Assembly: GCF_037076565.1 (NCBI RefSeq)
Contig: NZ_AP029028.1
Coordinates: forward strand, 3,720,001-3,784,000
From: Herbaspirillum sp. DW155
GTDB taxonomy: Bacteria; Pseudomonadota; Gammaproteobacteria; Burkholderiales; Burkholderiaceae_D
DNA length: 64,000 nt
Direction: 5' to 3'
The notes beneath the pieces were generated by a model, which saw only the letters and a program-made list of their open reading frames with translations, had not been told where the DNA came from and searched no databases. Position 1 is the first letter of the stretch. The number at the start of each line of letters is the position of its first letter. The translations under genes were made by a program, and so were the position numbers. This document shows positions 1-64,000 of the stretch, in pieces.

Positions 1-240
1 ATAGCCTGCTTCCCGCCACGTGTGGAACTCTTCGTCGTCCTCTTCCAGCACACCGGGATGCGCGGCGTCGATACTTTCCCGCATGAATGCCAGGTCACGG
101 TAGGCCACCATCGCCCAGTGTTTCTTCGCCTCTTCTGGTTGCGCAGGCGCTCCAGCTTCTGCCCTGCATTGCACCCAGGTGGCGAGCAAGACAATGAGCA
201 GCCTGAATATTGTTTTGCACCTTAACTTGGACAAGATCAT
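1..240 (-). CDS. Secreted protein, N-terminal 80 residues (3' end cut by window edge)
   Basis: An open minus-strand frame runs from an ATG at 240 to the left edge. A good ribosome binding site (AAGGAAGGG) lies about 7 bases upstream of the ATG. The protein begins with basic residues and a hydrophobic stretch (FRLLIVLLATWVQC), then an Ala-rich junction, which fits a signal peptide with cleavage around residues 30-33. The mature part contains a DLAFMRESIDAAHPGVLE segment. This resembles the start of some secreted S41-type peptidases (D-L-x-F-x-R...HPG), but 80 residues are too few to assign a family. The gene diverges from the LysR gene across a 417-bp AT-rich gap. The secretion call is solid; the peptidase link is a guess. 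Confidence 0.6.
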   Translation of the reverse strand, partial: MILSKLRCKTIFRLLIVLLATWVQCRAEAGAPAQPEEAKKHWAMVAYRDLAFMRESIDAAHPGVLEEDDEEFHTWREAGY

Positions 241-657
241 CCAACATCCCTTCCTTGAATCTGCCCTTGAAGCAGTGATGGATTACCCCACGAGCACAAA
301 AAAAACGCGACATCCATCGTCGCGCACGTCCGGCCCGAGATGATGCTAGACAGCTTGCTCTTGCTCCATCGCTCACGTTCGATGTTTCACCTCTTATTTT
401 CCTTCTCAGTTTTCGCGTCAACCTCACTTCTCCATCTATTTTTATATCGTTTATATCTTTTATCTTCTTTCGACAACAAAAGCCGCGAGGTTCGCACAAG
501 CGCCTCCCACCACATGCCAGATTTTATATATTTGACATACGATAAACGATATACAAAAATGCACTGCCAACGCAGGACAGTTTCGTCCGCAGTCCGCACC
601 AGAGTGACCGAAAAACCGCCACCTGCCCCGCACCCTCCAGACCCCGGAGACATCCTC
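241..657. other. AT-rich divergent intergenic region with an 11-bp inverted repeat
   Basis: This gene-free gap separates the minus-strand secreted protein from the LysR gene. It is clearly richer in A+T than its surroundings between 410 and 560. It contains a perfect inverted repeat, ATATCGTTTAT at 444-454 and its complement at 542-552, with centres 98 bp apart. Around the right arm the motif TATCG recurs in direct orientation. The LysR reading frame stays open back to 340, but base composition and the ribosome binding site before 658 argue that this part is non-coding. It most likely carries the two divergent promoters and a regulator site. Confidence 0.5.
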
Positions 658-1590
658 ATGTCCAGGCTGCCTGACCATCTCGACATCCACCTCATCCGCA
701 TCCTCTATCTCCTGCTCTGCGAGAAGAACGTCTCGCGGGTCGCCCTGAAGCTGAATCAGCCGCAGCCCTCGATCTCGGCCTCGCTGCGCAAGCTGCGCGA
801 ACTGACCGGCGACCCGCTGCTGGTGCGCGGGGCGCGCGGCATGGTGCCGACCCAGCACGGCGAAAGCCTGTTGAAACCGGCCAAGCGCATCCTCGACGAG
901 ACCGAGCGCCTGTTCATCCCCAAGAGCGCCTTCGTGCCGCAGGAGGAAGAGCGCACCTTCCACATCGCCGCGCCCGACTACATGAACACGCCCTTCTTCA
1001 CCGAAGTGATCGGCCGCCTGCGGCGCGAGTCGCCGCGCAGCCGCATCGTCATCCACGCGCTGGGGCCGGATACCGATTACGTGCGCCGGCTCTCGGATGG
1101 CGAACTGGACCTGGTGATCGCCAACTGGGATGAACCGCCCGCCCACCTGCATCTCTCCAAGCTGTTCGACGATCCCATCGTCTGCCTCATGCGCGCCGAC
1201 TGCGCCTACGCCAGGCGCACCGCGCGCGATGCCATGAGCATCGACGACTACCTGTCGCTGCCGCACGCGGCGCCCTCGCAGATCCTGCCCGGCTATCACG
1301 GCTCCATCGATACCTTCCTCGAAAAGCAGAACCTGCATCGCAACGTGGTCGTGGAATCGGCGCACTTCCGCATGCTGCCCTACATGGTGGCGCAGACCGA
1401 CCTGGTGCTGACCGCCGGCCAGCAGTTCGCCCGCGTCTACGAAAAACTGCTGGGCCTGAAAAGCTATGCGGTGCCCATCAAGTTCCCGCCGCTGCGCTTC
1501 TACCAGCTCTGGCACGAGCGCGCGCACCAGGCCACCGAGCACAAATGGCTGCGCGCCCAGGTCAGCGCGGCGGCCAGGATGATGGCCTAG
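658..1590 (+). CDS. LysR-family transcriptional regulator
   Basis: The product is a 310-residue DNA-binding regulator. The winged helix-turn-helix spans about residues 15-65 (NVSRVALKLNQPQPSISASL is the recognition region), followed by a periplasmic-binding-protein-like effector domain to the end. The start at 658 was chosen because GGAGA lies 8 bases upstream and the length then matches the family norm of about 300 residues. The frame is open further upstream, but that DNA is AT-rich and not codon-biased. The gene sits directly before a urate/xanthine permease and a uric-acid degradation enzyme. A role in controlling purine catabolism is therefore a reasonable inference, but no effector can be read from the sequence. 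Confidence 0.93.
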   Translation: MSRLPDHLDIHLIRILYLLLCEKNVSRVALKLNQPQPSISASLRKLRELTGDPLLVRGARGMVPTQHGESLLKPAKRILDETERLFIPKSAFVPQEEERTFHIAAPDYMNTPFFTEVIGRLRRESPRSRIVIHALGPDTDYVRRLSDGELDLVIANWDEPPAHLHLSKLFDDPIVCLMRADCAYARRTARDAMSIDDYLSLPHAAPSQILPGYHGSIDTFLEKQNLHRNVVVESAHFRMLPYMVAQTDLVLTAGQQFARVYEKLLGLKSYAVPIKFPPLRFYQLWHERAHQATEHKWLRAQVSAAARMMA

Positions 1591-1650
1591 GCGCGCGCCT
1601 GACACGCCGCCGGGCCGCACCAGAAGAGGGCAAGACGCCGACGTCATATA

Positions 1651-1682
1651 TCGGCAGCACGCCAGGTGGTATATGCTGCCGA
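1651..1682. promoter_or_regulatory. 9-bp inverted repeat upstream of the NCS2 permease
   Basis: TCGGCAGCA (1651-1659) is repeated as its exact complement TGCTGCCGA (1674-1682), with a 14-base spacer. No T-tract follows, so it is not an intrinsic terminator for the LysR gene. It lies just before a perfect TTGACA and is well placed as an operator for the permease transcript. Confidence 0.45.
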
Positions 1683-1688
1683 CTATAG

Positions 1689-1715
1689 TTGACACCTGCC
1701 GGATTGCATTAGTAT
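1689..1715 (+). promoter_or_regulatory. Possible sigma-70 promoter for the permease
   Basis: A perfect -35 box TTGACA lies at 1689-1694, followed by TAGTAT at 1710-1715. The spacing is 15 bases, shorter than ideal. It is placed about 110 bp before the permease start. Confidence 0.3.
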
Positions 1716-1824
1716 CGCCAGGATCAGGCGCCCCCCTCTGTCCAGCGGCAAGGCACGCTCTCCCGGGCGCGTTGACGTGGGCGTGGTCACATGCCCTTCG
1801 ATCAACATGCCAGGAGACCAGCCC

Positions 1825-3219
1825 ATGCAAGCCCCCAGCCACCCGGTGGATGAACGCCTCCCCGTCTTCAAGCTCCTTGCACTGGGCATGCAGCACGTCC
1901 TGGTGATGTATGCCGGTGCGATTGCGGTGCCCCTCATCATCGGCGGCGCACTGAACCTGCCCAAATCCGAGATCGCCTACCTGATCAGTGCTGACCTGTT
2001 CTGCTGCGGCCTGGTCACCATCATCCAGAGCGCAGGGATCTGGAAGTTCGGCATCCGCATGCCCGTCATGATGGGCGTGACCTTTGCCGCCGTGGGACCG
2101 ATGGTGGCGATGGCCAACAATCCCCAGCTCAACATCCTGCACATCTATGGCGCCGTGATCGCCTCCGGCGTTTTCTGCATCCTGGCTTCGCCTTACATGA
2201 GCAAGTTGATGCGCTATTTCCCGCCGGTGGTGACGGGCACCGTCATCACCGTCATCGGCGTCTCGCTCATGGGCGTGGGGATCAACTGGGCCGCGGGCGG
2301 ACAGCCGGTGATCGGCAAGCTGGTCGATGGGGTCTTCGTCAAGATGCCCAATCCCGACTACGGCTCGCCGCTATCGCTGTCGATTGCGGCCGTGGTGCTG
2401 GTATCGATCCTGCTGATCAGCAAGTACACGCGCGGTTTCCTCTCCAACATTTCCGTGTTGATGGGCATGGTGGTGGGCTTCGTCATTGCGTTGGCGCTGG
2501 GCAAGATCAGCTTTGACGGACTGCAGGCCGCCGACTGGTTCGCCTTCATCCAGCCCTTCCACTATGGCCTGCCGCAGTTCGACCCGGCCTCCATCATCAG
2601 CATGTGCCTGGTGATGATCGTGACCATGATCGAATCGACCGGCATGTTCATGGCCCTGGGCGACATCGTGGGTCGCCGCGTCGACGACCGCACGCTGGCC
2701 AGCGGCTTGCGCGTGGATGGCCTGGGCACGGTCATCGGCGGCCTGTTCAACACCTTCCCCTATACCTCCTTCTCGCAGAACGTCGGCCTGGTGGGCGTAA
2801 CCGGCATTCGCAGCCGCTTCGTCTGCGTGGCGGCCGGGGTGATCCTGGTGGCCTTCGGCCTGTTCCCCAAGATGGCGCACGTGGCCGCCTCGATCCCGCA
2901 ATTCGTGCTGGGTGGTGCGGGCATCGTGATGTTCGGCATGGTGGCGGCGACCGGCATCAAGATTCTCTCCAGGGTCGATTTCCACGGCAACCGCAACAAT
3001 CTCTTCATCGTCGCCATCAGCATCGGCGTGGGCATGATCCCCATCGTCGCCCCGACCTTCTTCGACAAGATGCCGCGCCTGCTGGGCACGATCTTCCACA
3101 GCGGCATCCTGCTGGCCTCGGCCATGGCGGTGAGCCTGAACCTGTTCTTCAATGGCCGCGGCAGCGACGGCGACGTGGCCGGCTACGCAGCGGCTGCCGC
3201 GCAAAGTTCGGACCACTGA
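1825..3219 (+). CDS. NCS2-family urate/xanthine:cation symporter
   Basis: This is a 464-residue inner-membrane transporter of the nucleobase-cation symporter-2 family with many hydrophobic segments. The family signature Q-N-x-G-x(4)-T-G is present as QNVGLVGVTG from residue 318, in the UacT/XanQ/PbuX branch that carries urate or xanthine. Start 1825 is preferred over the upstream in-frame ATG at 1807 because AGGAGA lies 7 bases before it. Between a LysR regulator and a urate-degradation fusion gene, import of urate or xanthine is the likely job. The exact substrate cannot be told from sequence. Confidence 0.92.
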   Translation: MQAPSHPVDERLPVFKLLALGMQHVLVMYAGAIAVPLIIGGALNLPKSEIAYLISADLFCCGLVTIIQSAGIWKFGIRMPVMMGVTFAAVGPMVAMANNPQLNILHIYGAVIASGVFCILASPYMSKLMRYFPPVVTGTVITVIGVSLMGVGINWAAGGQPVIGKLVDGVFVKMPNPDYGSPLSLSIAAVVLVSILLISKYTRGFLSNISVLMGMVVGFVIALALGKISFDGLQAADWFAFIQPFHYGLPQFDPASIISMCLVMIVTMIESTGMFMALGDIVGRRVDDRTLASGLRVDGLGTVIGGLFNTFPYTSFSQNVGLVGVTGIRSRFVCVAAGVILVAFGLFPKMAHVAASIPQFVLGGAGIVMFGMVAATGIKILSRVDFHGNRNNLFIVAISIGVGMIPIVAPTFFDKMPRLLGTIFHSGILLASAMAVSLNLFFNGRGSDGDVAGYAAAAAQSSDH

Positions 3220-3402
3220 TGCCATCCGGCCCAAGATGTTTTAAAGTCTCATCTGCGCCGCAGCGCCCACCAGGCGGGCCTGCGCGCAGATCATGAGGCG
3301 ACATCCGCAGGCAACAATCAGCACCGACAATCCTGATTGCCAGCGCAGGCCATCACCAACGAACACAGCGAGGGAGCCGGCGGCACGCCGACCGGCCAGC
3401 AC

Positions 3403-5166
3403 ATGACGACGACACTGGAACAACTGAACGCCGCCGAGACTTCGGCCTTCATCGCCGCCCTGCACGGCATCTACGAGCACTCTCCCTGGATTCCCGAGCG
3501 GGCTGCGCGGCAACGTCCTTTCCGTAATCTCACCGCCTTCAAACTGGCCTTGCACAAGGTCGTGACCGACGCCAGTCGCGCCGAGCAGCTGGGCCTGATC
3601 CGCGCCCACCCCGAACTGGCCGGCCGCGCCGCCATTGCCGGCGAGTTGACCGCCGAGTCCACGGGTGAGCAGGCCAAGGCCGGATTGAACCTGTGCACCC
3701 CGGAAGAATTTGCCCGACTGCAACAGCTCAATGCCGACTACAACGCGAAGTTCGGCTTCCCTTTCATCCTGGCGGTGAAGGGCCCCACCGGTGCGGGCCT
3801 CACGCGCCAGCAGATCATCGCCACCTTTGCCCGCCGCCTGCGCAACCAGCCCGAAGACGAACTGCGCGAAGCCCTGCGCCAGATCGGCCGCATTGCCGAG
3901 ATGCGCATCAACGACCTGCTGGGCCATCGCCCGGCGCTGGGCGCGAGGGTGATGCAGTGGGCCGAAGAGATCGGCGCGCTATCGGAAGACGAAGGCGCCC
4001 TCACCTGTACCTATCTCACCGAGACGCATCAACGCACTGCAAAGCAGATTGCGCAATGGATGCGCGAGGCCGGCATGCAGGTCCACATCGATGCGGTGGG
4101 CAACGTGGTGGGGCGATATCTCTCCACCGATCCGCAGGCCAAGACCTTGCTGACCGGCTCGCACTACGACACGGTGCGCAATGGTGGCAAGTACGATGGG
4201 CGCGAGGGTATCTTGCTGCCCATCGCGGTGGTGAAGCATCTGCATGAGCGTGGCGAGACCTTGCCTTTCCATGTCGAGGTGATCGGATTTTCGGAAGAAG
4301 AAGGTGTGCGCTTCAAGAGCACCTTCCTGGGCAGCAACGCGGTCACCGGCCATTTCGACATGCAGCTGCTGGATCTGCAGGACAAGGATGGCATCAGCAT
4401 GCGCGAGGTCATCACCCAGGCGGGCCATGACGTGGCCGCCATCCCGCAGATCGCGCGCGACCCGGCCGACATCCTGGGCTATGTGGAGGTGCACATCGAA
4501 CAGGGACCGGTGTTGCTCAACCGTGATCTGCCGGTGGGCATCGTCACCTCGATTGCCGGCAGCTCGCGCTATCTGGTGGACCTGAAGGGCGTAGCCAGCC
4601 ATGCCGGCACCACGCCGATGGACATGCGCAAGGATGCGGCCGCAGCGGCGGCCGAGATCATCCTGTACGTGGAGCAGCGTTGTTCGCAGGACCAGCATGC
4701 GGCGCTGGTAGGCACGGTGGGGCAATTGCAGGTACCGCGTGGATCGACGAATGTGATTCCCGGCGCGTGCCAGTTGTCGCTGGACATTCGTGCAGCGGAG
4801 GATGGGGTGCGTATTGCGGCGGTGAAGGACATTCTTGGCAAGATCGAAGAGATCTGCGCCCGCCGCAGCATCGACATCAAACTCGAAGAGACCTTGAGCG
4901 CCCCCGCTGCGCCGTGTGCGCCGTGGCTGATGGATCAGTTGCGCGCCGCGACCGAGCGTGCGGGCGTGCCGCCATTCGAGTTGGCTTCCGGAGCGGGGCA
5001 TGATGCGATGGCGATAGCCAGGCTGACGGATGTCTGCATGTTGTTTACGCGTTGTGGCAATGGCGGCATCAGCCACAATCCGTTGGAGACGATGACGGCC
5101 GATGATGCGGAGGTATCGGGGCAGATTCTGCTGGATTTCCTGCGCAGTTTTGAGGCGAAGCGTTAA
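3403..5166 (+). CDS. Fused OHCU decarboxylase (UraD) - allantoate amidohydrolase (AllC-like)
   Basis: This is one 587-residue polypeptide. Residues about 1-170 form an OHCU decarboxylase, which makes S-allantoin from the urate oxidation product. It has the HPEL motif with the catalytic His near 69, a Glu near 85 and the FPFILAVKG segment. Residues about 180-587 are an M20-type allantoate amidohydrolase. Its metal ligands are intact: GSHYDT with His254 and Asp256, Asp265 in NGGKYDG, the EEE at 298-300, the His of VEVHIEQG and the late SHNPLE His. The ATG at 3403 is favoured because the frame before it is non-biased, although no strong ribosome binding site is seen. The two activities flank the allantoinase step, and no allantoinase gene is in the window. 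Confidence 0.93.
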   Translation: MTTTLEQLNAAETSAFIAALHGIYEHSPWIPERAARQRPFRNLTAFKLALHKVVTDASRAEQLGLIRAHPELAGRAAIAGELTAESTGEQAKAGLNLCTPEEFARLQQLNADYNAKFGFPFILAVKGPTGAGLTRQQIIATFARRLRNQPEDELREALRQIGRIAEMRINDLLGHRPALGARVMQWAEEIGALSEDEGALTCTYLTETHQRTAKQIAQWMREAGMQVHIDAVGNVVGRYLSTDPQAKTLLTGSHYDTVRNGGKYDGREGILLPIAVVKHLHERGETLPFHVEVIGFSEEEGVRFKSTFLGSNAVTGHFDMQLLDLQDKDGISMREVITQAGHDVAAIPQIARDPADILGYVEVHIEQGPVLLNRDLPVGIVTSIAGSSRYLVDLKGVASHAGTTPMDMRKDAAAAAAEIILYVEQRCSQDQHAALVGTVGQLQVPRGSTNVIPGACQLSLDIRAAEDGVRIAAVKDILGKIEEICARRSIDIKLEETLSAPAAPCAPWLMDQLRAATERAGVPPFELASGAGHDAMAIARLTDVCMLFTRCGNGGISHNPLETMTADDAEVSGQILLDFLRSFEAKR

Positions 5167-5260
5167 TGATTTATATGATTTAGCGGGTTGCGCGTCTTCG
5201 ATACGCGGCTGCGCCGCTACTCAGTCCGAACGGGAGTGGGAAGAGCGAAGAAGAAAAAGC

Positions 5261-5389
5261 AAAGGGCAAGACGAAGCCGCAGGCAAGTACGACCGAAGCC
5301 GAAGGCGAGCAGGAAAGGGCGAGGCCGCAGGCGAGCGCGACCGATGCCGAAGGCGAGCAAAAAAAGGCGAGGCCGCAGGCGAGCCCGAG
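5261..5389. repeat. Tandem repeat, about 2.5 units of 49-53 bp
   Basis: The core GGCCGCAGGCGAGC occurs at 5322-5335 and 5371-5384, and a diverged copy (AGCCGCAGGCAAG) lies near 5275. A second core, GCCGAAGGCGAGCA, recurs in the first two units. Units are purine-rich and slightly diverged, with A-run length differences at the joints, consistent with slippage or unequal exchange. Confidence 0.75.
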
Positions 5390-5406
5390 TGGGGGTTATC
5401 CCCATA

Positions 5407-5524
5407 GAGCCAGCCGTCGCAGCGGAGCGAAAAGTGGATCAGAAGAATAGTGGGAGCGAAGCGACTCTATTCTTCCCACTTTTCGCTCTGCTGCGACGGG
5501 GACCCTCCGCAGGAGGGCTGGCTC
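5407..5524. repeat. 118-bp imperfect inverted-repeat element
   Basis: Four nested arms pair in order: GAGCCAGCC (5407-5415) with 5516-5524; CCGTCGCAG (5414-5422) with 5491-5499; AGCGAAAAGTGG (5426-5437) with 5476-5487; AAGAATAG (5443-5450) with 5467-5474. The centre holds a GAGCGAAGCGA loop. The whole could fold as one long cruciform or RNA hairpin. It resembles the intergenic repeat elements of Burkholderiales and related bacteria and is not followed by a clean U-tract. Confidence 0.75.
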
Positions 5525-5543
5525 TCTGGGGTCGCCTTCTTTT

Positions 5544-5577
5544 GCTTACTTTTCTTGGCGAGACAAGAAAAGTGAGC
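5544..5577. repeat. 14-bp hairpin, element-like
   Basis: ACTTTTCTTG (5548-5557) pairs with CAAGAAAAGT (5564-5573) around a GCGAGA loop. The stem extends by four more pairs, one of them G-T. The flanks GGTCGCCTTCTTTTGC and GAGCGGCTGCCGGGC are typical of a recurrent intergenic sequence seen in many beta- and gammaproteobacteria. That last point is from memory, not a search. Confidence 0.65.
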
Positions 5578-5857
5578 GGCTGCCGGGCCGCCCCCGGCGC
5601 TCCGTTCCGCCCGGAGAGAGAACACAATTAAGCTAGAGCGCAGGAAAGCAATCCGTGCAGACTACCCAAAAACCAAAACCACCAGCATTAAGCAAACCTT
5701 AACGAAAAACAAAACCAGCATTAACCGGACCTAAACCCTCCCAACAACCCCACCCGCCGCAGTCGTTAATAGGGCAAGAAAGGGACTCCCCCCTGTCACC
5801 TGCGCCGCCCCGCAAGTCAATCAAATCAACAAGGAAGCCAACAAGGAGTCCAACACC

Positions 5858-7240
5858 ATGCAAGAGCAAGAGCAAGCAACAGCCAAGACACTGTTGATCA
5901 GGAACGCCCGCATCCTGGTCACCATGAACGAAGCCCGCGAAGAAATCGAAAACGGCGCAATCTTCATCCGCAACAACATCATCGAGCAGGTCGGCAAGAC
6001 CGAAGATCTCAAGCAAGAAGCCGACGAGATCATTGATGCCAGCCACCACGTCGTCATCCCCGGCCTGATCAACACACACCACCACATGTACCAGAGCCTC
6101 ACGCGCGCCATCCCCAGCGCGCAGAATGGCGAACTGTTCAACTGGCTGACCAATCTGTACCCGATCTGGGCCGGCCTGACACCGGAGATGATCCGGGTAT
6201 CCACGCTCACCGCCATGGCCGAGCTGATCCTCTCCGGCTGCACCACCAGCAGCGACCACCTCTACATCTACCCCAACCAGACCCGCCTCGACGACAGCCT
6301 GGAAGCCGCCGCCCAGATCGGCATGCGCTTCCACGGCGCGCGTGGCGCCATGAGCGTAGGCCAGTCCAAAGGCGGCCTGCCCCCGGACCGCGTAGTCGAA
6401 GAAGAAGCCGTCATCCTCAAGGACACGCAACGCCTCATCGAGACCTACCACGACAGCCAGCGCCACGCCATGCAACGCATCGTCGTCGCCCCCTGCTCGC
6501 CCTTCTCGGTCTCACGCGACCTCATGCGCGAAGCCGCCGACCTGGCACGCCACTACGGCGTCTCGCTGCACACCCACCTGGCCGAGAACGTCAACGACAT
6601 CGCCTACAGCCGCGAGAAATTCAACATGACGCCGGCGCAATATGCCGAAGACTGCGGCTGGGTCGGCCACGACGTCTGGCACGCCCACTGCGTGCAGCTG
6701 GACGAACATGGCATCGACCTGTTCGCCCGCACCGGCACGGGCGTAGCGCACTGCCCCTGCTCCAACATGCGCCTGGCCTCCGGCATCGCGCCCATCCGCA
6801 AGATGCTGGATGCCGGCGTGCCGGTCGGACTCGGTGTGGATGGCAGCGCCTCCAACGACAGCGCCCACATGCTGGGCGAAGTGCGCCAGGCCATGCTGCT
6901 GCAGCGGGTGGGCTTCGGCCCCGACGCCATGACCGCGCGCCAGGCGCTGGAAGTGGCCACCCTGGGCGGCGCCAGGGTCTTGAACCGCGACGACATCGGC
7001 GCACTCAAGCCCGGCATGTCGGCCGACGTGGTGATGTTCGACACGCGCCAGATCGCCTTTGCCGGCGCGCTGCATGATCCGGTGGCCGCACTCGTGTTCT
7101 GCACACCAGCCAACGTCGACACCAGCATCATCAATGGCCGCGTGATCGTGCGCGAGGGACAGTGCACCACCATCGACCTGGGCGCGGTGCTGGAACGGCA
7201 CAATCATCTGTCGCTGGAACTGGCGCAAGCAGCACGCTGA
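5858..7240 (+). CDS. 8-oxoguanine deaminase (TrzN/AtzA-type amidohydrolase)
   Basis: This 460-residue cytosolic amidohydrolase belongs to the chlorohydrolase/deaminase branch. Metal-site motifs are in order: NTHHHMYQ (residues 72-79), HTHLAEN near 240, HCVQLDE, HCPCSNMRLASG and GLGVDGSASND with the catalytic Asp. This combination matches characterised 8-oxoguanine deaminases, which convert 8-oxoguanine to urate. Hydroxy- or chloro-triazine hydrolases of the same superfamily are the main alternative. AAGGAG lies 9 bases upstream of the start. It stands among purine permeases and xanthine dehydrogenase, which supports a role in feeding oxidised guanine into the urate pathway. A bidirectional terminator follows. 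Confidence 0.88.
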   Translation: MQEQEQATAKTLLIRNARILVTMNEAREEIENGAIFIRNNIIEQVGKTEDLKQEADEIIDASHHVVIPGLINTHHHMYQSLTRAIPSAQNGELFNWLTNLYPIWAGLTPEMIRVSTLTAMAELILSGCTTSSDHLYIYPNQTRLDDSLEAAAQIGMRFHGARGAMSVGQSKGGLPPDRVVEEEAVILKDTQRLIETYHDSQRHAMQRIVVAPCSPFSVSRDLMREAADLARHYGVSLHTHLAENVNDIAYSREKFNMTPAQYAEDCGWVGHDVWHAHCVQLDEHGIDLFARTGTGVAHCPCSNMRLASGIAPIRKMLDAGVPVGLGVDGSASNDSAHMLGEVRQAMLLQRVGFGPDAMTARQALEVATLGGARVLNRDDIGALKPGMSADVVMFDTRQIAFAGALHDPVAALVFCTPANVDTSIINGRVIVREGQCTTIDLGAVLERHNHLSLELAQAAR

Positions 7241-7264
7241 TATCCGCATCAAGAAACACGGCGA

Positions 7265-7298
7265 AAAAAAACCGTTCAATGAAACACTGAACGGTTTT
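7265..7298. terminator. Bidirectional intrinsic terminator
   Basis: AAAACCGTTCA (7268-7278) pairs perfectly with TGAACGGTTTT (7288-7298) across a 9-base loop, with T- and A-rich flanks. It lies between the convergent 8-oxoguanine deaminase and chemoreceptor genes and can serve both. Confidence 0.85.
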
Positions 7299-7335
7299 GT
7301 CGTTTCCGGCGGGCGGAATCAGCAGAGCAGAACGC

Positions 7336-8668
7336 TCAGAACTGTTCCCACTGATCTGCATCCTTGTCAGGCGAATCGCCGATCAGTTCGGTGCGCTTTG
7401 CCGGTTTGGCTTTCTCGGCAAGACGCGGTTGGTCCACGACACGCGGTTTGACGGGGGGCGTAGCGGCGGGCTTGGCTGCGTTCCTGGCAGGCGTCACCGG
7501 TGACACCACCGGTTGCGCCGGCTCGGCACCGAGCCGGAACACGCTCATCGCCTCCGACAGGATACGCGCCTGGTCTTTCAGGGACTCTGCTGCCGCTGCG
7601 GCCTCTTCCACGAGGGCTGCATTCTGCTGTGTACTCTGATCCATCTGGCCGATGGCGCGGTTGATTTCATCCAGACCGGCGCTTTGCTCCAGCGTGGCCG
7701 AGCTGATTTCGCCCACGATATCGGTGACCTTCCTGACACTATCGACCACCTGACCGATGGTCGTTCCGGCCTGCCCCACCAGCTCGCTGCCGGCATCGAC
7801 CTTGGCCACCGAATCATTGATCAGCACCTTGATTTCCTTGGCCGCCGCCGCAGAGCGCTGCGCCAGACCGCGCACCTCCGAGGCGACCACGGCAAAGCCA
7901 CGCCCCTGCTCGCCGGCACGGGCGGCTTCCACCGCCGCGTTCAGCGCCAGGATGTTGGTCTGGAAGGCGATGCCATCGATGACGCTGATGATATCGACGA
8001 TGCGCTTGGACGATTCGTTGATGGAATCCATCGTCTCCACCACCTTGCCGACCACCTGCCCGCCTTCGATGGCGATACCTGAGGCCGATTCGGCGAGCTT
8101 GTTGGCCTGGCGCGCATTATCGGCATTCTGCTTGACGGTGGACGTCAGCTGCTCCATCGCCGAAGCCGTCTCTTCGATGGACCCGGCCTGCTCTTCCGTG
8201 CGTGCCGACAAGTCCGAGTTGCCCCGGGCGATTTCATTGGCACCGTTGGTGATGCTGTCAGTGGCCGTACGAATCTTTCCGACGATCATCGCCAGTTGCT
8301 CGCGCATCTGCGCCACCGAATACAACAGACTGGAGCGATCGCCATGTTTGAGCGCGACCTCGACGGCCAGTTCTCCTGCGGCAATGCGTGAGGCAATGGC
8401 AGCGACATCGCCGGGCTCACCGCCGAGCTGGCGCCGGATCATCCGTGCCCAGCAGCCGCTGAAGACCGATGGCCGCACCCTGCGCTTTGCCGATGCCGCT
8501 GGCGACCGCGCTGATTTCCTGCGTGCCATAGTCGCCATTCTGGGTCAGCACGTCATTGAGCCCGCTGAGCTTGAACAAAGCCACGATGACGACGGCGGCC
8601 AGAGTCCCCAGGACAATGCCGAAGCCTATGTACAGGCGCGTCTGGACTTTGAACTGTGTGAAATTCAT
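7336..8668 (-). pseudogene. Methyl-accepting chemotaxis protein, broken by internal deletion/frameshift
   Basis: The ATG at 8668 opens a frame with a typical chemoreceptor N terminus: a basic start, then the first membrane helix (IGFGIVLGTLAAVVIVALF). It stops at 8417 after 83 residues. A second frame, entered near 8440-8470, resumes at the HAMP exit ([20 protein letters not shown]) and encodes a complete signalling domain. That domain includes the hairpin tip ([20 protein letters not shown]) and a C-terminal CheR-tether-like WEQF. Most of the periplasmic domain and the second membrane helix, roughly 120-150 residues, are absent. A sequencing slip alone cannot explain this. A soluble receptor translated from an internal ATG ([10 protein letters not shown]) is conceivable. 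Confidence 0.82.
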
Positions 8669-9104
8669 GACATCCCCCTTTTGATGCTCTTCGTATAACG
8701 GCGCAGCTGCGCCAACACTTTAGCCCCTTTACATCGTGCAACACGGACGGGCGAAGCCCGAGCGCAGCACGGCAATCCGGGCAGGCCACCCAAAATCAGG
8801 AATTAACCTGCAGCAACAAAGCAGCCCCGACCAAGCCCCCACCCGACAAAACTGGCAAAATCTCGCCCTGACACAAGAAGATGGTCACCCGGCCTGTCAA
8901 CAATACTCATCAACAAACCAGCATCCACGCCCGTTTGCGCCCGACCAAGCCACTTATAACTCCAGGTTAATAATGTCTATTTCCTGGCGCATACATACCC
9001 CCCATGAATTTCAACGACATTAGCAACGCTGCCAAAACAATGCAAAAAGCCACTCCATCAGCACCGTCCACCGATTGCCCGCCCCACAACGGAGACACCC
9101 CACA
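8669..9104. other. Divergent intergenic region between chemoreceptor and AzgA permease
   Basis: This 436-bp gap contains the sigma-28-like promoter next to the chemoreceptor and, at its right end, the GGAGA ribosome binding site of the permease. The stretch 8900-9060 is A+T-richer, with TTATAAC and TTAATAATG motifs near 8955-8975 that could form the permease promoter. No convincing -35/-10 pair, hairpin or small gene was found. Confidence 0.5.
8695..8722 (-). promoter_or_regulatory. Sigma-28 (FliA)-type flagellar promoter for the chemoreceptor
   Basis: Read on the minus strand, TAAAGTGT (8722-8715) is followed after 12 bases by GCCGTTAT (8702-8695), close to the TAAAGTTT-N11-GCCGATAA consensus. 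The -10 ends about 26 bp from the chemoreceptor ATG. The spacer holds a perfect palindrome, GCGCAGCTGCGC. This promoter ties the broken receptor to the flagellar regulon. Confidence 0.7.
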
Positions 9105-10406
9105 ATGAAAGCCCTCAACACATTCTTCCGCCTGGAAGAAAACGGCACCACCGTACGCACCGAACTGCTGGCCGGCCTGACCACCTTTCTGACGATGGCC
9201 TACATCATCTTCGTCAACCCCAGCATCCTCGGTGACGCCGGCATGCCCAAGGATGCCGTCTTCGTCGCCACCTGCGTGGCCGCGGCGGTGGGCACGCTCA
9301 TCATGGGCCTGTACGCCAACTATCCGATTGGCCTGGCGCCCGGCATGGGCCTGAACGCTTACTTCGCCTATGCGGTCGTCAAGGGCATGGGCTTCCCGTG
9401 GCAGGCGGCGCTGGGCGCGGTGCTGATCTCGGGTTGCCTGTTCCTGCTGGTGAGCGTACTGCGGGTGCGCGAGCTGATCATCAAGAGCATCCCGGCCTCG
9501 CTGCGCACGGCCATCCCGGCCGGCATCGGGCTGTTCCTGGCCATCATCTCGCTCAAAAGCGCCGGCATCGTCGCCGCCAGTCCGGCCACCTTCGTCACCC
9601 TCGGCGACCTGCACCAGCCGGCGGCGGTGATGGCCATCACCGGCTTTCTGGTGATCGTCGCGCTGGACCGCCTGAAGGTGCGCGGCGCCTTGCTGATCGG
9701 CATCCTGCTGGTGACGCTGCTGTCCTTCGTCTTCGGCGACAACCACTTCAGCGGCATCTTCGCCGCCCCGCCCTCGATTGCCCCGACCTTCCTGCAACTG
9801 GATATCAAGGGCGCCCTCTCCACGGGCTTGCTGAACGTGGTGCTGGTGTTCTTCCTGGTGGAACTGTTCGACGCCACCGGCACCCTGATGGGCGTGGCCA
9901 CCCGCGCAGGACTGATGAAGGACGGCAAGATGGAGCGACTCAACAAAGCCCTGATGGCCGACAGCACCGCCATCGTCGCCGGTTCCCTGCTGGGGACTTC
10001 CTCCACCACCGCCTACATCGAGAGCGCTGCCGGCGTGCAGGCCGGCGGCCGCACCGGCCTCACTGCCGTGGCCATCGCCGTGCTGTTCCTGCTGTGCCTG
10101 TTCATCGCCCCGCTGGCCGGCGTGGTCCCCGCCTATGCGACGGCACCGGCGCTGTTCTTCGTGGCCTGCCTGATGCTGCGCGAGCTGGTGCACATCGACT
10201 GGGAAGACACCACCGAATGCGTGCCGGCCGTCATCACGGCGCTGGTGATGCCCTTCACCTACTCCATCGCCAACGGTCTGGCGCTGGGCTTCATCAGCTA
10301 TGCCGGTTTGAAGCTGCTTACAGGCCGTATGAAGGATGTTTCAGTGGTAATCTGGATCATCGCCGCCGTGTTCCTGTTCAAGCTCATCTACCTGGGTGGC
10401 GAGTGA
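9105..10406 (+). CDS. AzgA-type purine permease (hypoxanthine/adenine/guanine)
   Basis: This is a 433-residue multi-pass inner-membrane protein of the AzgA-like branch (COG2252: E. coli AdeP/AdeQ, GhxP/GhxQ). Recognisable family segments are RTELLAGLTTFLTMAYIIFV at the N terminus, GLAPGMGLNAYFAY near 82, ELFDATGTLMGVA near 260 and GTSSTTAYIESAAG near 305. ATG 9105 has GGAGA about 9 bases upstream; the in-frame TTG 30 bases earlier is less likely. Placement before xdhABC-guaD suggests import of hypoxanthine or guanine. The branch is clear, but the exact base transported is not. Confidence 0.92.
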   Translation: MKALNTFFRLEENGTTVRTELLAGLTTFLTMAYIIFVNPSILGDAGMPKDAVFVATCVAAAVGTLIMGLYANYPIGLAPGMGLNAYFAYAVVKGMGFPWQAALGAVLISGCLFLLVSVLRVRELIIKSIPASLRTAIPAGIGLFLAIISLKSAGIVAASPATFVTLGDLHQPAAVMAITGFLVIVALDRLKVRGALLIGILLVTLLSFVFGDNHFSGIFAAPPSIAPTFLQLDIKGALSTGLLNVVLVFFLVELFDATGTLMGVATRAGLMKDGKMERLNKALMADSTAIVAGSLLGTSSTTAYIESAAGVQAGGRTGLTAVAIAVLFLLCLFIAPLAGVVPAYATAPALFFVACLMLRELVHIDWEDTTECVPAVITALVMPFTYSIANGLALGFISYAGLKLLTGRMKDVSVVIWIIAAVFLFKLIYLGGE

Positions 10407-10444
10407 GCGGCGCATCAATGAGATGAAGTGATTTGTAAAATTCC

Positions 10445-10475
10445 GGAGGCGGTCCCGCCAGCGCGGGCTGCCTCC
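10445..10475 (+). repeat. GC-rich stem-loop after the AzgA permease
   Basis: GGAGGC (10445-10450) pairs with GCCTCC (10470-10475), and CCCGC (10454-10458) with GCGGG (10463-10467). No U-tract follows, so rho-independent termination is uncertain. It may stabilise the permease mRNA end. Confidence 0.5.
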
Positions 10476-10483
10476 TCGGGATT

Positions 10484-10563
10484 GTCAAAAGAGGAAACCC
10501 CCGGAGCAAATCCGACAATCGTCTGCAACAATATTGCGCAGACAATCCGTTTCCTCTTTTGAC
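10484..10563. promoter_or_regulatory. 15-bp inverted repeat with nested stem before xdhA
   Basis: GTCAAAAGAGGAAAC (10484-10498) recurs as its exact complement at 10549-10563. Inside the 50-bp interior, GTCTGC (10521-10526) pairs with GCAGAC (10538-10543). The arms are too far apart for an efficient terminator and no U-tract follows. A two-site operator with looping, or a structured leader, is more likely. Confidence 0.6.
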
Positions 10564-10713
10564 GACCCCGGCACGTTTCTTGAATGCCATCTGGCCACGG
10601 GAGACTCCACAGGCAGGCCGCGCCCCATGCGCCCTGACCCGCCTGAAAGCAGATCCAACAATAAGAAGCACGCCCCACGATACGCCCTGGAGCGCGCCAT
10701 AAAGCAGTCTGTT

Positions 10714-10723
10714 TTGTAGACAA
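10714..10723. promoter_or_regulatory. GntR-like operator TTGTAGACAA before xdhA
   Basis: The palindrome TTGT-AG-ACAA ends 21 bp before the xdhA ATG. It matches the TTGTNNACAA form often bound by FadR/VanR-class GntR regulators. Its position in the presumed promoter or early leader suits repression. No GntR gene lies in the window. Confidence 0.45.
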
Positions 10724-10744
10724 TCCATATTCGAGTAAAGCCAA

Positions 10745-12229
10745 ATGCCAGAGACAACCCGCCCCATCCAGTTCTACTTTCGCGGCCAGACCCACGAAGT
10801 AGCAGCTACCCCGACGACCCGCACCGTTCTGCAGCATCTGCGCGAGGATCTGCACTGCACCGGCACCAAGGAAGGCTGTGCCGAGGGCGATTGCGGTGCC
10901 TGCACCGTGGTCGTGGGTGAATTGCGCGATGACCGGCTGGAACTGAAAACGGTCAATGCCTGCATTCAATTCCTGCCCACGCTGGACGGCCGCGCGCTCT
11001 TCACCGTGGAAGACCTCAAACAGGCCGACGGCTGCCTGCATCCGGTGCAGCAGGCCATGGTGGAATGCCACGGCTCGCAATGCGGCTTCTGCACGCCGGG
11101 CTTCGTGATGTCGCTGTGGGGCCTGTACCTCAAGCACGACAAGGATGGCATCACGCCCGCCAAGCGCGAAATCGACGACGCCCTCTCCGGCAACCTGTGC
11201 CGCTGCACCGGCTATCGTCCCATCATCGATGCGGCGCGCCGCATGGGCGAACTGCCCAGGGCGGAGTTCGACCGCGAAGCCGTCAAGGCCGCCCTGCGCA
11301 GCATCGATAGCCAAACGCCGCTGGCTGTCACGCACGCCGGCCAGACCTTCCACGCGCCGCGCACGCTGGCGCAACTGGCCCAGCTGCGCGCGGACCTGCC
11401 ACAGGCGCGCATCCTGGCCGGCTCCACCGACGTGGGCCTGTGGGTGACCAAGCAGATGCGCGCGCTGGGCGACATCCTCTACATCGGCCGCGTCGAAGAA
11501 CTACGCGCCATGCGGGTGCAGGACGGCATGCTGGAGATCGGCGCCGGGGTCTCGCTGGAAGAAGCCTATGCCGAAGCCACGCGCCATTATCCGGAAGAAC
11601 TGTCGGAACTGTGGCAGCGCTTTGCTTCGCTGCCGGTGCGCAATGCCGGCACGCTGGGCGGCAACGTCGCCAATGGTTCGCCCATCGGCGACTCGATGCC
11701 GTGGCTGATTGCGCTGGGCGCGCAGATCGTGCTCTACAGTGTGCGCGGCCAGCGGGTGATGCCGCTGGAGGATTTCTATCTGGCCTACCAGAAGTCGGCG
11801 CTGCAGCCCGATGAAGTGGTGCAGGCCGTGCGCATTCCCTTGCCGCGCAAGGATGTGCGTTTGCGCGTCTACAAGCTCTCCAAGCGCTTTGATCAGGATA
11901 TCTCTGCGGTGTGTGCGGCCTTTGCGCTGCGCATGGATGGCGACACCATCGTCGAGGCCCGCATCGCCTACGGCGGCATGGCCGCCACGCCCAAGCGCGC
12001 GGCGCACGCCGAAGCGCTGCTGCAGGGCGGCCCCTGGAGCGAGGCGCAGGTACAGGCCGCCATGGCGGCATTGGCGCAGGATTACGCGCCGCTGTCGGAC
12101 ATGCGCGCCACCGCCGGCTATCGCCTGCGCACTGCGCGCAACCTGCTCTATCGCTATTGGCTGGAAACCCGCACCGAGGCGCCACTGGCGCGCCAGGATG
12201 TGCGCGCCTTCGCGGTCAGCGCCGCGTGA
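10745..12229 (+). CDS. xdhA: Xanthine dehydrogenase, FeS/FAD subunit
   Basis: This 494-residue subunit carries both electron-transfer modules. The plant-type [2Fe-2S] domain (residues 1-90) has Cys motif CAEGDCGAC, and the second [2Fe-2S] domain (about 95-165) has CGFCTPG and GNLCRCTGYRP. The FAD-binding domain (about 190-480) includes the NVANGSPIGD dinucleotide motif. With XdhB it oxidises hypoxanthine and xanthine to urate, passing electrons to NAD. It is the first gene of xdhABC, and xdhB starts 31 bp downstream. The upstream region has operator-like palindromes. Length and domain order are standard for the bacterial two-subunit enzyme. Confidence 0.97.
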   Translation: MPETTRPIQFYFRGQTHEVAATPTTRTVLQHLREDLHCTGTKEGCAEGDCGACTVVVGELRDDRLELKTVNACIQFLPTLDGRALFTVEDLKQADGCLHPVQQAMVECHGSQCGFCTPGFVMSLWGLYLKHDKDGITPAKREIDDALSGNLCRCTGYRPIIDAARRMGELPRAEFDREAVKAALRSIDSQTPLAVTHAGQTFHAPRTLAQLAQLRADLPQARILAGSTDVGLWVTKQMRALGDILYIGRVEELRAMRVQDGMLEIGAGVSLEEAYAEATRHYPEELSELWQRFASLPVRNAGTLGGNVANGSPIGDSMPWLIALGAQIVLYSVRGQRVMPLEDFYLAYQKSALQPDEVVQAVRIPLPRKDVRLRVYKLSKRFDQDISAVCAAFALRMDGDTIVEARIAYGGMAATPKRAAHAEALLQGGPWSEAQVQAAMAALAQDYAPLSDMRATAGYRLRTARNLLYRYWLETRTEAPLARQDVRAFAVSAA

Positions 12230-12260
12230 AGCCCCTGGACAGCATCCGCAGGAGAACAGC

Positions 12261-14630
12261 ATGAACAAGCAAACCGAACAATTCCTCACGACCCTGGCGC
12301 AGCCGCCCAGGGACTGGAGCACCGTGGGCAAGCCGCATCCGCATGAATCGGCGATCCTGCACGTGACCGGCGAGGCCACCTACACCGATGACATCGCCGA
12401 GCTGCACGGCACGCTGCATGCGGCGCTCGGGCTGTCGCAAAAGGCCCACGCACGCGTGCGCGCCATCGACCTGGAGCAGGTCAAGGCCGCGCCCGGCGTG
12501 CGCGCCGTCTTCACCGCTGAAGACATTCCGGGCGAGAACGAATGCGGTGCCATCATCCATGACGATCCGGTGCTGGCCGATGGCCTGGTGCAATACGTGG
12601 GCCAGCCGGTCTTCATCGTGGTGGCCGACAGCCATGACCAGGCCCGCCGTGCCGCGCGCCTGGCGGTGATCGACTACGAAGAACTGCCCCCGATCCTGAC
12701 GCCGCGTGAGGCCCATGCCGCGCAGTCCTACGTCCTGCCGCCCATGCACCTGAGGCGCGGCGACCCGGCCACCGCGCTGGCGCAGGCACCGCACAAGCTG
12801 CGCGGGCAGTTCGATGTGGGCGGGCAGGAACAGTTCTATCTGGAAGGGCAGATCTCCTATGCCATCCCCAAGGAGGGGCGTGGCATGCACGTGTATTGCT
12901 CGACCCAGCATCCCAGCGAGATGCAGCATCACATCGCCACCGTCCTGAAGATCGCGTCGCACGACGTGCTGGTGGAATGCCGGCGCATGGGTGGCGGCTT
13001 CGGCGGCAAGGAATCGCAGTCGGCCCTGTGGGCCTGCGCCGCGGCGGTGGCGGCGGCGCGCCTGCGGCGGCCGGTCAAGCTGCGTGCCGACCGCGATGAC
13101 GACATGATGGTCACCGGCAAGCGTCACTGCTTTGCCTATGACTACGAGATCGGCTATGACGACGATGGCCGCATCGTCGCGGCAAAGATCGACATGATCT
13201 TGCGCGCCGGTTTCTCGGCCGACCTGTCCGGGCCGGTGGCCACGCGGGCGGTCTGCCACTTCGACAATGCCTACTATCTCTCGGACGTGGACATCCGCGC
13301 CCTGTGCGGCAAGACCAACACGCAGTCCAATACCGCCTTCCGTGGCTTCGGCGGCCCGCAAGGGGCACTGGCCATCGAATACATCCTCGACGACATCGCC
13401 CGCCATCTCGGACGCGACCCGCTGGAAATCCGCCGCAACAATTTCTATGGCCCCAGCGACGCCGAAGGACCGGAGGCGCGCAACGTCACGCACTACGGCC
13501 AGAAGGTGGAAGACAACGTGATCCACGGCCTGGTGGACCAGCTCGAACGCAGCAGCCGCTATCAGGAACGCCGCCGCGCCGTGGCCGACTTCAATGCCGC
13601 CAATACGGTACTCAAGAAGGGGTTGGCGCTTACGCCCGTGAAGTTCGGCATTTCCTTCAACGTGCCGCACCTGAACCAGGCCGGCTCGCTGGTGCACGTC
13701 TATACCGATGGCTCGGTGCTGGTCAATCACGGTGGCACCGAGATGGGACAAGGCTTGAACACCAAGGTGGCGCAGGTGGTGGCCAATGCGCTGGGCGTGC
13801 CGCTGGAGAAGGTGCGCTGCACCGCCACCGACACCAGCAAGATCGCCAACACCTCGGCCACGGCGGCCTCCACCGGCAGCGACCTCAACGGCAAGGCGGC
13901 GCAGGATGCCGCCCTGCAGATCCGCGCGCGCCTGGCCGAGGTGGCGGCCGGGCATTTCGGCGTGGCAGCTTCGGAAGTGCGCTTTGCCGATGGCCTGGTG
14001 CTGGCAGGCAAGCAGTCGCTGCCTTTCGTCGAACTGGTGATGAAGGCTTATCTGCAACGGGTGCAGCTGTGGTCCGATGGTTTCTATTCCACGCCCAAGG
14101 TGCATTGGGATGCCAAGCGCATGCATGGTCACCCCTTCTTCTATTTCGCCTATGCGGCGGCGGTGTCGGAAGTGGTGATCGACACCCTCACCGGCGAATG
14201 GAAACTATTGCAGGCCGACCTGCTGTATGACGCGGGAGAAAGCCTGAACCCGGCGCTCGACATCGGCCAGGTGGAAGGCGGCTTCATTCAGGGCATGGGC
14301 TGGCTGACCACCGAGGAGCTGTGGTGGAACAAGGACGGCAAACTGATGACGCATGCGCCTTCCACCTACAAGATCCCGGCCATCTCGGATTGCCCGGAAG
14401 CCTTCCGCACCGCGCTGTATGCCAACAGCAATGTCTCGGACACCATCCACCGCTCCAAGGCGGTCGGTGAGCCGCCGCTGTTGTTGCCGTTTTCGGTATT
14501 CCTGGCGATCCGCGATGCGATCTCGTCGGTGGGGGCACATCGTGTCAGTCCGCCGCTGCGTGCGCCGGCCACCAGCGAAGCCATCCTCGATGCGATCGAT
14601 GCCGTGCGCGCGGCCATGCTCACCCAGTAA
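12261..14630 (+). CDS. xdhB: Xanthine dehydrogenase, molybdopterin-binding subunit
   Basis: This 789-residue catalytic subunit binds the Mo-cofactor. Visible family motifs are MGGGFGGKE (about 245), FRGFGGPQG (about 360), GTEMGQGLNTK (about 495) and VGEPPLLLPFSVFLAIR (about 735), the last containing the conserved active-site Glu. The frame is open far upstream inside xdhA, but the ATG at 12261, with AGGAGA 6 bases before it, is the proper start. It forms an alpha/beta complex with XdhA and receives its sulfurated cofactor through XdhC, encoded 20 bp downstream. Confidence 0.97.
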   Translation: MNKQTEQFLTTLAQPPRDWSTVGKPHPHESAILHVTGEATYTDDIAELHGTLHAALGLSQKAHARVRAIDLEQVKAAPGVRAVFTAEDIPGENECGAIIHDDPVLADGLVQYVGQPVFIVVADSHDQARRAARLAVIDYEELPPILTPREAHAAQSYVLPPMHLRRGDPATALAQAPHKLRGQFDVGGQEQFYLEGQISYAIPKEGRGMHVYCSTQHPSEMQHHIATVLKIASHDVLVECRRMGGGFGGKESQSALWACAAAVAAARLRRPVKLRADRDDDMMVTGKRHCFAYDYEIGYDDDGRIVAAKIDMILRAGFSADLSGPVATRAVCHFDNAYYLSDVDIRALCGKTNTQSNTAFRGFGGPQGALAIEYILDDIARHLGRDPLEIRRNNFYGPSDAEGPEARNVTHYGQKVEDNVIHGLVDQLERSSRYQERRRAVADFNAANTVLKKGLALTPVKFGISFNVPHLNQAGSLVHVYTDGSVLVNHGGTEMGQGLNTKVAQVVANALGVPLEKVRCTATDTSKIANTSATAASTGSDLNGKAAQDAALQIRARLAEVAAGHFGVAASEVRFADGLVLAGKQSLPFVELVMKAYLQRVQLWSDGFYSTPKVHWDAKRMHGHPFFYFAYAAAVSEVVIDTLTGEWKLLQADLLYDAGESLNPALDIGQVEGGFIQGMGWLTTEELWWNKDGKLMTHAPSTYKIPAISDCPEAFRTALYANSNVSDTIHRSKAVGEPPLLLPFSVFLAIRDAISSVGAHRVSPPLRAPATSEAILDAIDAVRAAMLTQ

Positions 14631-14650
14631 AGCCGCAACGGAGAACCATC

Positions 14651-15718
14651 ATGACGACATGGTTGACGGCCTTGCGCCAGATGCAGCAGAAGACGGTCCC
14701 GGCCGTGCTGGTGACGGTGGCAGAGATCCAGGGTTCGACACCGCGCGAGCCGGGGGCGCGCATGCTCTATACCGCCGACAGCCAGTTCGACACCATCGGC
14801 GGCGGCCATCTGGAATGGCGCGCGGCACAGATCGCGCGCGCCATGCTGGCGGGCGGCTCCGAAGGGCTGAGCGATTCGCGGCGACTTGAACGCATCGCGC
14901 TGGGCCCCAGCCTGGGGCAGTGCTGCGGGGGGGTGGTGTTTCTCTGCTTCGAGCGGATTACCGCCGATGAAGCCGCTTTGCAGACCTGGCAGGCACTGGA
15001 GCAAGCCTGGGCCAGCGGCACCGACCGCTGGCGCGCGCTGCCGCTGGATCATGCCGATCCCCTGCGCTTGCTGGACAGCAATGCGCAAGACTACGGCCTG
15101 CCGCTGGAGGCCCTGAAGCAGTCGCGCCAGACCCGGCTGGTGCGCGACCATCAAGGCCGCCGCTGGCTGCTCGACCTGTGCCGGGCGCACCAGCCGCAGG
15201 TGGTGCTGTTCGGTGCCGGCCATGTCGGGACGGCCATCGTGAAGGTCTTGTCCACCCTGCCCTGCCGGGTGTTGTGGGTGGATGAGCGGGAAGACATGTT
15301 CCTCGCAGGCTTGCCGCCACAGATCCGCATCGAGGCCACCGACGTGCCCAATGCCGCGGTCGACCTGGCCGAGCCCGGCGCGTACTATCTCGTGATGACC
15401 CACAGCCACGCCCTCGACCAGCAACTGAGCGAACGCATCTTGAAGCGCGAAGATGCCGCCTGGTTCGGCCTGATCGGCTCGCAGACCAAGCGCAGGCAGT
15501 TCGAGCATCGTCTCGCCGAACGCGGCTTCTCGGCGGCCCTGCTGGAACGCATCACTTGCCCCATCGGCATTCCCGGCATCTATGGCAAGGAACCCGCCAG
15601 CATCGCCATCGCGGTGGTAGCGCAACTGATGCAGCTGTGGGAATTGCGCTTTACCCCACCCAAACCCAAGGCATGGCCACTGAGTCTGGTCACACACGCT
15701 CTGGACGGCAGAGGCTGA
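14651..15718 (+). CDS. xdhC: Xanthine dehydrogenase accessory protein XdhC
   Basis: This 355-residue cofactor chaperone binds molybdenum cofactor, has it sulfurated and inserts it into XdhB. The N-terminal XdhC/CoxI domain contains the Cys pair in LGQCCGGVV (about residue 95). The C-terminal Rossmann-like domain starts at QVVLFGAGHVGTAIVKVL (about 190) and ends with the conserved GIPGIYGKEPASIAIAVVAQ segment. AACGGAGA precedes the ATG, only 20 bp after xdhB, so xdhABC is one operon. A stem-loop without a U-tract follows the stop. Confidence 0.96.
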   Translation: MTTWLTALRQMQQKTVPAVLVTVAEIQGSTPREPGARMLYTADSQFDTIGGGHLEWRAAQIARAMLAGGSEGLSDSRRLERIALGPSLGQCCGGVVFLCFERITADEAALQTWQALEQAWASGTDRWRALPLDHADPLRLLDSNAQDYGLPLEALKQSRQTRLVRDHQGRRWLLDLCRAHQPQVVLFGAGHVGTAIVKVLSTLPCRVLWVDEREDMFLAGLPPQIRIEATDVPNAAVDLAEPGAYYLVMTHSHALDQQLSERILKREDAAWFGLIGSQTKRRQFEHRLAERGFSAALLERITCPIGIPGIYGKEPASIAIAVVAQLMQLWELRFTPPKPKAWPLSLVTHALDGRG

Positions 15719-15742
15719 AGGAACACCCTGCCGTCACCCTCC

Positions 15743-15770
15743 GGGAATCGGCCCGACCGGCCTGATTCCC
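15743..15770 (+). repeat. Stem-loop between xdhC and guaD
   Basis: GGGAATC (15743-15749) plus GGCC pairs with GGCC, a bulged T, and GATTCCC (15764-15770) around a CGACC loop. No U-tract follows. It could mark mRNA processing or partial termination between xdhC and guaD. Confidence 0.5.
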
Positions 15771-15887
15771 CTGCGATTCCACCTTCTGCCCTCACGGAAA
15801 GCAGCGTCACGTCGCTGCCTTCCAGTATGATGAACTTTGAATCAACGGCCCGCCCCCGGGCGGCGCCGCGCGCCCCGAGAAAACACC

Positions 15888-17186
15888 ATGACTCCATCCC
15901 TGCAAGCCTACCGCGCCAGCCTGCTGTATTTCACCAACGATCCGGCCTTCGACGAACACGCCACCCAATGGCACAGCGATGGCCTGCTGCTGGTGCAAGA
16001 CGGCAAGATACAGGCGGCCGGCGACCATGCCCGACTTGCAGCCAGCCTGCCGCCCGGCACCGTCGTCGAAGACCTGCGCGGCAAGATCCTCTGCCCCGGC
16101 TTCATCGATACCCACGTCCACTATCCGCAGACCGACATCATCGGCTCGCCCGCGCCGGGTCTCCTGCCCTGGCTGGACAATTACACCTTCCCCGCCGAGC
16201 GCCGCTTCCAGCAGCCGGAACACGCGGCACAAGTGGCCGACTTCTTCCTGACCGAACTGCTGCGCAACGGCACCACCAGCGCGGCCGTCTATTGCACGGT
16301 GCATCCGCAGTCGGTGGATGCCTTCTTTGCCGCCAGCCATGCCCGCAACCTGCGCATGGTGGCCGGCAAGTGCCTGATGGACCGCAATGCACCGGATTTC
16401 CTGTGTGATACCGCCGAATCGGGCGTGCGCGAGAGCGAGGAACTGATCGCCCGCTGGCACAACAAGGGGCGCCAGCATTACGCCATCACCGTGCGTTTCG
16501 CACCGACCTCCACGCCTGAACAGATGAAGCTGGCCGGTGAGCTGGCGGCACAGTATCCGGACGCCTACATCCAGACCCACGTGGCCGAAAACACCGATGA
16601 AGTGCAATGGGTCAAGGAACTCTATCCCGATGCGCGCAGCTACCTCGACGTGTATGACGGCTATGGCCTCATGCGCCAGCGCGCGCTGTATGCCCACTGT
16701 ATCTGGCTGGACGACCAGGACCGCGCCCGCATGGCGGCCACGCAATCGGCAGCGACCCTGTGCCCGACCTCCAACCTGTTCCTGGGCAGCGGCCTGTTCG
16801 ATTTCGCCCGTGCCGATGCGGCGCGCGTGCCCTTGTCCCTGGCCACTGACGTGGGCGGCGGCACCAGCTTCTCGATGCTGCAGACCATGAACGAGCTCTA
16901 CAAGGTGGCGCGCATGGGCGGCACCTATCTGCCGGCGCAGCGCATGTTCTACCTGGCCACGCTGGGCGGCGCGCGCGCCTTGCAGCTGGAAGGCCGCATT
17001 GGCAGCTTCACGCCCGGCTGCGAGGCCGACTTCATCGTCCTCGATCCGCAGGCCACGCCCTTGCTGGCACGCCGCAGCGCCACCACCGGTAGCCTGGAGG
17101 AACAATTGTTCGCCTTGGCCATCCTCGGCGATGACCGGGCCATCGCCGCGACCTATTCAGCGGGGGTGCGGGTACACCAGCGCTGA
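15888..17186 (+). CDS. guaD: Guanine deaminase
   Basis: This 432-residue zinc amidohydrolase converts guanine to xanthine, the substrate of the upstream xanthine dehydrogenase. Motifs are in order: GFIDTHVHYPQTD (about 65-78), the TSAAVYCTVHPQS segment, THVAEN with metal-ligand His (about 230), HCIWLDD, CPTSNLFLGSG and the catalytic Asp in ATDVGGGTSFSML. ATG 15888 follows a CCGAGAAAA ribosome binding site. The in-frame codon 51 bases upstream is not supported. The gene is 169 bp after xdhC on the same strand and closes the purine cluster with its own terminator. Confidence 0.96.
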   Translation: MTPSLQAYRASLLYFTNDPAFDEHATQWHSDGLLLVQDGKIQAAGDHARLAASLPPGTVVEDLRGKILCPGFIDTHVHYPQTDIIGSPAPGLLPWLDNYTFPAERRFQQPEHAAQVADFFLTELLRNGTTSAAVYCTVHPQSVDAFFAASHARNLRMVAGKCLMDRNAPDFLCDTAESGVRESEELIARWHNKGRQHYAITVRFAPTSTPEQMKLAGELAAQYPDAYIQTHVAENTDEVQWVKELYPDARSYLDVYDGYGLMRQRALYAHCIWLDDQDRARMAATQSAATLCPTSNLFLGSGLFDFARADAARVPLSLATDVGGGTSFSMLQTMNELYKVARMGGTYLPAQRMFYLATLGGARALQLEGRIGSFTPGCEADFIVLDPQATPLLARRSATTGSLEEQLFALAILGDDRAIAATYSAGVRVHQR

Positions 17187-17216
17187 AGAACCTTTCATAT
17201 CGGCTCCCTAGGATGG

Positions 17217-17254
17217 AAAGCCGGGCCCGCCATTGGGGTGAGCCTGGCTTTTTT
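17217..17254 (+). terminator. Intrinsic terminator after guaD
   Basis: AAAGCCGGGC (17217-17226) pairs with GCCTGGCTTT (17242-17251), with one G-T, followed by a T6 run. It closes the purine operon and insulates the toxin-antitoxin genes. Confidence 0.8.
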
Positions 17255-17349
17255 GTGGCCGTCATTCTGTGAGCGTTTATCCAATCTTTTCGTCACTGCC
17301 GGGCAGCCGCTTGAGCGAACATCGCGTGTCGATGTATCCCTCAAGCAAC

Positions 17350-17388
17350 ATCAATTGATATTTTATGTCGACGAATTTATCAATTGAT
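17350..17388. promoter_or_regulatory. Twin palindromic operators over the toxin-antitoxin promoter
   Basis: The perfect palindrome ATCAATTGAT occurs twice, at 17350-17359 and 17379-17388, 29 bp apart centre to centre (almost three helical turns). The first overlaps a -35-like TTGATA (17355-17360). The second overlaps the -10-like TATCAA (17378-17383) placed 17 bases further on. This is the layout expected for autorepression by an HTH antitoxin. The sequence differs from the AACCT...AGGTT operator of E. coli MqsA. Confidence 0.7.
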
Positions 17389-17408
17389 TTAATATCGGAG
17401 CCTCTGCC

Positions 17409-17804
17409 ATGTCAGCGACCAGATTGCAGGTGCAGCACTTCCTGAACCAGCTCGCCGCCTTGCACCCCGGCGACATCCTCCTGTCGCGCCAGCGCAAAAC
17501 CCTGGATTTCATGGCAGAGATCGATTACGAGATGATCGATGTGGTACGTGAGTTGAGACAGCTCCGGATCGAGGACTACAGCTACGGGCCGAACCAGAAC
17601 GACTGGGGAACAGGCTGGGTCTGGCACTTCGGCAAGACGGTGGTGCAGTGCGTGAACAAGACGGAGCTGGCCCATCGCGTGTACATCAAGCTCTGTCTTG
17701 CCGTCACGCGCGAGGGACGCCGGAGCACGTGCATGTCCTTCCACCGGCCCGAACAAGCGATGAGATTTCCTTACCAGAAGCCCCCTGTGCAATGGAGTGT
17801 GTGA
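17409..17804 (+). CDS. MqsR-like toxin of a type II toxin-antitoxin module
   Basis: This is a 131-residue basic protein. Its C-terminal half has the layout of MqsR/RelE-fold mRNA interferases: an E-x-D-[FY] helix end (RIEDYSYGPNQNDWG), then strands VYIKLCLAV and STCMSFHRP that resemble the YLKITVI and VSFKEK strands of MqsR. It is longer than E. coli MqsR (98 residues), with an extended N terminus and a C-terminal PYQKPPVQW tail. GGAG lies 11 bases before the ATG. The stop overlaps the next start (TGATG), indicating translational coupling to the antitoxin. The family call rests on weak local similarity plus the diagnostic partner. Confidence 0.68.
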   Translation: MSATRLQVQHFLNQLAALHPGDILLSRQRKTLDFMAEIDYEMIDVVRELRQLRIEDYSYGPNQNDWGTGWVWHFGKTVVQCVNKTELAHRVYIKLCLAVTREGRRSTCMSFHRPEQAMRFPYQKPPVQWSV

Positions 17805-18787
17805 TGCCGGTCAAACCTTTTGAAATCTGTCCGAACTGTGCCGGCGAAGGCACGGTGCAACTCGTCAGCACCACGGAAACCCGTACCGTGAACAAGGAGG
17901 ACTTCGAAGTCCCGGTGGACTATTTCGCCTGCCAGCGCTGCGGCGAAAGCTTCCAGACCCTGGACATGGAAGACAGCCTGGTGAGGGCGCGCGAACTGTA
18001 TCGCACCCGGCACGGCATGGTCAGGCCGGAGCAGCTGACCGCCTGGCGCAAATCGCTCGGGCTGTCGCAAGCCGAACTGGCGGCCGTGCTGGGCTGGGGC
18101 GTAGCCACGGTGAGCCGCTATGAAAACGGCAAGCTGCAATCGGACGCCCACGACAAGTCCATGCGCATGGCCATGCGCTCTGCCGACACCCTGATCGAAC
18201 TGGTCCGCAGTGCCCGGGGGCTGCCCGCCCAGGTGCGCACCCGGCTGATGGCCGAACTGGAAAAAAGGGCCGGCTCGGCGGCCCTGGAGAAGGCCTTCAC
18301 CAGCAGCGCACGTAGCGCGCCGGGCGAAACCATCCGGCTGGAGAAGCTGGAACAACTGGTGCTGCTGCTGGGTGAAGGCGAAGGAGTCTTCGTCACCAAA
18401 CTCAACAAGCTGCTGTTCTACAGCGACTTCAAGCACTATCAGCAGCATGGCCGCAGTCTCTCGGGCCTGGCTTATGAGCGCCTGCCCTACGGGCCGGTCC
18501 CCTCGGCTTTCCGGCTGCTGTTTTGCTTGCTGGAGCAGCGCGGCGTGATCGAGCAGGTGGAAGTGCAGGTGGGCAGCGCCGAAGGTACGCAGGTGCGGCC
18601 CTTGCGGGCTGCGGATCGCAACGTCTTCGACGAGGAAGAACTGGCGCTCCTGCTCGCCATCAAGAAGCGCTTTGCCGAGATGGGTGCCAACGAGATATCA
18701 GAGGCCTCCCACCGCGAGCAGGCCTGGATCCAGACGCCCATGGCTGCCCTGATCGACTACCGCCATGCGGCGGCATTGAGCTTCTGA
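17804..18787 (+). CDS. MqsA-type antitoxin fused to a Panacea/SocA-like domain
   Basis: This is a 327-residue antitoxin and regulator with three modules. Residues 1-50 form an MqsA/YgiT zinc finger with Cys9, Cys12, Cys43 and Cys46. Residues about 70-130 form an HTH with the MqsA-like recognition stretch LSQAELAAVLGWGVATVSRY. Residues about 180-327 resemble the SocA/DUF4065 Panacea domain (VFVTKLNKLLFYSDF, AYERLPYGPVPSAF). E. coli MqsA has only the first two modules. The ATG at 17804 overlaps the toxin stop and has TGGAG upstream. Panacea is known as an antitoxin domain able to neutralise unrelated toxins. Here it may bind the toxin while the HTH represses the twin-palindrome promoter. Confidence 0.85.
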   Translation: MPVKPFEICPNCAGEGTVQLVSTTETRTVNKEDFEVPVDYFACQRCGESFQTLDMEDSLVRARELYRTRHGMVRPEQLTAWRKSLGLSQAELAAVLGWGVATVSRYENGKLQSDAHDKSMRMAMRSADTLIELVRSARGLPAQVRTRLMAELEKRAGSAALEKAFTSSARSAPGETIRLEKLEQLVLLLGEGEGVFVTKLNKLLFYSDFKHYQQHGRSLSGLAYERLPYGPVPSAFRLLFCLLEQRGVIEQVEVQVGSAEGTQVRPLRAADRNVFDEEELALLLAIKKRFAEMGANEISEASHREQAWIQTPMAALIDYRHAAALSF

Positions 18788-18793
18788 AGCGGC

Positions 18794-19396
18794 TCAGCGC
18801 GGCTGATACAGACAGATGAACGCATCCACCGCCCGTTGCGCCGAGGCCTTGAGCTTGGCCGCAGGGATATCGGTAACCACGTCGAGCATGCGCATTTCCA
18901 TCCATTCCGCTTCCATCAGCGCGCGCAACTGCATGCTCGCGATCCAGGGGTCGTCCGGCTGCAACTGGCCGGCCTTCATCTTGACCTCGATGAACTCGGC
19001 AATGCGCGTCCAGCCCCGCTTGGGGCCTCGCTCATAGAGCATCGGCCCCAGTTCGGACCTGCCCGCGTAATACATCGCCAGCCGCTTGACGGCGACAATC
19101 TCCGGCCGGAACACCACGGCAAGATAATGCTCGGCCAGACGCAATAAACCGCTGCGCAGTTCGTCTTCATTGCGCAAGGACATGAACATTTCTTCGAACT
19201 GGCACCCCACCTGCTTGATCATCACCTCCACGAAGATCTCTTCCTTGGAGCTGAAATAGTTGTACAGCGTGGCCTTGGAACCGCCGATACGGGCCGAGAT
19301 TTCGGCCATCGAGGCGCCCTCGAAACCGATTTCCTTGAATACCTCGGCCGCGATGTCGATCATCTGCTGGCGCCGTTCCTCACTCTTCTTGCGCAT
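18794..19396 (-). CDS. TetR-family repressor of the divergent efflux operon
   Basis: This is a 200-residue regulator. The N-terminal HTH (residues about 10-55) is typical TetR: MIDIAAEVFKEIGFEGASMA, then the recognition helix SKATLYNYFSSKEEIF. The C-terminal ligand domain is variable. It is divergent from the three-gene efflux operon, and a palindromic operator sits between them, so local repression relieved by a pump substrate is the natural inference. Its stop lies 6 bp from the stop of the convergent antitoxin gene. Confidence 0.94.
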   Translation of the reverse strand: MRKKSEERRQQMIDIAAEVFKEIGFEGASMAEISARIGGSKATLYNYFSSKEEIFVEVMIKQVGCQFEEMFMSLRNEDELRSGLLRLAEHYLAVVFRPEIVAVKRLAMYYAGRSELGPMLYERGPKRGWTRIAEFIEVKMKAGQLQPDDPWIASMQLRALMEAEWMEMRMLDVVTDIPAAKLKASAQRAVDAFICLYQPR

Positions 19397-19546
19397 GGTT
19401 GTCCCGTGATGCCGGCCGGAAAGCCGGCCAATCCCGAATTATAGGCGACGATACCGTCGAAAGCCGCCTGATCACCATCAAATACGCGCAAAAAATCACT
19501 GTTGCGGCGTTGCCGCAGAAAGACGAGTAATTTCTCGCAACGAGCC

Positions 19547-19576
19547 TTGACACTTCATAAAACCGAATACTATACT
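19547..19576 (+). promoter_or_regulatory. Sigma-70 promoter of the efflux operon
   Basis: A perfect -35 TTGACA lies at 19547-19552, with either TACTAT (19569-19574, 16-base spacer) or TATACT (19571-19576, 18-base spacer) as the -10. The operator palindrome begins 2 bases further on, about 50 bp before the outer-membrane-factor ATG. Confidence 0.75.
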
Positions 19577-19577
19577 G

Positions 19578-19589
19578 AACTGTACAGTT
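19578..19589. promoter_or_regulatory. Palindromic operator AACTGTACAGTT
   Basis: This is a perfect 12-bp palindrome immediately downstream of the -10 box of the efflux promoter. Its size and position are typical of TetR-family operators, and the TetR gene is divergent. Confidence 0.7.
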
Positions 19590-19639
19590 ATAAAACATTG
19601 GATTTTCTGATTCAGTCGTTCACTCCACCATCTACGCAA

Positions 19640-21199
19640 ATGAACAACAACTCATTCCTCCCCGCCCAGCGCGCGCCTCATCCGGCGCTGCGGCCGCAGC
19701 GGCGCACCCTGCCGTGGCGGCGGGCCGCGTCGGTCTCGGCGGCCGTGCTGGCGGCAGCACTCACCGCCGGGTGTGCCTCCTTCACGGACTTGGGCCCGCG
19801 CGCCGAGCCCAAGTCCATCGACCACTACCAGAGCAGCCAGACCCTGGCCGCCGATGCCGTGCAGGCCGCCTGGCCGCGCGATCAATGGTGGAAGGTGTAC
19901 GGCGATGCGCAATTGAACGCCCTCATCGACGAAGCCCTGCAAAACGCGCCCTCCATGGCCGTGGCCAAGGCACGCCTGATGAATGCCGAAGGCACGGCCC
20001 AGCAGAAAGGGGCGGCGCTGCTGCCGGAAGTGAGCGGCAATGCCTCGCTGGACCACATGAAGCAGTCCTATAACAACGGCTTCCCGCCCGCGCTGGTACC
20101 GCACGGCTACAACAACGAAACCCGCACCACCCTGGATTTCAGCTATGAAATCGACTTCTGGGGCAAGAACCGCGCGGCCCTGGCCGCTGCCACCTCGGAA
20201 CTGGAAGCCAGCCGCGCCGACGCCGCCCAGGCGCGCATCACCCTGGCCACCTCGATTGCCTCGGCCTATGCCGAACTGGCGCAGCTCTACACCCAGCGCG
20301 ACACCAACGAAGCGGCCCTGAAGGTGCGTGAAGAAACGCTGGACCTGTTCCAGCAGCGTTTGGCCAACGGCCTGGAAACGCGCGGCTCGGTCAAGCAGAT
20401 GGAAGCGCGTCGTGCCCTGGCCCAGGCTGAGCTGAAAGCCACCGACGAATCCATCGGCCTGCAACGCAACAAGCTGGCTGCACTGGCCGGCGCCGGTCCG
20501 GATCGCGGCCTGCAACTGACGCGTCCGCAGATCGACATGACCAAGCCCTTCGGCCTGCCGGCGCAACTGCCGGTGGAACTGCTGGGCCGCCGTCCCGACA
20601 TCGTGGCCGCGCGCCTGCGTGCCGAGGCGGCGGGCAAGCAGATCAAGGTGGCGCGGGCTGCCTTCTACCCCAACGTCAACCTGTCGGCCTATATCGGTTT
20701 CCAGTCGCTGGGCCTGAGCATGCTCAGCCGCAACGGTTCGGACATCGGCAGCATCGGTCCGGCGATCTCGCTGCCCATCTTCAATGGCGGCCGTCTGCGC
20801 GGACAGTTCCGCTCGGCCAGCGCCAGCTATGACGAAGCCGTAGCCAACTATGACCAGGCCGTCACCCAGGCCCTGCAGGACGTGGCCGACGTGGGCGTGA
20901 GCGAGAAAGCCCTGGCCGGACGCCTGCACGACATGCAGGCCGCCGCCGATGCCGCCGAAGAGGCTTATCGCATCGCCAGCAACCGCTACGCGGGCGGTCT
21001 GAACACTTACCTCGACGTACTCAATGCGCAGGACACGCTCATCAGCAATCTGCGCCAGCTCTCCGATCTGCGCTCGCGCCTGTTCACCCTGGATGTCGCG
21101 CTGGTGCGCGCTCTGGGCGGCGGCTACCGTGCCGCCGATGACGGCAACAGCCAAGACAGCGCCACCGCGCCCCACACCGACACGCAAGCGAAAGGTTGA
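19640..21199 (+). CDS. Outer-membrane efflux lipoprotein (OprM/NodT family)
   Basis: This is a 519-residue outer-membrane factor. It has an N-terminal signal with lipobox LTAGC (Cys near residue 44), then WWKVYGDAQLNALIDEAL, the conserved entry to the TolC-like fold. Two outer-membrane-efflux repeats with long coiled-coil helices and the LLGRRPDIVAARLR motif follow. It forms the exit duct for the adaptor and pump encoded next. ATG 19640 has no clear ribosome binding site; the frame is open 138 bases further upstream but passes through the promoter. The stop lies 5 bp before the adaptor start. Confidence 0.95.
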   Translation: MNNNSFLPAQRAPHPALRPQRRTLPWRRAASVSAAVLAAALTAGCASFTDLGPRAEPKSIDHYQSSQTLAADAVQAAWPRDQWWKVYGDAQLNALIDEALQNAPSMAVAKARLMNAEGTAQQKGAALLPEVSGNASLDHMKQSYNNGFPPALVPHGYNNETRTTLDFSYEIDFWGKNRAALAAATSELEASRADAAQARITLATSIASAYAELAQLYTQRDTNEAALKVREETLDLFQQRLANGLETRGSVKQMEARRALAQAELKATDESIGLQRNKLAALAGAGPDRGLQLTRPQIDMTKPFGLPAQLPVELLGRRPDIVAARLRAEAAGKQIKVARAAFYPNVNLSAYIGFQSLGLSMLSRNGSDIGSIGPAISLPIFNGGRLRGQFRSASASYDEAVANYDQAVTQALQDVADVGVSEKALAGRLHDMQAAADAAEEAYRIASNRYAGGLNTYLDVLNAQDTLISNLRQLSDLRSRLFTLDVALVRALGGGYRAADDGNSQDSATAPHTDTQAKG

Positions 21200-21204
21200 A
21201 CATC

Positions 21205-22440
21205 ATGTCCCACAGTGATTCCCAAGCGGCCCACACCCTGGCCGAAGACACCCAGCAACGCAATGAAGCCGCCGCCCGCGCGGCCGCCGCGCAAAAGCGC
21301 AAGAAGCTCTTTTCCATCTTCGGCGGCGTGATCGCCATCGTCGCCGTCGGCTACGGCGCCTACTGGTACCTGATCGGTTCGCGCTATGTCGAGACCGACA
21401 ACGCCTATACCGGCGCCGAAGTGGCCACCGTCACCCCGGCCGTCAACGGCATTGTTTCGGCTGTCGATGTGGTCGATACCCAAGCCGTCAAGAAGGGCGA
21501 CGTACTGGTACGCATCGATGATGCCGACGCCAGACTGGCCGTGGACCAGGCCGCCGCCGACCTGGACCGTACCGAGCGCAAGGTCCGCGGTTACTTCGCC
21601 AACGATGCCGGCCTGGCGGCCCAGGTGCTGGCCCGCGAAGCGGACCAGAAGCGCGCCAGCGCCCAGCTGCTGTCGGCCCAGGCCGATCTGCAGCGCGCTC
21701 AGATCGACCTGCAGCGCCGCGAAGCGCTGGCCAGGTCGGGTTCGGTCTCCGGTGAAGAACTGACCAATGCCCGCACCGCCCTGCTGACCGCGCAGGCCAA
21801 TCTGAAGGCCGCCGAAGCCGCCGAAGTACAGTCCCGCGCCAACATCAAGGCCACCCAAGGTGCAGAAATGGCCAGCACCGTGCTGACCGCCCGCACCACG
21901 GTGGACGACAACCCGGAAGTAGTCCTGGCCCGCGCCAAGCTCAATCAAGCCAGGCTGGACCTGGAGCGCACCGTGCTGCGCGCGCCGGTCGATGGCGTCA
22001 TCGCCCGCCGCCAGGTACAGGTCGGCCAGCACGTGCAAAGCGGCGCCAGCCTGCTGTCGGTGGTGCCGATGCAAGAGATGCACGTGGATGCCAATTTCAA
22101 GGAAGGCCAGCTGACCAAGGTACGCATCGGCCAGCCGGTGACGATGACCTCCGACCTCTATGGCGGCTCGGTGCAATACCACGGCGTGGTCACGGGCCTC
22201 TCAGGCGGCACCGGTTCGGCCTTTGCCGTGATCCCGGCGCAAAACGCCACCGGCAACTGGATCAAGGTGGTGCAGCGCCTGCCGGTGCGCATCTCGCTGG
22301 ACCCCAAGGAGCTGGCCCAGCATCCGCTGTCGGTGGGCCTGTCGATGGTGGTGGAGATCGATACCCGCGGCCCGGTCCAGACCGGTAACGTGCAGGCCAA
22401 GTCGGCCCAGAACACCGATACCAAGGCTGCCGCGCTGTAA
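21205..22440 (+). CDS. emrA: EmrA-like membrane-fusion adaptor
   Basis: This is a 411-residue periplasmic adaptor anchored by one N-terminal helix (residues about 36-55, FSIFGGVIAIVAVGYGAYW). The HlyD/EmrA sequence follows with YVETDNAYTGAEVATVTPAV, the lipoyl half-motifs GIVSAVDVVDTQAVKKGDVL and APVDGVIARRQVQVGQHVQ, and an Ala/Gln-rich coiled-coil hairpin between (about 110-215). It bridges the MFS pump and the outer-membrane factor. The preceding gene stops 5 bp upstream and emrB starts 30 bp downstream. Confidence 0.95.
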   Translation: MSHSDSQAAHTLAEDTQQRNEAAARAAAAQKRKKLFSIFGGVIAIVAVGYGAYWYLIGSRYVETDNAYTGAEVATVTPAVNGIVSAVDVVDTQAVKKGDVLVRIDDADARLAVDQAAADLDRTERKVRGYFANDAGLAAQVLAREADQKRASAQLLSAQADLQRAQIDLQRREALARSGSVSGEELTNARTALLTAQANLKAAEAAEVQSRANIKATQGAEMASTVLTARTTVDDNPEVVLARAKLNQARLDLERTVLRAPVDGVIARRQVQVGQHVQSGASLLSVVPMQEMHVDANFKEGQLTKVRIGQPVTMTSDLYGGSVQYHGVVTGLSGGTGSAFAVIPAQNATGNWIKVVQRLPVRISLDPKELAQHPLSVGLSMVVEIDTRGPVQTGNVQAKSAQNTDTKAAAL

Positions 22441-22470
22441 GCCGGCGGCCACGACAGAGAGAACTTCATC

Positions 22471-24042
22471 ATGTCATCCACATTGAGTGCAGAGGCCGGC
22501 GATCTGCCAGCCCCCCAGCCTGGGCCTCTGGAGGCGCCGCTGAGCGGCGGCCAGTTGGTGGGCGCCGGCATCCTGCTGGCGGCGGCCAACTTCATCGCGG
22601 TGCTCGACACCACCATCGCCAACGTCTCCGTGTCGACCATCTCGGGCGCCCTGGGCGCATCGACCAGCCAGGGCACCTACGTCATCACCTCCTATGCGGT
22701 GGCCGAGGCCATCACCGTGCCGTTGACCGGCTGGCTGGCCAATCGCTTCGGCACGGTGCGCGTGTTCATCCTCTCGATGATCATGTTCGGCCTGTTCTCG
22801 GCGCTGTGCGGCCTGGCCAATTCGCTGGGCATGCTGATCGCCTTCCGCGTCATGCAGGGCCTGGCCGGGGGTCCGCTGATGCCGCTGTCGCAAACCCTGC
22901 TGCTGCGCATCTTCCCCAAGGAGAAGGCGCCTGCCGCGGTGGGCCTGTGGGCCATGACCACGCTGGTGGCGCCGATTGCCGGCCCGATCCTGGGCGGGGT
23001 GCTGTGCGACCAGTACAGCTGGCCCTATATCTTCTGGATCAACGTGCCGGTGGCACTGATCTGCGGCTACCTCGGCTGGCGCATGCTCAAGCGTTTCGAG
23101 ACCAGGACCAGCAAGCTGCCCATCGACCGCGTGGGCCTGATCCTGATGGTGGTCTGGGTCGCCGCCCTGCAACTGATGCTCGATGAAGGCAAGGAAAAGG
23201 ACTGGTTCGCCTCCACCGAGATCGTGCTGCTGGCCATCACGGCGGTAGTGTTCTTCATCGCCTTCCTGATCTGGGAGCTGACCGAGCACACGCCCATCGT
23301 CGACCTGCGGGTGTTCCGCCATCGCGGCTTCACGGCCAGCGTGGTCACCATCTGTCTGGCCTTCGGCGCCTTCTTCGGCTCGGTGGTGTTGACGCCGCTC
23401 TGGCTGCAGGGCTACATGGGTTATACGGCCACCTGGTCGGGCTGCATCTCGGCGCTCAGCGGCATCCTGGCAGTGGTCGCCGCGCCCATGGTAGCCAAGG
23501 CCTCCACCACAGTGGATGCGCGCAAGCTGGTCTGCTTCGGGGTGACCTGGCTGGGCCTGATCACCGCCCTGCGCGGCTTCAGCAATACCGACATGACGTT
23601 CTTCCAGATCGGCTGGCCCATGTTCCTGCAGGGCATCGGCTTGCCGCTGTTCTTCGTGCCGCTGACCGGGCTGGCGCTGTCCAGCGTGAACGAGGAAGAA
23701 ACCGCATCGGCAGCCGGCCTGATGAGCTTCTGCCGCACCATGTCCGGTGCCATTGCCACCTCCATCGTCAACACCAGCTGGGAAAACGACGCCACCTATT
23801 ACCACGCGGAACTGTCCGGCCTGGTCGATCGCAGCGGCGATGCGCTCAAGGCCATGATGGCCTCGGGCATGAGCGCCGAACAGGCCACCTCCTCGCTGGC
23901 CCAAACGGTGCAGAACCAGGCCGTGATGCTGTCGACCAACCATATCTTCCTGATGGCGGCGGTGTCCTTCTCGCTGGCGGCCATAGCGGTATGGCTGGCG
24001 CCCAAGCCGACCCGGGTGGCCGATACGACAGCAGCGCACTGA
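22471..24042 (+). CDS. emrB: DHA2-family MFS multidrug transporter (EmrB-like)
   Basis: This is a 523-residue inner-membrane drug:proton antiporter with about 14 transmembrane helices. The DHA2 motif LDTTIANVSVSTI lies at about 37, and the loop motif GWLANRFGTVRVF (motif A) at about 87. A further conserved segment, LWAMTTLVAPIAGPILGG, lies near 155. It is the last gene of the OMF-emrA-emrB operon and is followed by a strong terminator. Substrates cannot be deduced; EmrAB systems usually export hydrophobic or uncoupler-like compounds. Confidence 0.95.
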   Translation: MSSTLSAEAGDLPAPQPGPLEAPLSGGQLVGAGILLAAANFIAVLDTTIANVSVSTISGALGASTSQGTYVITSYAVAEAITVPLTGWLANRFGTVRVFILSMIMFGLFSALCGLANSLGMLIAFRVMQGLAGGPLMPLSQTLLLRIFPKEKAPAAVGLWAMTTLVAPIAGPILGGVLCDQYSWPYIFWINVPVALICGYLGWRMLKRFETRTSKLPIDRVGLILMVVWVAALQLMLDEGKEKDWFASTEIVLLAITAVVFFIAFLIWELTEHTPIVDLRVFRHRGFTASVVTICLAFGAFFGSVVLTPLWLQGYMGYTATWSGCISALSGILAVVAAPMVAKASTTVDARKLVCFGVTWLGLITALRGFSNTDMTFFQIGWPMFLQGIGLPLFFVPLTGLALSSVNEEETASAAGLMSFCRTMSGAIATSIVNTSWENDATYYHAELSGLVDRSGDALKAMMASGMSAEQATSSLAQTVQNQAVMLSTNHIFLMAAVSFSLAAIAVWLAPKPTRVADTTAAH

Positions 24043-24063
24043 TTCGCCTTCTCTTCTCCCCCA

Positions 24064-24123
24064 CAGTCCGTCCTCCCCCTGCGGACTGGGCAGGCGGCCA
24101 CTTCGGTGGCCGCCTGTTTTTTT
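24064..24123 (+). terminator. UUCG-loop intrinsic terminator after emrB
   Basis: CAGGCGGCCAC (24091-24101), TTCG loop, GTGGCCGCCTG (24106-24116), then seven Ts. A smaller hairpin, CAGTCCG/CGGACTG (24064-24070 and 24082-24088), precedes it. Confidence 0.95.
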
Positions 24124-24438
24124 GGGGCCGCAGGATTTTCTGATGGCCGGGCTTCCGAACTTTCTTGAAATTGTCCCGCTGCTTTGCCCGCTTCAGGCCA
24201 GCACCATGCCGCACCCTTGGCTGCACCGGGACAATGCGCGTACAATCCCGGCTCAAGCATGCGGACCACGGTCCGCATTTTTGATTTATGGCGACCCGCC
24301 CGTCGGGCCGCCAGGCTGACTTCCCGCCGCCGGCCGTGGCCTGATGAACCCGTGGCCTCCACGCAGATCCAGGCCAGCCCGCGCGGCAGTGCATTCCCGA
24401 ACTTGCAAGAAGCGATCTGTGCATCGCCACCCGGACCC
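24124..24438. other. mutS leader region with promoter and terminator-like hairpin
   Basis: This 315-bp gap lies between the emrB terminator and mutS. It contains a plausible promoter (TTGGCT 24217-24222, 18-base spacer, TACAAT 24241-24246). A hairpin ATGCGGA/TCCGCAT (24259-24265 and 24272-24278) leading into TTTTT follows directly. The mutS frame is open through most of it without start-site support. Confidence 0.5.
24259..24282 (+). terminator. Terminator-like hairpin in the mutS leader
   Basis: A 7-bp stem, ATGCGGA with TCCGCAT, encloses CCACGG and runs into a T5 tract. It sits about 6 bp after the predicted transcription start and 157 bp before the mutS ATG. It could attenuate mutS, or end a short transcript. 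Confidence 0.5.
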
Positions 24439-27120
24439 ATGACCAAAGACCTCGCCGCCCACACGCCGATGATGCAGCAGTATCTGCGCATCAAAGCGGA
24501 CCACCCCAACACGCTGGTGTTCTACCGCATGGGCGATTTCTACGAACTGTTTTTCGAGGATGCCGAAAAGGCCTCGCGCCTGATGGGCGTGACCCTCACC
24601 CAGCGCGGCTCCTCCAACGGCAACCCGATCAAGATGGCGGGCGTGCCCTTCCACTCGGTGGAGCAATACCTGGCGCGCCTGATCAAGCTGGGCGAGTCGG
24701 TGGCGATCTGCGAACAGATCGGCGACCCGGCCACCAGCAAGGGGCCGGTCGAGCGCAAGGTGGTGCGGGTGGTCACGCCCGGCACCCTGACCGATTCCGA
24801 CCTCTTGCCCGAAAAGGCCGAGCGCTGCCTGCTGGCCATGCAACTGCTGCCCTCCAAGTCGCGCAAGCAGATGCAGGTCGGCCTGGCCTGGCTGTCCATG
24901 GCCAGCGGCGCGCTGAAGATGATGGAATTCACGGTCGAGGCGCATTTGCTGGATGGCCGCGTCAAACAGGAACTGGAACGCATCTCCGCCGCCGAGGTGC
25001 TGGTGGCCGATGGCCAGCTGGAGCAGTGCGAGCCACTGCTGCCGAACCGCGCCGTGACGGTGCCGGACTGGCATTTCGACCAGCCCAGCAGCGAGAAGGC
25101 CCTGCTCGATCAGCTGGGCGTAGCCACCCTGCACGGCTTCGGTGCCGACGGCCTGGGCCCGGCCATCTGCGCCGCCGGCGCCCTGCTGCGCTATGCGCAA
25201 TCGACCCAGGGACGCGGCCTGCAGCACGTGCGCACGCTCACGGTCGAATCCGAGAACGAATTCATCGGCCTGGACGCCGCCACCCGACGCAACCTGGAAT
25301 TGACCGAAACCATCCGCGCGCAGGATGCCAATGCGCTGGCCCCCACGCTCTTCTCCACGCTGGACCACTGCCGTACCGCGATGGGTTCGCGCCTGCTGCG
25401 CCACTGGCTGCATCACGCCCTGCGCGACCAGCAGGTGGCGCGCGCACGCCACGCCGCCATCAATGCGCTCATGCGCACGGACGCCTGCTCGGGCCTGTCG
25501 GCTACGCTGGCGGCCGTGCCCGACATCGAACGCATCACTACCCGCATCGCCCTGCTGTCGGCGCGTCCGCGCGATCTGGCGGGATTGCGTAGCGGCCTGC
25601 AGCAGTTGGGTTCATTGCGTGCCTACGTGGAGATGTGCGCCCGCGACGCCGAAGCGCCGCTGCTGGGCCAGCTGCACGAAGACCTGGCCACGCCCGTGGA
25701 ATGCCTTGACCTGCTGGAACGCGCCATCATGCTGGAACCCGCCGCCATGGTGCGCGACGGCGGCGTGATCGCGCGCGGCTATGATGCCGAGCTGGATGAA
25801 CTGCGCGGCCTCTCGGAAAACGCCGGCCAGTACCTGCTGGAACTGGAAGCGCGCGAGCGTGAACGCACCGGCATCGCCAACCTGCGGGTGGAATACAACA
25901 AGGTCCACGGCTTCTACATCGAAGTCACCCACGGCCAGACCGACAAGGTGCCGGAAGACTATCGCCGCCGCCAGACCCTCAAGAACGCCGAACGCTACAT
26001 CATCCCCGAACTGAAGGCCTTCGAGGACAAGGCGCTCTCCGCGCAGGAACGTTCACTGTCGCGCGAGAAGTTCCTCTATGAGCAGCTTCTCAATGACATG
26101 GGCGTTCATATCGTGCGCCTGCAAGCCATCGCCCATGCCCTGGCCCAGCTCGATACCCTGGTCGCCCTGGCCGACCATGCCGTGCGCAACAACTGGTGCG
26201 CGCCGCAACTGGTGGCCGAGCCCTGCATCCAGATCGAGCAAGGCCGCCATCCGGTGGTGGAAAACCAGATCGAGCGCTTCATCGCCAACGATTGCCAGCT
26301 CGCCGCCGAACGCAAGCTGCTCCTGATCACCGGCCCCAACATGGGCGGTAAGTCGACCTTCATGCGCCAGGTGGCGCTGATCACGCTGCTGGCCTACGTG
26401 GGCAGCTTCGTGCCCGCCACCAGCGCCGTGATCGGGCCGATCGACCGCATCTTCACCCGGATCGGCGCGGCCGATGACCTGGCCGGGGGGCGCTCCACCT
26501 TCATGGTGGAGATGACCGAATCGGCCTCCATCCTCAACAACGCCACCGAACATTCGCTGGTGCTGATGGATGAGGTCGGGCGCGGCACCTCGACGTTCGA
26601 CGGGCTGGCGCTGGCCTGGGCGATTGCCAAGCACCTCATCGATGTGACGCGCAGCTTCACCCTCTTTGCGACCCACTACTTCGAACTGACGCAGTTGCCA
26701 GATATCCACCCGACCGCAGCCAACGTGCATCTCTCGGCGGTGGAGCACAAGGACAGCATCGTCTTCCTGCACGCGGTGCAGAGCGGCCCCGCTTCGCAGA
26801 GCTACGGGCTGCAGGTGGCACAGCTGGCCGGGGTGCCGGCGCCGGTCATCCGGGCCGCGCGCAAGCATCTGTCGGCGCTGGAAAGCCAGTCCATGCAAGC
26901 GACCCCGCAGTTCGACCTGTTCAGCTCCGCATCCTTCACGGAACCGGCAGCGGAACCTGAAGAAACGCACGATGAACGCAACCCCGCGAGCGCGGTCGAA
27001 CCCGATCCGCTGGCCCAGGCGCTGCTGCACTCGCTGGACGGCATCGATCCGGATGCCCTCACGCCGCGCCAGGCGCTGGAAGCGCTGTACCAGCTCAAGG
27101 CCCTGAGCCGGGGACAATAA
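24439..27120 (+). CDS. mutS: DNA mismatch repair protein MutS
   Basis: This is an 893-residue mismatch sensor ATPase. Domain I carries the mismatch-probing F34-Y-E36 in [12 protein letters not shown]. The connector, lever and clamp domains fill the middle. The ATPase has Walker A GPNMGGKS at 632-639, FMVEMTE, Walker [11 protein letters not shown] and the THYFELTQL histidine segment. The C-terminal tail ends in a helix typical of tetramerising MutS. ATG 24439 puts [13 protein letters not shown] near the N terminus as in related proteins. The ribosome binding site is weak, so a nearby upstream GTG cannot be excluded. Confidence 0.97.
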
Positions 27121-27183
27121 CGAGACCACGGCAAGCTGCCCCCTTGGCCCCCTTTGGCCCCCTTTGACCCGCAGAGAGACTGC

Positions 27184-28134
27184 ATGCCGATCCTGCCGAT
27201 CCGACGCATCCTGCTGTGTACCTGCCTCACCGCAGCAGCCCTGTTGGCCGCCGGTACCGGTACGGCCTGGGCCGGTGCGCAGGATTTCTCGTTTGGCGTG
27301 ATCAACCACGCCGCCGCCGGTGTCAAGGGCGACGAGGCGCTGCGCCAGGCGCTGGCCGAGACCGATGCCGACAACCTTGCCTTCGTGGTGGTCAACGGCA
27401 TCAAGTCGCCTTCTGAAAGCTGCGACGACGCCCTCTATGCCGAACGGCGTGACCTGCTCGCACAGGCGCAGAACGGCATCTTCGTCTCGCTGGCCGGCAG
27501 CGACTGGATCACCTGCCGCGACCGCGAAAACCGCTCCGACGCCATCGAACGCCTGGCCCGCATGCGTGAGATCTTCTATGCCGGTGAATTTTCGCTGGGG
27601 GCGAGCAGGCTGCCGATGCTGCGCCAGTCACTCACCCCCAAATTCCGCAGCTATGCCGAGAACACCCGCTGGGAAGTGGGCAACCTGCTCTTTGCCACCG
27701 TCAACCTGCCGGCGGCCAACAATCACTTCCTGCTCGACGGTGGACGCAACAACGAGTTCGAGGACCGCCTCATCGCCAACCGCAACTGGCTGCAGCACCT
27801 GTTCGCCTTCGCCGCGCTGAAGAAGAGCGCGGCCATCGTCTTCTTCAGCGATGGCAATCCCTTCGGTCCGCCGCCCCGGCATTCCTTCTTCCGCACCCAG
27901 CGCGACGGCTTTGCGGAGACGCGCAAGCTCTTCACCGAGCTGGCCGCCAAATTCCCCGGACGCGTGCTGGTGGTGCACGGCCAGGGCGGCAAGAACAAGA
28001 CGCCCGCCCACATCCTCTGGACCGGCGCAAACCTCGGCAATGTCGGCGTCGGCGAGCGCTGGCTCAAGATCGTCGTGGATGACCATCTGCCGCAGCTGTT
28101 TGCGGTGGCCGATGCGGATGGAGAGCGGCGTTAG
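27184..28134 (+). CDS. Secreted protein resembling a metallophosphoesterase without metal ligands
   Basis: This is a 316-residue protein with a signal peptide (LLCTCLTAAALLAAG, cleavage after AWA near residue 30). The layout follows a secreted calcineurin-like phosphoesterase family: an N-terminal strand, an IKSPSESCDDALYAERRDLL segment, a W-I-T-C-R segment and a late VVHGQGG. At the places where that family has D-x-[HT], G-D-I, G-D-N and H-G-D-[TS]-H, this protein has VINHAAAG, VVNGIKS, AGSDW and HGQGG, so the metal ligands are missing. A catalytic role looks unlikely. AGAGAG precedes ATG 27184; it lies 63 bp after mutS and may be co-transcribed. Confidence 0.75.
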   Translation: MPILPIRRILLCTCLTAAALLAAGTGTAWAGAQDFSFGVINHAAAGVKGDEALRQALAETDADNLAFVVVNGIKSPSESCDDALYAERRDLLAQAQNGIFVSLAGSDWITCRDRENRSDAIERLARMREIFYAGEFSLGASRLPMLRQSLTPKFRSYAENTRWEVGNLLFATVNLPAANNHFLLDGGRNNEFEDRLIANRNWLQHLFAFAALKKSAAIVFFSDGNPFGPPPRHSFFRTQRDGFAETRKLFTELAAKFPGRVLVVHGQGGKNKTPAHILWTGANLGNVGVGERWLKIVVDDHLPQLFAVADADGERR

Positions 28135-28180
28135 GCCAGCCGACAGGCTGGTTGAGGGCCTTTTTCCGTGTATATGAACA

Positions 28181-28217
28181 AAAACGCCCGCAGAGCGCAT
28201 CTGCGGGCGTTTTTTTT
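28181..28217. terminator. Bidirectional intrinsic terminator
   Basis: ACGCCCGCAG (28184-28193) pairs with CTGCGGGCGT (28201-28210) around a 7-base loop, followed by eight Ts and preceded by AAAA. It serves the plus-strand secreted protein and probably slyD from the other side. Confidence 0.92.
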
Positions 28218-28272
28218 GACGTCGCCGGAAGGAATTTCCCGATTTTCAGGATTTTCCAGCGGCGGGGTGCGA

Positions 28273-28815
28273 TCAGTTCAGCGGCTGGCTGCGGAAGTGG
28301 TCGCCGGCTTCGCCTTCATCTTCATCATCGTGATGATGGTGGTGGCCGTGGGCACCGTGGACGTGACCGTGGGCCACTTCTTCTTCGGAGGCGGCGCGCA
28401 CTTCGGTAACGGCCAGTTCAAAGCGCAGCGCGATGCCGGCCAGCGGGTGGTTGCCATCGAGCACGGCCTTGCCGTCCGCCACTTCGGTGACGGTGAAGAT
28501 GACCGACTCTTCGCTGTCATCGTCGGGCGAACCTTCGAACTGCATGCCCACTTCCAGCGGTTGCGGCAGGCGCTCGACCGGCTCGATCTTGACCAGCTCG
28601 GAATCGTATTCGCCGAAGGCATCTTCCGGCTCGACCTGGATGGTGGTGCTGTAGCCGGTTTCCTTGCCGTCCAGCGCTTCTTCGATCTTGGGCAGGGTGT
28701 TGTGGTAGCCGCCGTGCAGGTAGACCATCGGCTCGCTGCTTTGCTCGATCAGGTTGTTCTGGGCATCCGACAGCTTGTAGTTGACGGAAACGACGGTATT
28801 CTTCGCGATCTTCAT
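28273..28815 (-). CDS. slyD: FKBP-type peptidyl-prolyl isomerase SlyD
   Basis: This is a 180-residue cytosolic folding helper. The FKBP core (residues 1-70 and 130-150) carries YLHGGYHNTLPKIEEAL. The inserted IF chaperone domain covers about 70-130 (FGEYDSELVKIEPVERLP). The tail is His-rich (HGHVHGAHGHHHHH), as in metal-binding SlyD proteins that supply nickel to hydrogenases or urease. ATG 28815 with AAGGA upstream gives the standard N terminus MKIAKNTVVSV. The open frame 75 bases further upstream is not supported. Confidence 0.96.
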   Translation of the reverse strand: MKIAKNTVVSVNYKLSDAQNNLIEQSSEPMVYLHGGYHNTLPKIEEALDGKETGYSTTIQVEPEDAFGEYDSELVKIEPVERLPQPLEVGMQFEGSPDDDSEESVIFTVTEVADGKAVLDGNHPLAGIALRFELAVTEVRAASEEEVAHGHVHGAHGHHHHHDDEDEGEAGDHFRSQPLN

Positions 28816-29006
28816 CGTAAGGGTCCTTTGTATCGATAGTGGTGCGGGAGCGGCAGACGCTGCGGAGCGGTCGCGCGGGACGCCTGCCACCCGGGTTGGG
28901 GCCTAAGAACCATCCCCTTGCCATTCCCGCGAGGCAAGGACGCTTTCAAAAACGGTTTCTCGACTGCGCGATTATACCTGCATCAAACTTGATCGCCGCC
29001 AATGGC

Positions 29007-29033
29007 TTGCTGCCGCGCCAGCCCGCCTATAAT
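29007..29033 (+). promoter_or_regulatory. Promoter immediately before roxA (possible leaderless mRNA)
   Basis: A perfect TATAAT at 29028-29033 is preceded by TTGCTG (29007-29012) with a short 15-base spacer. Transcription would start at about 29040-29041, at the roxA ATG itself. No ribosome binding site precedes that ATG. Confidence 0.4.
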
Positions 29034-29040
29034 GGCGACC

Positions 29041-30171
29041 ATGAAAAAACTCGATCTGCTCGGCGGCATCACGCCCGCCCAATTCCTGCGTGACTACTGG
29101 CATAAGAAGCCCCTCCTCATCCGCAACGCCATCCCCGGTTTCACCGCGCCGCTGCCGCGCCAGGAGCTGTTCGAACTGGCCCGCCTGGAAGACGTCGAAT
29201 CGCGCCTCATCACCCATCGCCCCGGCGGCTGGGACATGGAACACGGCCCCTTCAGCAAGTTGCCGCCCTTGAAGCAAAAGGCCTGGACCCTGCTGGTGCA
29301 GGGCGTGAACCTGCACCATCCGGCCGCCGACGCCCTGCTGCGCCAGTTCCGCTTCGTGCCCGATGCGCGCCTGGACGACCTGATGATCAGCTATGCCACC
29401 GATGGCGGCGGCGTCGGTCCGCACTTCGATTCCTACGACGTCTTCCTGCTGCAGGCGCACGGCCAGCGCCGCTGGCGCATCAGCGCCCAGGATGACCTGA
29501 CGCTGGAAGAAGGCGTACCGCTGAAGATCCTCAGCCACTTCGAGGCCGAGCAGGAATTCGTGCTGGAACCGGGCGACATGCTCTACCTGCCGCCGCAGTA
29601 TGCGCATGACGGTGTGGCCATCGGCGAATGCATGACCTATTCGATCGGTTTCCGCTCGCCGGCCTACCAGGAACTGGGGGAATCCTTCCTGGAATTCATG
29701 ATGGATACCATCGACCTGCCCGGCCGCTATGAAGATCCCGACCTGAAGGCCACGACCAGGCCCGCCGAATTGCCGCTGGACATGGTGGCGCGCATCCGCG
29801 ACGAGCTCAACAAGATCCGCTTCACCGATGACGACATCACCATCTTCCTCGGCCAGCATCTGTCGGAGCCCAAACCCAGCGTGTTCTTCCAGGCAGGGCC
29901 GCAGGAAATGTCCTTTGCTCGCTTTTTCCAGAGCGCCAAGAAGCGAGGTCTGGCATTGCATCGCAAGACGCGCATGCTGTACCGCGGCTCGCACGTTTTC
30001 ATCAATGGTGAATCCTTCCAGGTCGGACGCACGGACAAGGCGATCCTGGCCCGGCTGGCCGACTCGCGTGTACTGGAGAAATCCGACTTCGACCAGGCCT
30101 CCGAGGATCTGCTGGAAGCCTTGCATCAATGGCATGAAAGTGGCTGGCTCGAGATTGTTCGCGATCAGTGA
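29041..30171 (+). CDS. roxA: Ribosomal protein arginine hydroxylase (cupin/JmjC, RoxA/YcfD-like)
   Basis: This is a 376-residue Fe(II)/2-oxoglutarate oxygenase. The JmjC/cupin-4 domain covers about 90-220 with iron ligands H-x-D in VGPHFDSYDVFLL and the distal His in PPQYAHDGVAIG. The C-terminal dimerisation and winged-helix parts follow, ending in LEALHQWHESGWLEI. E. coli YcfD hydroxylates an Arg of ribosomal protein L16; this protein has the same layout and similar length. ATG 29041 is favoured; ATG 29032 in the same frame would add three residues. It is divergent from slyD. Confidence 0.93.
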   Translation: MKKLDLLGGITPAQFLRDYWHKKPLLIRNAIPGFTAPLPRQELFELARLEDVESRLITHRPGGWDMEHGPFSKLPPLKQKAWTLLVQGVNLHHPAADALLRQFRFVPDARLDDLMISYATDGGGVGPHFDSYDVFLLQAHGQRRWRISAQDDLTLEEGVPLKILSHFEAEQEFVLEPGDMLYLPPQYAHDGVAIGECMTYSIGFRSPAYQELGESFLEFMMDTIDLPGRYEDPDLKATTRPAELPLDMVARIRDELNKIRFTDDDITIFLGQHLSEPKPSVFFQAGPQEMSFARFFQSAKKRGLALHRKTRMLYRGSHVFINGESFQVGRTDKAILARLADSRVLEKSDFDQASEDLLEALHQWHESGWLEIVRDQ

Positions 30172-30491
30172 AAAATTATGGCTGAGGATGCTCGAAATTA
30201 CTTGAGAAAGTCTCGGGAAGTCGCTTCCGTCAAGGCATTCCGGCCATAGTGTCATTGATGTAAGTTCTTACAAATTCTTACGAATCGGCGTTGCGGCGGT
30301 GCGATTTCGGGAAAAAATAGCTATAATGATGGGCTGGAAAGTTTTCGTTGTCAGGCGTTGTTTCGGCAGCAAAAAGAAGCAAGAACCGAAGCCCGACCGT
30401 GAGGTCTTACCCCGCGGCGAAAGCCTCCCAGTAGAGCGATAATTACCGGTAATTATTCATCGCACAATTTTTAAATATTGAAGGAATATTC
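30172..30491. other. Intergenic leader region before the small lipoprotein
   Basis: This 320-bp gap is A+T-rich. It has TATAAT at 30322-30327 without a good -35 and a perfect 18-bp palindrome at 30439-30456. The segment 30330-30430 is transcribed-leader-like with several short stems. No gene or known riboswitch is recognised. An unannotated small RNA or long 5' leader is possible. Confidence 0.45.
30439..30456. promoter_or_regulatory. 18-bp perfect palindrome ATAATTACCGGTAATTAT
   Basis: Nine-base arms meet without a spacer, 35 bp before the lipoprotein start codon. Being fully palindromic without a loop favours a protein-binding site over a terminator. Confidence 0.6.
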
Positions 30492-30755
30492 ATGAAAAAG
30501 ACTCTGTTGATCGCTTCGTTGTTGGCTGTTGCTCTGGCTGCTTGCGGCAAGAAGGAAGAAGCTCCGGCACCCGCAGCTGCTCCTGCTGCTGAAGCTCCGG
30601 CCGCTGCTGCTCCGGCTGCTGATGCAAAGCCGGCTGACGCCGCTCCGGCTGCTGACGCTGCCAAGCCGGCTGACGCCGCTCCGGCTGCTGACGCAAAGCC
30701 TGCTGACGCTGCTCCGGCCGCTGATGCAAAGCCGGCTGAAGCTCCGGCCAAGTAA
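30492..30755 (+). CDS. Small Ala/Pro/Asp-repeat lipoprotein
   Basis: This is an 87-residue lipoprotein. A short signal peptide ends in lipobox LAAC with Cys18. A KKEE stretch follows, then an unstructured tail built from repeats of PADAAPAADAK-like units (about five copies). The composition is almost only Ala, Pro, Asp, Lys and Glu, as in periplasmic spacer or wall-associated tails. AAGGAA precedes the start. It is a single-gene unit with its own upstream palindrome and a strong terminator. No enzymatic domain is present and the function is unknown. Confidence 0.88.
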   Translation: MKKTLLIASLLAVALAACGKKEEAPAPAAAPAAEAPAAAAPAADAKPADAAPAADAAKPADAAPAADAKPADAAPAADAKPAEAPAK

Positions 30756-30772
30756 TCTTCGGATTATTTTCG

Positions 30773-30802
30773 AAAAAACCGGTCGCAAGACCGGTTTTTT
30801 TT
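30773..30802 (+). terminator. Intrinsic terminator after the small lipoprotein
   Basis: AAAAAACCGGTC (30773-30784), GCAA loop, GACCGGTTTTTT (30789-30800), T-run to 30802. Confidence 0.95.
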
Positions 30803-31175
30803 CGCCCGCATTTTCTTTGCCGTGACCTTTTCCTTCATGTCGCCGCGTGCCCGCACCCGCATCACGACTTTCCATCCTCACCTGGCTTTTTGATCTGGCG
30901 TAAATGCATCAGGACGCGCCAGAAACGCATCAAGGCAAGTCTTCCTCGTCGTGCCCCTACTCCCCTACTGACAGCGGCCTGACAGGCCACCAAAGGCCGT
31001 ATTCATTATCGAAGACACAATATCGCCAGCGAGTACCACCTATGCCTGCCGGCATCGGAAAACACGGTCATGCAAGCTGAATAAAAAGAGAAACAAATTG
31101 TTTCTGACGCAACGCACGCTACTGCTAATGCGCCTGAACGAGCCTGACAAAGCGCTGACCACTCGCATTTGGCGA
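30803..31175. other. 373-bp convergent intergenic region
   Basis: This gap lies between the plus-strand lipoprotein terminator and the minus-strand MBL hydrolase stop. Apart from the AT-rich hairpin at 31082-31105, only low-similarity short stems are seen. No convincing gene is present. Confidence 0.5.
31082..31105 (-). terminator. AT-rich terminator candidate for the MBL hydrolase operon
   Basis: On the minus strand AGAAACA and TGTTTCT (31105-31089) enclose ATT and lead into CTTTTTAT. The stem is weak, but the location 70 bp after the MBL stop fits. Confidence 0.5.
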
Positions 31176-31961
31176 TCACACTTCCAGCCAGGAAAAACCT
31201 TCCTCCTGGCAAGCGATGCCGATATCACCAAAGGTGCTTCCCAGCACGCTTTCGATGGCGGCACGCGCGAGTTCGGGGGTGTTGTTCTGTTGACTGAGAT
31301 GGGCGCCGATGACGCGTTTGAGGCGGCTCTTGTCAAGCAGGCGCAGGATCTCGGCGCTGGCGTCATTGGCCAGGTGGCCGTAATCGCCGCCGATGCGGCG
31401 CTTGAGGAAGGCGGGATAGGGCGAGCGGTCCAGCATCTCGCGGTCGTGATTGCATTCCAGCAGCAGCGCATCGCAGGCACCGAGGGACTGCACCAGATGG
31501 GCGGTCGGCTGTCCGGCATCGGTGAGCACGCCAAGACGGCGGTCGCCATCGCCGGCCACATACTGGATGGGCTCGCGGGCGTCGTGCGGAACGGTATAGG
31601 GAGAGAGTTCAAGATCACCGATGGCGATCTTCTGACCATCGGCGCAGAAACGCACGTCAACGTCAGCGGCCTGTTCGGCCACCGCCTGCCAGGTGCCGTA
31701 GCTGAGCCAGACCGGGATGCGATAGCGCCGTGCAAACTTGAAGACGCCGCTGACGTGATCCGAATGCTCGTGCGTGACCACGATGGCCGACACGTCGGAG
31801 GGATCGAGACCGAGACGCAGCATGCGCTTTTCGGCCTCGCGCAAAGTAAAGCCGCAGTCCAGCATGACCGTGGTCCCCGATGAGGGACGCTGGTCGCCGG
31901 CTGCGGCCGAGATCAGCAGCGCATTGCCTTCGCTGCCGCTGCCGAGGCTCGCGAACTTCAT
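31176..31961 (-). CDS. MBL-fold metallohydrolase (YycJ/WalJ-like)
   Basis: This is a 261-residue cytosolic metallo-beta-lactamase-fold hydrolase. The start MKFASLGSGSEGNALLI and metal motif VVTHEHSDHVSGV (about residues 61-73) are typical of the YycJ/WalJ group of putative nucleases or phosphodiesterases. Further metal ligands lie in the DAGQPT and ECNHD segments. It is 18 bp after bamC and ends the dapA-bamC-MBL unit. The substrate is unknown. Confidence 0.9.
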   Translation of the reverse strand: MKFASLGSGSEGNALLISAAAGDQRPSSGTTVMLDCGFTLREAEKRMLRLGLDPSDVSAIVVTHEHSDHVSGVFKFARRYRIPVWLSYGTWQAVAEQAADVDVRFCADGQKIAIGDLELSPYTVPHDAREPIQYVAGDGDRRLGVLTDAGQPTAHLVQSLGACDALLLECNHDREMLDRSPYPAFLKRRIGGDYGHLANDASAEILRLLDKSRLKRVIGAHLSQQNNTPELARAAIESVLGSTFGDIGIACQEEGFSWLEV

Positions 31962-31979
31962 CTGAGCCCCGGGTCCTGC

Positions 31980-33161
31980 TTACTTCAGCTGGTCGTTGAG
32001 CAGACCGAGGATCTTGTCGGAGATACCCGAGGTATCCGGACCACCCTCGCCGTTCTGGACCACGATGTTGCTGCTGTCGGAACCGGCGCCCTTGACCACG
32101 ATGCGGTACTTGGCGGCCTTCTTGTCCTTGTCCTTGGAGCTGAAGATGCGCGAGAAGAAACCGTCATCCTTCTTGTCCTTGGCATCCTGGTCCTGGTCCA
32201 CGTAGCGCACGTAGTAGATGCCCTGGCTGCGGTCGCGGTCTTCCACGGTGAAGCCCACGCGATCCAGCGCCAGGCCGACACGGCGCCATGCGCGGTCGAA
32301 GCCTTCATCCACTTGCACACTGGTGCCGGTGGCGGTCTTCTGCAGGCGCGAACGGGCCTGCAGCGACGGTGCATTGGCCACGGCAGCCTTGGCCTTGGTT
32401 TCTTCGGCACCCAGGCGCACCATCAGACGCGACAGGAATTCGGCCTCCAGGCCCGGATCGGAGGGACGCGCGGTCCACACCGAGGTTTCCTTGGCCGAAC
32501 CGGTCAGCACTTCTTCGGCGCCGCGATGGCTGATGAAGATCTCGGTGGTGCCGTTGGGGCCGCGCTCCAGGCGGGTACGGAACTTGTCGCGCTCACCGGT
32601 GGAATACAGCGAATCAAACACCTTGCCCAGGGTATTGCGGACGAAGTCCTGCGGGATCTTGGCGCGGTTTTCGGCCCAGTCGGTTTCCATCACGCCGGTA
32701 TCAGGCGACTCGATGTTGATGAGGAAACCGTTGTCCTGCCAGAAGTCCTTGATCTGCGGCCACAGTTGTTCCGGGGTCTGCTTGACCACCAGCCAGCGCT
32801 GCGAGCCATCGCGCTCGATACGCACCGCATCACCCTGCTTGGCGGGTGCCACGGTGCTCACCTCGGCGGTCGGCTTGGTCTGCTGCTCCAGCTGATAGCC
32901 GGAAGCGGTGGCCACGCCCTTGTTGGCTTCGGGAATGGCGTAGCGGTTGTCGCGCTGCAGCTGAGTCAGGTCGGGCGGCACTTCCAGACGCGGGCCACGG
33001 GCCTTTTCAGCGCTCTTGTAATCGATACGGTCGCCTTCGAGCAAGCTGCCGACGGACGAGCATCCTGCCAGTCCGGCCAGCGCCAGTGCGACGACGATGC
33101 TGCGTTGGGTAAGTGTGTACGCGGAGCGGGAGACCGGACGAACGTTCTTGCTATTAGTCAT
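31980..33161 (-). CDS. bamC: Outer membrane assembly lipoprotein BamC
   Basis: This is a 393-residue lipoprotein subunit of the BAM complex. The signal ends in lipobox LAGC (Cys34). An unstructured lasso-like segment (IDYKSAEKARGPRLEVPPDL) follows, then two helix-grip domains (about 110-210 and 270-390). Longer than E. coli BamC (344 residues), it has an Asp/Lys-rich loop near 325-345, as usual in Burkholderiales. It follows dapA by 61 bp, the same gene pair as in E. coli. Confidence 0.93.
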   Translation of the reverse strand: MTNSKNVRPVSRSAYTLTQRSIVVALALAGLAGCSSVGSLLEGDRIDYKSAEKARGPRLEVPPDLTQLQRDNRYAIPEANKGVATASGYQLEQQTKPTAEVSTVAPAKQGDAVRIERDGSQRWLVVKQTPEQLWPQIKDFWQDNGFLINIESPDTGVMETDWAENRAKIPQDFVRNTLGKVFDSLYSTGERDKFRTRLERGPNGTTEIFISHRGAEEVLTGSAKETSVWTARPSDPGLEAEFLSRLMVRLGAEETKAKAAVANAPSLQARSRLQKTATGTSVQVDEGFDRAWRRVGLALDRVGFTVEDRDRSQGIYYVRYVDQDQDAKDKKDDGFFSRIFSSKDKDKKAAKYRIVVKGAGSDSSNIVVQNGEGGPDTSGISDKILGLLNDQLK

Positions 33162-33222
33162 ATCGTTACTATTGAAAGCGGAATCGGATTTCAGGAGACC
33201 TGCGCCAAAGCGGCCAAGCCGA

Positions 33223-34101
33223 TCAGTTTAAGACACCGGACTCGCGCAGGGCCGCGCGCACGGTGTCGTGGTACGCCGCGCCCAGCGGTGCCAGCGGCAG
33301 ACGCATGCCCGACGGGATCAGGCCCATCTCCTGCATGGCCCACTTGACCGGTACCGGGTTGGGCTCGACGAAGAGCTTGTTGTGCAGCGGCAGCAACTGG
33401 TTGTTCAGTTCCACGGCACGGGCGATGTTGCCGCTCATGGCGGCCACGCACAGCTCGTGCATGGCGCGCGGGGCGACGTTGGCAGTCACCGAGATGTTAC
33501 CGGCGCCGCCGTAGAACATCAGCGCAATCGCCGTGGCGTCGTCACCCGAATAGACCGCGAAGCTCTTGGGGGCCAGGCGGATCAGGTCGGTGCCACGGGC
33601 AATATTGCCGGTGGCGTCCTTGACGCCCACGATGCCCTTGACCTGGGCCAGGCGCAGGATGGTCTCGTTGCTCATGTCGGCCACGGTGCGGCCGGGGACG
33701 TTGTACAGGATCACCGGCAGATCCACCGCCTCGGCGATGGTCTTGAAGTGCAGATACATGCCTTCCTGGGTCGGGCGGTTGTAGTAAGGCACCACTTGCA
33801 GGGAGGCGTCGGCGCCGACCTTCTTGGCGAAGGCGGTCAGTTCGATGGCTTCGGAAGTGGAATTGCCGCCGGTGCCAGCGATGATGGGAATGCGTTTGGC
33901 CGTATGCTCGACCGCGACCTTGATCAGTTCGCAGTGCTCTTCCATCGAGACGGTGGGCGATTCGCCGGTGGTGCCGACGATGACGATGCTGTCAGTTCCC
34001 TCGGCGATATGCCAGTCGATCAGCTTGCGCAGGCCATCGTAGTCGAGGCTGCCGTCCGGATGCATGGGAGTGACGATTGCAACAATGCTACCCTTGATCA
34101 T
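33223..34101 (-). CDS. dapA: 4-hydroxy-tetrahydrodipicolinate synthase
   Basis: This 292-residue (beta/alpha)8 enzyme condenses pyruvate with aspartate semialdehyde, the entry to lysine and meso-diaminopimelate. Motifs: GTTGESPT (about 43-50), the catalytic Tyr in [10 protein letters not shown] (about 133), Schiff-base Lys in VGVKDATGN (about 161) and the allosteric-site region near 80. Its substrate is made by Asd, encoded at 56-57 kb. It lies between trpS and bamC, and the 172-bp gap after trpS carries a terminator. Confidence 0.98.
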
Positions 34102-34200
34102 GGTGTGCGTGCTTTAGTGATGGTCAAAATAAAGGCCTGATTGTAGCGGATAGACGCCTCATCAGGTCAATTTGCGGCTGCTACAGTTGAAAGCGGACGT

Positions 34201-34239
34201 AAAAAAGCCTGCGAACCCGCCCCCGCGGGCCATGCAAGC
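34201..34239 (-). terminator. Terminator after trpS
   Basis: On the minus strand GCTTGC and GGCCCGC pair with the GC-rich GCGGGTTCGCAGGC side, followed by TTTTTT (34206-34201). The stem has a few mismatches. Confidence 0.65.
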
Positions 34240-34273
34240 ACATGGCGAGCGCCTCGTCGCCGCTTGCCATGGA

Positions 34274-35473
34274 TCAATATCCCAGCCCCATGGCCTCGCG
34301 CACGTCGCGCATGGTGTCCTGGGCCAGCTTGCGGGCCTTGTCGCAGCCATCGGCGACGATGGCCCGCACCAGCGAGGGATCGTCCAGGTACGGCTGGGCC
34401 CGCTCCAGCATCGGCTGCTGCTCCTGCAGGATGGCATCGATCACCGGCTGCTTGCACTCCAGGCAGCCGATCCCGGCCGAACGGCAGCCCTTGGCGGCCC
34501 AATCCTTCACTTCCGCGTTCGAATACACCTGGTGGAACTGCCAGACCGGGCATTTGTCCGGATCGCCCGGATCGCTGCGGCGCACGCGCTGCGGGTCGGT
34601 CGGCATGGTCTTGACCTTCTTGGTGACCGAGGCCGCGTCCTCGCGCAGGGCGATGGCATTGCCGTAGCTCTTGGACATCTTGGCGCCATCCAGCCCCGGC
34701 AGGCGCGAGGCCTCGGTCAACATGGCCTGCGGCTCGGTGAGGATCAACTTGCGGCTGCCTTCGAGATAGCCGAACAGACGTTCACGGTCGATCATCGACA
34801 GGTTCTGGGCATCGTCCAGCATGGCCTTGGCCTGTTCCAACGCTTCATCATCGCCCTTTTCCTGGAATTGGGTGCGCAGTTCCAGGTACAGCTTGGCGCG
34901 CTTGCTGCCCAGCTTCTTGGTGGCGGCCAGGGCCTTCTCTTCGAAGCCTTTTTCCTTGCCGTAGAGGTGATTAAAGCGGCGCGCGATCTCGCGCATGATC
35001 TCGATGTGCGGCACCTGGTCTTCACCCACCGGCACCTGGCTGGCGCGGTAGATCAGCACGTCGGCCGCCTGCAGCAGCGGATAGCCGAGGAAGCCATAGG
35101 TGGCCAGGTCGCGGTCGGCCAGCTTTTCCTGCTGGTCCTTGTAGGTCGGCACGCGTTCCAACCAGCCCAGCGGCGTGGCCATGGACAGCAGCAGATGCAG
35201 TTCGGCATGCTCGGGCACGCGCGACTGGATGAACAGCGTCGCCTGGGCAGGATCGACCCCGGCGGCGAGCCAGTCGACCACCATTTCCCAGGTGCTGGTC
35301 TCGATCACGGACGGATCGTCGTAATGGGTGGTCAGTGCATGCCAGTCAGCCACGAAGAACAGGCAGGGCAATTCGGACTGCAGCTTGACCCAGTTCTTCA
35401 GGGCACCGTGATAGTGGCCCAGGTGCAGCGCGCCCGTGGGGCGCATGCCGGAGACGACGCGATCAGGATACAT
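34274..35473 (-). CDS. trpS: Tryptophanyl-tRNA synthetase
   Basis: This is a 399-residue class I synthetase. The HIGH-type motif is GALHLGHYHG (14-23) and the KMSKS motif is LDGAKMSKSYG (about 265-275). The 399-residue form has an extra C-terminal insert (PGDPDKCPVWQFHQVY, GCLECK with spaced Cys) typical of the longer beta/gammaproteobacterial TrpS. No Shine-Dalgarno sequence precedes the ATG. The leader contains repeats of ACCGCCA and ATCGTT-based 9-mers. Confidence 0.97.
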   Translation of the reverse strand: MYPDRVVSGMRPTGALHLGHYHGALKNWVKLQSELPCLFFVADWHALTTHYDDPSVIETSTWEMVVDWLAAGVDPAQATLFIQSRVPEHAELHLLLSMATPLGWLERVPTYKDQQEKLADRDLATYGFLGYPLLQAADVLIYRASQVPVGEDQVPHIEIMREIARRFNHLYGKEKGFEEKALAATKKLGSKRAKLYLELRTQFQEKGDDEALEQAKAMLDDAQNLSMIDRERLFGYLEGSRKLILTEPQAMLTEASRLPGLDGAKMSKSYGNAIALREDAASVTKKVKTMPTDPQRVRRSDPGDPDKCPVWQFHQVYSNAEVKDWAAKGCRSAGIGCLECKQPVIDAILQEQQPMLERAQPYLDDPSLVRAIVADGCDKARKLAQDTMRDVREAMGLGY

Positions 35474-35534
35474 GGCGTTGGGCGATGGTTGGCGGTTGGC
35501 GGTTCAACATGGACGATAGCAACGATATGAACGA

Positions 35535-36194
35535 TCAGAACAGCAGGGTAATGGGCAAGGTAATCAACTGCAGCAACTTGCTGGCCACATACATCACCGG
35601 CGCCATCCACCAGGTGTAGATGACCTTGAGCAGCACCAGCGCCATGACGATGAAGAAGCCATAGGGCTCGATCCGGGCGAATTTATACGCAGCTTTGTGC
35701 GGCAACAGGCTGGTCAGGATGCGTCCGCCGTCCAGCGGCGGGATCGGGAACAGGTTGAAGGCGAACATCACCAGATTGGTCAGCACCCCGGCCTTGGCCA
35801 TGAGCATGAAGAATTCTTCTTGTACCCCGCCCAACACCAGCGCATAGATGGCCAGCGTCCACAGCAGTGCCATGAAGAAATTGGCAGCCGGACCGGCCAG
35901 CGCGACCCAGGCCATGTCGCGCTTGGGCTTGCGCAGCTGGCCGAAATTGATCGGCACCGGCTTGGCGTAGCCGAACAGAAAATTGCCGCCGGTGGCGAAG
36001 TACAGCAGGATGGGGATGAGGATGGTGCCGAAGGGATCGATGTGCTTGACCGGGTTGAGGCTCATGCGCCCCATCGAATAGGCCGTGGTATCTCCGAAAA
36101 ACTTGGCCGCATAGGCGTGGGCCGCCTCGTGCAGGGTAATGGCGAAGAGCACGGGCAGCGCGTATACCGCGACAGTCTGGATAAGTTCGTTCAT
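35535..36194 (-). CDS. Site-2 protease family (M50) membrane metalloprotease
   Basis: This is a 219-residue integral membrane protease with about five or six hydrophobic helices. The zinc motif HEAAH lies at residues 22-26, and the second motif, NLFPIPPLDGG, holds the Asp ligand near 154. The NPVKHIDPFGT loop is typical of this small M50B group. The gene lies between yciO and trpS, a position kept in many Burkholderiales, and is 89 bp after yciO. The cleaved substrate is unknown. Confidence 0.93.
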   Translation of the reverse strand: MNELIQTVAVYALPVLFAITLHEAAHAYAAKFFGDTTAYSMGRMSLNPVKHIDPFGTILIPILLYFATGGNFLFGYAKPVPINFGQLRKPKRDMAWVALAGPAANFFMALLWTLAIYALVLGGVQEEFFMLMAKAGVLTNLVMFAFNLFPIPPLDGGRILTSLLPHKAAYKFARIEPYGFFIVMALVLLKVIYTWWMAPVMYVASKLLQLITLPITLLF

Positions 36195-36283
36195 GGGCAG
36201 GGATTTTAGCAGAGGGACAATACACTGCCCCGGAATCGGACCGGGCCTGAGCGTCTGATCGGGCCTGGTTGCATCAATTTCAC

Positions 36284-36919
36284 TCAGGCGGCCTGCAAAC
36301 CGAACAGACTTGCATCCCCCCTGCCCTGGCGCACCAGCACCGGTTCATTGTCGTCGGTGAGGTCGATCACGGTGGTCGGTTCCAGGCTGCAGGCGCCGCT
36401 GTCGATGACCAGCTCGATCTGTTTTTCCAGATGGCTGCGAATGTCGTCGGCGCTAGTCAGCGGCAGTTCTTCATCCGGCAGGATCAGGGTCGTGCCCAGC
36501 AGCGGCTGGCCCAGTTCTTCGAGCAGCATGTGGGCGATGCGATTCTCCGGCACGCGCAGGCCGATGGTCTTGCGCGAGGGGTGCGAGAGCCGGCGCGGCA
36601 CTTCCTTGGTGGCTTCCAGGATGAAGGTATAGGCACCGGGCGTGGCGGCCTTGAGCAGCCGGTACTGGCGGTTGTCGACCTTGGCATACTGGGCGATCTC
36701 GGAGAGGTCGCGGCACAGCAGCGTCAGGTGGTGCTTTTCATCGACGCCACGGATGCGGCGCACGCGCTCGACCGCCTCCTTGTTGTCCAGCTGGCAGACC
36801 AGCGCGTAACAGGAGTCGGTGGGCAGGGCCACCAGGCCGCCCTTGTGGATGATCTGCGCGGCTTGCTTGATCAGGCGCAGTTGCGGGTTGTCGGGGTGAA
36901 TCTCGAAAAACTGGCTCAT
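36284..36919 (-). CDS. YciO/YrdC/Sua5-family protein (L-threonylcarbamoyladenylate synthase-like)
   Basis: This is a 211-residue single-domain protein. The Sua5/YciO fold spans nearly all of it, with IHKGGLVALPTDSCYAL (about 25-42), the KHHLTLLCRD segment, GAYTFILEATKEVPRR and TIGLRVPEN. The length and the KHHLTLL variant point to the YciO branch rather than TsaC proper. Its role in t6A synthesis is therefore less certain. ATG 36919 gives the family-standard N terminus MSQFFEIHPDNPQ. The leader has hexamer repeats AATTGG/ATTTGG. Confidence 0.9.
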   Translation of the reverse strand: MSQFFEIHPDNPQLRLIKQAAQIIHKGGLVALPTDSCYALVCQLDNKEAVERVRRIRGVDEKHHLTLLCRDLSEIAQYAKVDNRQYRLLKAATPGAYTFILEATKEVPRRLSHPSRKTIGLRVPENRIAHMLLEELGQPLLGTTLILPDEELPLTSADDIRSHLEKQIELVIDSGACSLEPTTVIDLTDDNEPVLVRQGRGDASLFGLQAA

Positions 36920-36962
36920 GATGCGGTTTCCGTTTCCAAATCCAATTCCAATTCCAAATCGT

Positions 36963-36996
36963 AAAAAGCACAACGGCGGTGTCGCCACCGCCGTTG
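36963..36996 (-). terminator. Intrinsic terminator after htpX
   Basis: CAACGGCGGTG and CACCGCCGTTG (36971-36981 and 36986-36996) form an 11-bp perfect stem with a GCGA loop on the minus strand, followed by TGCTTTTT. Confidence 0.9.
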
Positions 36997-37012
36997 TCGC
37001 TGCCCGCCGGGC

Positions 37013-37888
37013 TTAGCGCTGGCCACGCAGGGCCGCGATGCGCTGTTCCAGCGGTGGGTGCGTCGAGAACAGTTCCATCATGCCGGGCTTGTCGCTGATG
37101 CCCAGGGCCGCCATGTTCTGCGGCAGGCCTTCCGGCGAAAATCCGCCCAGCCGCGCCAGGGCATTGATCATCGGCTGAGGCGTGCCCAACAGGCGCGCCG
37201 CGCCGGCATCGGCACGGAACTCGCGATGGCGCGAGAACCAGGCCACGATCATCGAGGCGCCGATACCGAAGACGATCTGGCACACCATCACCGTCACCAT
37301 GTATCCGATGCCGGGACCGGACTCATCGTTGTTGCGGCGCAAGGCCGAATCGACGAAATAGCCCACCACCCGCGACAGGAACACCACGAAGGTATTCACC
37401 ACGCCCTGGATCAATGTCATGGTCACCATGTCGCCATTGGCGATGTGCGCCACCTCGTGGCCGAGTACGGCTTCCACTTCTTCCTGCGTCATGCCCTGCA
37501 ACAGCCCGGTGGACACCGCCACCAGGGCCGAATCCCGGAACGCGCCCGTAGCGAAGGCATTGGGTTCGCCGTCATAGACCGCCACTTCGGGCATGCCGAT
37601 GCCGGCGCGCTGGGCCAGCTTGCCCACGGTCTGCAGCAGCCAGGCTTCGGTGCCGTTCATGGGGGTCTCGATCACGCGCGCGCCGGTGGACCACTTGGCC
37701 ATGCTCTTGCTCATCAGCAAGGAGATGATCGATCCCGTGAAACCGACCACCAGCGAGAACACCAGCAGCATCGGCAGATTCAGGCCGGCGCGGGTGAGGA
37801 AGCGGTCCACACCCAGGAGCGACAGGATGACGCTCATCACCACCAGCACGGCGATGTTGGTGGCGATAAACAGCAGGATGCGTTTCAT
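37013..37888 (-). CDS. htpX: Membrane protease HtpX
   Basis: This is a 291-residue M48B zinc protease for quality control of inner-membrane proteins. Two N-terminal membrane helices (6-28, 35-57) come first. The zinc motif is [13 protein letters not shown] (about 139) with the third ligand Glu in [11 protein letters not shown], and two more hydrophobic stretches follow. ATG 37888, with GGAG upstream, starts [11 protein letters not shown]. It interrupts the usual PHP-yciO-M50-trpS order and has its own terminator. It follows the PHP gene by 82 bp. Confidence 0.97.
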
Positions 37889-37970
37889 GGGGAAAACTCC
37901 TATCGGAAAAGTGGTCATTAGATAGGAACCGGCCTGCTGAATTCAAGAGCCTCAAGCCCGGGGCTGCCCC

Positions 37971-38813
37971 TTACAGCCCCCAGTCGTGCCACACCGGCTT
38001 GACCCCGGAGGGCAGCGGCGGCAACGCGCCCAGGTCCATGCGCGACTCGCCCGGACCGTGGAAGTCCGAGCCCATCGATGCCAGGAAACCATAGCGGCGG
38101 GCCACCTGGGCATATTCCTGGTACTGCTCCGGCGTATGGCTGCCGGTATTGACTTCGATGGCCACTCCGCCCAGCTGCTTGAACTCATCGAAGAGCGCGC
38201 CGAACTGGGTCGGCGTGTACTTGTAGCGGCCCGGATGGGCGATCACCGCCACCCCGCCGGCCCCGCGGATCCAGCGCACCGACTCTTCCAGCGTGGCCCA
38301 GCGGTGCGGCACGTAGCCGGGCTTGCCTTCGGTGAGGTAGTTGGCGAAGACTTCCTTGGTATCGCAGCAGGTGCCGCATTCGACGAGATAGCGCGCAAAG
38401 TGCGTGCGCGAGATCAGGTCGGGGTTGCCCACGTGCTTCAACGCGCCCTCGTAGGCGCCGCAGATGCCGTGCCGCTCCAGCGCCTCGGCAATCTCGCGGG
38501 CGCGGCGCTCGCGGCCGTTGCGGGTAGCGGCCAGGCCGTCGATCAGGGTCTGGTCGTTCTCGTCGATGCGCAAACCCACGATGTGCACCGTATGCCCGGC
38601 CCAGGTGACCGAAATCTCCACCCCCGCCACATGCTCCATGCCCAGCGCACGGGCCGCCGCACGCGCGCGGGCCACGCCACCGACTTCATCGTGATCGGTC
38701 AGCGCCCATACGCCCACGCCGTTAGCCCTGGCGCGCGCGGCCACCTCTTCCGGCGACAACAGGCCGTCGGAGACGTTGGAGTGGCAATGCAGATCGAACT
38801 TGAGTTCAGACAT
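37971..38813 (-). CDS. PHP-domain phosphoesterase (RNase AM / YciV-like)
   Basis: This is a 280-residue PHP-domain hydrolase. Metal motifs: DLHCHSNVSDG (6-16), LTDHDEVGG (about 39), AGVEISV with Glu, HPGRYKYTP and GSDFHGPG near the end. E. coli YciV, now RNase AM, is a 5'-3' exonuclease trimming rRNA 5' ends and a nucleoside 3',5'-bisphosphate phosphatase. This protein has the same layout. The ATG at 38813 was chosen over one 21 bases upstream because it gives the standard start before the first metal motif. Confidence 0.92.
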   Translation of the reverse strand: MSELKFDLHCHSNVSDGLLSPEEVAARARANGVGVWALTDHDEVGGVARARAAARALGMEHVAGVEISVTWAGHTVHIVGLRIDENDQTLIDGLAATRNGRERRAREIAEALERHGICGAYEGALKHVGNPDLISRTHFARYLVECGTCCDTKEVFANYLTEGKPGYVPHRWATLEESVRWIRGAGGVAVIAHPGRYKYTPTQFGALFDEFKQLGGVAIEVNTGSHTPEQYQEYAQVARRYGFLASMGSDFHGPGESRMDLGALPPLPSGVKPVWHDWGL

Positions 38814-38941
38814 AAAAATGCGCAATGACAGCAACTCACCGGGCAGATCGCTTGTGGCTGCCGCCGGTCAGGCCATGCTTGAGGGATTGGAATGCGTCCA
38901 TTTTACGCGCTTGGCGCCACTCCCGCACGGCGCGGGCCACT

Positions 38942-39844
38942 TCAGGCCGGCTGCTGCAGGAAGGCCTCGATCAGCTGCGCCAGCCGTTCGGGCTGGTCGT
39001 GGTGCAGCATGTGGCCGGCGTCGGCGATCATTTCCACCTGCGTGTTGGGAATGCAGGCGATACGGCGGTCGATTTCTTCACGTTTGAGCGAGGCCGGACC
39101 GAAGAAGCGCCAGATGTCGCTGTCGATGGCTTCGATCCACAGCACCGGCGCGGTGATGCGGCTCCAGCAGGCCATCATCTCGTCGACCCGGTACAGGATG
39201 GGACTGACCTGCTTGTGCGCCGGGTCGCCCAGAATCTGCCACAGGCCGCTCTCATCCTGCTGCGCCCAGTGCCGGGCCAGGAAACCGGCGCGCTCGTCCG
39301 ACAGGCGCGCATTGTTCTTCTGCAGCCGCGCCGCTACTTCGTCCAGCGTCGCATAGCCGCGCAGCACGGGACGATTCTTCATCTCGTCCAGCCATTGCGT
39401 GAAGCGTCCCGGCGCCTGCTCCGCCTTGGCCGTGGGCAGGCCGATGCCTTCCAGGTTGATGAGGCGCTGGATGCGCTGGGGACGCACGCCGGCATAGAGC
39501 GTCACGGCATTGCCGCCCATACTGTGACCCAGCAGGTTGATGGCCTCGTCACCGGCATAGTGGTCGAGGATGGCATCGAGATCGGCCAGATAGTCGGGGA
39601 ACCAGTAGGACTGCGCCGGGCTGCGCTGGGTCAGCCCGAAACCGCGCCAGTCCGGAGCGATGACGTGCCATTCCCCTTGCATGGCATCGACCATGAACTG
39701 GAAGGACGCCGACATATCCATCCAGCCATGCATCATGAAGATCTTGGGCGCCTGCGGGTCGCCCCAGTGGCGTACGTGATAGCGCAGGCCGCGCACGTCG
39801 AGGAATTCGGAGCGGGAAGTTTTCTTGGCGATGATTGAGCGCAT
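38942..39844 (-). CDS. Alpha/beta-hydrolase
   Basis: This is a 300-residue alpha/beta-hydrolase fold protein. The oxyanion strand is FMMHGWMDMSASF (about 36-48), the nucleophile elbow NLLGHSMGGNA (Ser near 108), an Asp acid near 245 and the final His in ADAGHMLHHDQPE (about 279). The substrate is unknown. It precedes the PHP gene as in related genomes. The ATG is directly preceded by a CAA/CGA repeat leader (ACAACAACGACAACGAC) with no Shine-Dalgarno sequence. Confidence 0.92.
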   Translation of the reverse strand: MRSIIAKKTSRSEFLDVRGLRYHVRHWGDPQAPKIFMMHGWMDMSASFQFMVDAMQGEWHVIAPDWRGFGLTQRSPAQSYWFPDYLADLDAILDHYAGDEAINLLGHSMGGNAVTLYAGVRPQRIQRLINLEGIGLPTAKAEQAPGRFTQWLDEMKNRPVLRGYATLDEVAARLQKNNARLSDERAGFLARHWAQQDESGLWQILGDPAHKQVSPILYRVDEMMACWSRITAPVLWIEAIDSDIWRFFGPASLKREEIDRRIACIPNTQVEMIADAGHMLHHDQPERLAQLIEAFLQQPA

Positions 39845-39928
39845 GTCGTTGTCGTTGTTGTATCTGCTGTGAAGAATCTAACAGCCAAGTATAGACAAAA
39901 GAGAACGATCGTGCGCGAAGCCGGGGTT

Positions 39929-40945
39929 TCAGGGCAGGAAGCGCCCAAGGTCGAAGGTGGAGGTATGGCCGATCTGGGCGAAGTTCTGCTCCAGCCATTC
40001 CGAGGCGCGTTCGCGGCCCTGCTGGAACAGGCTGCCGATGAAACTGGCCTGGGTATTGAGCTTGGAGAGATTGGTCAGCTGCTCCATCAGTTCATTGGCA
40101 TCGATCATGTGCACATTGAGCTGGCGCAGCCGCCGCTCCAGCGAACCGAAGGCCAGCGTCGAATTCTCGGCCTCGCGCTTGGCCAGGGCCAGCCCGCTCA
40201 GCTCGGTGAAGAAGGCCGAACTGAAACTGATTTCCGAGAGTCGCTGGCCGATGTCGTGGCTCGTGGTGGGCGTACCGGCACGGCGGCTGGGATGCAGCAG
40301 CACCACCATCACATCGCGCGCGGCGCAGGCGTGCAGCAGCGGGAATATCGGCGGATTGGCCGTGAGCCCGCCATCCCAGTAGGCTTCGCCATCGATTTCG
40401 ATGGGCCGGTGCAGCGAAGGCAGGCAGGCCGAAGCCAGCAGCACCTCCACCGACAGGTCGGCATTGCGGAAGATCTTCAGCGTGCCGGTGCTGACCTGGG
40501 TGGCGGCGATGAACAATTTCAGCGCGCGCTGGCGGCGCAGGCGTTCGAAATCCACCTGCTCCACCAGGATGTCGCGCAGCGGGTTGATATCCAGCGGATT
40601 CAATTGCGTGGGCGAGAAGAAGCGCGTCATCGCCAGCAGCGCCTGCATGCCCGGCATGGGCGCCGGATTGGCGACAACCGGCGCGCCTTCGGCATTGAGA
40701 TAATCCAGCGGCGCGCCGGTGGAAAGCGCCGTCCAGAACCGCTCCAGCGCCGCGCGCGCGCCATCGCGGCCATCCTGCACGTAGCCTTGCGCCATCACGG
40801 CGGCATTCATGGCCCCGGCCGAGGCGCCGCTGATGCCTTCCAGGTCCAGCCGCCCATCCTCCAGCAGGCGGTCCAGCACGCCCCAGGTGAAGGCGCCATG
40901 CGAGCCCCCACCCTGCAGGGCCAGACTGACGATCTTGTTCGACAT
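39929..40945 (-). CDS. Patatin-like phospholipase
   Basis: This is a 338-residue patatin-family lipid acyl hydrolase. The oxyanion loop is LQGGGSHGAF (about 9-18), the Ser nucleophile lies in GISGASAGAMNA (about 40-50) and the catalytic Asp in YWDGGLTANPP (about 190). No signal peptide is seen. AAGGA precedes ATG 40945. The length and C-terminal helical region match the cytoplasmic bacterial patatin group. It diverges from the LOG gene across 220 bp. Confidence 0.93.
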   Translation of the reverse strand: MSNKIVSLALQGGGSHGAFTWGVLDRLLEDGRLDLEGISGASAGAMNAAVMAQGYVQDGRDGARAALERFWTALSTGAPLDYLNAEGAPVVANPAPMPGMQALLAMTRFFSPTQLNPLDINPLRDILVEQVDFERLRRQRALKLFIAATQVSTGTLKIFRNADLSVEVLLASACLPSLHRPIEIDGEAYWDGGLTANPPIFPLLHACAARDVMVVLLHPSRRAGTPTTSHDIGQRLSEISFSSAFFTELSGLALAKREAENSTLAFGSLERRLRQLNVHMIDANELMEQLTNLSKLNTQASFIGSLFQQGRERASEWLEQNFAQIGHTSTFDLGRFLP

Positions 40946-41165
40946 GATGTCCTTTTCGTTCGGTCGCATCGACAGGGCCTGCCGGCCAAAATGGCTGTCA
41001 CGCCCGCGTCAGCACATAAGCTTATGCTGCACTGCACGATCATGGTATAACAGAAAAAGGAAGGCAAGACGGCCCGTTGGAGTGGCATTTGTATGCCAAC
41101 AGGCAACATCTTGCGTACCTGCCCAGACATTGTAACGAGCGAATGACGGACACAGCAGAGGACAC

Positions 41166-41762
41166 ATGAAATCGATTTGCGTATATTGCGGTTCTTCCCC
41201 CGGCGCTTCCCCGGCCTATGCCGAGGCGGCGCGCAAGCTGGCCCAGGAGATGGTGAAGAACAACATCGCCCTGGTCTACGGCGGCGGCAATGTGGGCCTG
41301 ATGGGCATCATCGCCAGTGAAGTCATGCGGCTGGGCGGAGAAGCCACCGGCGTCATCCCCAAGGCCTTGCTGGACAAGGAACTGGGCCACGACGGCCTGA
41401 CCCGCCTGCACATCGTCAAAGACATGCACGAACGCAAGGCCATGATGGCCGAGCTGGCCGATGGTTTCATCGCCATGCCCGGCGGCATGGGCACCCTGGA
41501 AGAACTGTTCGAGGTGCTGACCTGGGCGCAGCTGGGCTTCCACTACAAGCCGATCTGCCTGTACAACGTGGAAGGCTTCTATGACAACCTGATCGCCTTC
41601 GTCGATCATCTGGTGTCGCAGCGCTTCGTGAGCACCGACCAGTCGGGGCTGATGATGCATGAAGCCGACCCGGCCAAGCTGATCGAGCGCTTCCAGAACT
41701 TCAAGCCGACCTACAAGACCAAGTGGGCCGACCGCGAGGCGGTGGCCAACCTGGTGCCCTGA
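41166..41762 (+). CDS. LOG-family cytokinin riboside 5'-monophosphate phosphoribohydrolase
   Basis: This is a 198-residue cytosolic enzyme of the Lonely Guy group. It starts SICVYCGSSPGASPAY. The nucleotide-binding MPGGMGTLEELFEVLTW (about 107-123) holds the PGGxGTxxE motif, with the catalytic Arg/Glu set and GGGNVGLMG (about 39). LOG proteins release free cytokinin bases or hydrolyse AMP-type nucleotides. In a plant-associated host it could make active cytokinin, but the family is also common in non-plant bacteria. It is the only plus-strand gene between 31 and 64 kb and has its own terminator. Confidence 0.93.
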   Translation: MKSICVYCGSSPGASPAYAEAARKLAQEMVKNNIALVYGGGNVGLMGIIASEVMRLGGEATGVIPKALLDKELGHDGLTRLHIVKDMHERKAMMAELADGFIAMPGGMGTLEELFEVLTWAQLGFHYKPICLYNVEGFYDNLIAFVDHLVSQRFVSTDQSGLMMHEADPAKLIERFQNFKPTYKTKWADREAVANLVP

Positions 41763-41848
41763 GCCCTGAGCCCCCCCGGGCTCGGTTTCCAGCGGAAGCG
41801 ATTTCCCGAATTTTTACAGATTCCTTCATCTCGCTTCCATCAAAGACA

Positions 41849-41887
41849 ACGCCCGTCCCTCTTGCGAGGCGACGGGCGTGTTTTTTT
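41849..41887 (+). terminator. Intrinsic terminator after the LOG gene
   Basis: ACGCCCGTC (41849-41857) pairs with GACGGGCGT (41871-41879). An inner CCTC/GAGG stem closes a TTGC loop. Seven Ts follow from 41881. Confidence 0.92.
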
Positions 41888-41923
41888 CTTCACTTCGGCC
41901 TGGAACCGCCAGGGGAGCGGGCG

Positions 41924-43165
41924 TCAGGCCTCCAGGGCCTGGCGGAAATCCGCCACCAGATCGTCGGTATCTTCCAGCCCCACCGAGACGCGGATGAGCG
42001 ACTCGGCAATGCCCATGCTGGCACGGCGTTGCGCGCCCATCTCGTAGAAGATGGTATGGGCCACCGGGATCACCAGGGTGCGGGTGTCACCCAGATTGCT
42101 GGCGGCCACGGCAAGATTGAGGCGGTTGAGGTAATCGAAGCAGTCGATGCTGTCCTTCAGCTCAAAGGACATCAGGCTGCCGAAGCAACGGAACAGCTCC
42201 TTGCTCAAGGCATGTTGCGGATGCGACTCCAGCCCCGGATAGTGCACCGCTGCCACGCGCGGATCGGCCTCCAGCATCTGCGCCAGCGCCAGGGCATTCT
42301 TGCATTCACGTTCCTGGCGCAGCGCCATGGTCTCGGCACCGACGGCGATGTGGTGCGCCGCTTCCGGACCCAGCGTGGCGCCGAAGTCGCGCAGCGCCTT
42401 GGCACGGATCTGCGCCATGCCCCACTGCGCAGGCGGGTTCTTCTTGTAGGCGTCGGCGATGTGCGGGTAGCGGGTCCAGTCGTATTCACCGGTATCGGTG
42501 AGCGCCCCGCCCAGCGCATTGCCGTGGCCGCCGATGGATTTGGTCAGGGAATTGACCACCAGACCGGCGCCGACCGTCCTGGGACGGAACAGGTAAGGCG
42601 AAGTCATGGTGTTGTCCACCACGTAGAGGATGCCACGCTCGCGGCACAGTTCGCCGATGCGCTTCAAATCCGCCACCTGGGTGCGCGGGTTGGCGATGGT
42701 TTCCACGAAGACCAGGCGGGTCTGCGGCGTGATGGCCGCTTCCACGTTCTTCACATCGGTGGCATCGACCATCGACACCTTGGCCCCCTGCGCGCCCACC
42801 GTCATCCAGAGGCTGTTGGTATTGCCGAACAGGAAAGCCGAGGACACCACATGATCGCCCTCGCGCAGCAAGCCCTGGACGATGGCGCCGATGGCGGCCA
42901 TGCCGGTGGCGAAGCAGATGGTGGACTTGCCGTCTTCCATCCGGGTGATCTTGTCTTCCAGCGCCGACACCGTGGGGTTGCCCTGGCGGCCATAGCGATA
43001 GCCCGGCTGCTTGCCCTGGAACACTTCGGCCAGCTGGCGTGCATCTTCATAACCGAAGGTCACGGAAGTGTGGATGGGCTTGTGCAGGGAGCCGTGCTCG
43101 ATGCCCTTCTGGCGGTCGCTGTGGAGGATGGTGGTGGTGAAGCCGTAGGTTTTTTTATCGTTCAT
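41924..43165 (-). CDS. Cys/Met-metabolism PLP enzyme (cystathionine gamma-synthase / O-succinylhomoserine sulfhydrylase-like)
   Basis: This is a 413-residue PLP-dependent enzyme of the trans-sulfuration family. It carries YRYGRQGNPTVSALEDKI (cofactor-contacting Tyr and Arg), ATGMAAIGAIV, and the Schiff-base Lys in VNSLTKSIGGHGNALGG (about 210). Position after cvpA-purF is where metZ lies in many proteobacteria, making homocysteine synthesis from an activated homoserine likely. The N-terminal KTYGFTTTILHSDRQ stretch marks a separate subfamily often called only cystathionine gamma-synthase family. The exact reaction is therefore left open. Confidence 0.9.
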   Translation of the reverse strand: MNDKKTYGFTTTILHSDRQKGIEHGSLHKPIHTSVTFGYEDARQLAEVFQGKQPGYRYGRQGNPTVSALEDKITRMEDGKSTICFATGMAAIGAIVQGLLREGDHVVSSAFLFGNTNSLWMTVGAQGAKVSMVDATDVKNVEAAITPQTRLVFVETIANPRTQVADLKRIGELCRERGILYVVDNTMTSPYLFRPRTVGAGLVVNSLTKSIGGHGNALGGALTDTGEYDWTRYPHIADAYKKNPPAQWGMAQIRAKALRDFGATLGPEAAHHIAVGAETMALRQERECKNALALAQMLEADPRVAAVHYPGLESHPQHALSKELFRCFGSLMSFELKDSIDCFDYLNRLNLAVAASNLGDTRTLVIPVAHTIFYEMGAQRRASMGIAESLIRVSVGLEDTDDLVADFRQALEA

Positions 43166-43253
43166 CGCGTGATCGGAAAGGCAGAAGTGAGAGGCATGGC
43201 CAGCGCGCGGCCAAAGGCAAAATGATAAGCCAGATTCCCGCCGGACGGGTCCA

Positions 43254-43290
43254 TGAAAAACGCCGGTGCCGCAAATGCGGCCACCGGCGT
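43254..43290 (-). terminator. Intrinsic terminator between purF and the PLP enzyme
   Basis: ACGCCGGTG and CACCGGCGT (43260-43268, 43282-43290), with an inner CCGCA/TGCGG stem, are followed on the minus strand by TTTTTC. Confidence 0.85.
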
Positions 43291-43321
43291 ACTGTTCCAG
43301 CCTCTGGTCAGGCAGCGGGGA

Positions 43322-44842
43322 TCAGTCCACCCGTGCCAGATTCAGGTTCAGCTGCGAACGCACCACATCTTCCAGCGCCGGCTTGGGGTTCTTGCGGGCG
43401 TATTCGATGCGGTCCAGGTATTCCTGGGTGATGTCGCCGGTGATGTAGTGACCGTCGAAGCAGGAGGCCTCGAATTGCTTGAGGGCCGGGTTGGCCTCGG
43501 AGATGGCGCGCTTCAGGGCTTCCACATCCTGATACACCAGGGCATCGGCGGTGATCTCGCGGCAGACTTCTTCATCGCTGCGGCCGAAGGCGATCAGTTC
43601 GTCACGGGTCGGCATGTCGATGCCGTAGACGTTGGGATACTTCACCGGCGGTGCCGCCGACGCGAAGATCACATTCTTGGCACCCGACTCGCGGGCCATC
43701 TGCACGATTTCACGGCTGGTAGTGCCGCGCACGATGGAGTCATCCACCAGCAACACGTTCTTGCCCTTGAATTCGCTGCCGATGGCGTTGAGCTTCTGGC
43801 GCACCGACTTCTTGCGCAGCGCCTGGCCCGGCATGATGAAGGTGCGGCCGATGTAGCGGTTCTTGATGAAGCCTTCGCGGTACTCGATGCCCAGCTTCAA
43901 CGCCAGTTCCATGGCGGCCGGACGCGAGGAGTCGGGGATCGGCATGACCACATCGATCTCGCCGTGCTTGAACTGGCTGCGGATCTTGTCGGCCAGGAAC
44001 TCACCCATCTTGAGGCGAGTGGCATAGACCGAGGCGCCATCGATGATCGAATCCGGACGGGCCAGGTAGACGTATTCGAAGGCGCAGGGGTTCAGGGTCG
44101 GGTTCTCGGCGCATTGCTGGTTGTACAGCTTGCCGTCGTTGTCGATGAAGATCGCTTCACCCGGATTGACGTCGCGCAGGAAGCGGAAGCCCATGCCTTC
44201 CAGGGCCACCGATTCGCTGGCCATCATGTATTCGATGCCCTTGTCGCTCTCGTTGAAGCCCAGGCACATCGGACGGATGCCGTACGGATCGCGGAAGCCC
44301 AGGAGACCGTAACCGGCGATCTGCGCCACCACGGCGTAGGAGCCGCGCACGCGCTTGTGCACCATGGCCACGGCCTTGAAGAGCGCGGCCGGGTCCAGCG
44401 AGTAGCCGGTGGTAGCCTGCTGGATCTCGTGGGCCAGCACGTTCAGGAGCACTTCGGTATCGGAATCGGTGTTGATGTGGCGGCGATCGTTCTTGAACAT
44501 CTCGATCTTCAACTGTTCCGCATTGGTCAGGTTGCCGTTGTGCGCCAGGATGATGCCGAAGGGGGCATTGACGTAGAACGGCTGCGCTTCTTCTTCCGAA
44601 GAAGAGCTGCCTGCAGTGGGATAGCGCACCTGGCCGATGCCGGTGTTGCCCGGCAGCGAACGCATATTACGGGTACGGAAGACGTCGCGCACCAGGCCGT
44701 TGGCCTTGTGCATCGAGAAACCGTTGGCGTGATTGGTTGCGATCCCCGCCGCATCCTGGCCGCGGTGCTGCAGCAGCAGCAGCGCGTCATACAGCATCTG
44801 GTTGACGGGACTATGAGAGACGATACCGACGATGCCACACAT
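43322..44842 (-). CDS. purF: Amidophosphoribosyltransferase
   Basis: This 506-residue enzyme catalyses the first committed step of purine synthesis (PRPP plus glutamine to phosphoribosylamine). The N-terminal nucleophile is Cys2 in MCGIVGIVSH with no propeptide. The glutaminase domain extends to about 230, with LQHRGQDAAGIAT. The PRTase domain has the PRPP loop LLVDDSIVRGTTSREIVQMA (about 360-380). AGGAG precedes the ATG. TTTTCG repeats lie just before that. It is downstream of cvpA, as in E. coli. Confidence 0.98.
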   Translation of the reverse strand: MCGIVGIVSHSPVNQMLYDALLLLQHRGQDAAGIATNHANGFSMHKANGLVRDVFRTRNMRSLPGNTGIGQVRYPTAGSSSSEEEAQPFYVNAPFGIILAHNGNLTNAEQLKIEMFKNDRRHINTDSDTEVLLNVLAHEIQQATTGYSLDPAALFKAVAMVHKRVRGSYAVVAQIAGYGLLGFRDPYGIRPMCLGFNESDKGIEYMMASESVALEGMGFRFLRDVNPGEAIFIDNDGKLYNQQCAENPTLNPCAFEYVYLARPDSIIDGASVYATRLKMGEFLADKIRSQFKHGEIDVVMPIPDSSRPAAMELALKLGIEYREGFIKNRYIGRTFIMPGQALRKKSVRQKLNAIGSEFKGKNVLLVDDSIVRGTTSREIVQMARESGAKNVIFASAAPPVKYPNVYGIDMPTRDELIAFGRSDEEVCREITADALVYQDVEALKRAISEANPALKQFEASCFDGHYITGDITQEYLDRIEYARKNPKPALEDVVRSQLNLNLARVD

Positions 44843-44933
44843 GGTGGACTCCTAACGAAAAACGAAAACGAAAATGAACCACGACTGCAACCCGGTCCAA
44901 ACGATCTGATGCACTCCGCCACGGAGCCTGGTG

Positions 44934-45434
44934 TCAGACCGGGGTGGAAAAACTCACATGCTCGGCCAGCTTGCCCGGCAGGTAGGGCAGCACCGCTTCG
45001 GCAGCCTGCTCGACCCAGGGACTGAAGCGCGCCTGCTTCCAGAAATCCTGCTGCGGAATGGCCGTGGTACCGCACAGCAAGGCCACCGCGATCACCAGCA
45101 ACACCCCGCGCGCCACCCCGAAGACACTGCCCAGCGTGCGATCCAGGAAACCCAGACCGGTCGCCTTGACCAGCTCGCCCAGCGTCTTGGCCACCAGTGC
45201 CATCAACAGCCGTGTGCCGATGAACAGCGCAATGAAGGCCACGATCAGCCGCGTCAGTTCGCCCGGCACCACCTCCGGCAACATCGCCGAGAGCGCCTCG
45301 CCATAGGTATTGGCCACCACCAGCGCCACAATCCAGCCGGCCAGCGACAACACCTCGCGCACCAGTCCGCGCAGGGTGCCGATGATCACCGAGCAGACCA
45401 GGATCAGCAGCACCAGGTAGTCAAATATCGTCAC
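44934..45434 (-). CDS. cvpA: CvpA family membrane protein
   Basis: This is a 166-residue inner-membrane protein with four hydrophobic helices (5-23, 29-45, 62-85, 102-122). The family segment LRGLVREVLSLAGWIVAL lies at 21-38 and GFLDRTLGSVFGVARG near 94. CvpA proteins act in envelope homeostasis, and the name comes from colicin V production. The start codon is GTG with no obvious Shine-Dalgarno sequence. The gene lies between the SPOR protein and purF, the classic order. Confidence 0.93.
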   Translation of the reverse strand: MTIFDYLVLLILVCSVIIGTLRGLVREVLSLAGWIVALVVANTYGEALSAMLPEVVPGELTRLIVAFIALFIGTRLLMALVAKTLGELVKATGLGFLDRTLGSVFGVARGVLLVIAVALLCGTTAIPQQDFWKQARFSPWVEQAAEAVLPYLPGKLAEHVSFSTPV

Positions 45435-45468
45435 GATGACAACAATATGCGGCTATCTGTAGCCAAAT

Positions 45469-46467
45469 TCAAGCAGGAACAAGGGTGGCATTCAGGCCCA
45501 GCTTCTTGATTCGGCCGCTCATGCGCTCGGCTTCCTCACGGCTGGCAAAGGGGCCGACGCGAATGCGCGTGCGTTCACCTGCCTCGGTTGCAATCTTTTG
45601 CGTGTACGAATGGATGCCGGCGGCGCTCAGCTTGTTGCGCAATTCAGTCACCTTGTCCTGAGTCGCCAGCGCAGCCACCTGGATGACGAACCTGCCACCG
45701 GCTGCGGCGGGCTTCTTTTCCGGTGCCGGGGCTGCGGTTGCGCCGGGCTTGCCTTCCAGGATCGCCAGCGCACGCGCGGCATCGTCATCGGCGGCAGCCT
45801 TGGGCTTTGCAGCTTCCTTCTTCGCTTCTTCCTTGTGCTCGGCCACGGCGGGTTTCTTGTCTTCGGCCTTGGGGGCGGGCTTTTCGGGTGCTTTCTCTAA
45901 GTGCCGCTCTACCGGCTTTTCAGGCGACTTCTCAACCGGCTTTTCGGCCGGTTTTTCCACGACCCTGGGGGCCACCGCCGCCACTGGCGGGGTCACCGGC
46001 TCGGCCGGGGCCGCCGGCGGACTGGCGGGCTCGGGGGCGATGCTGGAGGGTTCGACGATTTCTTCCTTCTGGTCCAGCGCAGCCTGCTTGCCAGCGGCCG
46101 CACCCGGCTGGGCCACGGCGGCAGCCGGCTCATCCTTGGAGGGGATCTGGATGGCGATGTCGTCGTTGAGCGGCTTGGGCTCGGAGTCGAGGATCATCGG
46201 CAATACGATCACCACGGCCAGCGCCAGGGCGACCGCCCCGATCAGGCGGCGGCGGGCGCGTTTCTTTTCCGGCAACAGCGGATCAGCGGCGGCATCCTTG
46301 CCGGCCTTGCTGCGGCTGCTACGTGGGCCGGCGGCGCTGCCATTGGCGGCACTGCGGCTGCTGCGGCTGCGAATGACGGCGGATTGCTCCTCGGAACGCG
46401 AACGGAAAGACCCTTGGTCAGAAGCAGAGTCCTGCTTGTTTTTACGGAAAAACGAGAACAAGCCCAT
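45469..46467 (-). CDS. SPOR-domain cell division protein (DedD/FtsN-like)
   Basis: This is a 332-residue bitopic protein. It has a basic Ser/Arg-rich cytoplasmic N terminus (1-85), one membrane helix (about 90-108, LIGAVALALAVVIVLPMIL) and a long Pro/Ala/Lys/Glu linker with repeated EKPVEK units (150-250). A C-terminal SPOR domain (about 258-332) carries FVIQVAALATQDKVTELRNK. SPOR domains bind denuded septal glycan. Position after folC and before cvpA corresponds to dedD in E. coli. ATG 46467 gives the short standard N terminus MGLFSFFRK. Confidence 0.92.
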   Translation of the reverse strand: MGLFSFFRKNKQDSASDQGSFRSRSEEQSAVIRSRSSRSAANGSAAGPRSSRSKAGKDAAADPLLPEKKRARRRLIGAVALALAVVIVLPMILDSEPKPLNDDIAIQIPSKDEPAAAVAQPGAAAGKQAALDQKEEIVEPSSIAPEPASPPAAPAEPVTPPVAAVAPRVVEKPAEKPVEKSPEKPVERHLEKAPEKPAPKAEDKKPAVAEHKEEAKKEAAKPKAAADDDAARALAILEGKPGATAAPAPEKKPAAAGGRFVIQVAALATQDKVTELRNKLSAAGIHSYTQKIATEAGERTRIRVGPFASREEAERMSGRIKKLGLNATLVPA

Positions 46468-46567
46468 GCGGAGTCGTCTTGAATTGAACTGGAAATCGTG
46501 GAAAACCTGCCTGGCCACTCAGGCCCTGGCGCCGGGCAGGGCGGCCGGCTCCGCAACGCGGTCAGGA

Positions 46568-47881
46568 TCAGTGCAGACCGGGACGGCGCGCCTGCATCAC
46601 GCCGGCTACGGTCAGGAAGGACCCGAAAACCACAATTCTATCATTCTCCCCCGCTCTGCTTAATGCATTTGCATATGCCTCTGCCGGCGAAGTGAAGGTT
46701 TCGATGCTGCGTGCCGCGTCCCGCCTGAATTCCGGCTGCACGCCGGCCCCCAGCAGGGCTTCCTTGAGCTGTTGCGCGCTGGCCGCGCGCGGCAGCGGCA
46801 GATCGGTCACGCACCAGTGGTCGATCTTGTCCTTGAGGTGACTGATCACGCCTTCGATGTCCTTGTCCAGCATGGAACCGAAGACCGCATAGGTGTAGGG
46901 ATGAAAGCCCATGTTGTCCAGGTTCTGGGCCAGCGTGGCCGCCGCATGCGGATTGTGCGCCACATCCAGAATCACCAGCGGCTGGCCCGGCAGCACCTGG
47001 AAGCGGCCCGGCAGCTCCACCGTGGCCAGGCCCGTGCGCACTTCCTGGGCACCGACCGGCAGCACTTCGCGCAGGGCTTCGAGCGCGGCCAGCGCGGCTG
47101 AAGCATTCAGCAGCTGGTTGGCGCCGCGCAGGCTGGGATAGGCCAGCGAATTGCGGCGCATGCCGCGCCCGCCGTAGGCCCATTGCTGCTTGTCGCCCTG
47201 GTAGTTGAAATCGCGGCCCATCAGCCACAGGTCGGCGCCGATCTTCTCGGCGTGGGCGATGAGCGACTTGGGCGGCACCGGGTCGCCGCACACGGCCACC
47301 TTGCCGGGGCGGAAGATGCCGGCCTTCTCGAAACCGATCTCTTCGCGGGTCTCGCCCAGGTATTCGGTATGGTCGATGTCGATGCTGGTGACGATGGCCA
47401 CATCGGCATCGATCACGTTGACCGCATCCAGACGGCCACCCAGGCCGACTTCCAGGATCACTACATCCTGCCTGGCGTCAGCCAGCAGTTTCATGATGGC
47501 CAGGGTGGTGAATTCGAAATAGGTCAGCGAGATGTCGCCGCGCTGGGCTTCCACGGCCTCGAAGGCGGCGATCAGCTGGGCGTCGCTGGCCATGTCGCCG
47601 GACAGGCGGGCGCGCTCATTGAAATGCAGGAAATGCGGCTTGATGTACAGGCCCACGCGGTAACCGGCGCGCAACAGGATCGATTCCAGCATGGCGCAGG
47701 TGGAACCCTTGCCATTGGTGCCGGCCACCATGATGACGGGGCAGTCGAAGCGGATGTCGAGCTTTTCCTTCACGGCCAGCACCCGGTCCAGGCCCATGTC
47801 GATCTGCTTGAAGTGGCGTTGTTCCAGCAGGGCCAGCCATTCGTTCAAGGTGGCGGGAGTCGGGGAGGCTTGGGAAGTCAT
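46568..47881 (-). CDS. folC: Dihydrofolate/folylpolyglutamate synthase
   Basis: This 437-residue Mur-ligase-like enzyme adds glutamate to dihydropteroate and tetrahydrofolate. The P-loop is VAGTNGKGSTCAML (about 53-66), with the omega-loop region FERARLSG-like (HFNERARLSGD), LEVGLGGRLDAVN with metal Glu, and the ILDVAHNPHAAA motif of the C-terminal domain (about 310). The gene follows accD as in many proteobacteria. Three ATTACGG heptamers lie about 40 bp before the start. Confidence 0.97.
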   Translation of the reverse strand: MTSQASPTPATLNEWLALLEQRHFKQIDMGLDRVLAVKEKLDIRFDCPVIMVAGTNGKGSTCAMLESILLRAGYRVGLYIKPHFLHFNERARLSGDMASDAQLIAAFEAVEAQRGDISLTYFEFTTLAIMKLLADARQDVVILEVGLGGRLDAVNVIDADVAIVTSIDIDHTEYLGETREEIGFEKAGIFRPGKVAVCGDPVPPKSLIAHAEKIGADLWLMGRDFNYQGDKQQWAYGGRGMRRNSLAYPSLRGANQLLNASAALAALEALREVLPVGAQEVRTGLATVELPGRFQVLPGQPLVILDVAHNPHAAATLAQNLDNMGFHPYTYAVFGSMLDKDIEGVISHLKDKIDHWCVTDLPLPRAASAQQLKEALLGAGVQPEFRRDAARSIETFTSPAEAYANALSRAGENDRIVVFGSFLTVAGVMQARRPGLH

Positions 47882-47920
47882 GGCGCGTCTCGGTCGGTGA
47901 AGCGGCTGCTCGAAAAACGG

Positions 47921-47941
47921 ATTACGGATTACGGATTACGG
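47921..47941. repeat. Heptanucleotide repeat ATTACGG x3
   Basis: Three perfect tandem copies lie at 47921-47927, 47928-47934 and 47935-47941, between the accD terminator and the folC start. Such repeats are prone to slippage and vary between strains. Confidence 0.9.
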
Positions 47942-47954
47942 CTTGCGAATGTCG

Positions 47955-47994
47955 AAAAGACAAAGCCCGGATTTGCACTTCTGCAAATCCGGGC
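47955..47994 (-). terminator. Intrinsic terminator after accD
   Basis: A perfect 13-bp stem, GCCCGGATTTGCA with TGCAAATCCGGGC (47965-47977 and 47982-47994), has a four-base loop. It is followed on the minus strand by TTTGTCTTTT. Confidence 0.92.
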
Positions 47995-48012
47995 CTGAAG
48001 TATAGCGGCTAA

Positions 48013-48882
48013 TCAGGAAACCGTTTCGGCGGCCTGATTCTGCAGCAGGGCCAGCAGACGGGCGATTTCCTCGCGCATCTTGCGGCGGTCGACGATCATG
48101 TCGATGGCGCCCTTGGTGACCAGGAATTCAGCGCGCTGGAAGCCTTCGGGCAGCTTCTCGCGCACCGTGTTCTCGATCACGCGCGGGCCGGCAAAGCCGA
48201 TCAGGGCCTTGGGTTCGGCCATCACCACGTCGCCCATGAAGGCAAACGAGGCCGACACGCCGCCCATGGTCGGGTCGGTCAGCACGCTGATGAAAGGCAG
48301 CTTCTTTTCCGACAGCTTGGTCAGCATGGCGGTGGTCTTGGCCATCTGCATCAGCGACAGCAGGCCTTCCTGCATGCGCGCACCGCCGGTGGCGGTGATG
48401 CAGATGAAGGGAACCTTCTGTTCCAGCGCCGCCTGGGCACCGCGCACGAAGCGCTCGCCGACCACCGAGCCCATGGAACCGCCCATGAATTCGAACTCGA
48501 AGCAGGCCACCACGACCGGCAGGGTCATGATGGCGCCGCCCATGACCACCATGGCGTCGGTTTCACCGGTGGATTCCATGGCGTCCTTGAGACGGTCGGG
48601 GTACTTCTTGCTGTCCTTGAACTTCAGGGTATCGACCGGCAGGGCTTCCTGGCCGATCTCATAGCGGCCGCCTTCGTCGAGCAGGGCATCGAGACGAGCG
48701 CGGGCGCGGATGCGCATGTGATGGCTGCACTTGGGGCAGACATGCAGATTGGATTCCAGGTCGGTACGGTAGAGCACCGCTTCGCAGGAGGGGCACTTGA
48801 CCCACAAACCTTCCGGGATGGCTTTGCGGCTGGTGGAACCGCGTTGAATCTGGGGTGGCAATAACTTCTCAAGCCAGCTCAT
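48013..48882 (-). CDS. accD: Acetyl-CoA carboxylase carboxyltransferase, beta subunit
   Basis: This is a 289-residue carboxyltransferase subunit that makes malonyl-CoA together with AccA. The N-terminal zinc ribbon has Cys30, Cys33, Cys49 and Cys52 (KCPSC, VCPKC). The crotonase-like domain includes [18 protein letters not shown] and [14 protein letters not shown] 48882 starts the family-standard [11 protein letters not shown]; the frame upstream is open but unsupported. It sits between trpA and folC, the usual proteobacterial order. Confidence 0.98.
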
Positions 48883-49003
48883 AGAGACCTCATAGATTTT
48901 TCCGGTGGCGCGCATTGTACCAGAGCCCACCGGCGACAGACGTAAAGCACGGTCATGCTTTCTACGGGGCAAGAAAACACCTTCTACCCGCTTGCGCCAT
49001 CTC

Positions 49004-49035
49004 AAAAAACAAAGCCCCCGGCGCGTGCCGGAGGC
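49004..49035 (-). terminator. Intrinsic terminator after trpA
   Basis: GCCTCCGGC and GCCGGGGGC (49035-49027 and 49022-49014 on the minus strand) form a stem with one mismatch, followed by TTTGTTTTTT. Confidence 0.85.
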
Positions 49036-49065
49036 TGTCGGCTCCCCTGCCCTGTCGGCCGGGGA

Positions 49066-49863
49066 TCAGGCGTCCAGCGCCTGACGGATGTCGGTGACGA
49101 AGGCTTGCACCGCTTCGCAGGCCTTGTCGTGCGGGGTGTTTTCCAGTTCGGCGATGATGCGGCTGCCGATCACCACCGCATCGGCCACGCTGCCCACAGT
49201 ACGGGCGGTGGCGCCATCACGGATGCCGAAGCCCACCGCGATGGGCAGCTTCACATGCTGGCGGATGGCGGCGATGCGCTCGGCGACCTCGGCCGTATCG
49301 ATGTGGCCGGCACCGGTGACCCCCTTCAACGAAACGTAATAGCAGAAGCCGCTGCTGACGGCAGCCACCTGGCGGATACGCTCTTCCGAGGAGGTCGGGG
49401 CCAGCAGGAAGATCGGGTCCATGCCCCTGGCCTGCATCTTTTGGGAGAATTCTTCACATTCCTCGGGCGGATAGTCCACCACGATGGTGCCATCCACGCC
49501 GGCTTCGCTGGCCGCCGCGATGAAGGCATCGACGCCGAAGCGTTCGATGGGGTTGGCATAGCCCATCAGCACGATGGGGGTATGGCTGTTGGTCTTGCGG
49601 AATTCACGCACGTAGCCCAGCACGTCGTGGGTGCTGATGCCGAATTTCAGGGCGCGCTCGCAGGCGCGCTGGATCACCGGGCCTTCGGCCATGGGGTCGG
49701 AGAACGGCACGCCCAGCTCGAGGATGTCGACGCCGCCGGCCACCAGCGCGTGCAGCAGCGGCACGGTCAGCTCGGGAGCCGGGTCGCCGGCGGTAATGAA
49801 GGTAATGAGCGCCTTGCGCTTCTGCTCGGCCAGTTGGGAAAAGGTGGTCTGGATTCTGGACAT
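49066..49863 (-). CDS. trpA: Tryptophan synthase alpha chain
   Basis: This 265-residue TIM barrel cleaves indole-3-glycerol phosphate. The catalytic Glu is in [12 protein letters not shown] (about 49), Asp in the same segment, and the phosphate loop is [10 protein letters not shown] (about 212). Indole passes to TrpB, encoded 75 bp upstream. It is the last gene of trpFBA and is followed by a terminator. Confidence 0.98.
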
Positions 49864-49938
49864 GATGAGGTGAAGTTTTTTGTCGAATCAGCCGGCTGGC
49901 TCTCAAGACCAGCCGGCACCTGCGGGACAGGCCGGGGA

Positions 49939-51198
49939 TCAGCCCTGGCGCTGTTGCACGGTATGCATGTCCTTGTCCCCACGGCCGGACAGGTTGACCA
50001 GGACGATCTGGTCCCGGGGCAAGGTGGCCGCCAGCTTGGCCGCATGGGCCAGGGCATGGCTGGACTCCAGCGCCGGGATGATGCCTTCGATGCGGCAGCA
50101 GGTGTTGAAGGCCTCCAGCGCCTCGTCATCGGTGATGCAGGCATAGCTGGCACGGCCGCTATCCTTCAGCCAGGCGTGTTCCGGGCCTACGCCCGGATAA
50201 TCCAGTCCGGCCGAGACCGAATGGGTCTCGATGATCTGGCCGTTGGCATCCTGCAGCAGGTAGGTGCGGTTACCGTGCAGCACACCGGGCGAGCCCAGGG
50301 TCAGCGAGGCCGAGTGGCGGCCGGTGTCCAGGCCATCGCCCGCGGCTTCCACGCCGACCAGCTTGACCTCCGGGTAATCGATATAGGGATAGAAGATGCC
50401 CATGGCATTGGAGCCGCCACCGACCGCCGCCACCACGTAGTCCGGCTGGCGCGAGGCGATTTCCGGCATCTGCTGGATGCACTCGTTGCCGATCACCGAC
50501 TGGAAGTCGCGCACCATCATCGGATAGGGGTGCGGACCAGCCACGGTGCCGATGATGTAGAAGGTGGTCTCCACATTGGTGACCCAATCGCGCATGGCTT
50601 CATTGAGCGCATCCTTCAGGGTCTTGGAGCCGGACTCCACCGGCACCACCTTGGCGCCCAGCAGGTTCATGCGATAGACGTTCTGCAGCTGGCGCTTCAC
50701 GTCTTCGCTGCCCATGTAGACGATGCATTCCATGCCGAAGCGCGCGCAGATGGTGGCCGTGGCCACGCCGTGCTGGCCGGCGCCAGTCTCGGCGATGATG
50801 CGCTTCTTGCCCATGCGGCGGGCCAAGAGCGCCTGGCCGATCACGTTGTTGATCTTGTGGGCACCGGTGTGGTTCAGGTCTTCGCGCTTGAAGTAGATCT
50901 GCGCGCCACCGGTGATCTCGGACCAGCGCTTGGCGTGATACACGGGGCTGGGGCGGCCGACGAAATGCTTCAGTTCGGTATGGAATTCGGCGAGGAATTG
51001 TTCATCGTGCTGGTATTGCGCATAGGCGTCACGCAGCTCGTTCAACGCCAGGGTCAGCGTCTCGGAGACGAAACTGCCGCCGTAGGGACCGAAGTGGCCA
51101 CGGGCGTCGGGCAGGTTGTAATGGGCCGTCTGGTGCAGGGCGGCGGCGGGAATGGCTTGACGCTCGGCGAAGCTGCCGAGGGGATTCAATTCTTTCAT
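49939..51198 (-). CDS. trpB: Tryptophan synthase beta chain
   Basis: This 419-residue PLP enzyme condenses indole with serine. The Schiff-base Lys lies in [10 protein letters not shown] (about 108), and the phosphate-binding loop is [11 protein letters not shown] (about 250). [12 protein letters not shown] carries the conserved catalytic-loop Glu. The N terminus includes GPYGGSFV, the channel interface with TrpA. It is 30 bp downstream of trpF, so trpF-trpB-trpA form one operon. Confidence 0.98.
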
Positions 51199-51228
51199 GG
51201 TGTTCCTCTGAAACTCGTTGGGAGGGTG

Positions 51229-51897
51229 CTACGCGGCGGTAGCATCCGCCAGACGCACGGCCTGGATGAAGGCCTCTATCCTGGCGGCATCCTTGATGCC
51301 CTTGGCGGCTTCGACGCCACTGCTGATGTCGACCGCGTAGGGGCGAACGCCGACCACCGCCTCAGTGACGTTGTGTACGCTCAAGCCACCACTCAAAACG
51401 GCCCGAGGCGCGAGTTCTTTTGGAATGAGAGACCAATCGAAAACCTTTCCGCTGCCGCCATACTCCTCGACCAGGGTGTCGAGCAGCAGTCCGGTGAATA
51501 ACGGACTGGCAGAGCGATATGCCTGCTCGTATTCTAACAAATCCGCGGGCTGCGTCGAACTTCCTATTCTGGCCGCGCGTATGAAGGGTCTGACAACGGC
51601 GGCGGCGATGGCGGCGCACTGCCCGGGCGTTTCGTCGCCGTGGAACTGCAGCACCGTCAGCGGCGCCTGCGCCAGCACCTGCTGGACCTCTTCCAGACTC
51701 GGATTGACGAACAGGCCGACGATGCTCACGAACGGCGGCACCGCACGCGCCAGCTCACCGGCGCGCTGCGGCGTCACGTAGCGCGGGCTCTTGGGATAGA
51801 ACACCAGGCCCAGCGCATCGGCGCCGGCGGCCACGGTGGCACGGACGTCTTCTTCACGGGTCAGGCCGCAAATTTTGATGCGGGTACGAAAGCTCAT
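51229..51897 (-). CDS. trpF: Phosphoribosylanthranilate isomerase
   Basis: This 222-residue TIM barrel of the tryptophan pathway has the catalytic Cys in KICGLTREEDV (residue 10), the Asp region LSGGLSVHNV and the phosphate motif VDISSGVE near the C terminus. Codons between about 51400 and 51600 (residues 100-165) are much less G+C-biased than in the rest of the gene or its neighbours, with TTG-TTA, ATA-, TCT- and AAA-rich stretches. That suggests a recombined tract. The protein itself looks intact. Confidence 0.97.
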   Translation of the reverse strand: MSFRTRIKICGLTREEDVRATVAAGADALGLVFYPKSPRYVTPQRAGELARAVPPFVSIVGLFVNPSLEEVQQVLAQAPLTVLQFHGDETPGQCAAIAAAVVRPFIRAARIGSSTQPADLLEYEQAYRSASPLFTGLLLDTLVEEYGGSGKVFDWSLIPKELAPRAVLSGGLSVHNVTEAVVGVRPYAVDISSGVEAAKGIKDAARIEAFIQAVRLADATAA

Positions 51898-51947
51898 GGA
51901 GATTGCCTCATGGGTGAAAAATTCTACTGCTCTGCCTGCTGACGCAC

Positions 51948-52844
51948 TTACAGCCAGGGCCAGGAGCGCGCCTCCTGCGGCAACGCCCAGCTATCCGGAT
52001 AGTCGACCCGCGCCAGATACAGGCCATCAGGCATGAAGGTAGGCGCAGCGCGACTGCGGTCGCGCAGGGCCAGCACCTGGCCCATCCATTCCGGCCCCTG
52101 CTTGCCGCTGCCCACCACAATCAGCGAACCGACGATGTTGCGCACCATGTGATGCAGGAAGGCATTGGCCTTGAGGGTAAAAACGATCATATCGCCGTGG
52201 CGGCGCACGGCGATGCTTTCCATCTTGCGCACGGGGGACTTGGCCTGGCATTCGACGGCGCGAAAACTGGTGAAGTCATGTTCACCGATCAGGTATTGCG
52301 CGCCCTGGTGCATGCGATCTGCGTCCAGCGGGCGGAACGTCCAGCCGGCCTTGCCCGCCAGCAGCGGCGAACGCACCGCGTGGTTGTAGAGCACGTAATG
52401 ATAGGTGCGGGCGATGGCCGAAAAGCGCGCGTGGAAACCGAACCGGGCCAGGCTTTCGGCCCCTTCGCGGTCGGCCCCGTGCAGCTCGGCGGCGTGCGCA
52501 CCGGCAATGGCGACATCATCCACCCAGGGCAGCTCGCACGCCCAGCGTACCGCGATGGTCGGCGGCAGGAAGGCGTTGGTGCCGCGCACCCAGGAAAAGG
52601 TATCGCGGGCGATGGGCGTGTCGAAATGGACGACCTGTTCCAGCGCATGCACGCCCGAATCCGTGCGGCCGGCGCAGGTGGTGGCAATGGTGGTCGTGCT
52701 GAAGCGCTGCAAAGCGGCTTCCAGCTGGTCCTGCACGGTCTGGCGGTGCGGCTGGGTCTGCCAGCCCTGCCAGCTGGCGCCATCGTATTGCACGCCCAGC
52801 ACGACGCGGCGCAGGCCCTCAGTTGGGGAAGAAAGTTCTGTCAT
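51948..52844 (-). CDS. truA: tRNA pseudouridine38-40 synthase
   Basis: This 298-residue enzyme modifies the anticodon stem-loop of many tRNAs. The catalytic Asp lies in [18 protein letters not shown] (about 61). [12 protein letters not shown] and [17 protein letters not shown] are conserved. Compared with E. coli TruA (270 residues), about 28 residues are inserted before FHARFSA ([20 protein letters not shown] region), so the protein is longer than usual. It lies between fimV and trpF, a widespread arrangement. Confidence 0.97.
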
Positions 52845-52935
52845 GGATGTTCACTGCCTGCCGCAACGGCCCGTTCTCCGGCAGAGGTGTGCAGGAATCT
52901 TCATACAGGCCGCACACCGCCATCTGGCGGCACGA

Positions 52936-52969
52936 TAAAAACGAACGGGCAGCCCATGCGAGCTGCCCG
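52936..52969 (-). terminator. Intrinsic terminator after fimV
   Basis: CGGGCAGC and GCTGCCCG (52969-52962 and 52953-52946 on the minus strand) enclose TCGCATG and lead into TTCGTTTTT. Confidence 0.85.
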
Positions 52970-53013
52970 CGAGATGACGCTATTGTAATGGCCAGGAGGA
53001 CCGCCCGCAGCGC

Positions 53014-55617
53014 TCAGCCCAAGGCGGCCATCATTTGCCTGGCGCGCGCCACCTGGGCGTCGTTGCCGCCACGCATCACTTCTTCCAGCAATTCGCGGGC
53101 GCCTTCCTTGTCGCCGATTTCTTCATAGGCGGCGGCCAGGTCGAGCTTGGTGGTCATTTCCTGCTCGAAGGCCGATTCCTCGTCCTCTTCCAGCAGGTTG
53201 GTGGCCGAGGGCGCGACGTTTTCTTCCGGCAGGCTCAGGTCCAGGTCGGCCAGGCTGGTGGCAGCCGGCGCATCATCGATGCTGTCGAGCAGCACCGAGG
53301 CCGACGTCGCCCCGCTGGAGACCGGCAGGATGGGCTCGTCGGCATCCGGCTTGGCGCCGTTTTCCAGATCGAGGTCGAAATCGATGTCCTTGCCCAGGTC
53401 CATGGGCGCCGCCGCCGGGGCAGGCACCGGATTGGCGTCCGGCTGCACCTCGGCTGCCTTGAAGTCGGACAGGTCGAACTCCATGGCCGGCGCTTCCTCC
53501 GGCTCGGCCGGCGTGCCGCCGTAGAGCGGATTGGTCGGATCGATGCTCAGGCCCAGCGCTGCCGCCTTGACCCAGGTTTCGTTGAGGCCGCCGCTCAAGG
53601 CATGCAGGTTCTGGGCCACGCGGCTGAAAGCGGCCACGTCGCCACGCTTGGCATAGATCTCCAGCAGCTTGGCGTGCAGGGCCTGCCGCTCGGGCTGGGT
53701 CTGCAGGGCCAGCTTGAGGATGTCCTCGGCCTGTTCGTCGCGGCCATAGGCGATGTACATGTCGGCCTCGGCGATGGGATCGACCGGGGCCTCTTCCACT
53801 GCAGCCGCCACCGGTGCGGCTGCGGCTGCGGCTTCCACGGCAGGCTCGGGAGCGGCTGCGGGCTCAGGTTCAGGTGGGGCGGCCGGGGCCGCCATGACGG
53901 GCTCAGGTGAAAGCGCAGGCTCAGGCTCGCTGGCCGGCTCGACCGGGCCGTCCTCGGATTTCTTCTTGCGGCGACGCATGGCCAACACACCGCCGCCAGC
54001 GGCCAGCAGCGCCACCAGCACGCCCGCACCCGCAAGAATGTAGGGATTTTCCTTGATCTTGTCGACGAAGCTGCCCTCGGCCTTGGCAGGCTTGGCCGCT
54101 GCGGGTGCCGGCGCTGGTGTCGGCGTTGCCGGTGCGGCAGCAGGGGCAGGAGCGGCCTCGCCCTCGGGCTTGTCGGCAGCAGGCGTAGCGCCGGGTGTTG
54201 CCGGCTTGGCGGCTTCGGCTTCCTTCTGCTGCTGGGCGGTCAGTTCGGCGATGGTCTTGTTCTTCAGCTCCAGCAGTTTCTGGAGGTTGTCGACGTTCTT
54301 TTCGAGGTCTTTCACGCGGTCATTGGCATCGGCCAATGCGCGTTCGCTGGCGGCCTTGTCCTCGGCAGCACCGGCGTTGCCGGTCTTGCCGCGGCCCTTG
54401 TTGGCACGCGAGAGCTCCAGGCGGTCGCGCGCACCCTGGGTGCCGGAACGCTCTTCCACCCGCGCCGTGATCTTGCCGCCGCCGCTCTGGCGGTTGCTGC
54501 CGGCCTTGCCGGCAGGCGCGTTGGCGACCTGGCCGGCCAGCTTGTTGCGATAGGCGTTGAAGTCCTGGGCTTGCGCCACCACCATGCTGCGCGCTTCATC
54601 GCGATCCACTGCGGCGGCGGTCGGCTGGTCGGGGATGGCCAGGATCTTGCCAGCGCGCAGGCGGTTGATGTTGTTACCCTGGAAGGCATCCGGATTGGCG
54701 CGGTACAGCGCAATGAGCATCTGGTCCAGCGAGACATTGGCCTGCTGGTTGCGCGTGGCGATGCCGGACAGCGTGTCACCCGGCTTGACGCGGTAATCGC
54801 CCGTCTTGCCGGGAGCGGCAGGTGCTGCGGCCGATGGCGAGGCACCTGTTGCAGCAGGCGCGGCCGCTGCCATGCTCTGCGGGCTGGCCGAAGCCGGGGT
54901 ATTGTCAGGAGAGGCCTGCTGGCGGCGGATCAGTTCTTCCGCCAGGGCCGACGGCGCCGGACGCTGCACGATGCTGGCCGACGGCTCTTCGCTGCTGACC
55001 GGAATCGGCGCGCTGGCGGGCGCCGGTGCAGCCGCGGCGGCCGGTGCGACCGGCGCTGCAGTGGCGGCAGGCGCCGGCGCAGCGGGTGCTGCAGCGGCGG
55101 TTGCTGCCGGAGCAGCAGCAGGAGCAGCCGCAGCCGGTTCCGGCGCATTGCCCGGTGTCAGCGGCGCCACCTGTGGATTGCGCGGGGCCTTGCTGTCGGC
55201 CGGATCGAGCAGGAAGGTGTATTCGCGCAGCTGGCGCGATTCGCCGCTACCCAGTTCCAGCAGCAGGTCGACGAAGGGATCGCTGACCGGCTGGGAGGAA
55301 CTGATGCGGATGAAATGGCGACCCTGGCGCTGTTCCAGCACGATGGACAAGGAACTGAGCACCGGGTTGTAGTCGATGTTGGCGCGGCGGAAGGCCTCGG
55401 CCGGCGCCAGACGGGCGCTGAGCTTGCCTGCCTCGTCGGCACCGACGGCAGTGACCTCGATCTCGGCCCGCAGCGGCTGGCCCAGCGCCGACAACACGGT
55501 CAGCTTGCCCAGTGCGGCAGCCTGCGCGCCCAGCGGCAAGGCCATGGCCAGCGCGATGGCCGCGCTCAGGGTCTTCATCTGGGACCGGGGAAGCTTCTTG
55601 TTGGTATTTACAGGCAT
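53014..55617 (-). CDS. fimV: FimV/HubP-type polar-hub peptidoglycan-binding protein
   Basis: This is an 867-residue bitopic protein. The signal peptide runs to about residue 34 (ALPLGAQAAA). The conserved FimV N-terminal domain follows (LGKLTVLSALGQPLRAEIE to about 135), then Ala/Pro-rich linkers. The LysM domain lies near 278-330 (YRVKPGDTLSGIATR). A coiled coil (about 415-470) precedes one membrane helix (about 535-555, ILAGAGVLVALLAAGGGVL). The acidic cytoplasmic part has TPR-like segments, and the C-terminal FimV motif is KLDLAAAYEEIGDKEGARELL. Such proteins organise type IV pili, chemotaxis and chromosome partners at the poles. It is a single-gene unit. Confidence 0.94.
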   Translation of the reverse strand: MPVNTNKKLPRSQMKTLSAAIALAMALPLGAQAAALGKLTVLSALGQPLRAEIEVTAVGADEAGKLSARLAPAEAFRRANIDYNPVLSSLSIVLEQRQGRHFIRISSSQPVSDPFVDLLLELGSGESRQLREYTFLLDPADSKAPRNPQVAPLTPGNAPEPAAAAPAAAPAATAAAAPAAPAPAATAAPVAPAAAAAPAPASAPIPVSSEEPSASIVQRPAPSALAEELIRRQQASPDNTPASASPQSMAAAAPAATGASPSAAAPAAPGKTGDYRVKPGDTLSGIATRNQQANVSLDQMLIALYRANPDAFQGNNINRLRAGKILAIPDQPTAAAVDRDEARSMVVAQAQDFNAYRNKLAGQVANAPAGKAGSNRQSGGGKITARVEERSGTQGARDRLELSRANKGRGKTGNAGAAEDKAASERALADANDRVKDLEKNVDNLQKLLELKNKTIAELTAQQQKEAEAAKPATPGATPAADKPEGEAAPAPAAAPATPTPAPAPAAAKPAKAEGSFVDKIKENPYILAGAGVLVALLAAGGGVLAMRRRKKKSEDGPVEPASEPEPALSPEPVMAAPAAPPEPEPAAAPEPAVEAAAAAAPVAAAVEEAPVDPIAEADMYIAYGRDEQAEDILKLALQTQPERQALHAKLLEIYAKRGDVAAFSRVAQNLHALSGGLNETWVKAAALGLSIDPTNPLYGGTPAEPEEAPAMEFDLSDFKAAEVQPDANPVPAPAAAPMDLGKDIDFDLDLENGAKPDADEPILPVSSGATSASVLLDSIDDAPAATSLADLDLSLPEENVAPSATNLLEEDEESAFEQEMTTKLDLAAAYEEIGDKEGARELLEEVMRGGNDAQVARARQMMAALG

Positions 55618-55900
55618 GTTTTATTTGGCTTAGAGAAACGTTCCGCGTCAAACCCGTCACGCTGGCGTTCCACCTGGTGCTGGCCTGGGAATGCCGTACA
55701 GATCCGTGAATGGGGCTGGTGCCGCGCGGCCTGTGCAAACGGCCTGCGCCACTCCGGTCCGCGCTGGCTTGCTGTTGTCGCCTTTTCTTGCAGGCCAGCG
55801 GCTCGGAGCAGATCCATTTCATCAAATCCAGCAGGCGCCCGACCAGGACGCTGCCACATGTTGGCTTTCATGAAATGAATTGGCTTTTCAACTTATCATC

Positions 55901-55930
55901 AAGTACTTACACCCGCAAGTGTACTTACTT
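55901..55930. promoter_or_regulatory. Imperfect inverted repeat upstream of fimV
   Basis: AAGTACTTACAC (55901-55912) and GTGTACTTACTT (55919-55930) match as inverted arms in 10 of 12 positions. It lies 285 bp before the fimV start in an AT-rich patch. An operator is possible. Confidence 0.35.
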
Positions 55931-55941
55931 TCTCAAGATGA

Positions 55942-55981
55942 GAAAAACCCGCCAGCCTCCACACGAGTGGAAGCTGGCGGG
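55942..55981 (-). terminator. Intrinsic terminator after asd
   Basis: CCCGCCAGC and GCTGGCGGG (55948-55956, 55973-55981), with an inner TCCAC/GTGGA stem, are followed on the minus strand by TTTTTCTC. Confidence 0.9.
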
Positions 55982-56083
55982 CTATTGTTGCAGACTGACA
56001 ACGCGTAAGGCAAGTCTTAATCGCATTGCAGCATTGCCATATTGCAACAGACTGACTGGCCGGGGGTTTCCCGGCCACCGGCA

Positions 56084-57199
56084 TCACTCCAGGTTGCCCA
56101 GGATGATGCGCAGCATGCGGCGCAGCGGCTCGGCCGCGCCCCACAGCAGCTGGTCGCCGATGACGAAGGCGGAGATATACTCCGGACCCTGGTTCAGCTT
56201 GCGCACGCGGCCCACGCCGATTTCCAGACCACCGGTGATGGACGCCGGGGTCAGCTCCTTGACCGTGATGGCACGGTCGTTCGGCACCCACTTCACCCAC
56301 TGGTTGCCGGCACGGATGATGGACTCGATCTCGGCCAGGGGCAGGTCGCGCTTCAACTTGATGGTCAGCGCCAGGCTGTGGCAGCGCATCGCGCCGATAC
56401 GCACGCACAGTCCGTCCACCGGGATGATCTGCTGGTTGCCCAGGATCTTGTTGACTTCGGCCTGGCCCTTCCACTCTTCCTTGGACTGGCCATTCTCCAG
56501 CTGGGCGTCGATCCAGGGGATCAGACCGCCGGCCAGGGGCGCGCCGAAGAATTCGGTCGGCACGTCTTCACGGATGGTCTTGGCGACCTTGCGGTCGATA
56601 TCCAGAATGGCCGAGGACGGCGTTGCCAGCTCGTCGGCCACGGCCGCGTTGATGACGCCCATGCCCTTCAACAGTTCGCGCATGTGGTTGGCGCCACCGC
56701 CAGAGGCGGCCTGGTAGGTCATGGAGCTGACCCACTCGACCAGGCCTTCCTTGAACAGACCGCCCACGCCCATCAACAGGATGGAGTTGGTGCAGTTGCC
56801 GCCGATGTAGTTCTTCACACCCTTGGCCAGTGCATCCTTGATGACGTTGTTGTTCACCGGATCGAGCACGATCACGGCGTCATCCTTCATGCGCAGCGAG
56901 GAAGCAGCGTCGATCCAGTAGCCATCCCAACCAGCGGCGCGCAGCTTGGGGAAGATCTCATTGGTGTAGTCGCCGCCTTGTGCGGTGATGATGATGTCGC
57001 ATTTCTTCAGCTCGTCAATGCTGTTGGCATCTTTGAGCGTCGTTTCCTTTTTGGCAAACGACGGCGCCTTGCCGCCTGCATTCGAAGTCGAGAAAAACAC
57101 CGGTTCGATGTGATCGAAATCACCTTCATCCTGCATGCGTTGCATCAGGACCGAACCCACCATTCCACGCCAGCCAACCAAACCAACCAGTTTCATCAT
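56084..57199 (-). CDS. asd: Aspartate-semialdehyde dehydrogenase
   Basis: This is a 371-residue NADPH-dependent enzyme common to lysine, methionine, threonine and diaminopimelate synthesis. The dinucleotide loop is [12 protein letters not shown] (about 7-18). The active-site Cys is in [13 protein letters not shown] (about 135), with [14 protein letters not shown] and the general-base His in [10 protein letters not shown] (about 277). This is the long gammaproteobacterial-type Asd. Two ATGs in a row (57199, 57196) can start it. It follows leuB, as in Pseudomonas and relatives. Confidence 0.98.
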
Positions 57200-57279
57200 C
57201 TTTCCCTATTTAGAACTTCCATGGTGAACAAATCAGATTGAACACAATTGCGCCGGACCATCCGGCATTTCAAGCGCCC

Positions 57280-57303
57280 GGCCGCGCCGCTCGGGGCGCG
57301 GCC
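57280..57303 (-). repeat. GC-rich hairpin between leuB and asd
   Basis: GGCCGCGCC (57280-57288) pairs perfectly with GGCGCGGCC (57295-57303). No U-tract follows. A role in mRNA processing or partial termination between leuB and asd is possible. Confidence 0.5.
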
Positions 57304-57317
57304 AGGCGACGTTGATC

Positions 57318-58388
57318 TCAGGCGAGGGCCTTGACCACGGCTTGCCCCATCTGCTGGGTGTTGACCTTGGTGCAGCCTTCTTCATAAATATCGGCGGTGC
57401 GCAAACCTTGCGCAAGCACTTTCTTCACTGCGTTCTCGATGCGGTCGGCCTGCTCGGCCTTGTTCAGCGAGAAGCGCAGCATCATCGCCGCCGACAGGAT
57501 GGTCGCCAGCGGATTGGCGATACCCTTGCCGGCGATGTCGGGTGCCGAACCGTGCGAAGGTTCATACAGGCCCTTGTTGTTGGCATCCAGCGAGGCCGAG
57601 GGCAGCATGCCGATCGAACCGGTCAGCATGGCGGCGGCGTCCGAGAGGATGTCGCCGAACATGTTGCCGGTGACGATGACGTCGAAGTTCTTCGGTGCCT
57701 TCACCAGCTGCATGGCGGCGTTGTCCACGTACATGTGCGACAGCTCGACGTCCGGATACTCCTTGCCCACTTCGGTGACGATATCCTTCCAGAACTGGAA
57801 GGTTTCCAGCACGTTGGCCTTGTCCACGCTGCACAGGCGCTTGCCGCGCTTGGCTGCGGCCTGGAAGGCGACGTGGGCGATGCGGCGGATTTCCGGTTCC
57901 GAATAGCGCATGGTATCAAAACCTTCACGTGCGCCCTTGAAAGGACCGTCCGGCGCCTCGCGCATGCCGCGCGGCTGGCCGAAATAGATGTCGCCGTTCA
58001 GTTCGCGCACGATCAGGATGTCCAGGTTGGCCACCAGCTCGGGCTTCAACGAAGACGCACCGGTCAGTTCCGGATAGCAGATCGCCGGGCGGAAGTTGGC
58101 AAACAGCTGCAGGTGCTTGCGCAGGCCCAGGATGGCTTGCTCGGGGCGCAGGGCGCGTTCCAGCTTGTCGTACTTCCAGTCGCCGACGGCACCGAAGAGG
58201 ATGGCATCGGCTTCCTTGGCCAGCTTCAGGGTGCCCTCCGGCAGCGGGTGGCCGTGGGCTTCATAGCCGGCGCCGCCGACCGGGGCGGTTTCCATCTCGA
58301 ACTTCTCGTCCAGGGCGTTGAGCACGCGGACGGCTTCGTCAACGATCTCGGGACCGATGCCGTCACCCGGCAGGATAGCAATCTTCAT
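57318..58388 (-). CDS. leuB: 3-isopropylmalate dehydrogenase
   Basis: This 356-residue enzyme is the third step of leucine synthesis, oxidative decarboxylation of 3-isopropylmalate. The N terminus is [15 protein letters not shown]. The substrate Arg set lies in LYANFRP-like ([14 protein letters not shown]) and [15 protein letters not shown], the metal Asp in [15 protein letters not shown] and the NAD-binding in [18 protein letters not shown]. It is 94 bp downstream of leuD. Confidence 0.98.
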
Positions 58389-58436
58389 GGCTTCTCTTTC
58401 TCAGTGTTTCCAGCGTTCTTGGAAAATAGTAACGAC

Positions 58437-58460
58437 AAGGGCGGCCATCGGACCGCCCTT
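58437..58460 (-). repeat. Hairpin between leuD and leuB
   Basis: AAGGGCGG (58437-58444) pairs with CCGCCCTT (58453-58460) around CCATCGGA. No U-tract follows on the minus strand. It likely sits within the leu operon mRNA. Confidence 0.5.
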
Positions 58461-58482
58461 TGCTGTTGTGTCAACGATCGCT

Positions 58483-59130
58483 TCAGATCGTGTTGCTCAG
58501 CCAGGGCTGTTCGTGCAGGTGTTTCTCTTCGTAGGCACGAATGATGTCGGCTTTGCGTAGGGTCAGGCCAATGTCGTCGAAACCGTTCAACAGGCAGTAC
58601 TTGCGGAACTCGCTGATGTCGAACGGATAGACTTCGCTGCCACTGGTGTTGCTGACGACCTGCTTTTCCAGATCGATGACCAGGCGGTAACCCGGGAAGG
58701 CCTTCACTTCATTGAACAGGTGATCGACCTGTTGTTCGCTCAGGACGATGGGCAGCAGACCATTCTTGTAGCAGTTGTTGAAGAAGATGTCGGCAAAGCT
58801 GGGCGCGATCACGGCACGGAAACCGTACTGATCCAGCGCCCACGGTGCGTGCTCGCGCGAGGAGCCGCAGCCGAAGTTCTTGCGCGAGAGCAGGATGGAG
58901 GAACCCTGATAGCGCTCCTGGTTGAGCACGAAATCCGGGTTCAGCGGGCGCTTGCTGTTGTCCATGCCCGGCTCGCCGTGGTCCAGGTAGCGCCATTCGT
59001 CGAACAGGTTGGGGCCGAAGCCGCTGCGCTTGATCGACTTCAGGAACTGCTTGGGGATGATCGCATCGGTATCGACGTTGGCGCGATCCAGCGGCGCCAC
59101 CAGTCCTTCATGCACGATAAATTTATTCAT
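58483..59130 (-). CDS. leuD: 3-isopropylmalate dehydratase small subunit
   Basis: This 215-residue swivel-domain subunit pairs with LeuC to isomerise 2- to 3-isopropylmalate. Conserved segments are [14 protein letters not shown] (about 19-32), [20 protein letters not shown] (about 80-99) and [17 protein letters not shown] small entericidin-like gene separates it from leuC, which otherwise would be adjacent. Confidence 0.98.
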
Positions 59131-59251
59131 GAGCTTGACCTCGGGTCGGTGGGGCGATTGCTCTGCCCTACCCTTCCTGTTTCCTGTTCAAAAACTGAAG
59201 CTGCGGCACGCTGGCCGCAGCCTTGCACTGTCTGATCCTGCTGATTTCTTC

Positions 59252-59383
59252 TTATTTCTTGCTGGCGTCCTGCATCTTTTCGCCGACCTTTTCGACATCC
59301 TTGCCGAAGCCATTGACGGTATTGCAACCAGCCAGCGCACCCAGGGTGACGGCCAGCAGAACCAGAGCGGAGATTTTTTTCAT
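59252..59383 (-). CDS. Entericidin-like small lipoprotein
   Basis: This is a 43-residue lipoprotein lying between leuC and leuD. The signal is MKKISALVLLAVTLGALAGC with lipobox LAGC (Cys20). The mature part is NTVNGFGKDVEKVGEKMQD and ends in Lys. This matches the EcnA/EcnB pattern (C-N-T-x-x-G-x-G-x-D), small lipoproteins that, in enterobacteria, modulate membrane lysis and act as an antidote/toxin pair. Here only one gene is present. Codon bias and position suggest a real gene. GAGAGAAAA lies just upstream. Confidence 0.88.
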   Translation of the reverse strand: MKKISALVLLAVTLGALAGCNTVNGFGKDVEKVGEKMQDASKK

Positions 59384-59419
59384 GGTTGTTTTCTCTCGAA
59401 AAGATTCACAAGCAAGCGC

Positions 59420-60820
59420 TCAGAGCGAACGCACATCCACGAAGTGGCCGGCGATACCGGCCGCCGCAGCCATGGCCGGGCTCACCAGGTGGGTACGACC
59501 ACCGGCACCCTGGCGGCCTTCGAAGTTGCGGTTCGAAGTCGAGGCGCAACGCTCGCCCGGTTCCAGGCGGTCGGCATTCATGGCCAGGCACATGGAGCAG
59601 CCCGGTTCACGCCATTCGAAGCCGGCGTCGCGGAAGATCTTGTCCAGGCCTTCGCGTTCGGCCTGTTCCTTGACCAGGCCCGAACCCGGCACCACCATCG
59701 CCAGCTTGACGTTGGAGGCGCGGAACTTGCCGCGCACCACCTTGGCAGCTTCGCGCAGGTCTTCGATGCGGGAGTTGGTGCAGGAACCGATGAACACCTT
59801 GTCGATGCGGATGTCTTCGATGGGCGTATTGGGCTTCAGGGCCATGTAGGCCAGCGCCTTTTCCATGCCGTCACGCTTGGTCGGATCCTTTTCCTTGTCG
59901 GGATCGGGGACGCGGGCGTCGATGGACACCACCATCTCGGGCGATGTGCCCCAGGTGACTTGCGGCTTGATCTCGGCGGCGTTCAGGGTCACCACCATGT
60001 CGAACTTGGAACCCGGGTCCGAATGCAGGGTGCGCCAGTACGACACGGCACGCTCCCAGTGCGGACCGGAGGGCGAGAAGGGACGGCCCTTCAGGTATTC
60101 CAGCGTCACGTCGTCGAAGGCCACCATGCCGGCGCGGGCGCCTGCTTCGATGGCCATGTTGCAGACCGTCATGCGGCCTTCCATGGACAGCGAGCGGATG
60201 GTGGACCCGGCAAATTCGATGGCGTATCCGGTGCCGCCTGCGGTACCGATCTTGCCGATCACGGCCAGCACGATGTCCTTGGCGGTGACGCCGGCCGGCA
60301 GCGCGCCGTCGACCTGCACCAGCATGGCCTTGGACTTGCGCGCCAGCAGGGTCTGCGTGGCCAGCACGTGTTCGACTTCGGAAGTACCGATGCCATGCGC
60401 CAGCGCGGCAAAGGCGCCGTGGGTGGAGGTATGCGAGTCGCCGCAGACCACCGTCATGCCGGGCAGCGTGGCGCCCTGCTCAGGGCCGATCACGTGCACG
60501 ATGCCTTGACGCTTGTCGTTCATGCCGAAGTACGTCAGGCTGAATTCTTTTGCATTGCCGTCCAGCGTTTCGACCTGCAGGCGCGAGATCGGGTCAGCGA
60601 TGCCCTGGGCGCGGTCGGTGGTGGGAACGTTGTGGTCGGCCACCATCAGGTTGGCCGAGTTCCGCCAGGGTTGGCGACCGGCTAGCTTGAGGCCTTCGAA
60701 GGCTTGCGGGCTGGTCACTTCATGGAGCAGGTGGCGGTCGATATACAGGATGGCGGTACCGTCATCTTCCGTATGAACGACGTGCGACTCCCAGAGTTTG
60801 TCGTAAAGCGTCTTGAGCAT
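59420..60820 (-). CDS. leuC: 3-isopropylmalate dehydratase large subunit
   Basis: This is a 466-residue aconitase-family subunit. It carries [20 protein letters not shown] (about 130-149). The [4Fe-4S] Cys lie in FIGSCTNSR (about 347) and [12 protein letters not shown] (about 407-411). ATG 60820 gives the family start [10 protein letters not shown]; the longer open frame upstream crosses an AT-rich probable promoter. It is the first gene of leuC-ecn-leuD-leuB. Confidence 0.98.
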
Positions 60821-60988
60821 GTTGCGGTCCGGCGGAATCGAAAAAGGGATGCTGAACGGGAAAAATAGCATTTGATTATGCCATAAAGCGAGAGGTCTGA
60901 CCTCCCTGCCGTGTTTTCCGCCGCGTTGCAACAACAGGGAATAATGCTGCAAGGCAGCAGAAAAAGCGCAGCAAGTGCGGCGCCCATG

Positions 60989-61029
60989 AAAAAACCGGCA
61001 TTTCTTCCGGGGCCAGAAGAAATGCCGGT
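60989..61029 (-). terminator. Intrinsic terminator after the M48 protease
   Basis: A perfect 14-bp stem, ACCGGCATTTCTTC with GAAGAAATGCCGGT (60994-61007, 61016-61029), has an 8-base loop. It runs into TTTTTT on the minus strand. Confidence 0.95.
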
Positions 61030-61054
61030 GCGTTGCCGGCCGGGCGGGTGCAGC

Positions 61055-61876
61055 TCAGCGCTTGCGGGTCTGCTGGTACAGCGGCTCCACGCGCTGGGCG
61101 TAAACCGTCAGGTCGGCGATGCGCTCGCTGCTGGAGGGGTGGGTGGACATGAACTTCATCGGCTCGTCGCCGCCCAGGCTGGCCATCTTCTGCCACAGCG
61201 TCACGGCGGCTTTGGGATCGTAACCACCGCGCGCAGCCAGTTCCACACCGATGCGGTCGGCCTCGGTTTCATTGGCGCGGGAATTGGGCAAGCCCATCAG
61301 GCCCATGTACAGGTATTGCCCGCCCTGCTTGCCGACATCGCCCAGGCCCAGCAGGGCGGCGCCCAGCGAAATGGCCGAATTGGCCACCACTTGTTGCGAC
61401 GCGCGCTCGCGGGCGTGCTCGCGCAGGGCGTGGGCGATTTCGTGACCCATCACGGCGGCCAGTTCATCGTCGCTGATCTTGAGCTTGTCGATCAGGCCGG
61501 TATAGACCGCGATCTTGCCGCCCGGCATGCACCAGGCATTGGTCTCGTCGGACGTCAGCACGTTGACTTCCCAGTTCCACTTCAGCGCATCCGGACGGAA
61601 TACGCCAGTCTGCGGGATCAGGCGGTTGGCAATGGCGCGCACGCGCTGCACCTGGGCGGCGTTGCGATTGAGTTGCCCCTTGCTGCGCGCCTCGGCCAGC
61701 ACCTGGGCGTATTCCTTGCTGGAAGCCGCCTCCATTTCTGCGGACGAGACCAGCATCTGCTGCTTGCGGTCGATGCCGACGGCACCGCCTTGCGTGGTCT
61801 GTACGGTTTCGCAAGCCACCAGGCCCACCAGGGCTGCGGCCAACAGGCTGTTCTTGATGATAGGGTTGAGCGTCAT
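61055..61876 (-). CDS. M48 family periplasmic metalloprotease lipoprotein
   Basis: This is a 273-residue zinc protease of the LoiP/YggG type. The signal peptide has lipobox LVAC (Cys22). The zinc motif is VMGHEIAHALREHA (about 135-148) with the third ligand Glu in ANETEADRIG (about 196). STHPSSSERI near the C terminus is conserved. Such proteins act in outer-membrane quality control. ATG 61876 has GGAGG 6 bases upstream; ATG 61888 in frame is the alternative. Confidence 0.94.
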   Translation of the reverse strand: MTLNPIIKNSLLAAALVGLVACETVQTTQGGAVGIDRKQQMLVSSAEMEAASSKEYAQVLAEARSKGQLNRNAAQVQRVRAIANRLIPQTGVFRPDALKWNWEVNVLTSDETNAWCMPGGKIAVYTGLIDKLKISDDELAAVMGHEIAHALREHARERASQQVVANSAISLGAALLGLGDVGKQGGQYLYMGLMGLPNSRANETEADRIGVELAARGGYDPKAAVTLWQKMASLGGDEPMKFMSTHPSSSERIADLTVYAQRVEPLYQQTRKR

Positions 61877-61993
61877 GCCCGCCTCCATTGAATAATTGAT
61901 CTTGATGTCGGGGCCGGTCTGCCGGCGTGCTTGATGCCGCCAGCCAGCCGTGAGCCGCTTCGACCCGGCTCTTTGCAAATTGTTTCACGCAAG

Positions 61994-62028
61994 AAAAAAC
62001 CGGCGACCGCATGCGCGATGGCCGGCTT
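61994..62028 (-). terminator. Probable terminator after aroC
   Basis: On the minus strand AAGCCGGC pairs with GCCGGTT across an internal region that includes a CGCATGCG palindrome, followed by TTTTTTC. Confidence 0.65.
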
Positions 62029-62050
62029 GCTGGCAGGGCTGCGCAGCCGC

Positions 62051-63139
62051 TCAGCGCAAGGCTGGCGTCTCCACCTTCACATCGCCGCATTGTGCGCGAT
62101 GGCGCAGGGCATGATCCATCAGCACCAGCGCCAGCATGGCTTCGGCAATGGGCGTGGCGCGGATGCCCACGCAGGGATCGTGGCGGCCGAAGGTTTCCAC
62201 CGAGATCGGCTGGCCGTTCTTGTCGATGGACGGGCGCGGGGTGCGGATGCTGGAGGTCGGCTTGATGGCAATGGAGGCCGTGATGTCCTGCCCGGTCGAG
62301 ATGCCGCCCAGGATGCCGCCGGCGTTGTTGCCGACGAAGCCTTGCGGAGTCAGCGCATCACCGTGCTCGGAACCCTTCTGCGCCACCGAGCGGAAACCGG
62401 CACCGATCTCCACGCCCTTGACCGCATTGATGCCCATCAGGGCAAATGCGATCTCGGCATCGAGCTTGTCATACAGCGGCTCACCCAGGCCCACCGGGAC
62501 GTTCTGCGCCACTACGTCGATGCGCGCGCCGATGGAGTCGCCGTCCTTGCGCAGGGCATCCATGTACTCTTCCAGGCGCCCGATGATGCTGGCGTTGGCG
62601 GCAAAGAAGGGATTGTTGGGCACGTGTTCCCAGGACTCGAAGGGAATGGCGATCTCGCCCAGCTGGCTCATGCAGCCCTTGAAGGTGGTGCCGTATTTCT
62701 CGAACAGCCACTTCTTGGCGATAGCCGCCGCGCCCACCACCGGCGCGGTCAGGCGCGCCGAGGAACGGCCGCCGCCGCGCGGATCGCGGATGCCGTACTT
62801 GTGCCAGTAGGTGTAATCGGCGTGGCCGGGACGGAAGGTATCGAGGATGTTGCCGTAATCCTTGCTGCGCTGGTCCTGATTGCGGATCAGCAGCGCAATC
62901 GGGGTGCCGGTGGTCTTGCCCTCATAGACGCCGGAGAGGATCTCCACCGTATCCGGCTCCTGGCGCTGGGTCACGTGGCGCGAGGTGCCGGGACGGCGGC
63001 GGTCCAGTTCCGGCTGGATGTCGGCTTCCGACAGCGCCATGCCCGGGGGGCAGCCATCCACCACGCAGCCGATGGCCGGGCCGTGGGATTCGCCGAAGGT
63101 GGTGACGGTGAAAAGCGTGCCGAAGGTATTGCCGGACAT
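62051..63139 (-). CDS. aroC: Chorismate synthase
   Basis: This 362-residue FMN-dependent enzyme is the last step of the shikimate pathway and feeds the trp genes nearby. Conserved motifs are the start [20 protein letters not shown] with the catalytic His, [19 protein letters not shown] (about 125-138), [15 protein letters not shown] and the final [10 protein letters not shown]. Typical length. It is 99 bp from the stop of the upstream acyltransferase. Confidence 0.98.
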
Positions 63140-63237
63140 GATGGGATTCGCGCAAAAAATGGGGGAAACCGCGATTCTACCAGCCTCGGCCGCCGCCGAC
63201 GAGCCAGGCTACACGGCCCGCCCACCGGCAGCGCTGC

Positions 63238-64000
63238 TTACTTCCAGTCGCCGCGCAAGGCTCTGACCTGTTCCTGCAAGCCTTCCGGGCTGACGTTTTC
63301 GGGCGCAATCGGCTCGCCCACTGCCAGCTCCAGCCGCGAAAACAGGCCACGCCTGAAGGTGCGCGCCACCGGGTTGCTGGGGTCGCGCGAGAACAGGCTG
63401 CCCCACAGCCCGCGCAGCGCCATCGGCAAGACCGGCACCGGGCTGCGGTCGATGATCTTCTGCACGCCGCCTTTGAAGGGATTGAGCTCGCCATCGCGGG
63501 TCAGCTTGCCTTCGGGGAAGATGCACACCAGTTCCCCTTCATGCAGGGCCTGTGCGATATCGACGAAGGCCTTTTCGGTCAGCCACGGGTCTTCCTTGAC
63601 CGGCGCAATCGGAATGGCCCGCACGTTGCGGAACAGCCAGGACATCAGCGGAATCCTGAAAATCTGGTGATCCATCACGAAGCGCACCGGGCGCGGGCTG
63701 GCGGCCATGATGGCGATCGCATCCACATAGCTCACGTGATTGCACACCAGCACCGCCGGTCCCTCGTCGGGAATGGCCTGGCCATTGATGATGCGCACGC
63801 GGTAGAAGGTATGAATGAGAATCCAGGCCAGGAAGCGGATCAGGAATTCCGGTACCAGCGAGAAGATGTAGACCGCCACCACGCCATTCATGATGGCAGT
63901 GGCCAGGAAGATCTGCGGGATGGTGAGCCCGGCCTTCAACAACACCATCGCCACCAGCGCCGACACCACCATGAAGAGCGAATTCATGATGTTCATCCCG
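63238..64000 (-). CDS. PlsC-type acyltransferase domain, probably C terminus of an MFS-acyltransferase fusion (5' end outside window)
   Basis: The frame is open to the right edge. Three hydrophobic segments in the visible N-terminal part (e.g. LFMVVSALVAMVLLKAGL, ATAIMNGVVAVYIFSLV) look like the last helices of a transporter. A 1-acylglycerol-phosphate acyltransferase domain follows with CNHVSYVDAIAI (H-x4-D), PVRFVMDHQIF, IFPEGKLTRDG and PVLPMALRGLWG. This arrangement matches LplT-like transporters fused to an acyltransferase, which flip and re-acylate lysophospholipids. The ATG at 63996 is likely internal, because family members continue upstream. Confidence 0.85.
   Translation of the reverse strand, partial: GMNIMNSLFMVVSALVAMVLLKAGLTIPQIFLATAIMNGVVAVYIFSLVPEFLIRFLAWILIHTFYRVRIINGQAIPDEGPAVLVCNHVSYVDAIAIMAASPRPVRFVMDHQIFRIPLMSWLFRNVRAIPIAPVKEDPWLTEKAFVDIAQALHEGELVCIFPEGKLTRDGELNPFKGGVQKIIDRSPVPVLPMALRGLWGSLFSRDPSNPVARTFRRGLFSRLELAVGEPIAPENVSPEGLQEQVRALRGDWK

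Follow-up and report, generated by a model that had tools for sequence, protein, structure and literature searches.

A predicted MqsR-type toxin and its likely zinc finger-HTH-Panacea antitoxin in Herbaspirillum sp. DW155

The window, a stretch of 64,000 nucleotides from Herbaspirillum sp. DW155 (contig NZ_AP029028.1, positions 3,720,001 to 3,784,000), contains a candidate toxin gene directly followed by panA, the gene for a three-domain antitoxin, and two copies of a palindrome lie ahead of the pair. Positions below are those of the window.

17350..17359, no strand: palindrome ATCAATTGAT, site 1, a perfect copy lying 59 bases ahead of the toxin start; predicted operator site
17379..17388, no strand: palindrome ATCAATTGAT, site 2, perfect, 30 bases before the toxin start and 29 from site 1; predicted operator site
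17397..17400, plus strand: Shine-Dalgarno-like GGAG of the toxin gene, read from the sequence
17409..17804, plus strand: toxin gene, 131 aa, ATG start, of the PanA-linked branch of the MqsR family
17804..18787, plus strand: antitoxin gene panA, 327 aa, ATG start
17819..17971, plus strand: MqsA-type zinc-binding domain (ZBD) of PanA, residues about 6-56, with Cys9, 12, 43 and 46
18017..18181, plus strand: XRE-type HTH of PanA, residues about 72-126
18401..18727, plus strand: Panacea domain of PanA (SocA-like, PF13274), residues 200-308, a profile match

Base 17804 is common to both open reading frames (TGATG), a one-base overlap, and the 131-residue toxin candidate and 327-residue antitoxin are as a first-pass annotation of this DNA had given them. 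That annotation had also read them as a toxin-antitoxin-like pair, which our analysis bears out; the toxin gene and panA are likely to be a single toxin-antitoxin operon. A scan of 17150-18850 gave no match to a sigma-70-type promoter.

PanA is a fusion of MqsA, HTH and Panacea modules, as had been proposed at first pass, and all three domains score above curated profile cut-offs. Pfam MqsA_antitoxin matches residues 40-115 (E 3e-11, 44 bits against a cut-off of 30), HTH_3 matches at E 3.9e-9, and the MqsA-family model TIGR03830 of NCBIfam matches residues 9-132 (E 2.5e-24, 85.5 bits against 61.8); with its four zinc cysteines and XRE-type HTH, PanA belongs among the MqsA antitoxins. It belongs among the Panacea antitoxins as well, with SocA_Panacea (PF13274) matching residues 200-308 (E 9.1e-18, 65.7 bits against 25.7), so that the C-terminal DUF4065/SocA match on which the first-pass annotation had staked its reading is present. 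The cysteines at 9, 12, 43 and 46 and the motifs VFVTKLNKLLFYSDF and YGPVPSAF that it listed are all in the sequence. PanA falls outside the SocA type VI antitoxins, the NCBIfam equivalog model NF047745 giving it 12.8 bits where 190 are required. The structural model of PanA has a pLDDT of 90.6, a short edge strand is predicted at residues 49-50 of the ZBD, and the top Foldseek match of the whole model is E. coli MqsA (3gn5, E 4.8e-5).

The model of the toxin has the MqsR fold. Its family comprises 825 proteins found by our searches, some of them annotated "MqsR family toxin", and by the motifs GP, WxFG, VYIK and SFHxxE the window toxin groups with relatives named MqsR. Fold and family together leave the new kind of partner that had been entertained for this antitoxin without support, and that claim is removed. 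The other option, a divergent toxin, stood up: the fold is that of MqsR, but the toxin gave no match to PF15723 (classical MqsR) at E <= 1, nor was one found in the family search of G000, the genome of the window. It is also longer than MqsR, as had been remarked, with 131 aa versus 98-117 aa in the 15 classical MqsR proteins listed. Classical MqsR is marked by mRNA cleavage that is ribosome-independent and falls at GC-containing sites. Neither NCBIfam nor PADLOC returned a match for the toxin, and PDB sequence searches with it did not reach MqsR. Comparison of the broad toxin family with classical MqsR by hhalign gave a modest probability of 67.9, and the profile-profile comparison of the close clade alone (the window toxin and P0001-P0007) was negative, at 4.1. 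We infer that the toxin is a member of the MqsR-D2 branch of PMC10440598 (node D2), and we predict that it is an mRNA-cutting RNase.

In the account of PMC9636575, mRNA cleavage by E. coli MqsR depends on both Tyr81 and Lys56, and among the alanine mutants described in PMC2791442 those growing best, and hence among the least toxic, were at Lys56, Gln68, Tyr81 and Lys96. The corresponding positions were read from an alignment of the window toxin with 120 fetched relatives, the best 120 of the 825, with the Lys56 and Lys96 correspondences taken from sequence anchors and the hhalign alignment and not from superposed coordinates. Tyr92 (the equivalent of Tyr81), Lys94 and His112 (at the Lys96 position) are each present in 121/121 of these sequences, and Glu115, three residues past His112, in 118/121. 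At the Lys56 position, Lys is found in 15/15 of the classical MqsR proteins listed, and all eight members of the close clade carry Tyr59; among the aligned relatives outside the close clade, 73 of 113 have Lys or Arg, while P0032 (45% identical) has Tyr there too. The window toxin therefore has, by alignment, the catalytic Tyr but not the catalytic Lys of classical MqsR. As it is without the Lys56 residue that E. coli MqsR needs, it probably has a changed active site and cuts RNA somewhat differently from the E. coli enzyme. If so, these toxins would allow one to test directly how much change the MqsR chemistry tolerates with toxicity kept.

The toxin occurs in 4 of the 195 genomes of the family, and in all 4 a Panacea gene adjoins it. 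The four plasmid records with the toxin family at E <= 1e-5 all have a Panacea antitoxin directly adjoining, and the loci of two of the four were inspected. Two further plasmid matches, weaker at E 0.1 and 0.4, gave no Panacea match. In the window, as in relatives, the toxin gene comes first, directly beside the ZBD-HTH-Panacea gene, and toxin-first order is also that of E. coli mqsRA.

The start that the first-pass annotation gave the locus, 17350, is the first base of site 1, and the palindrome is absent from that annotation. Paired copies of ATCAATTGAT with a gap of 17-21 bases are found at this one place only in the 5.47-Mb, single-contig genome of the window, and the reversed-pattern control gave 0. 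The pair lies at -59/-30 in Herbaspirillum sp. GW103 and at -58/-29 in the MAG locus L003; site 2 is perfect in both and in H. frisingense GSF30, where site 1 has one mismatch. One perfect copy is present in the more distant L007, at -53 from a GTG start, which equals -59 from an ATG two codons later. The palindrome of E. coli MqsA is an operator of different sequence. PanA likely binds the twin ATCAATTGAT palindromes.

The history of the site was followed in 12 Herbaspirillum genomes as the interval between two flanking genes, which we take to be a guanine-deaminase-like gene and a TetR-type regulator. The pair is intact at the site in three of the 12 (G000, G026 and G059) and also in the MAG locus. 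In G101 (L035), the toxin is gone by a near-clean deletion, with one perfect palindrome (site 2) intact on one side of it and the start of a full-length orphan PanA on the other. The site in G082 (L040) holds a ZBD-only open reading frame (2186-2476, minus strand) with four cysteines kept, and no HTH, Panacea domain or palindrome was found there. Gaps of 252, 78 and 149 bases separate the flanking genes in G116, G129 and G152, respectively; the contig ends in G174, and the upstream gene was not found by pattern in G163, G142 and G185. None of the 12 genomes examined had the toxin without PanA. As side observations, the HTH of the G101 PanA differs from that of GSF30 by a few amino-acid changes on very few silent ones, and in G116 (L041) a segment of about 150 bases with long inverted repeats at its ends, recognized by eye, lies at the usual place of the pair and looks like a small mobile repeat.

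The toxin has a dN/dS of 0.10-0.26 in six pairs of four loci, which are not independent and in which silent sites are partly saturated (dS up to 2.1), while PanA has a pN/pS of 0.18-0.33 in 10 pairs of five loci, again not independent. Within PanA, the same 10 pairs give 0.07-0.24 for the ZBD, 0.15-0.30 for Panacea, 0.13-0.67 for the linker and 0.03-0.16 for the HTH, apart from one HTH value of 1.3 that arises from very few changes. From these ratios, the toxin gene and panA look like real genes under purifying selection.

A ZBD-HTH-Panacea antitoxin with an MqsR-type toxin is a kind of pair already in print. Among the closest known systems is MqsR(D2):PanA of Bacillus fungorum (PMC10440598), which also joins an MqsR-type RNase toxin to a ZBD-HTH-Panacea antitoxin and whose predicted catalytic Tyr was tested. 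In that account, the ZBD or ZBD-HTH part of PanA neutralises MqsR-D2, whereas Panacea or HTH-Panacea fails to do so. Unlike the B. fungorum pair, the pair in the window is from a proteobacterium and its close clade has Tyr at the Lys56 position. E. coli MqsRA, as described for PDB 3hi2 and 3gn5 (PMC2791442, PMC9636575), has in common with the window the toxin fold, the ZBD and HTH of the antitoxin, and Tyr81; it differs in that MqsA is without Panacea and in that Lys56 and Lys96 of MqsR are, by alignment, replaced in the window toxin.

A further close system is the pair of H. frisingense GSF30, where the PanA-associated MqsR is described as toxic in E. coli and its own PanA as giving no rescue (PMC8832971). 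This toxicity answers, indirectly, the first-pass condition that the first protein be toxic. The GSF30 assembly (G059) has one Panacea match, beside a toxin 70% identical to that of the window (locus L005, within NZ_AEEC02000068.1), and two classical MqsR genes that adjoin MqsA-like genes without Panacea. Since the sole Panacea gene adjoins the 70%-identical toxin and the classical pairs are without Panacea, the published toxin appears to be the direct orthologue of the window toxin; site and layout are the same, with a mismatch in one GSF30 palindrome. The locus is in this way tied to two published experiments that are seemingly at odds, one in which the B. fungorum ZBD suffices and one in which a Herbaspirillum PanA does not rescue. 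For that reason the Herbaspirillum clade is well suited to studying what a Panacea domain contributes to an antitoxin of the MqsA type.

Taken as a whole, the locus is best explained, with good though not full confidence, as an MqsR-fold RNase with a PanA that would hold the toxin via its ZBD, repress through its HTH and sense through Panacea. PanA would likely hold the toxin through its zinc domain, the MqsA counterpart of which blocks RNA binding according to papers on relatives, and its HTH likely binds the twin ATCAATTGAT palindromes such that the operon is repressed. Panacea would probably be the sensor and not the neutralising part, a role hypothesized in PMC10440598. For the window proteins, RNase toxicity, the ZBD block and neutralisation, HTH repression and Panacea sensing would all follow by analogy with these relatives. 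The first-pass annotation had instead suggested that neutralisation shifted to Panacea, which would make the MqsA zinc domain a relic. Panacea alone does neutralise other toxins (PMC10440598), and among 21 aligned PanA relatives the columns of at least 90% identity are 24/114 in Panacea versus 8/51 in the ZBD. The GSF30 result bears on the same question, as the lack of rescue in E. coli leaves neutralisation unproven for the Herbaspirillum clade and the standard ZBD mechanism not demonstrated there (PMC8832971). However, the four ZBD cysteines are intact in PanA, the remnant at the site in G082 has the ZBD but neither HTH nor Panacea, and although the pN/pS of the ZBD exceeds that of Panacea in 2/10 gene pairs, it is the lower of the two in 8/10 (five loci, not independent). 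With the B. fungorum ZBD neutralising alone and Panacea not, we regard such a shift as improbable.

It is also conceivable, if very improbable, that the pair has ceased to work as a toxin-antitoxin system, the toxin having lost MqsR chemistry and PanA acting as a plain autoregulator. The changes to Tyr and His at the Lys56 and Lys96 positions would fit this, as would the deletion of the toxin or absence of the locus in several Herbaspirillum genomes, but the toxin is under purifying selection by the six dN/dS comparisons, Tyr92, Lys94 and His112 are kept throughout the alignment with the best 120 of 825 relatives, and the inferred GSF30 orthologue is described as toxic. A further explanation, to which we give equally little credence, is that neutralisation needs a partner E. 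coli lacks, for example if PanA hands the toxin to a protease in a SocA-like manner. A missing partner would explain the GSF30 rescue failure, and Panacea is the SocA domain (PF13274), SocA being a proteolysis-promoting antitoxin (PMC8832971); against this, the SocA equivalog model scores PanA far below its cut-off, an expression or folding problem may underlie the failed rescue, and for the relative from B. fungorum the ZBD is enough in E. coli (PMC10440598). Beyond the preferred reading of ZBD-held toxin, HTH repression and Panacea sensing, a tentative combination that we lean against is that PanA-linked MqsR toxins rebuilt their active site, with the Tyr kept, Lys56 dispensable and the invariant His112 with the near-invariant Glu115 taking over as in classical microbial RNases, and that the Herbaspirillum toxin is no longer held by PanA alone. 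The latter part would explain the published rescue failure.

The biological role of the pair may be phage defence, by analogy with the surroundings of distant relatives, as genes of CBASS or DNA-methylase type adjoin the pair in three of the four that were read (L010, L011 and L059). In L010 (Fibrella plasmid CP155474.1), the MqsR-PanA pair has genes annotated as CBASS synthase and phospholipase as its direct neighbours; an N-6 DNA methylase lies beside it in L011, and in the viral contig L059 the adjoining open reading frame reads by eye as a DNA methylase. No defence-type gene was found in the 3.2 kb of L007. The antitoxins of L010 and L059 score above the cut-off of the MqsA model and that of L011 below it; the L059 PanA passes the Panacea cut-off and, narrowly, that of MqsA (30.5 versus 30), and its toxin, without a Pfam match, was recognized by motif.

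Panacea was also met in other settings in these genomes. A 371-aa Herbaspirillum protein (G185, L036:796-1911) joins a uracil-DNA glycosylase (PF03167, E 2.7e-25) to Panacea (PF13274, E 2.8e-8), and by its sequence is an enzyme-Panacea fusion and not of antitoxin layout. A second, stand-alone Panacea protein of 188 aa (E 5.6e-21) is encoded in the genome of the window itself, at G000:C1:4799341-4799646 (L008:1372-1938). It adjoins a phage-type integrase and two open reading frames without a Pfam match, one of which overlaps the Panacea frame, and possibly belongs to a further PanA pair, carried by a mobile element.
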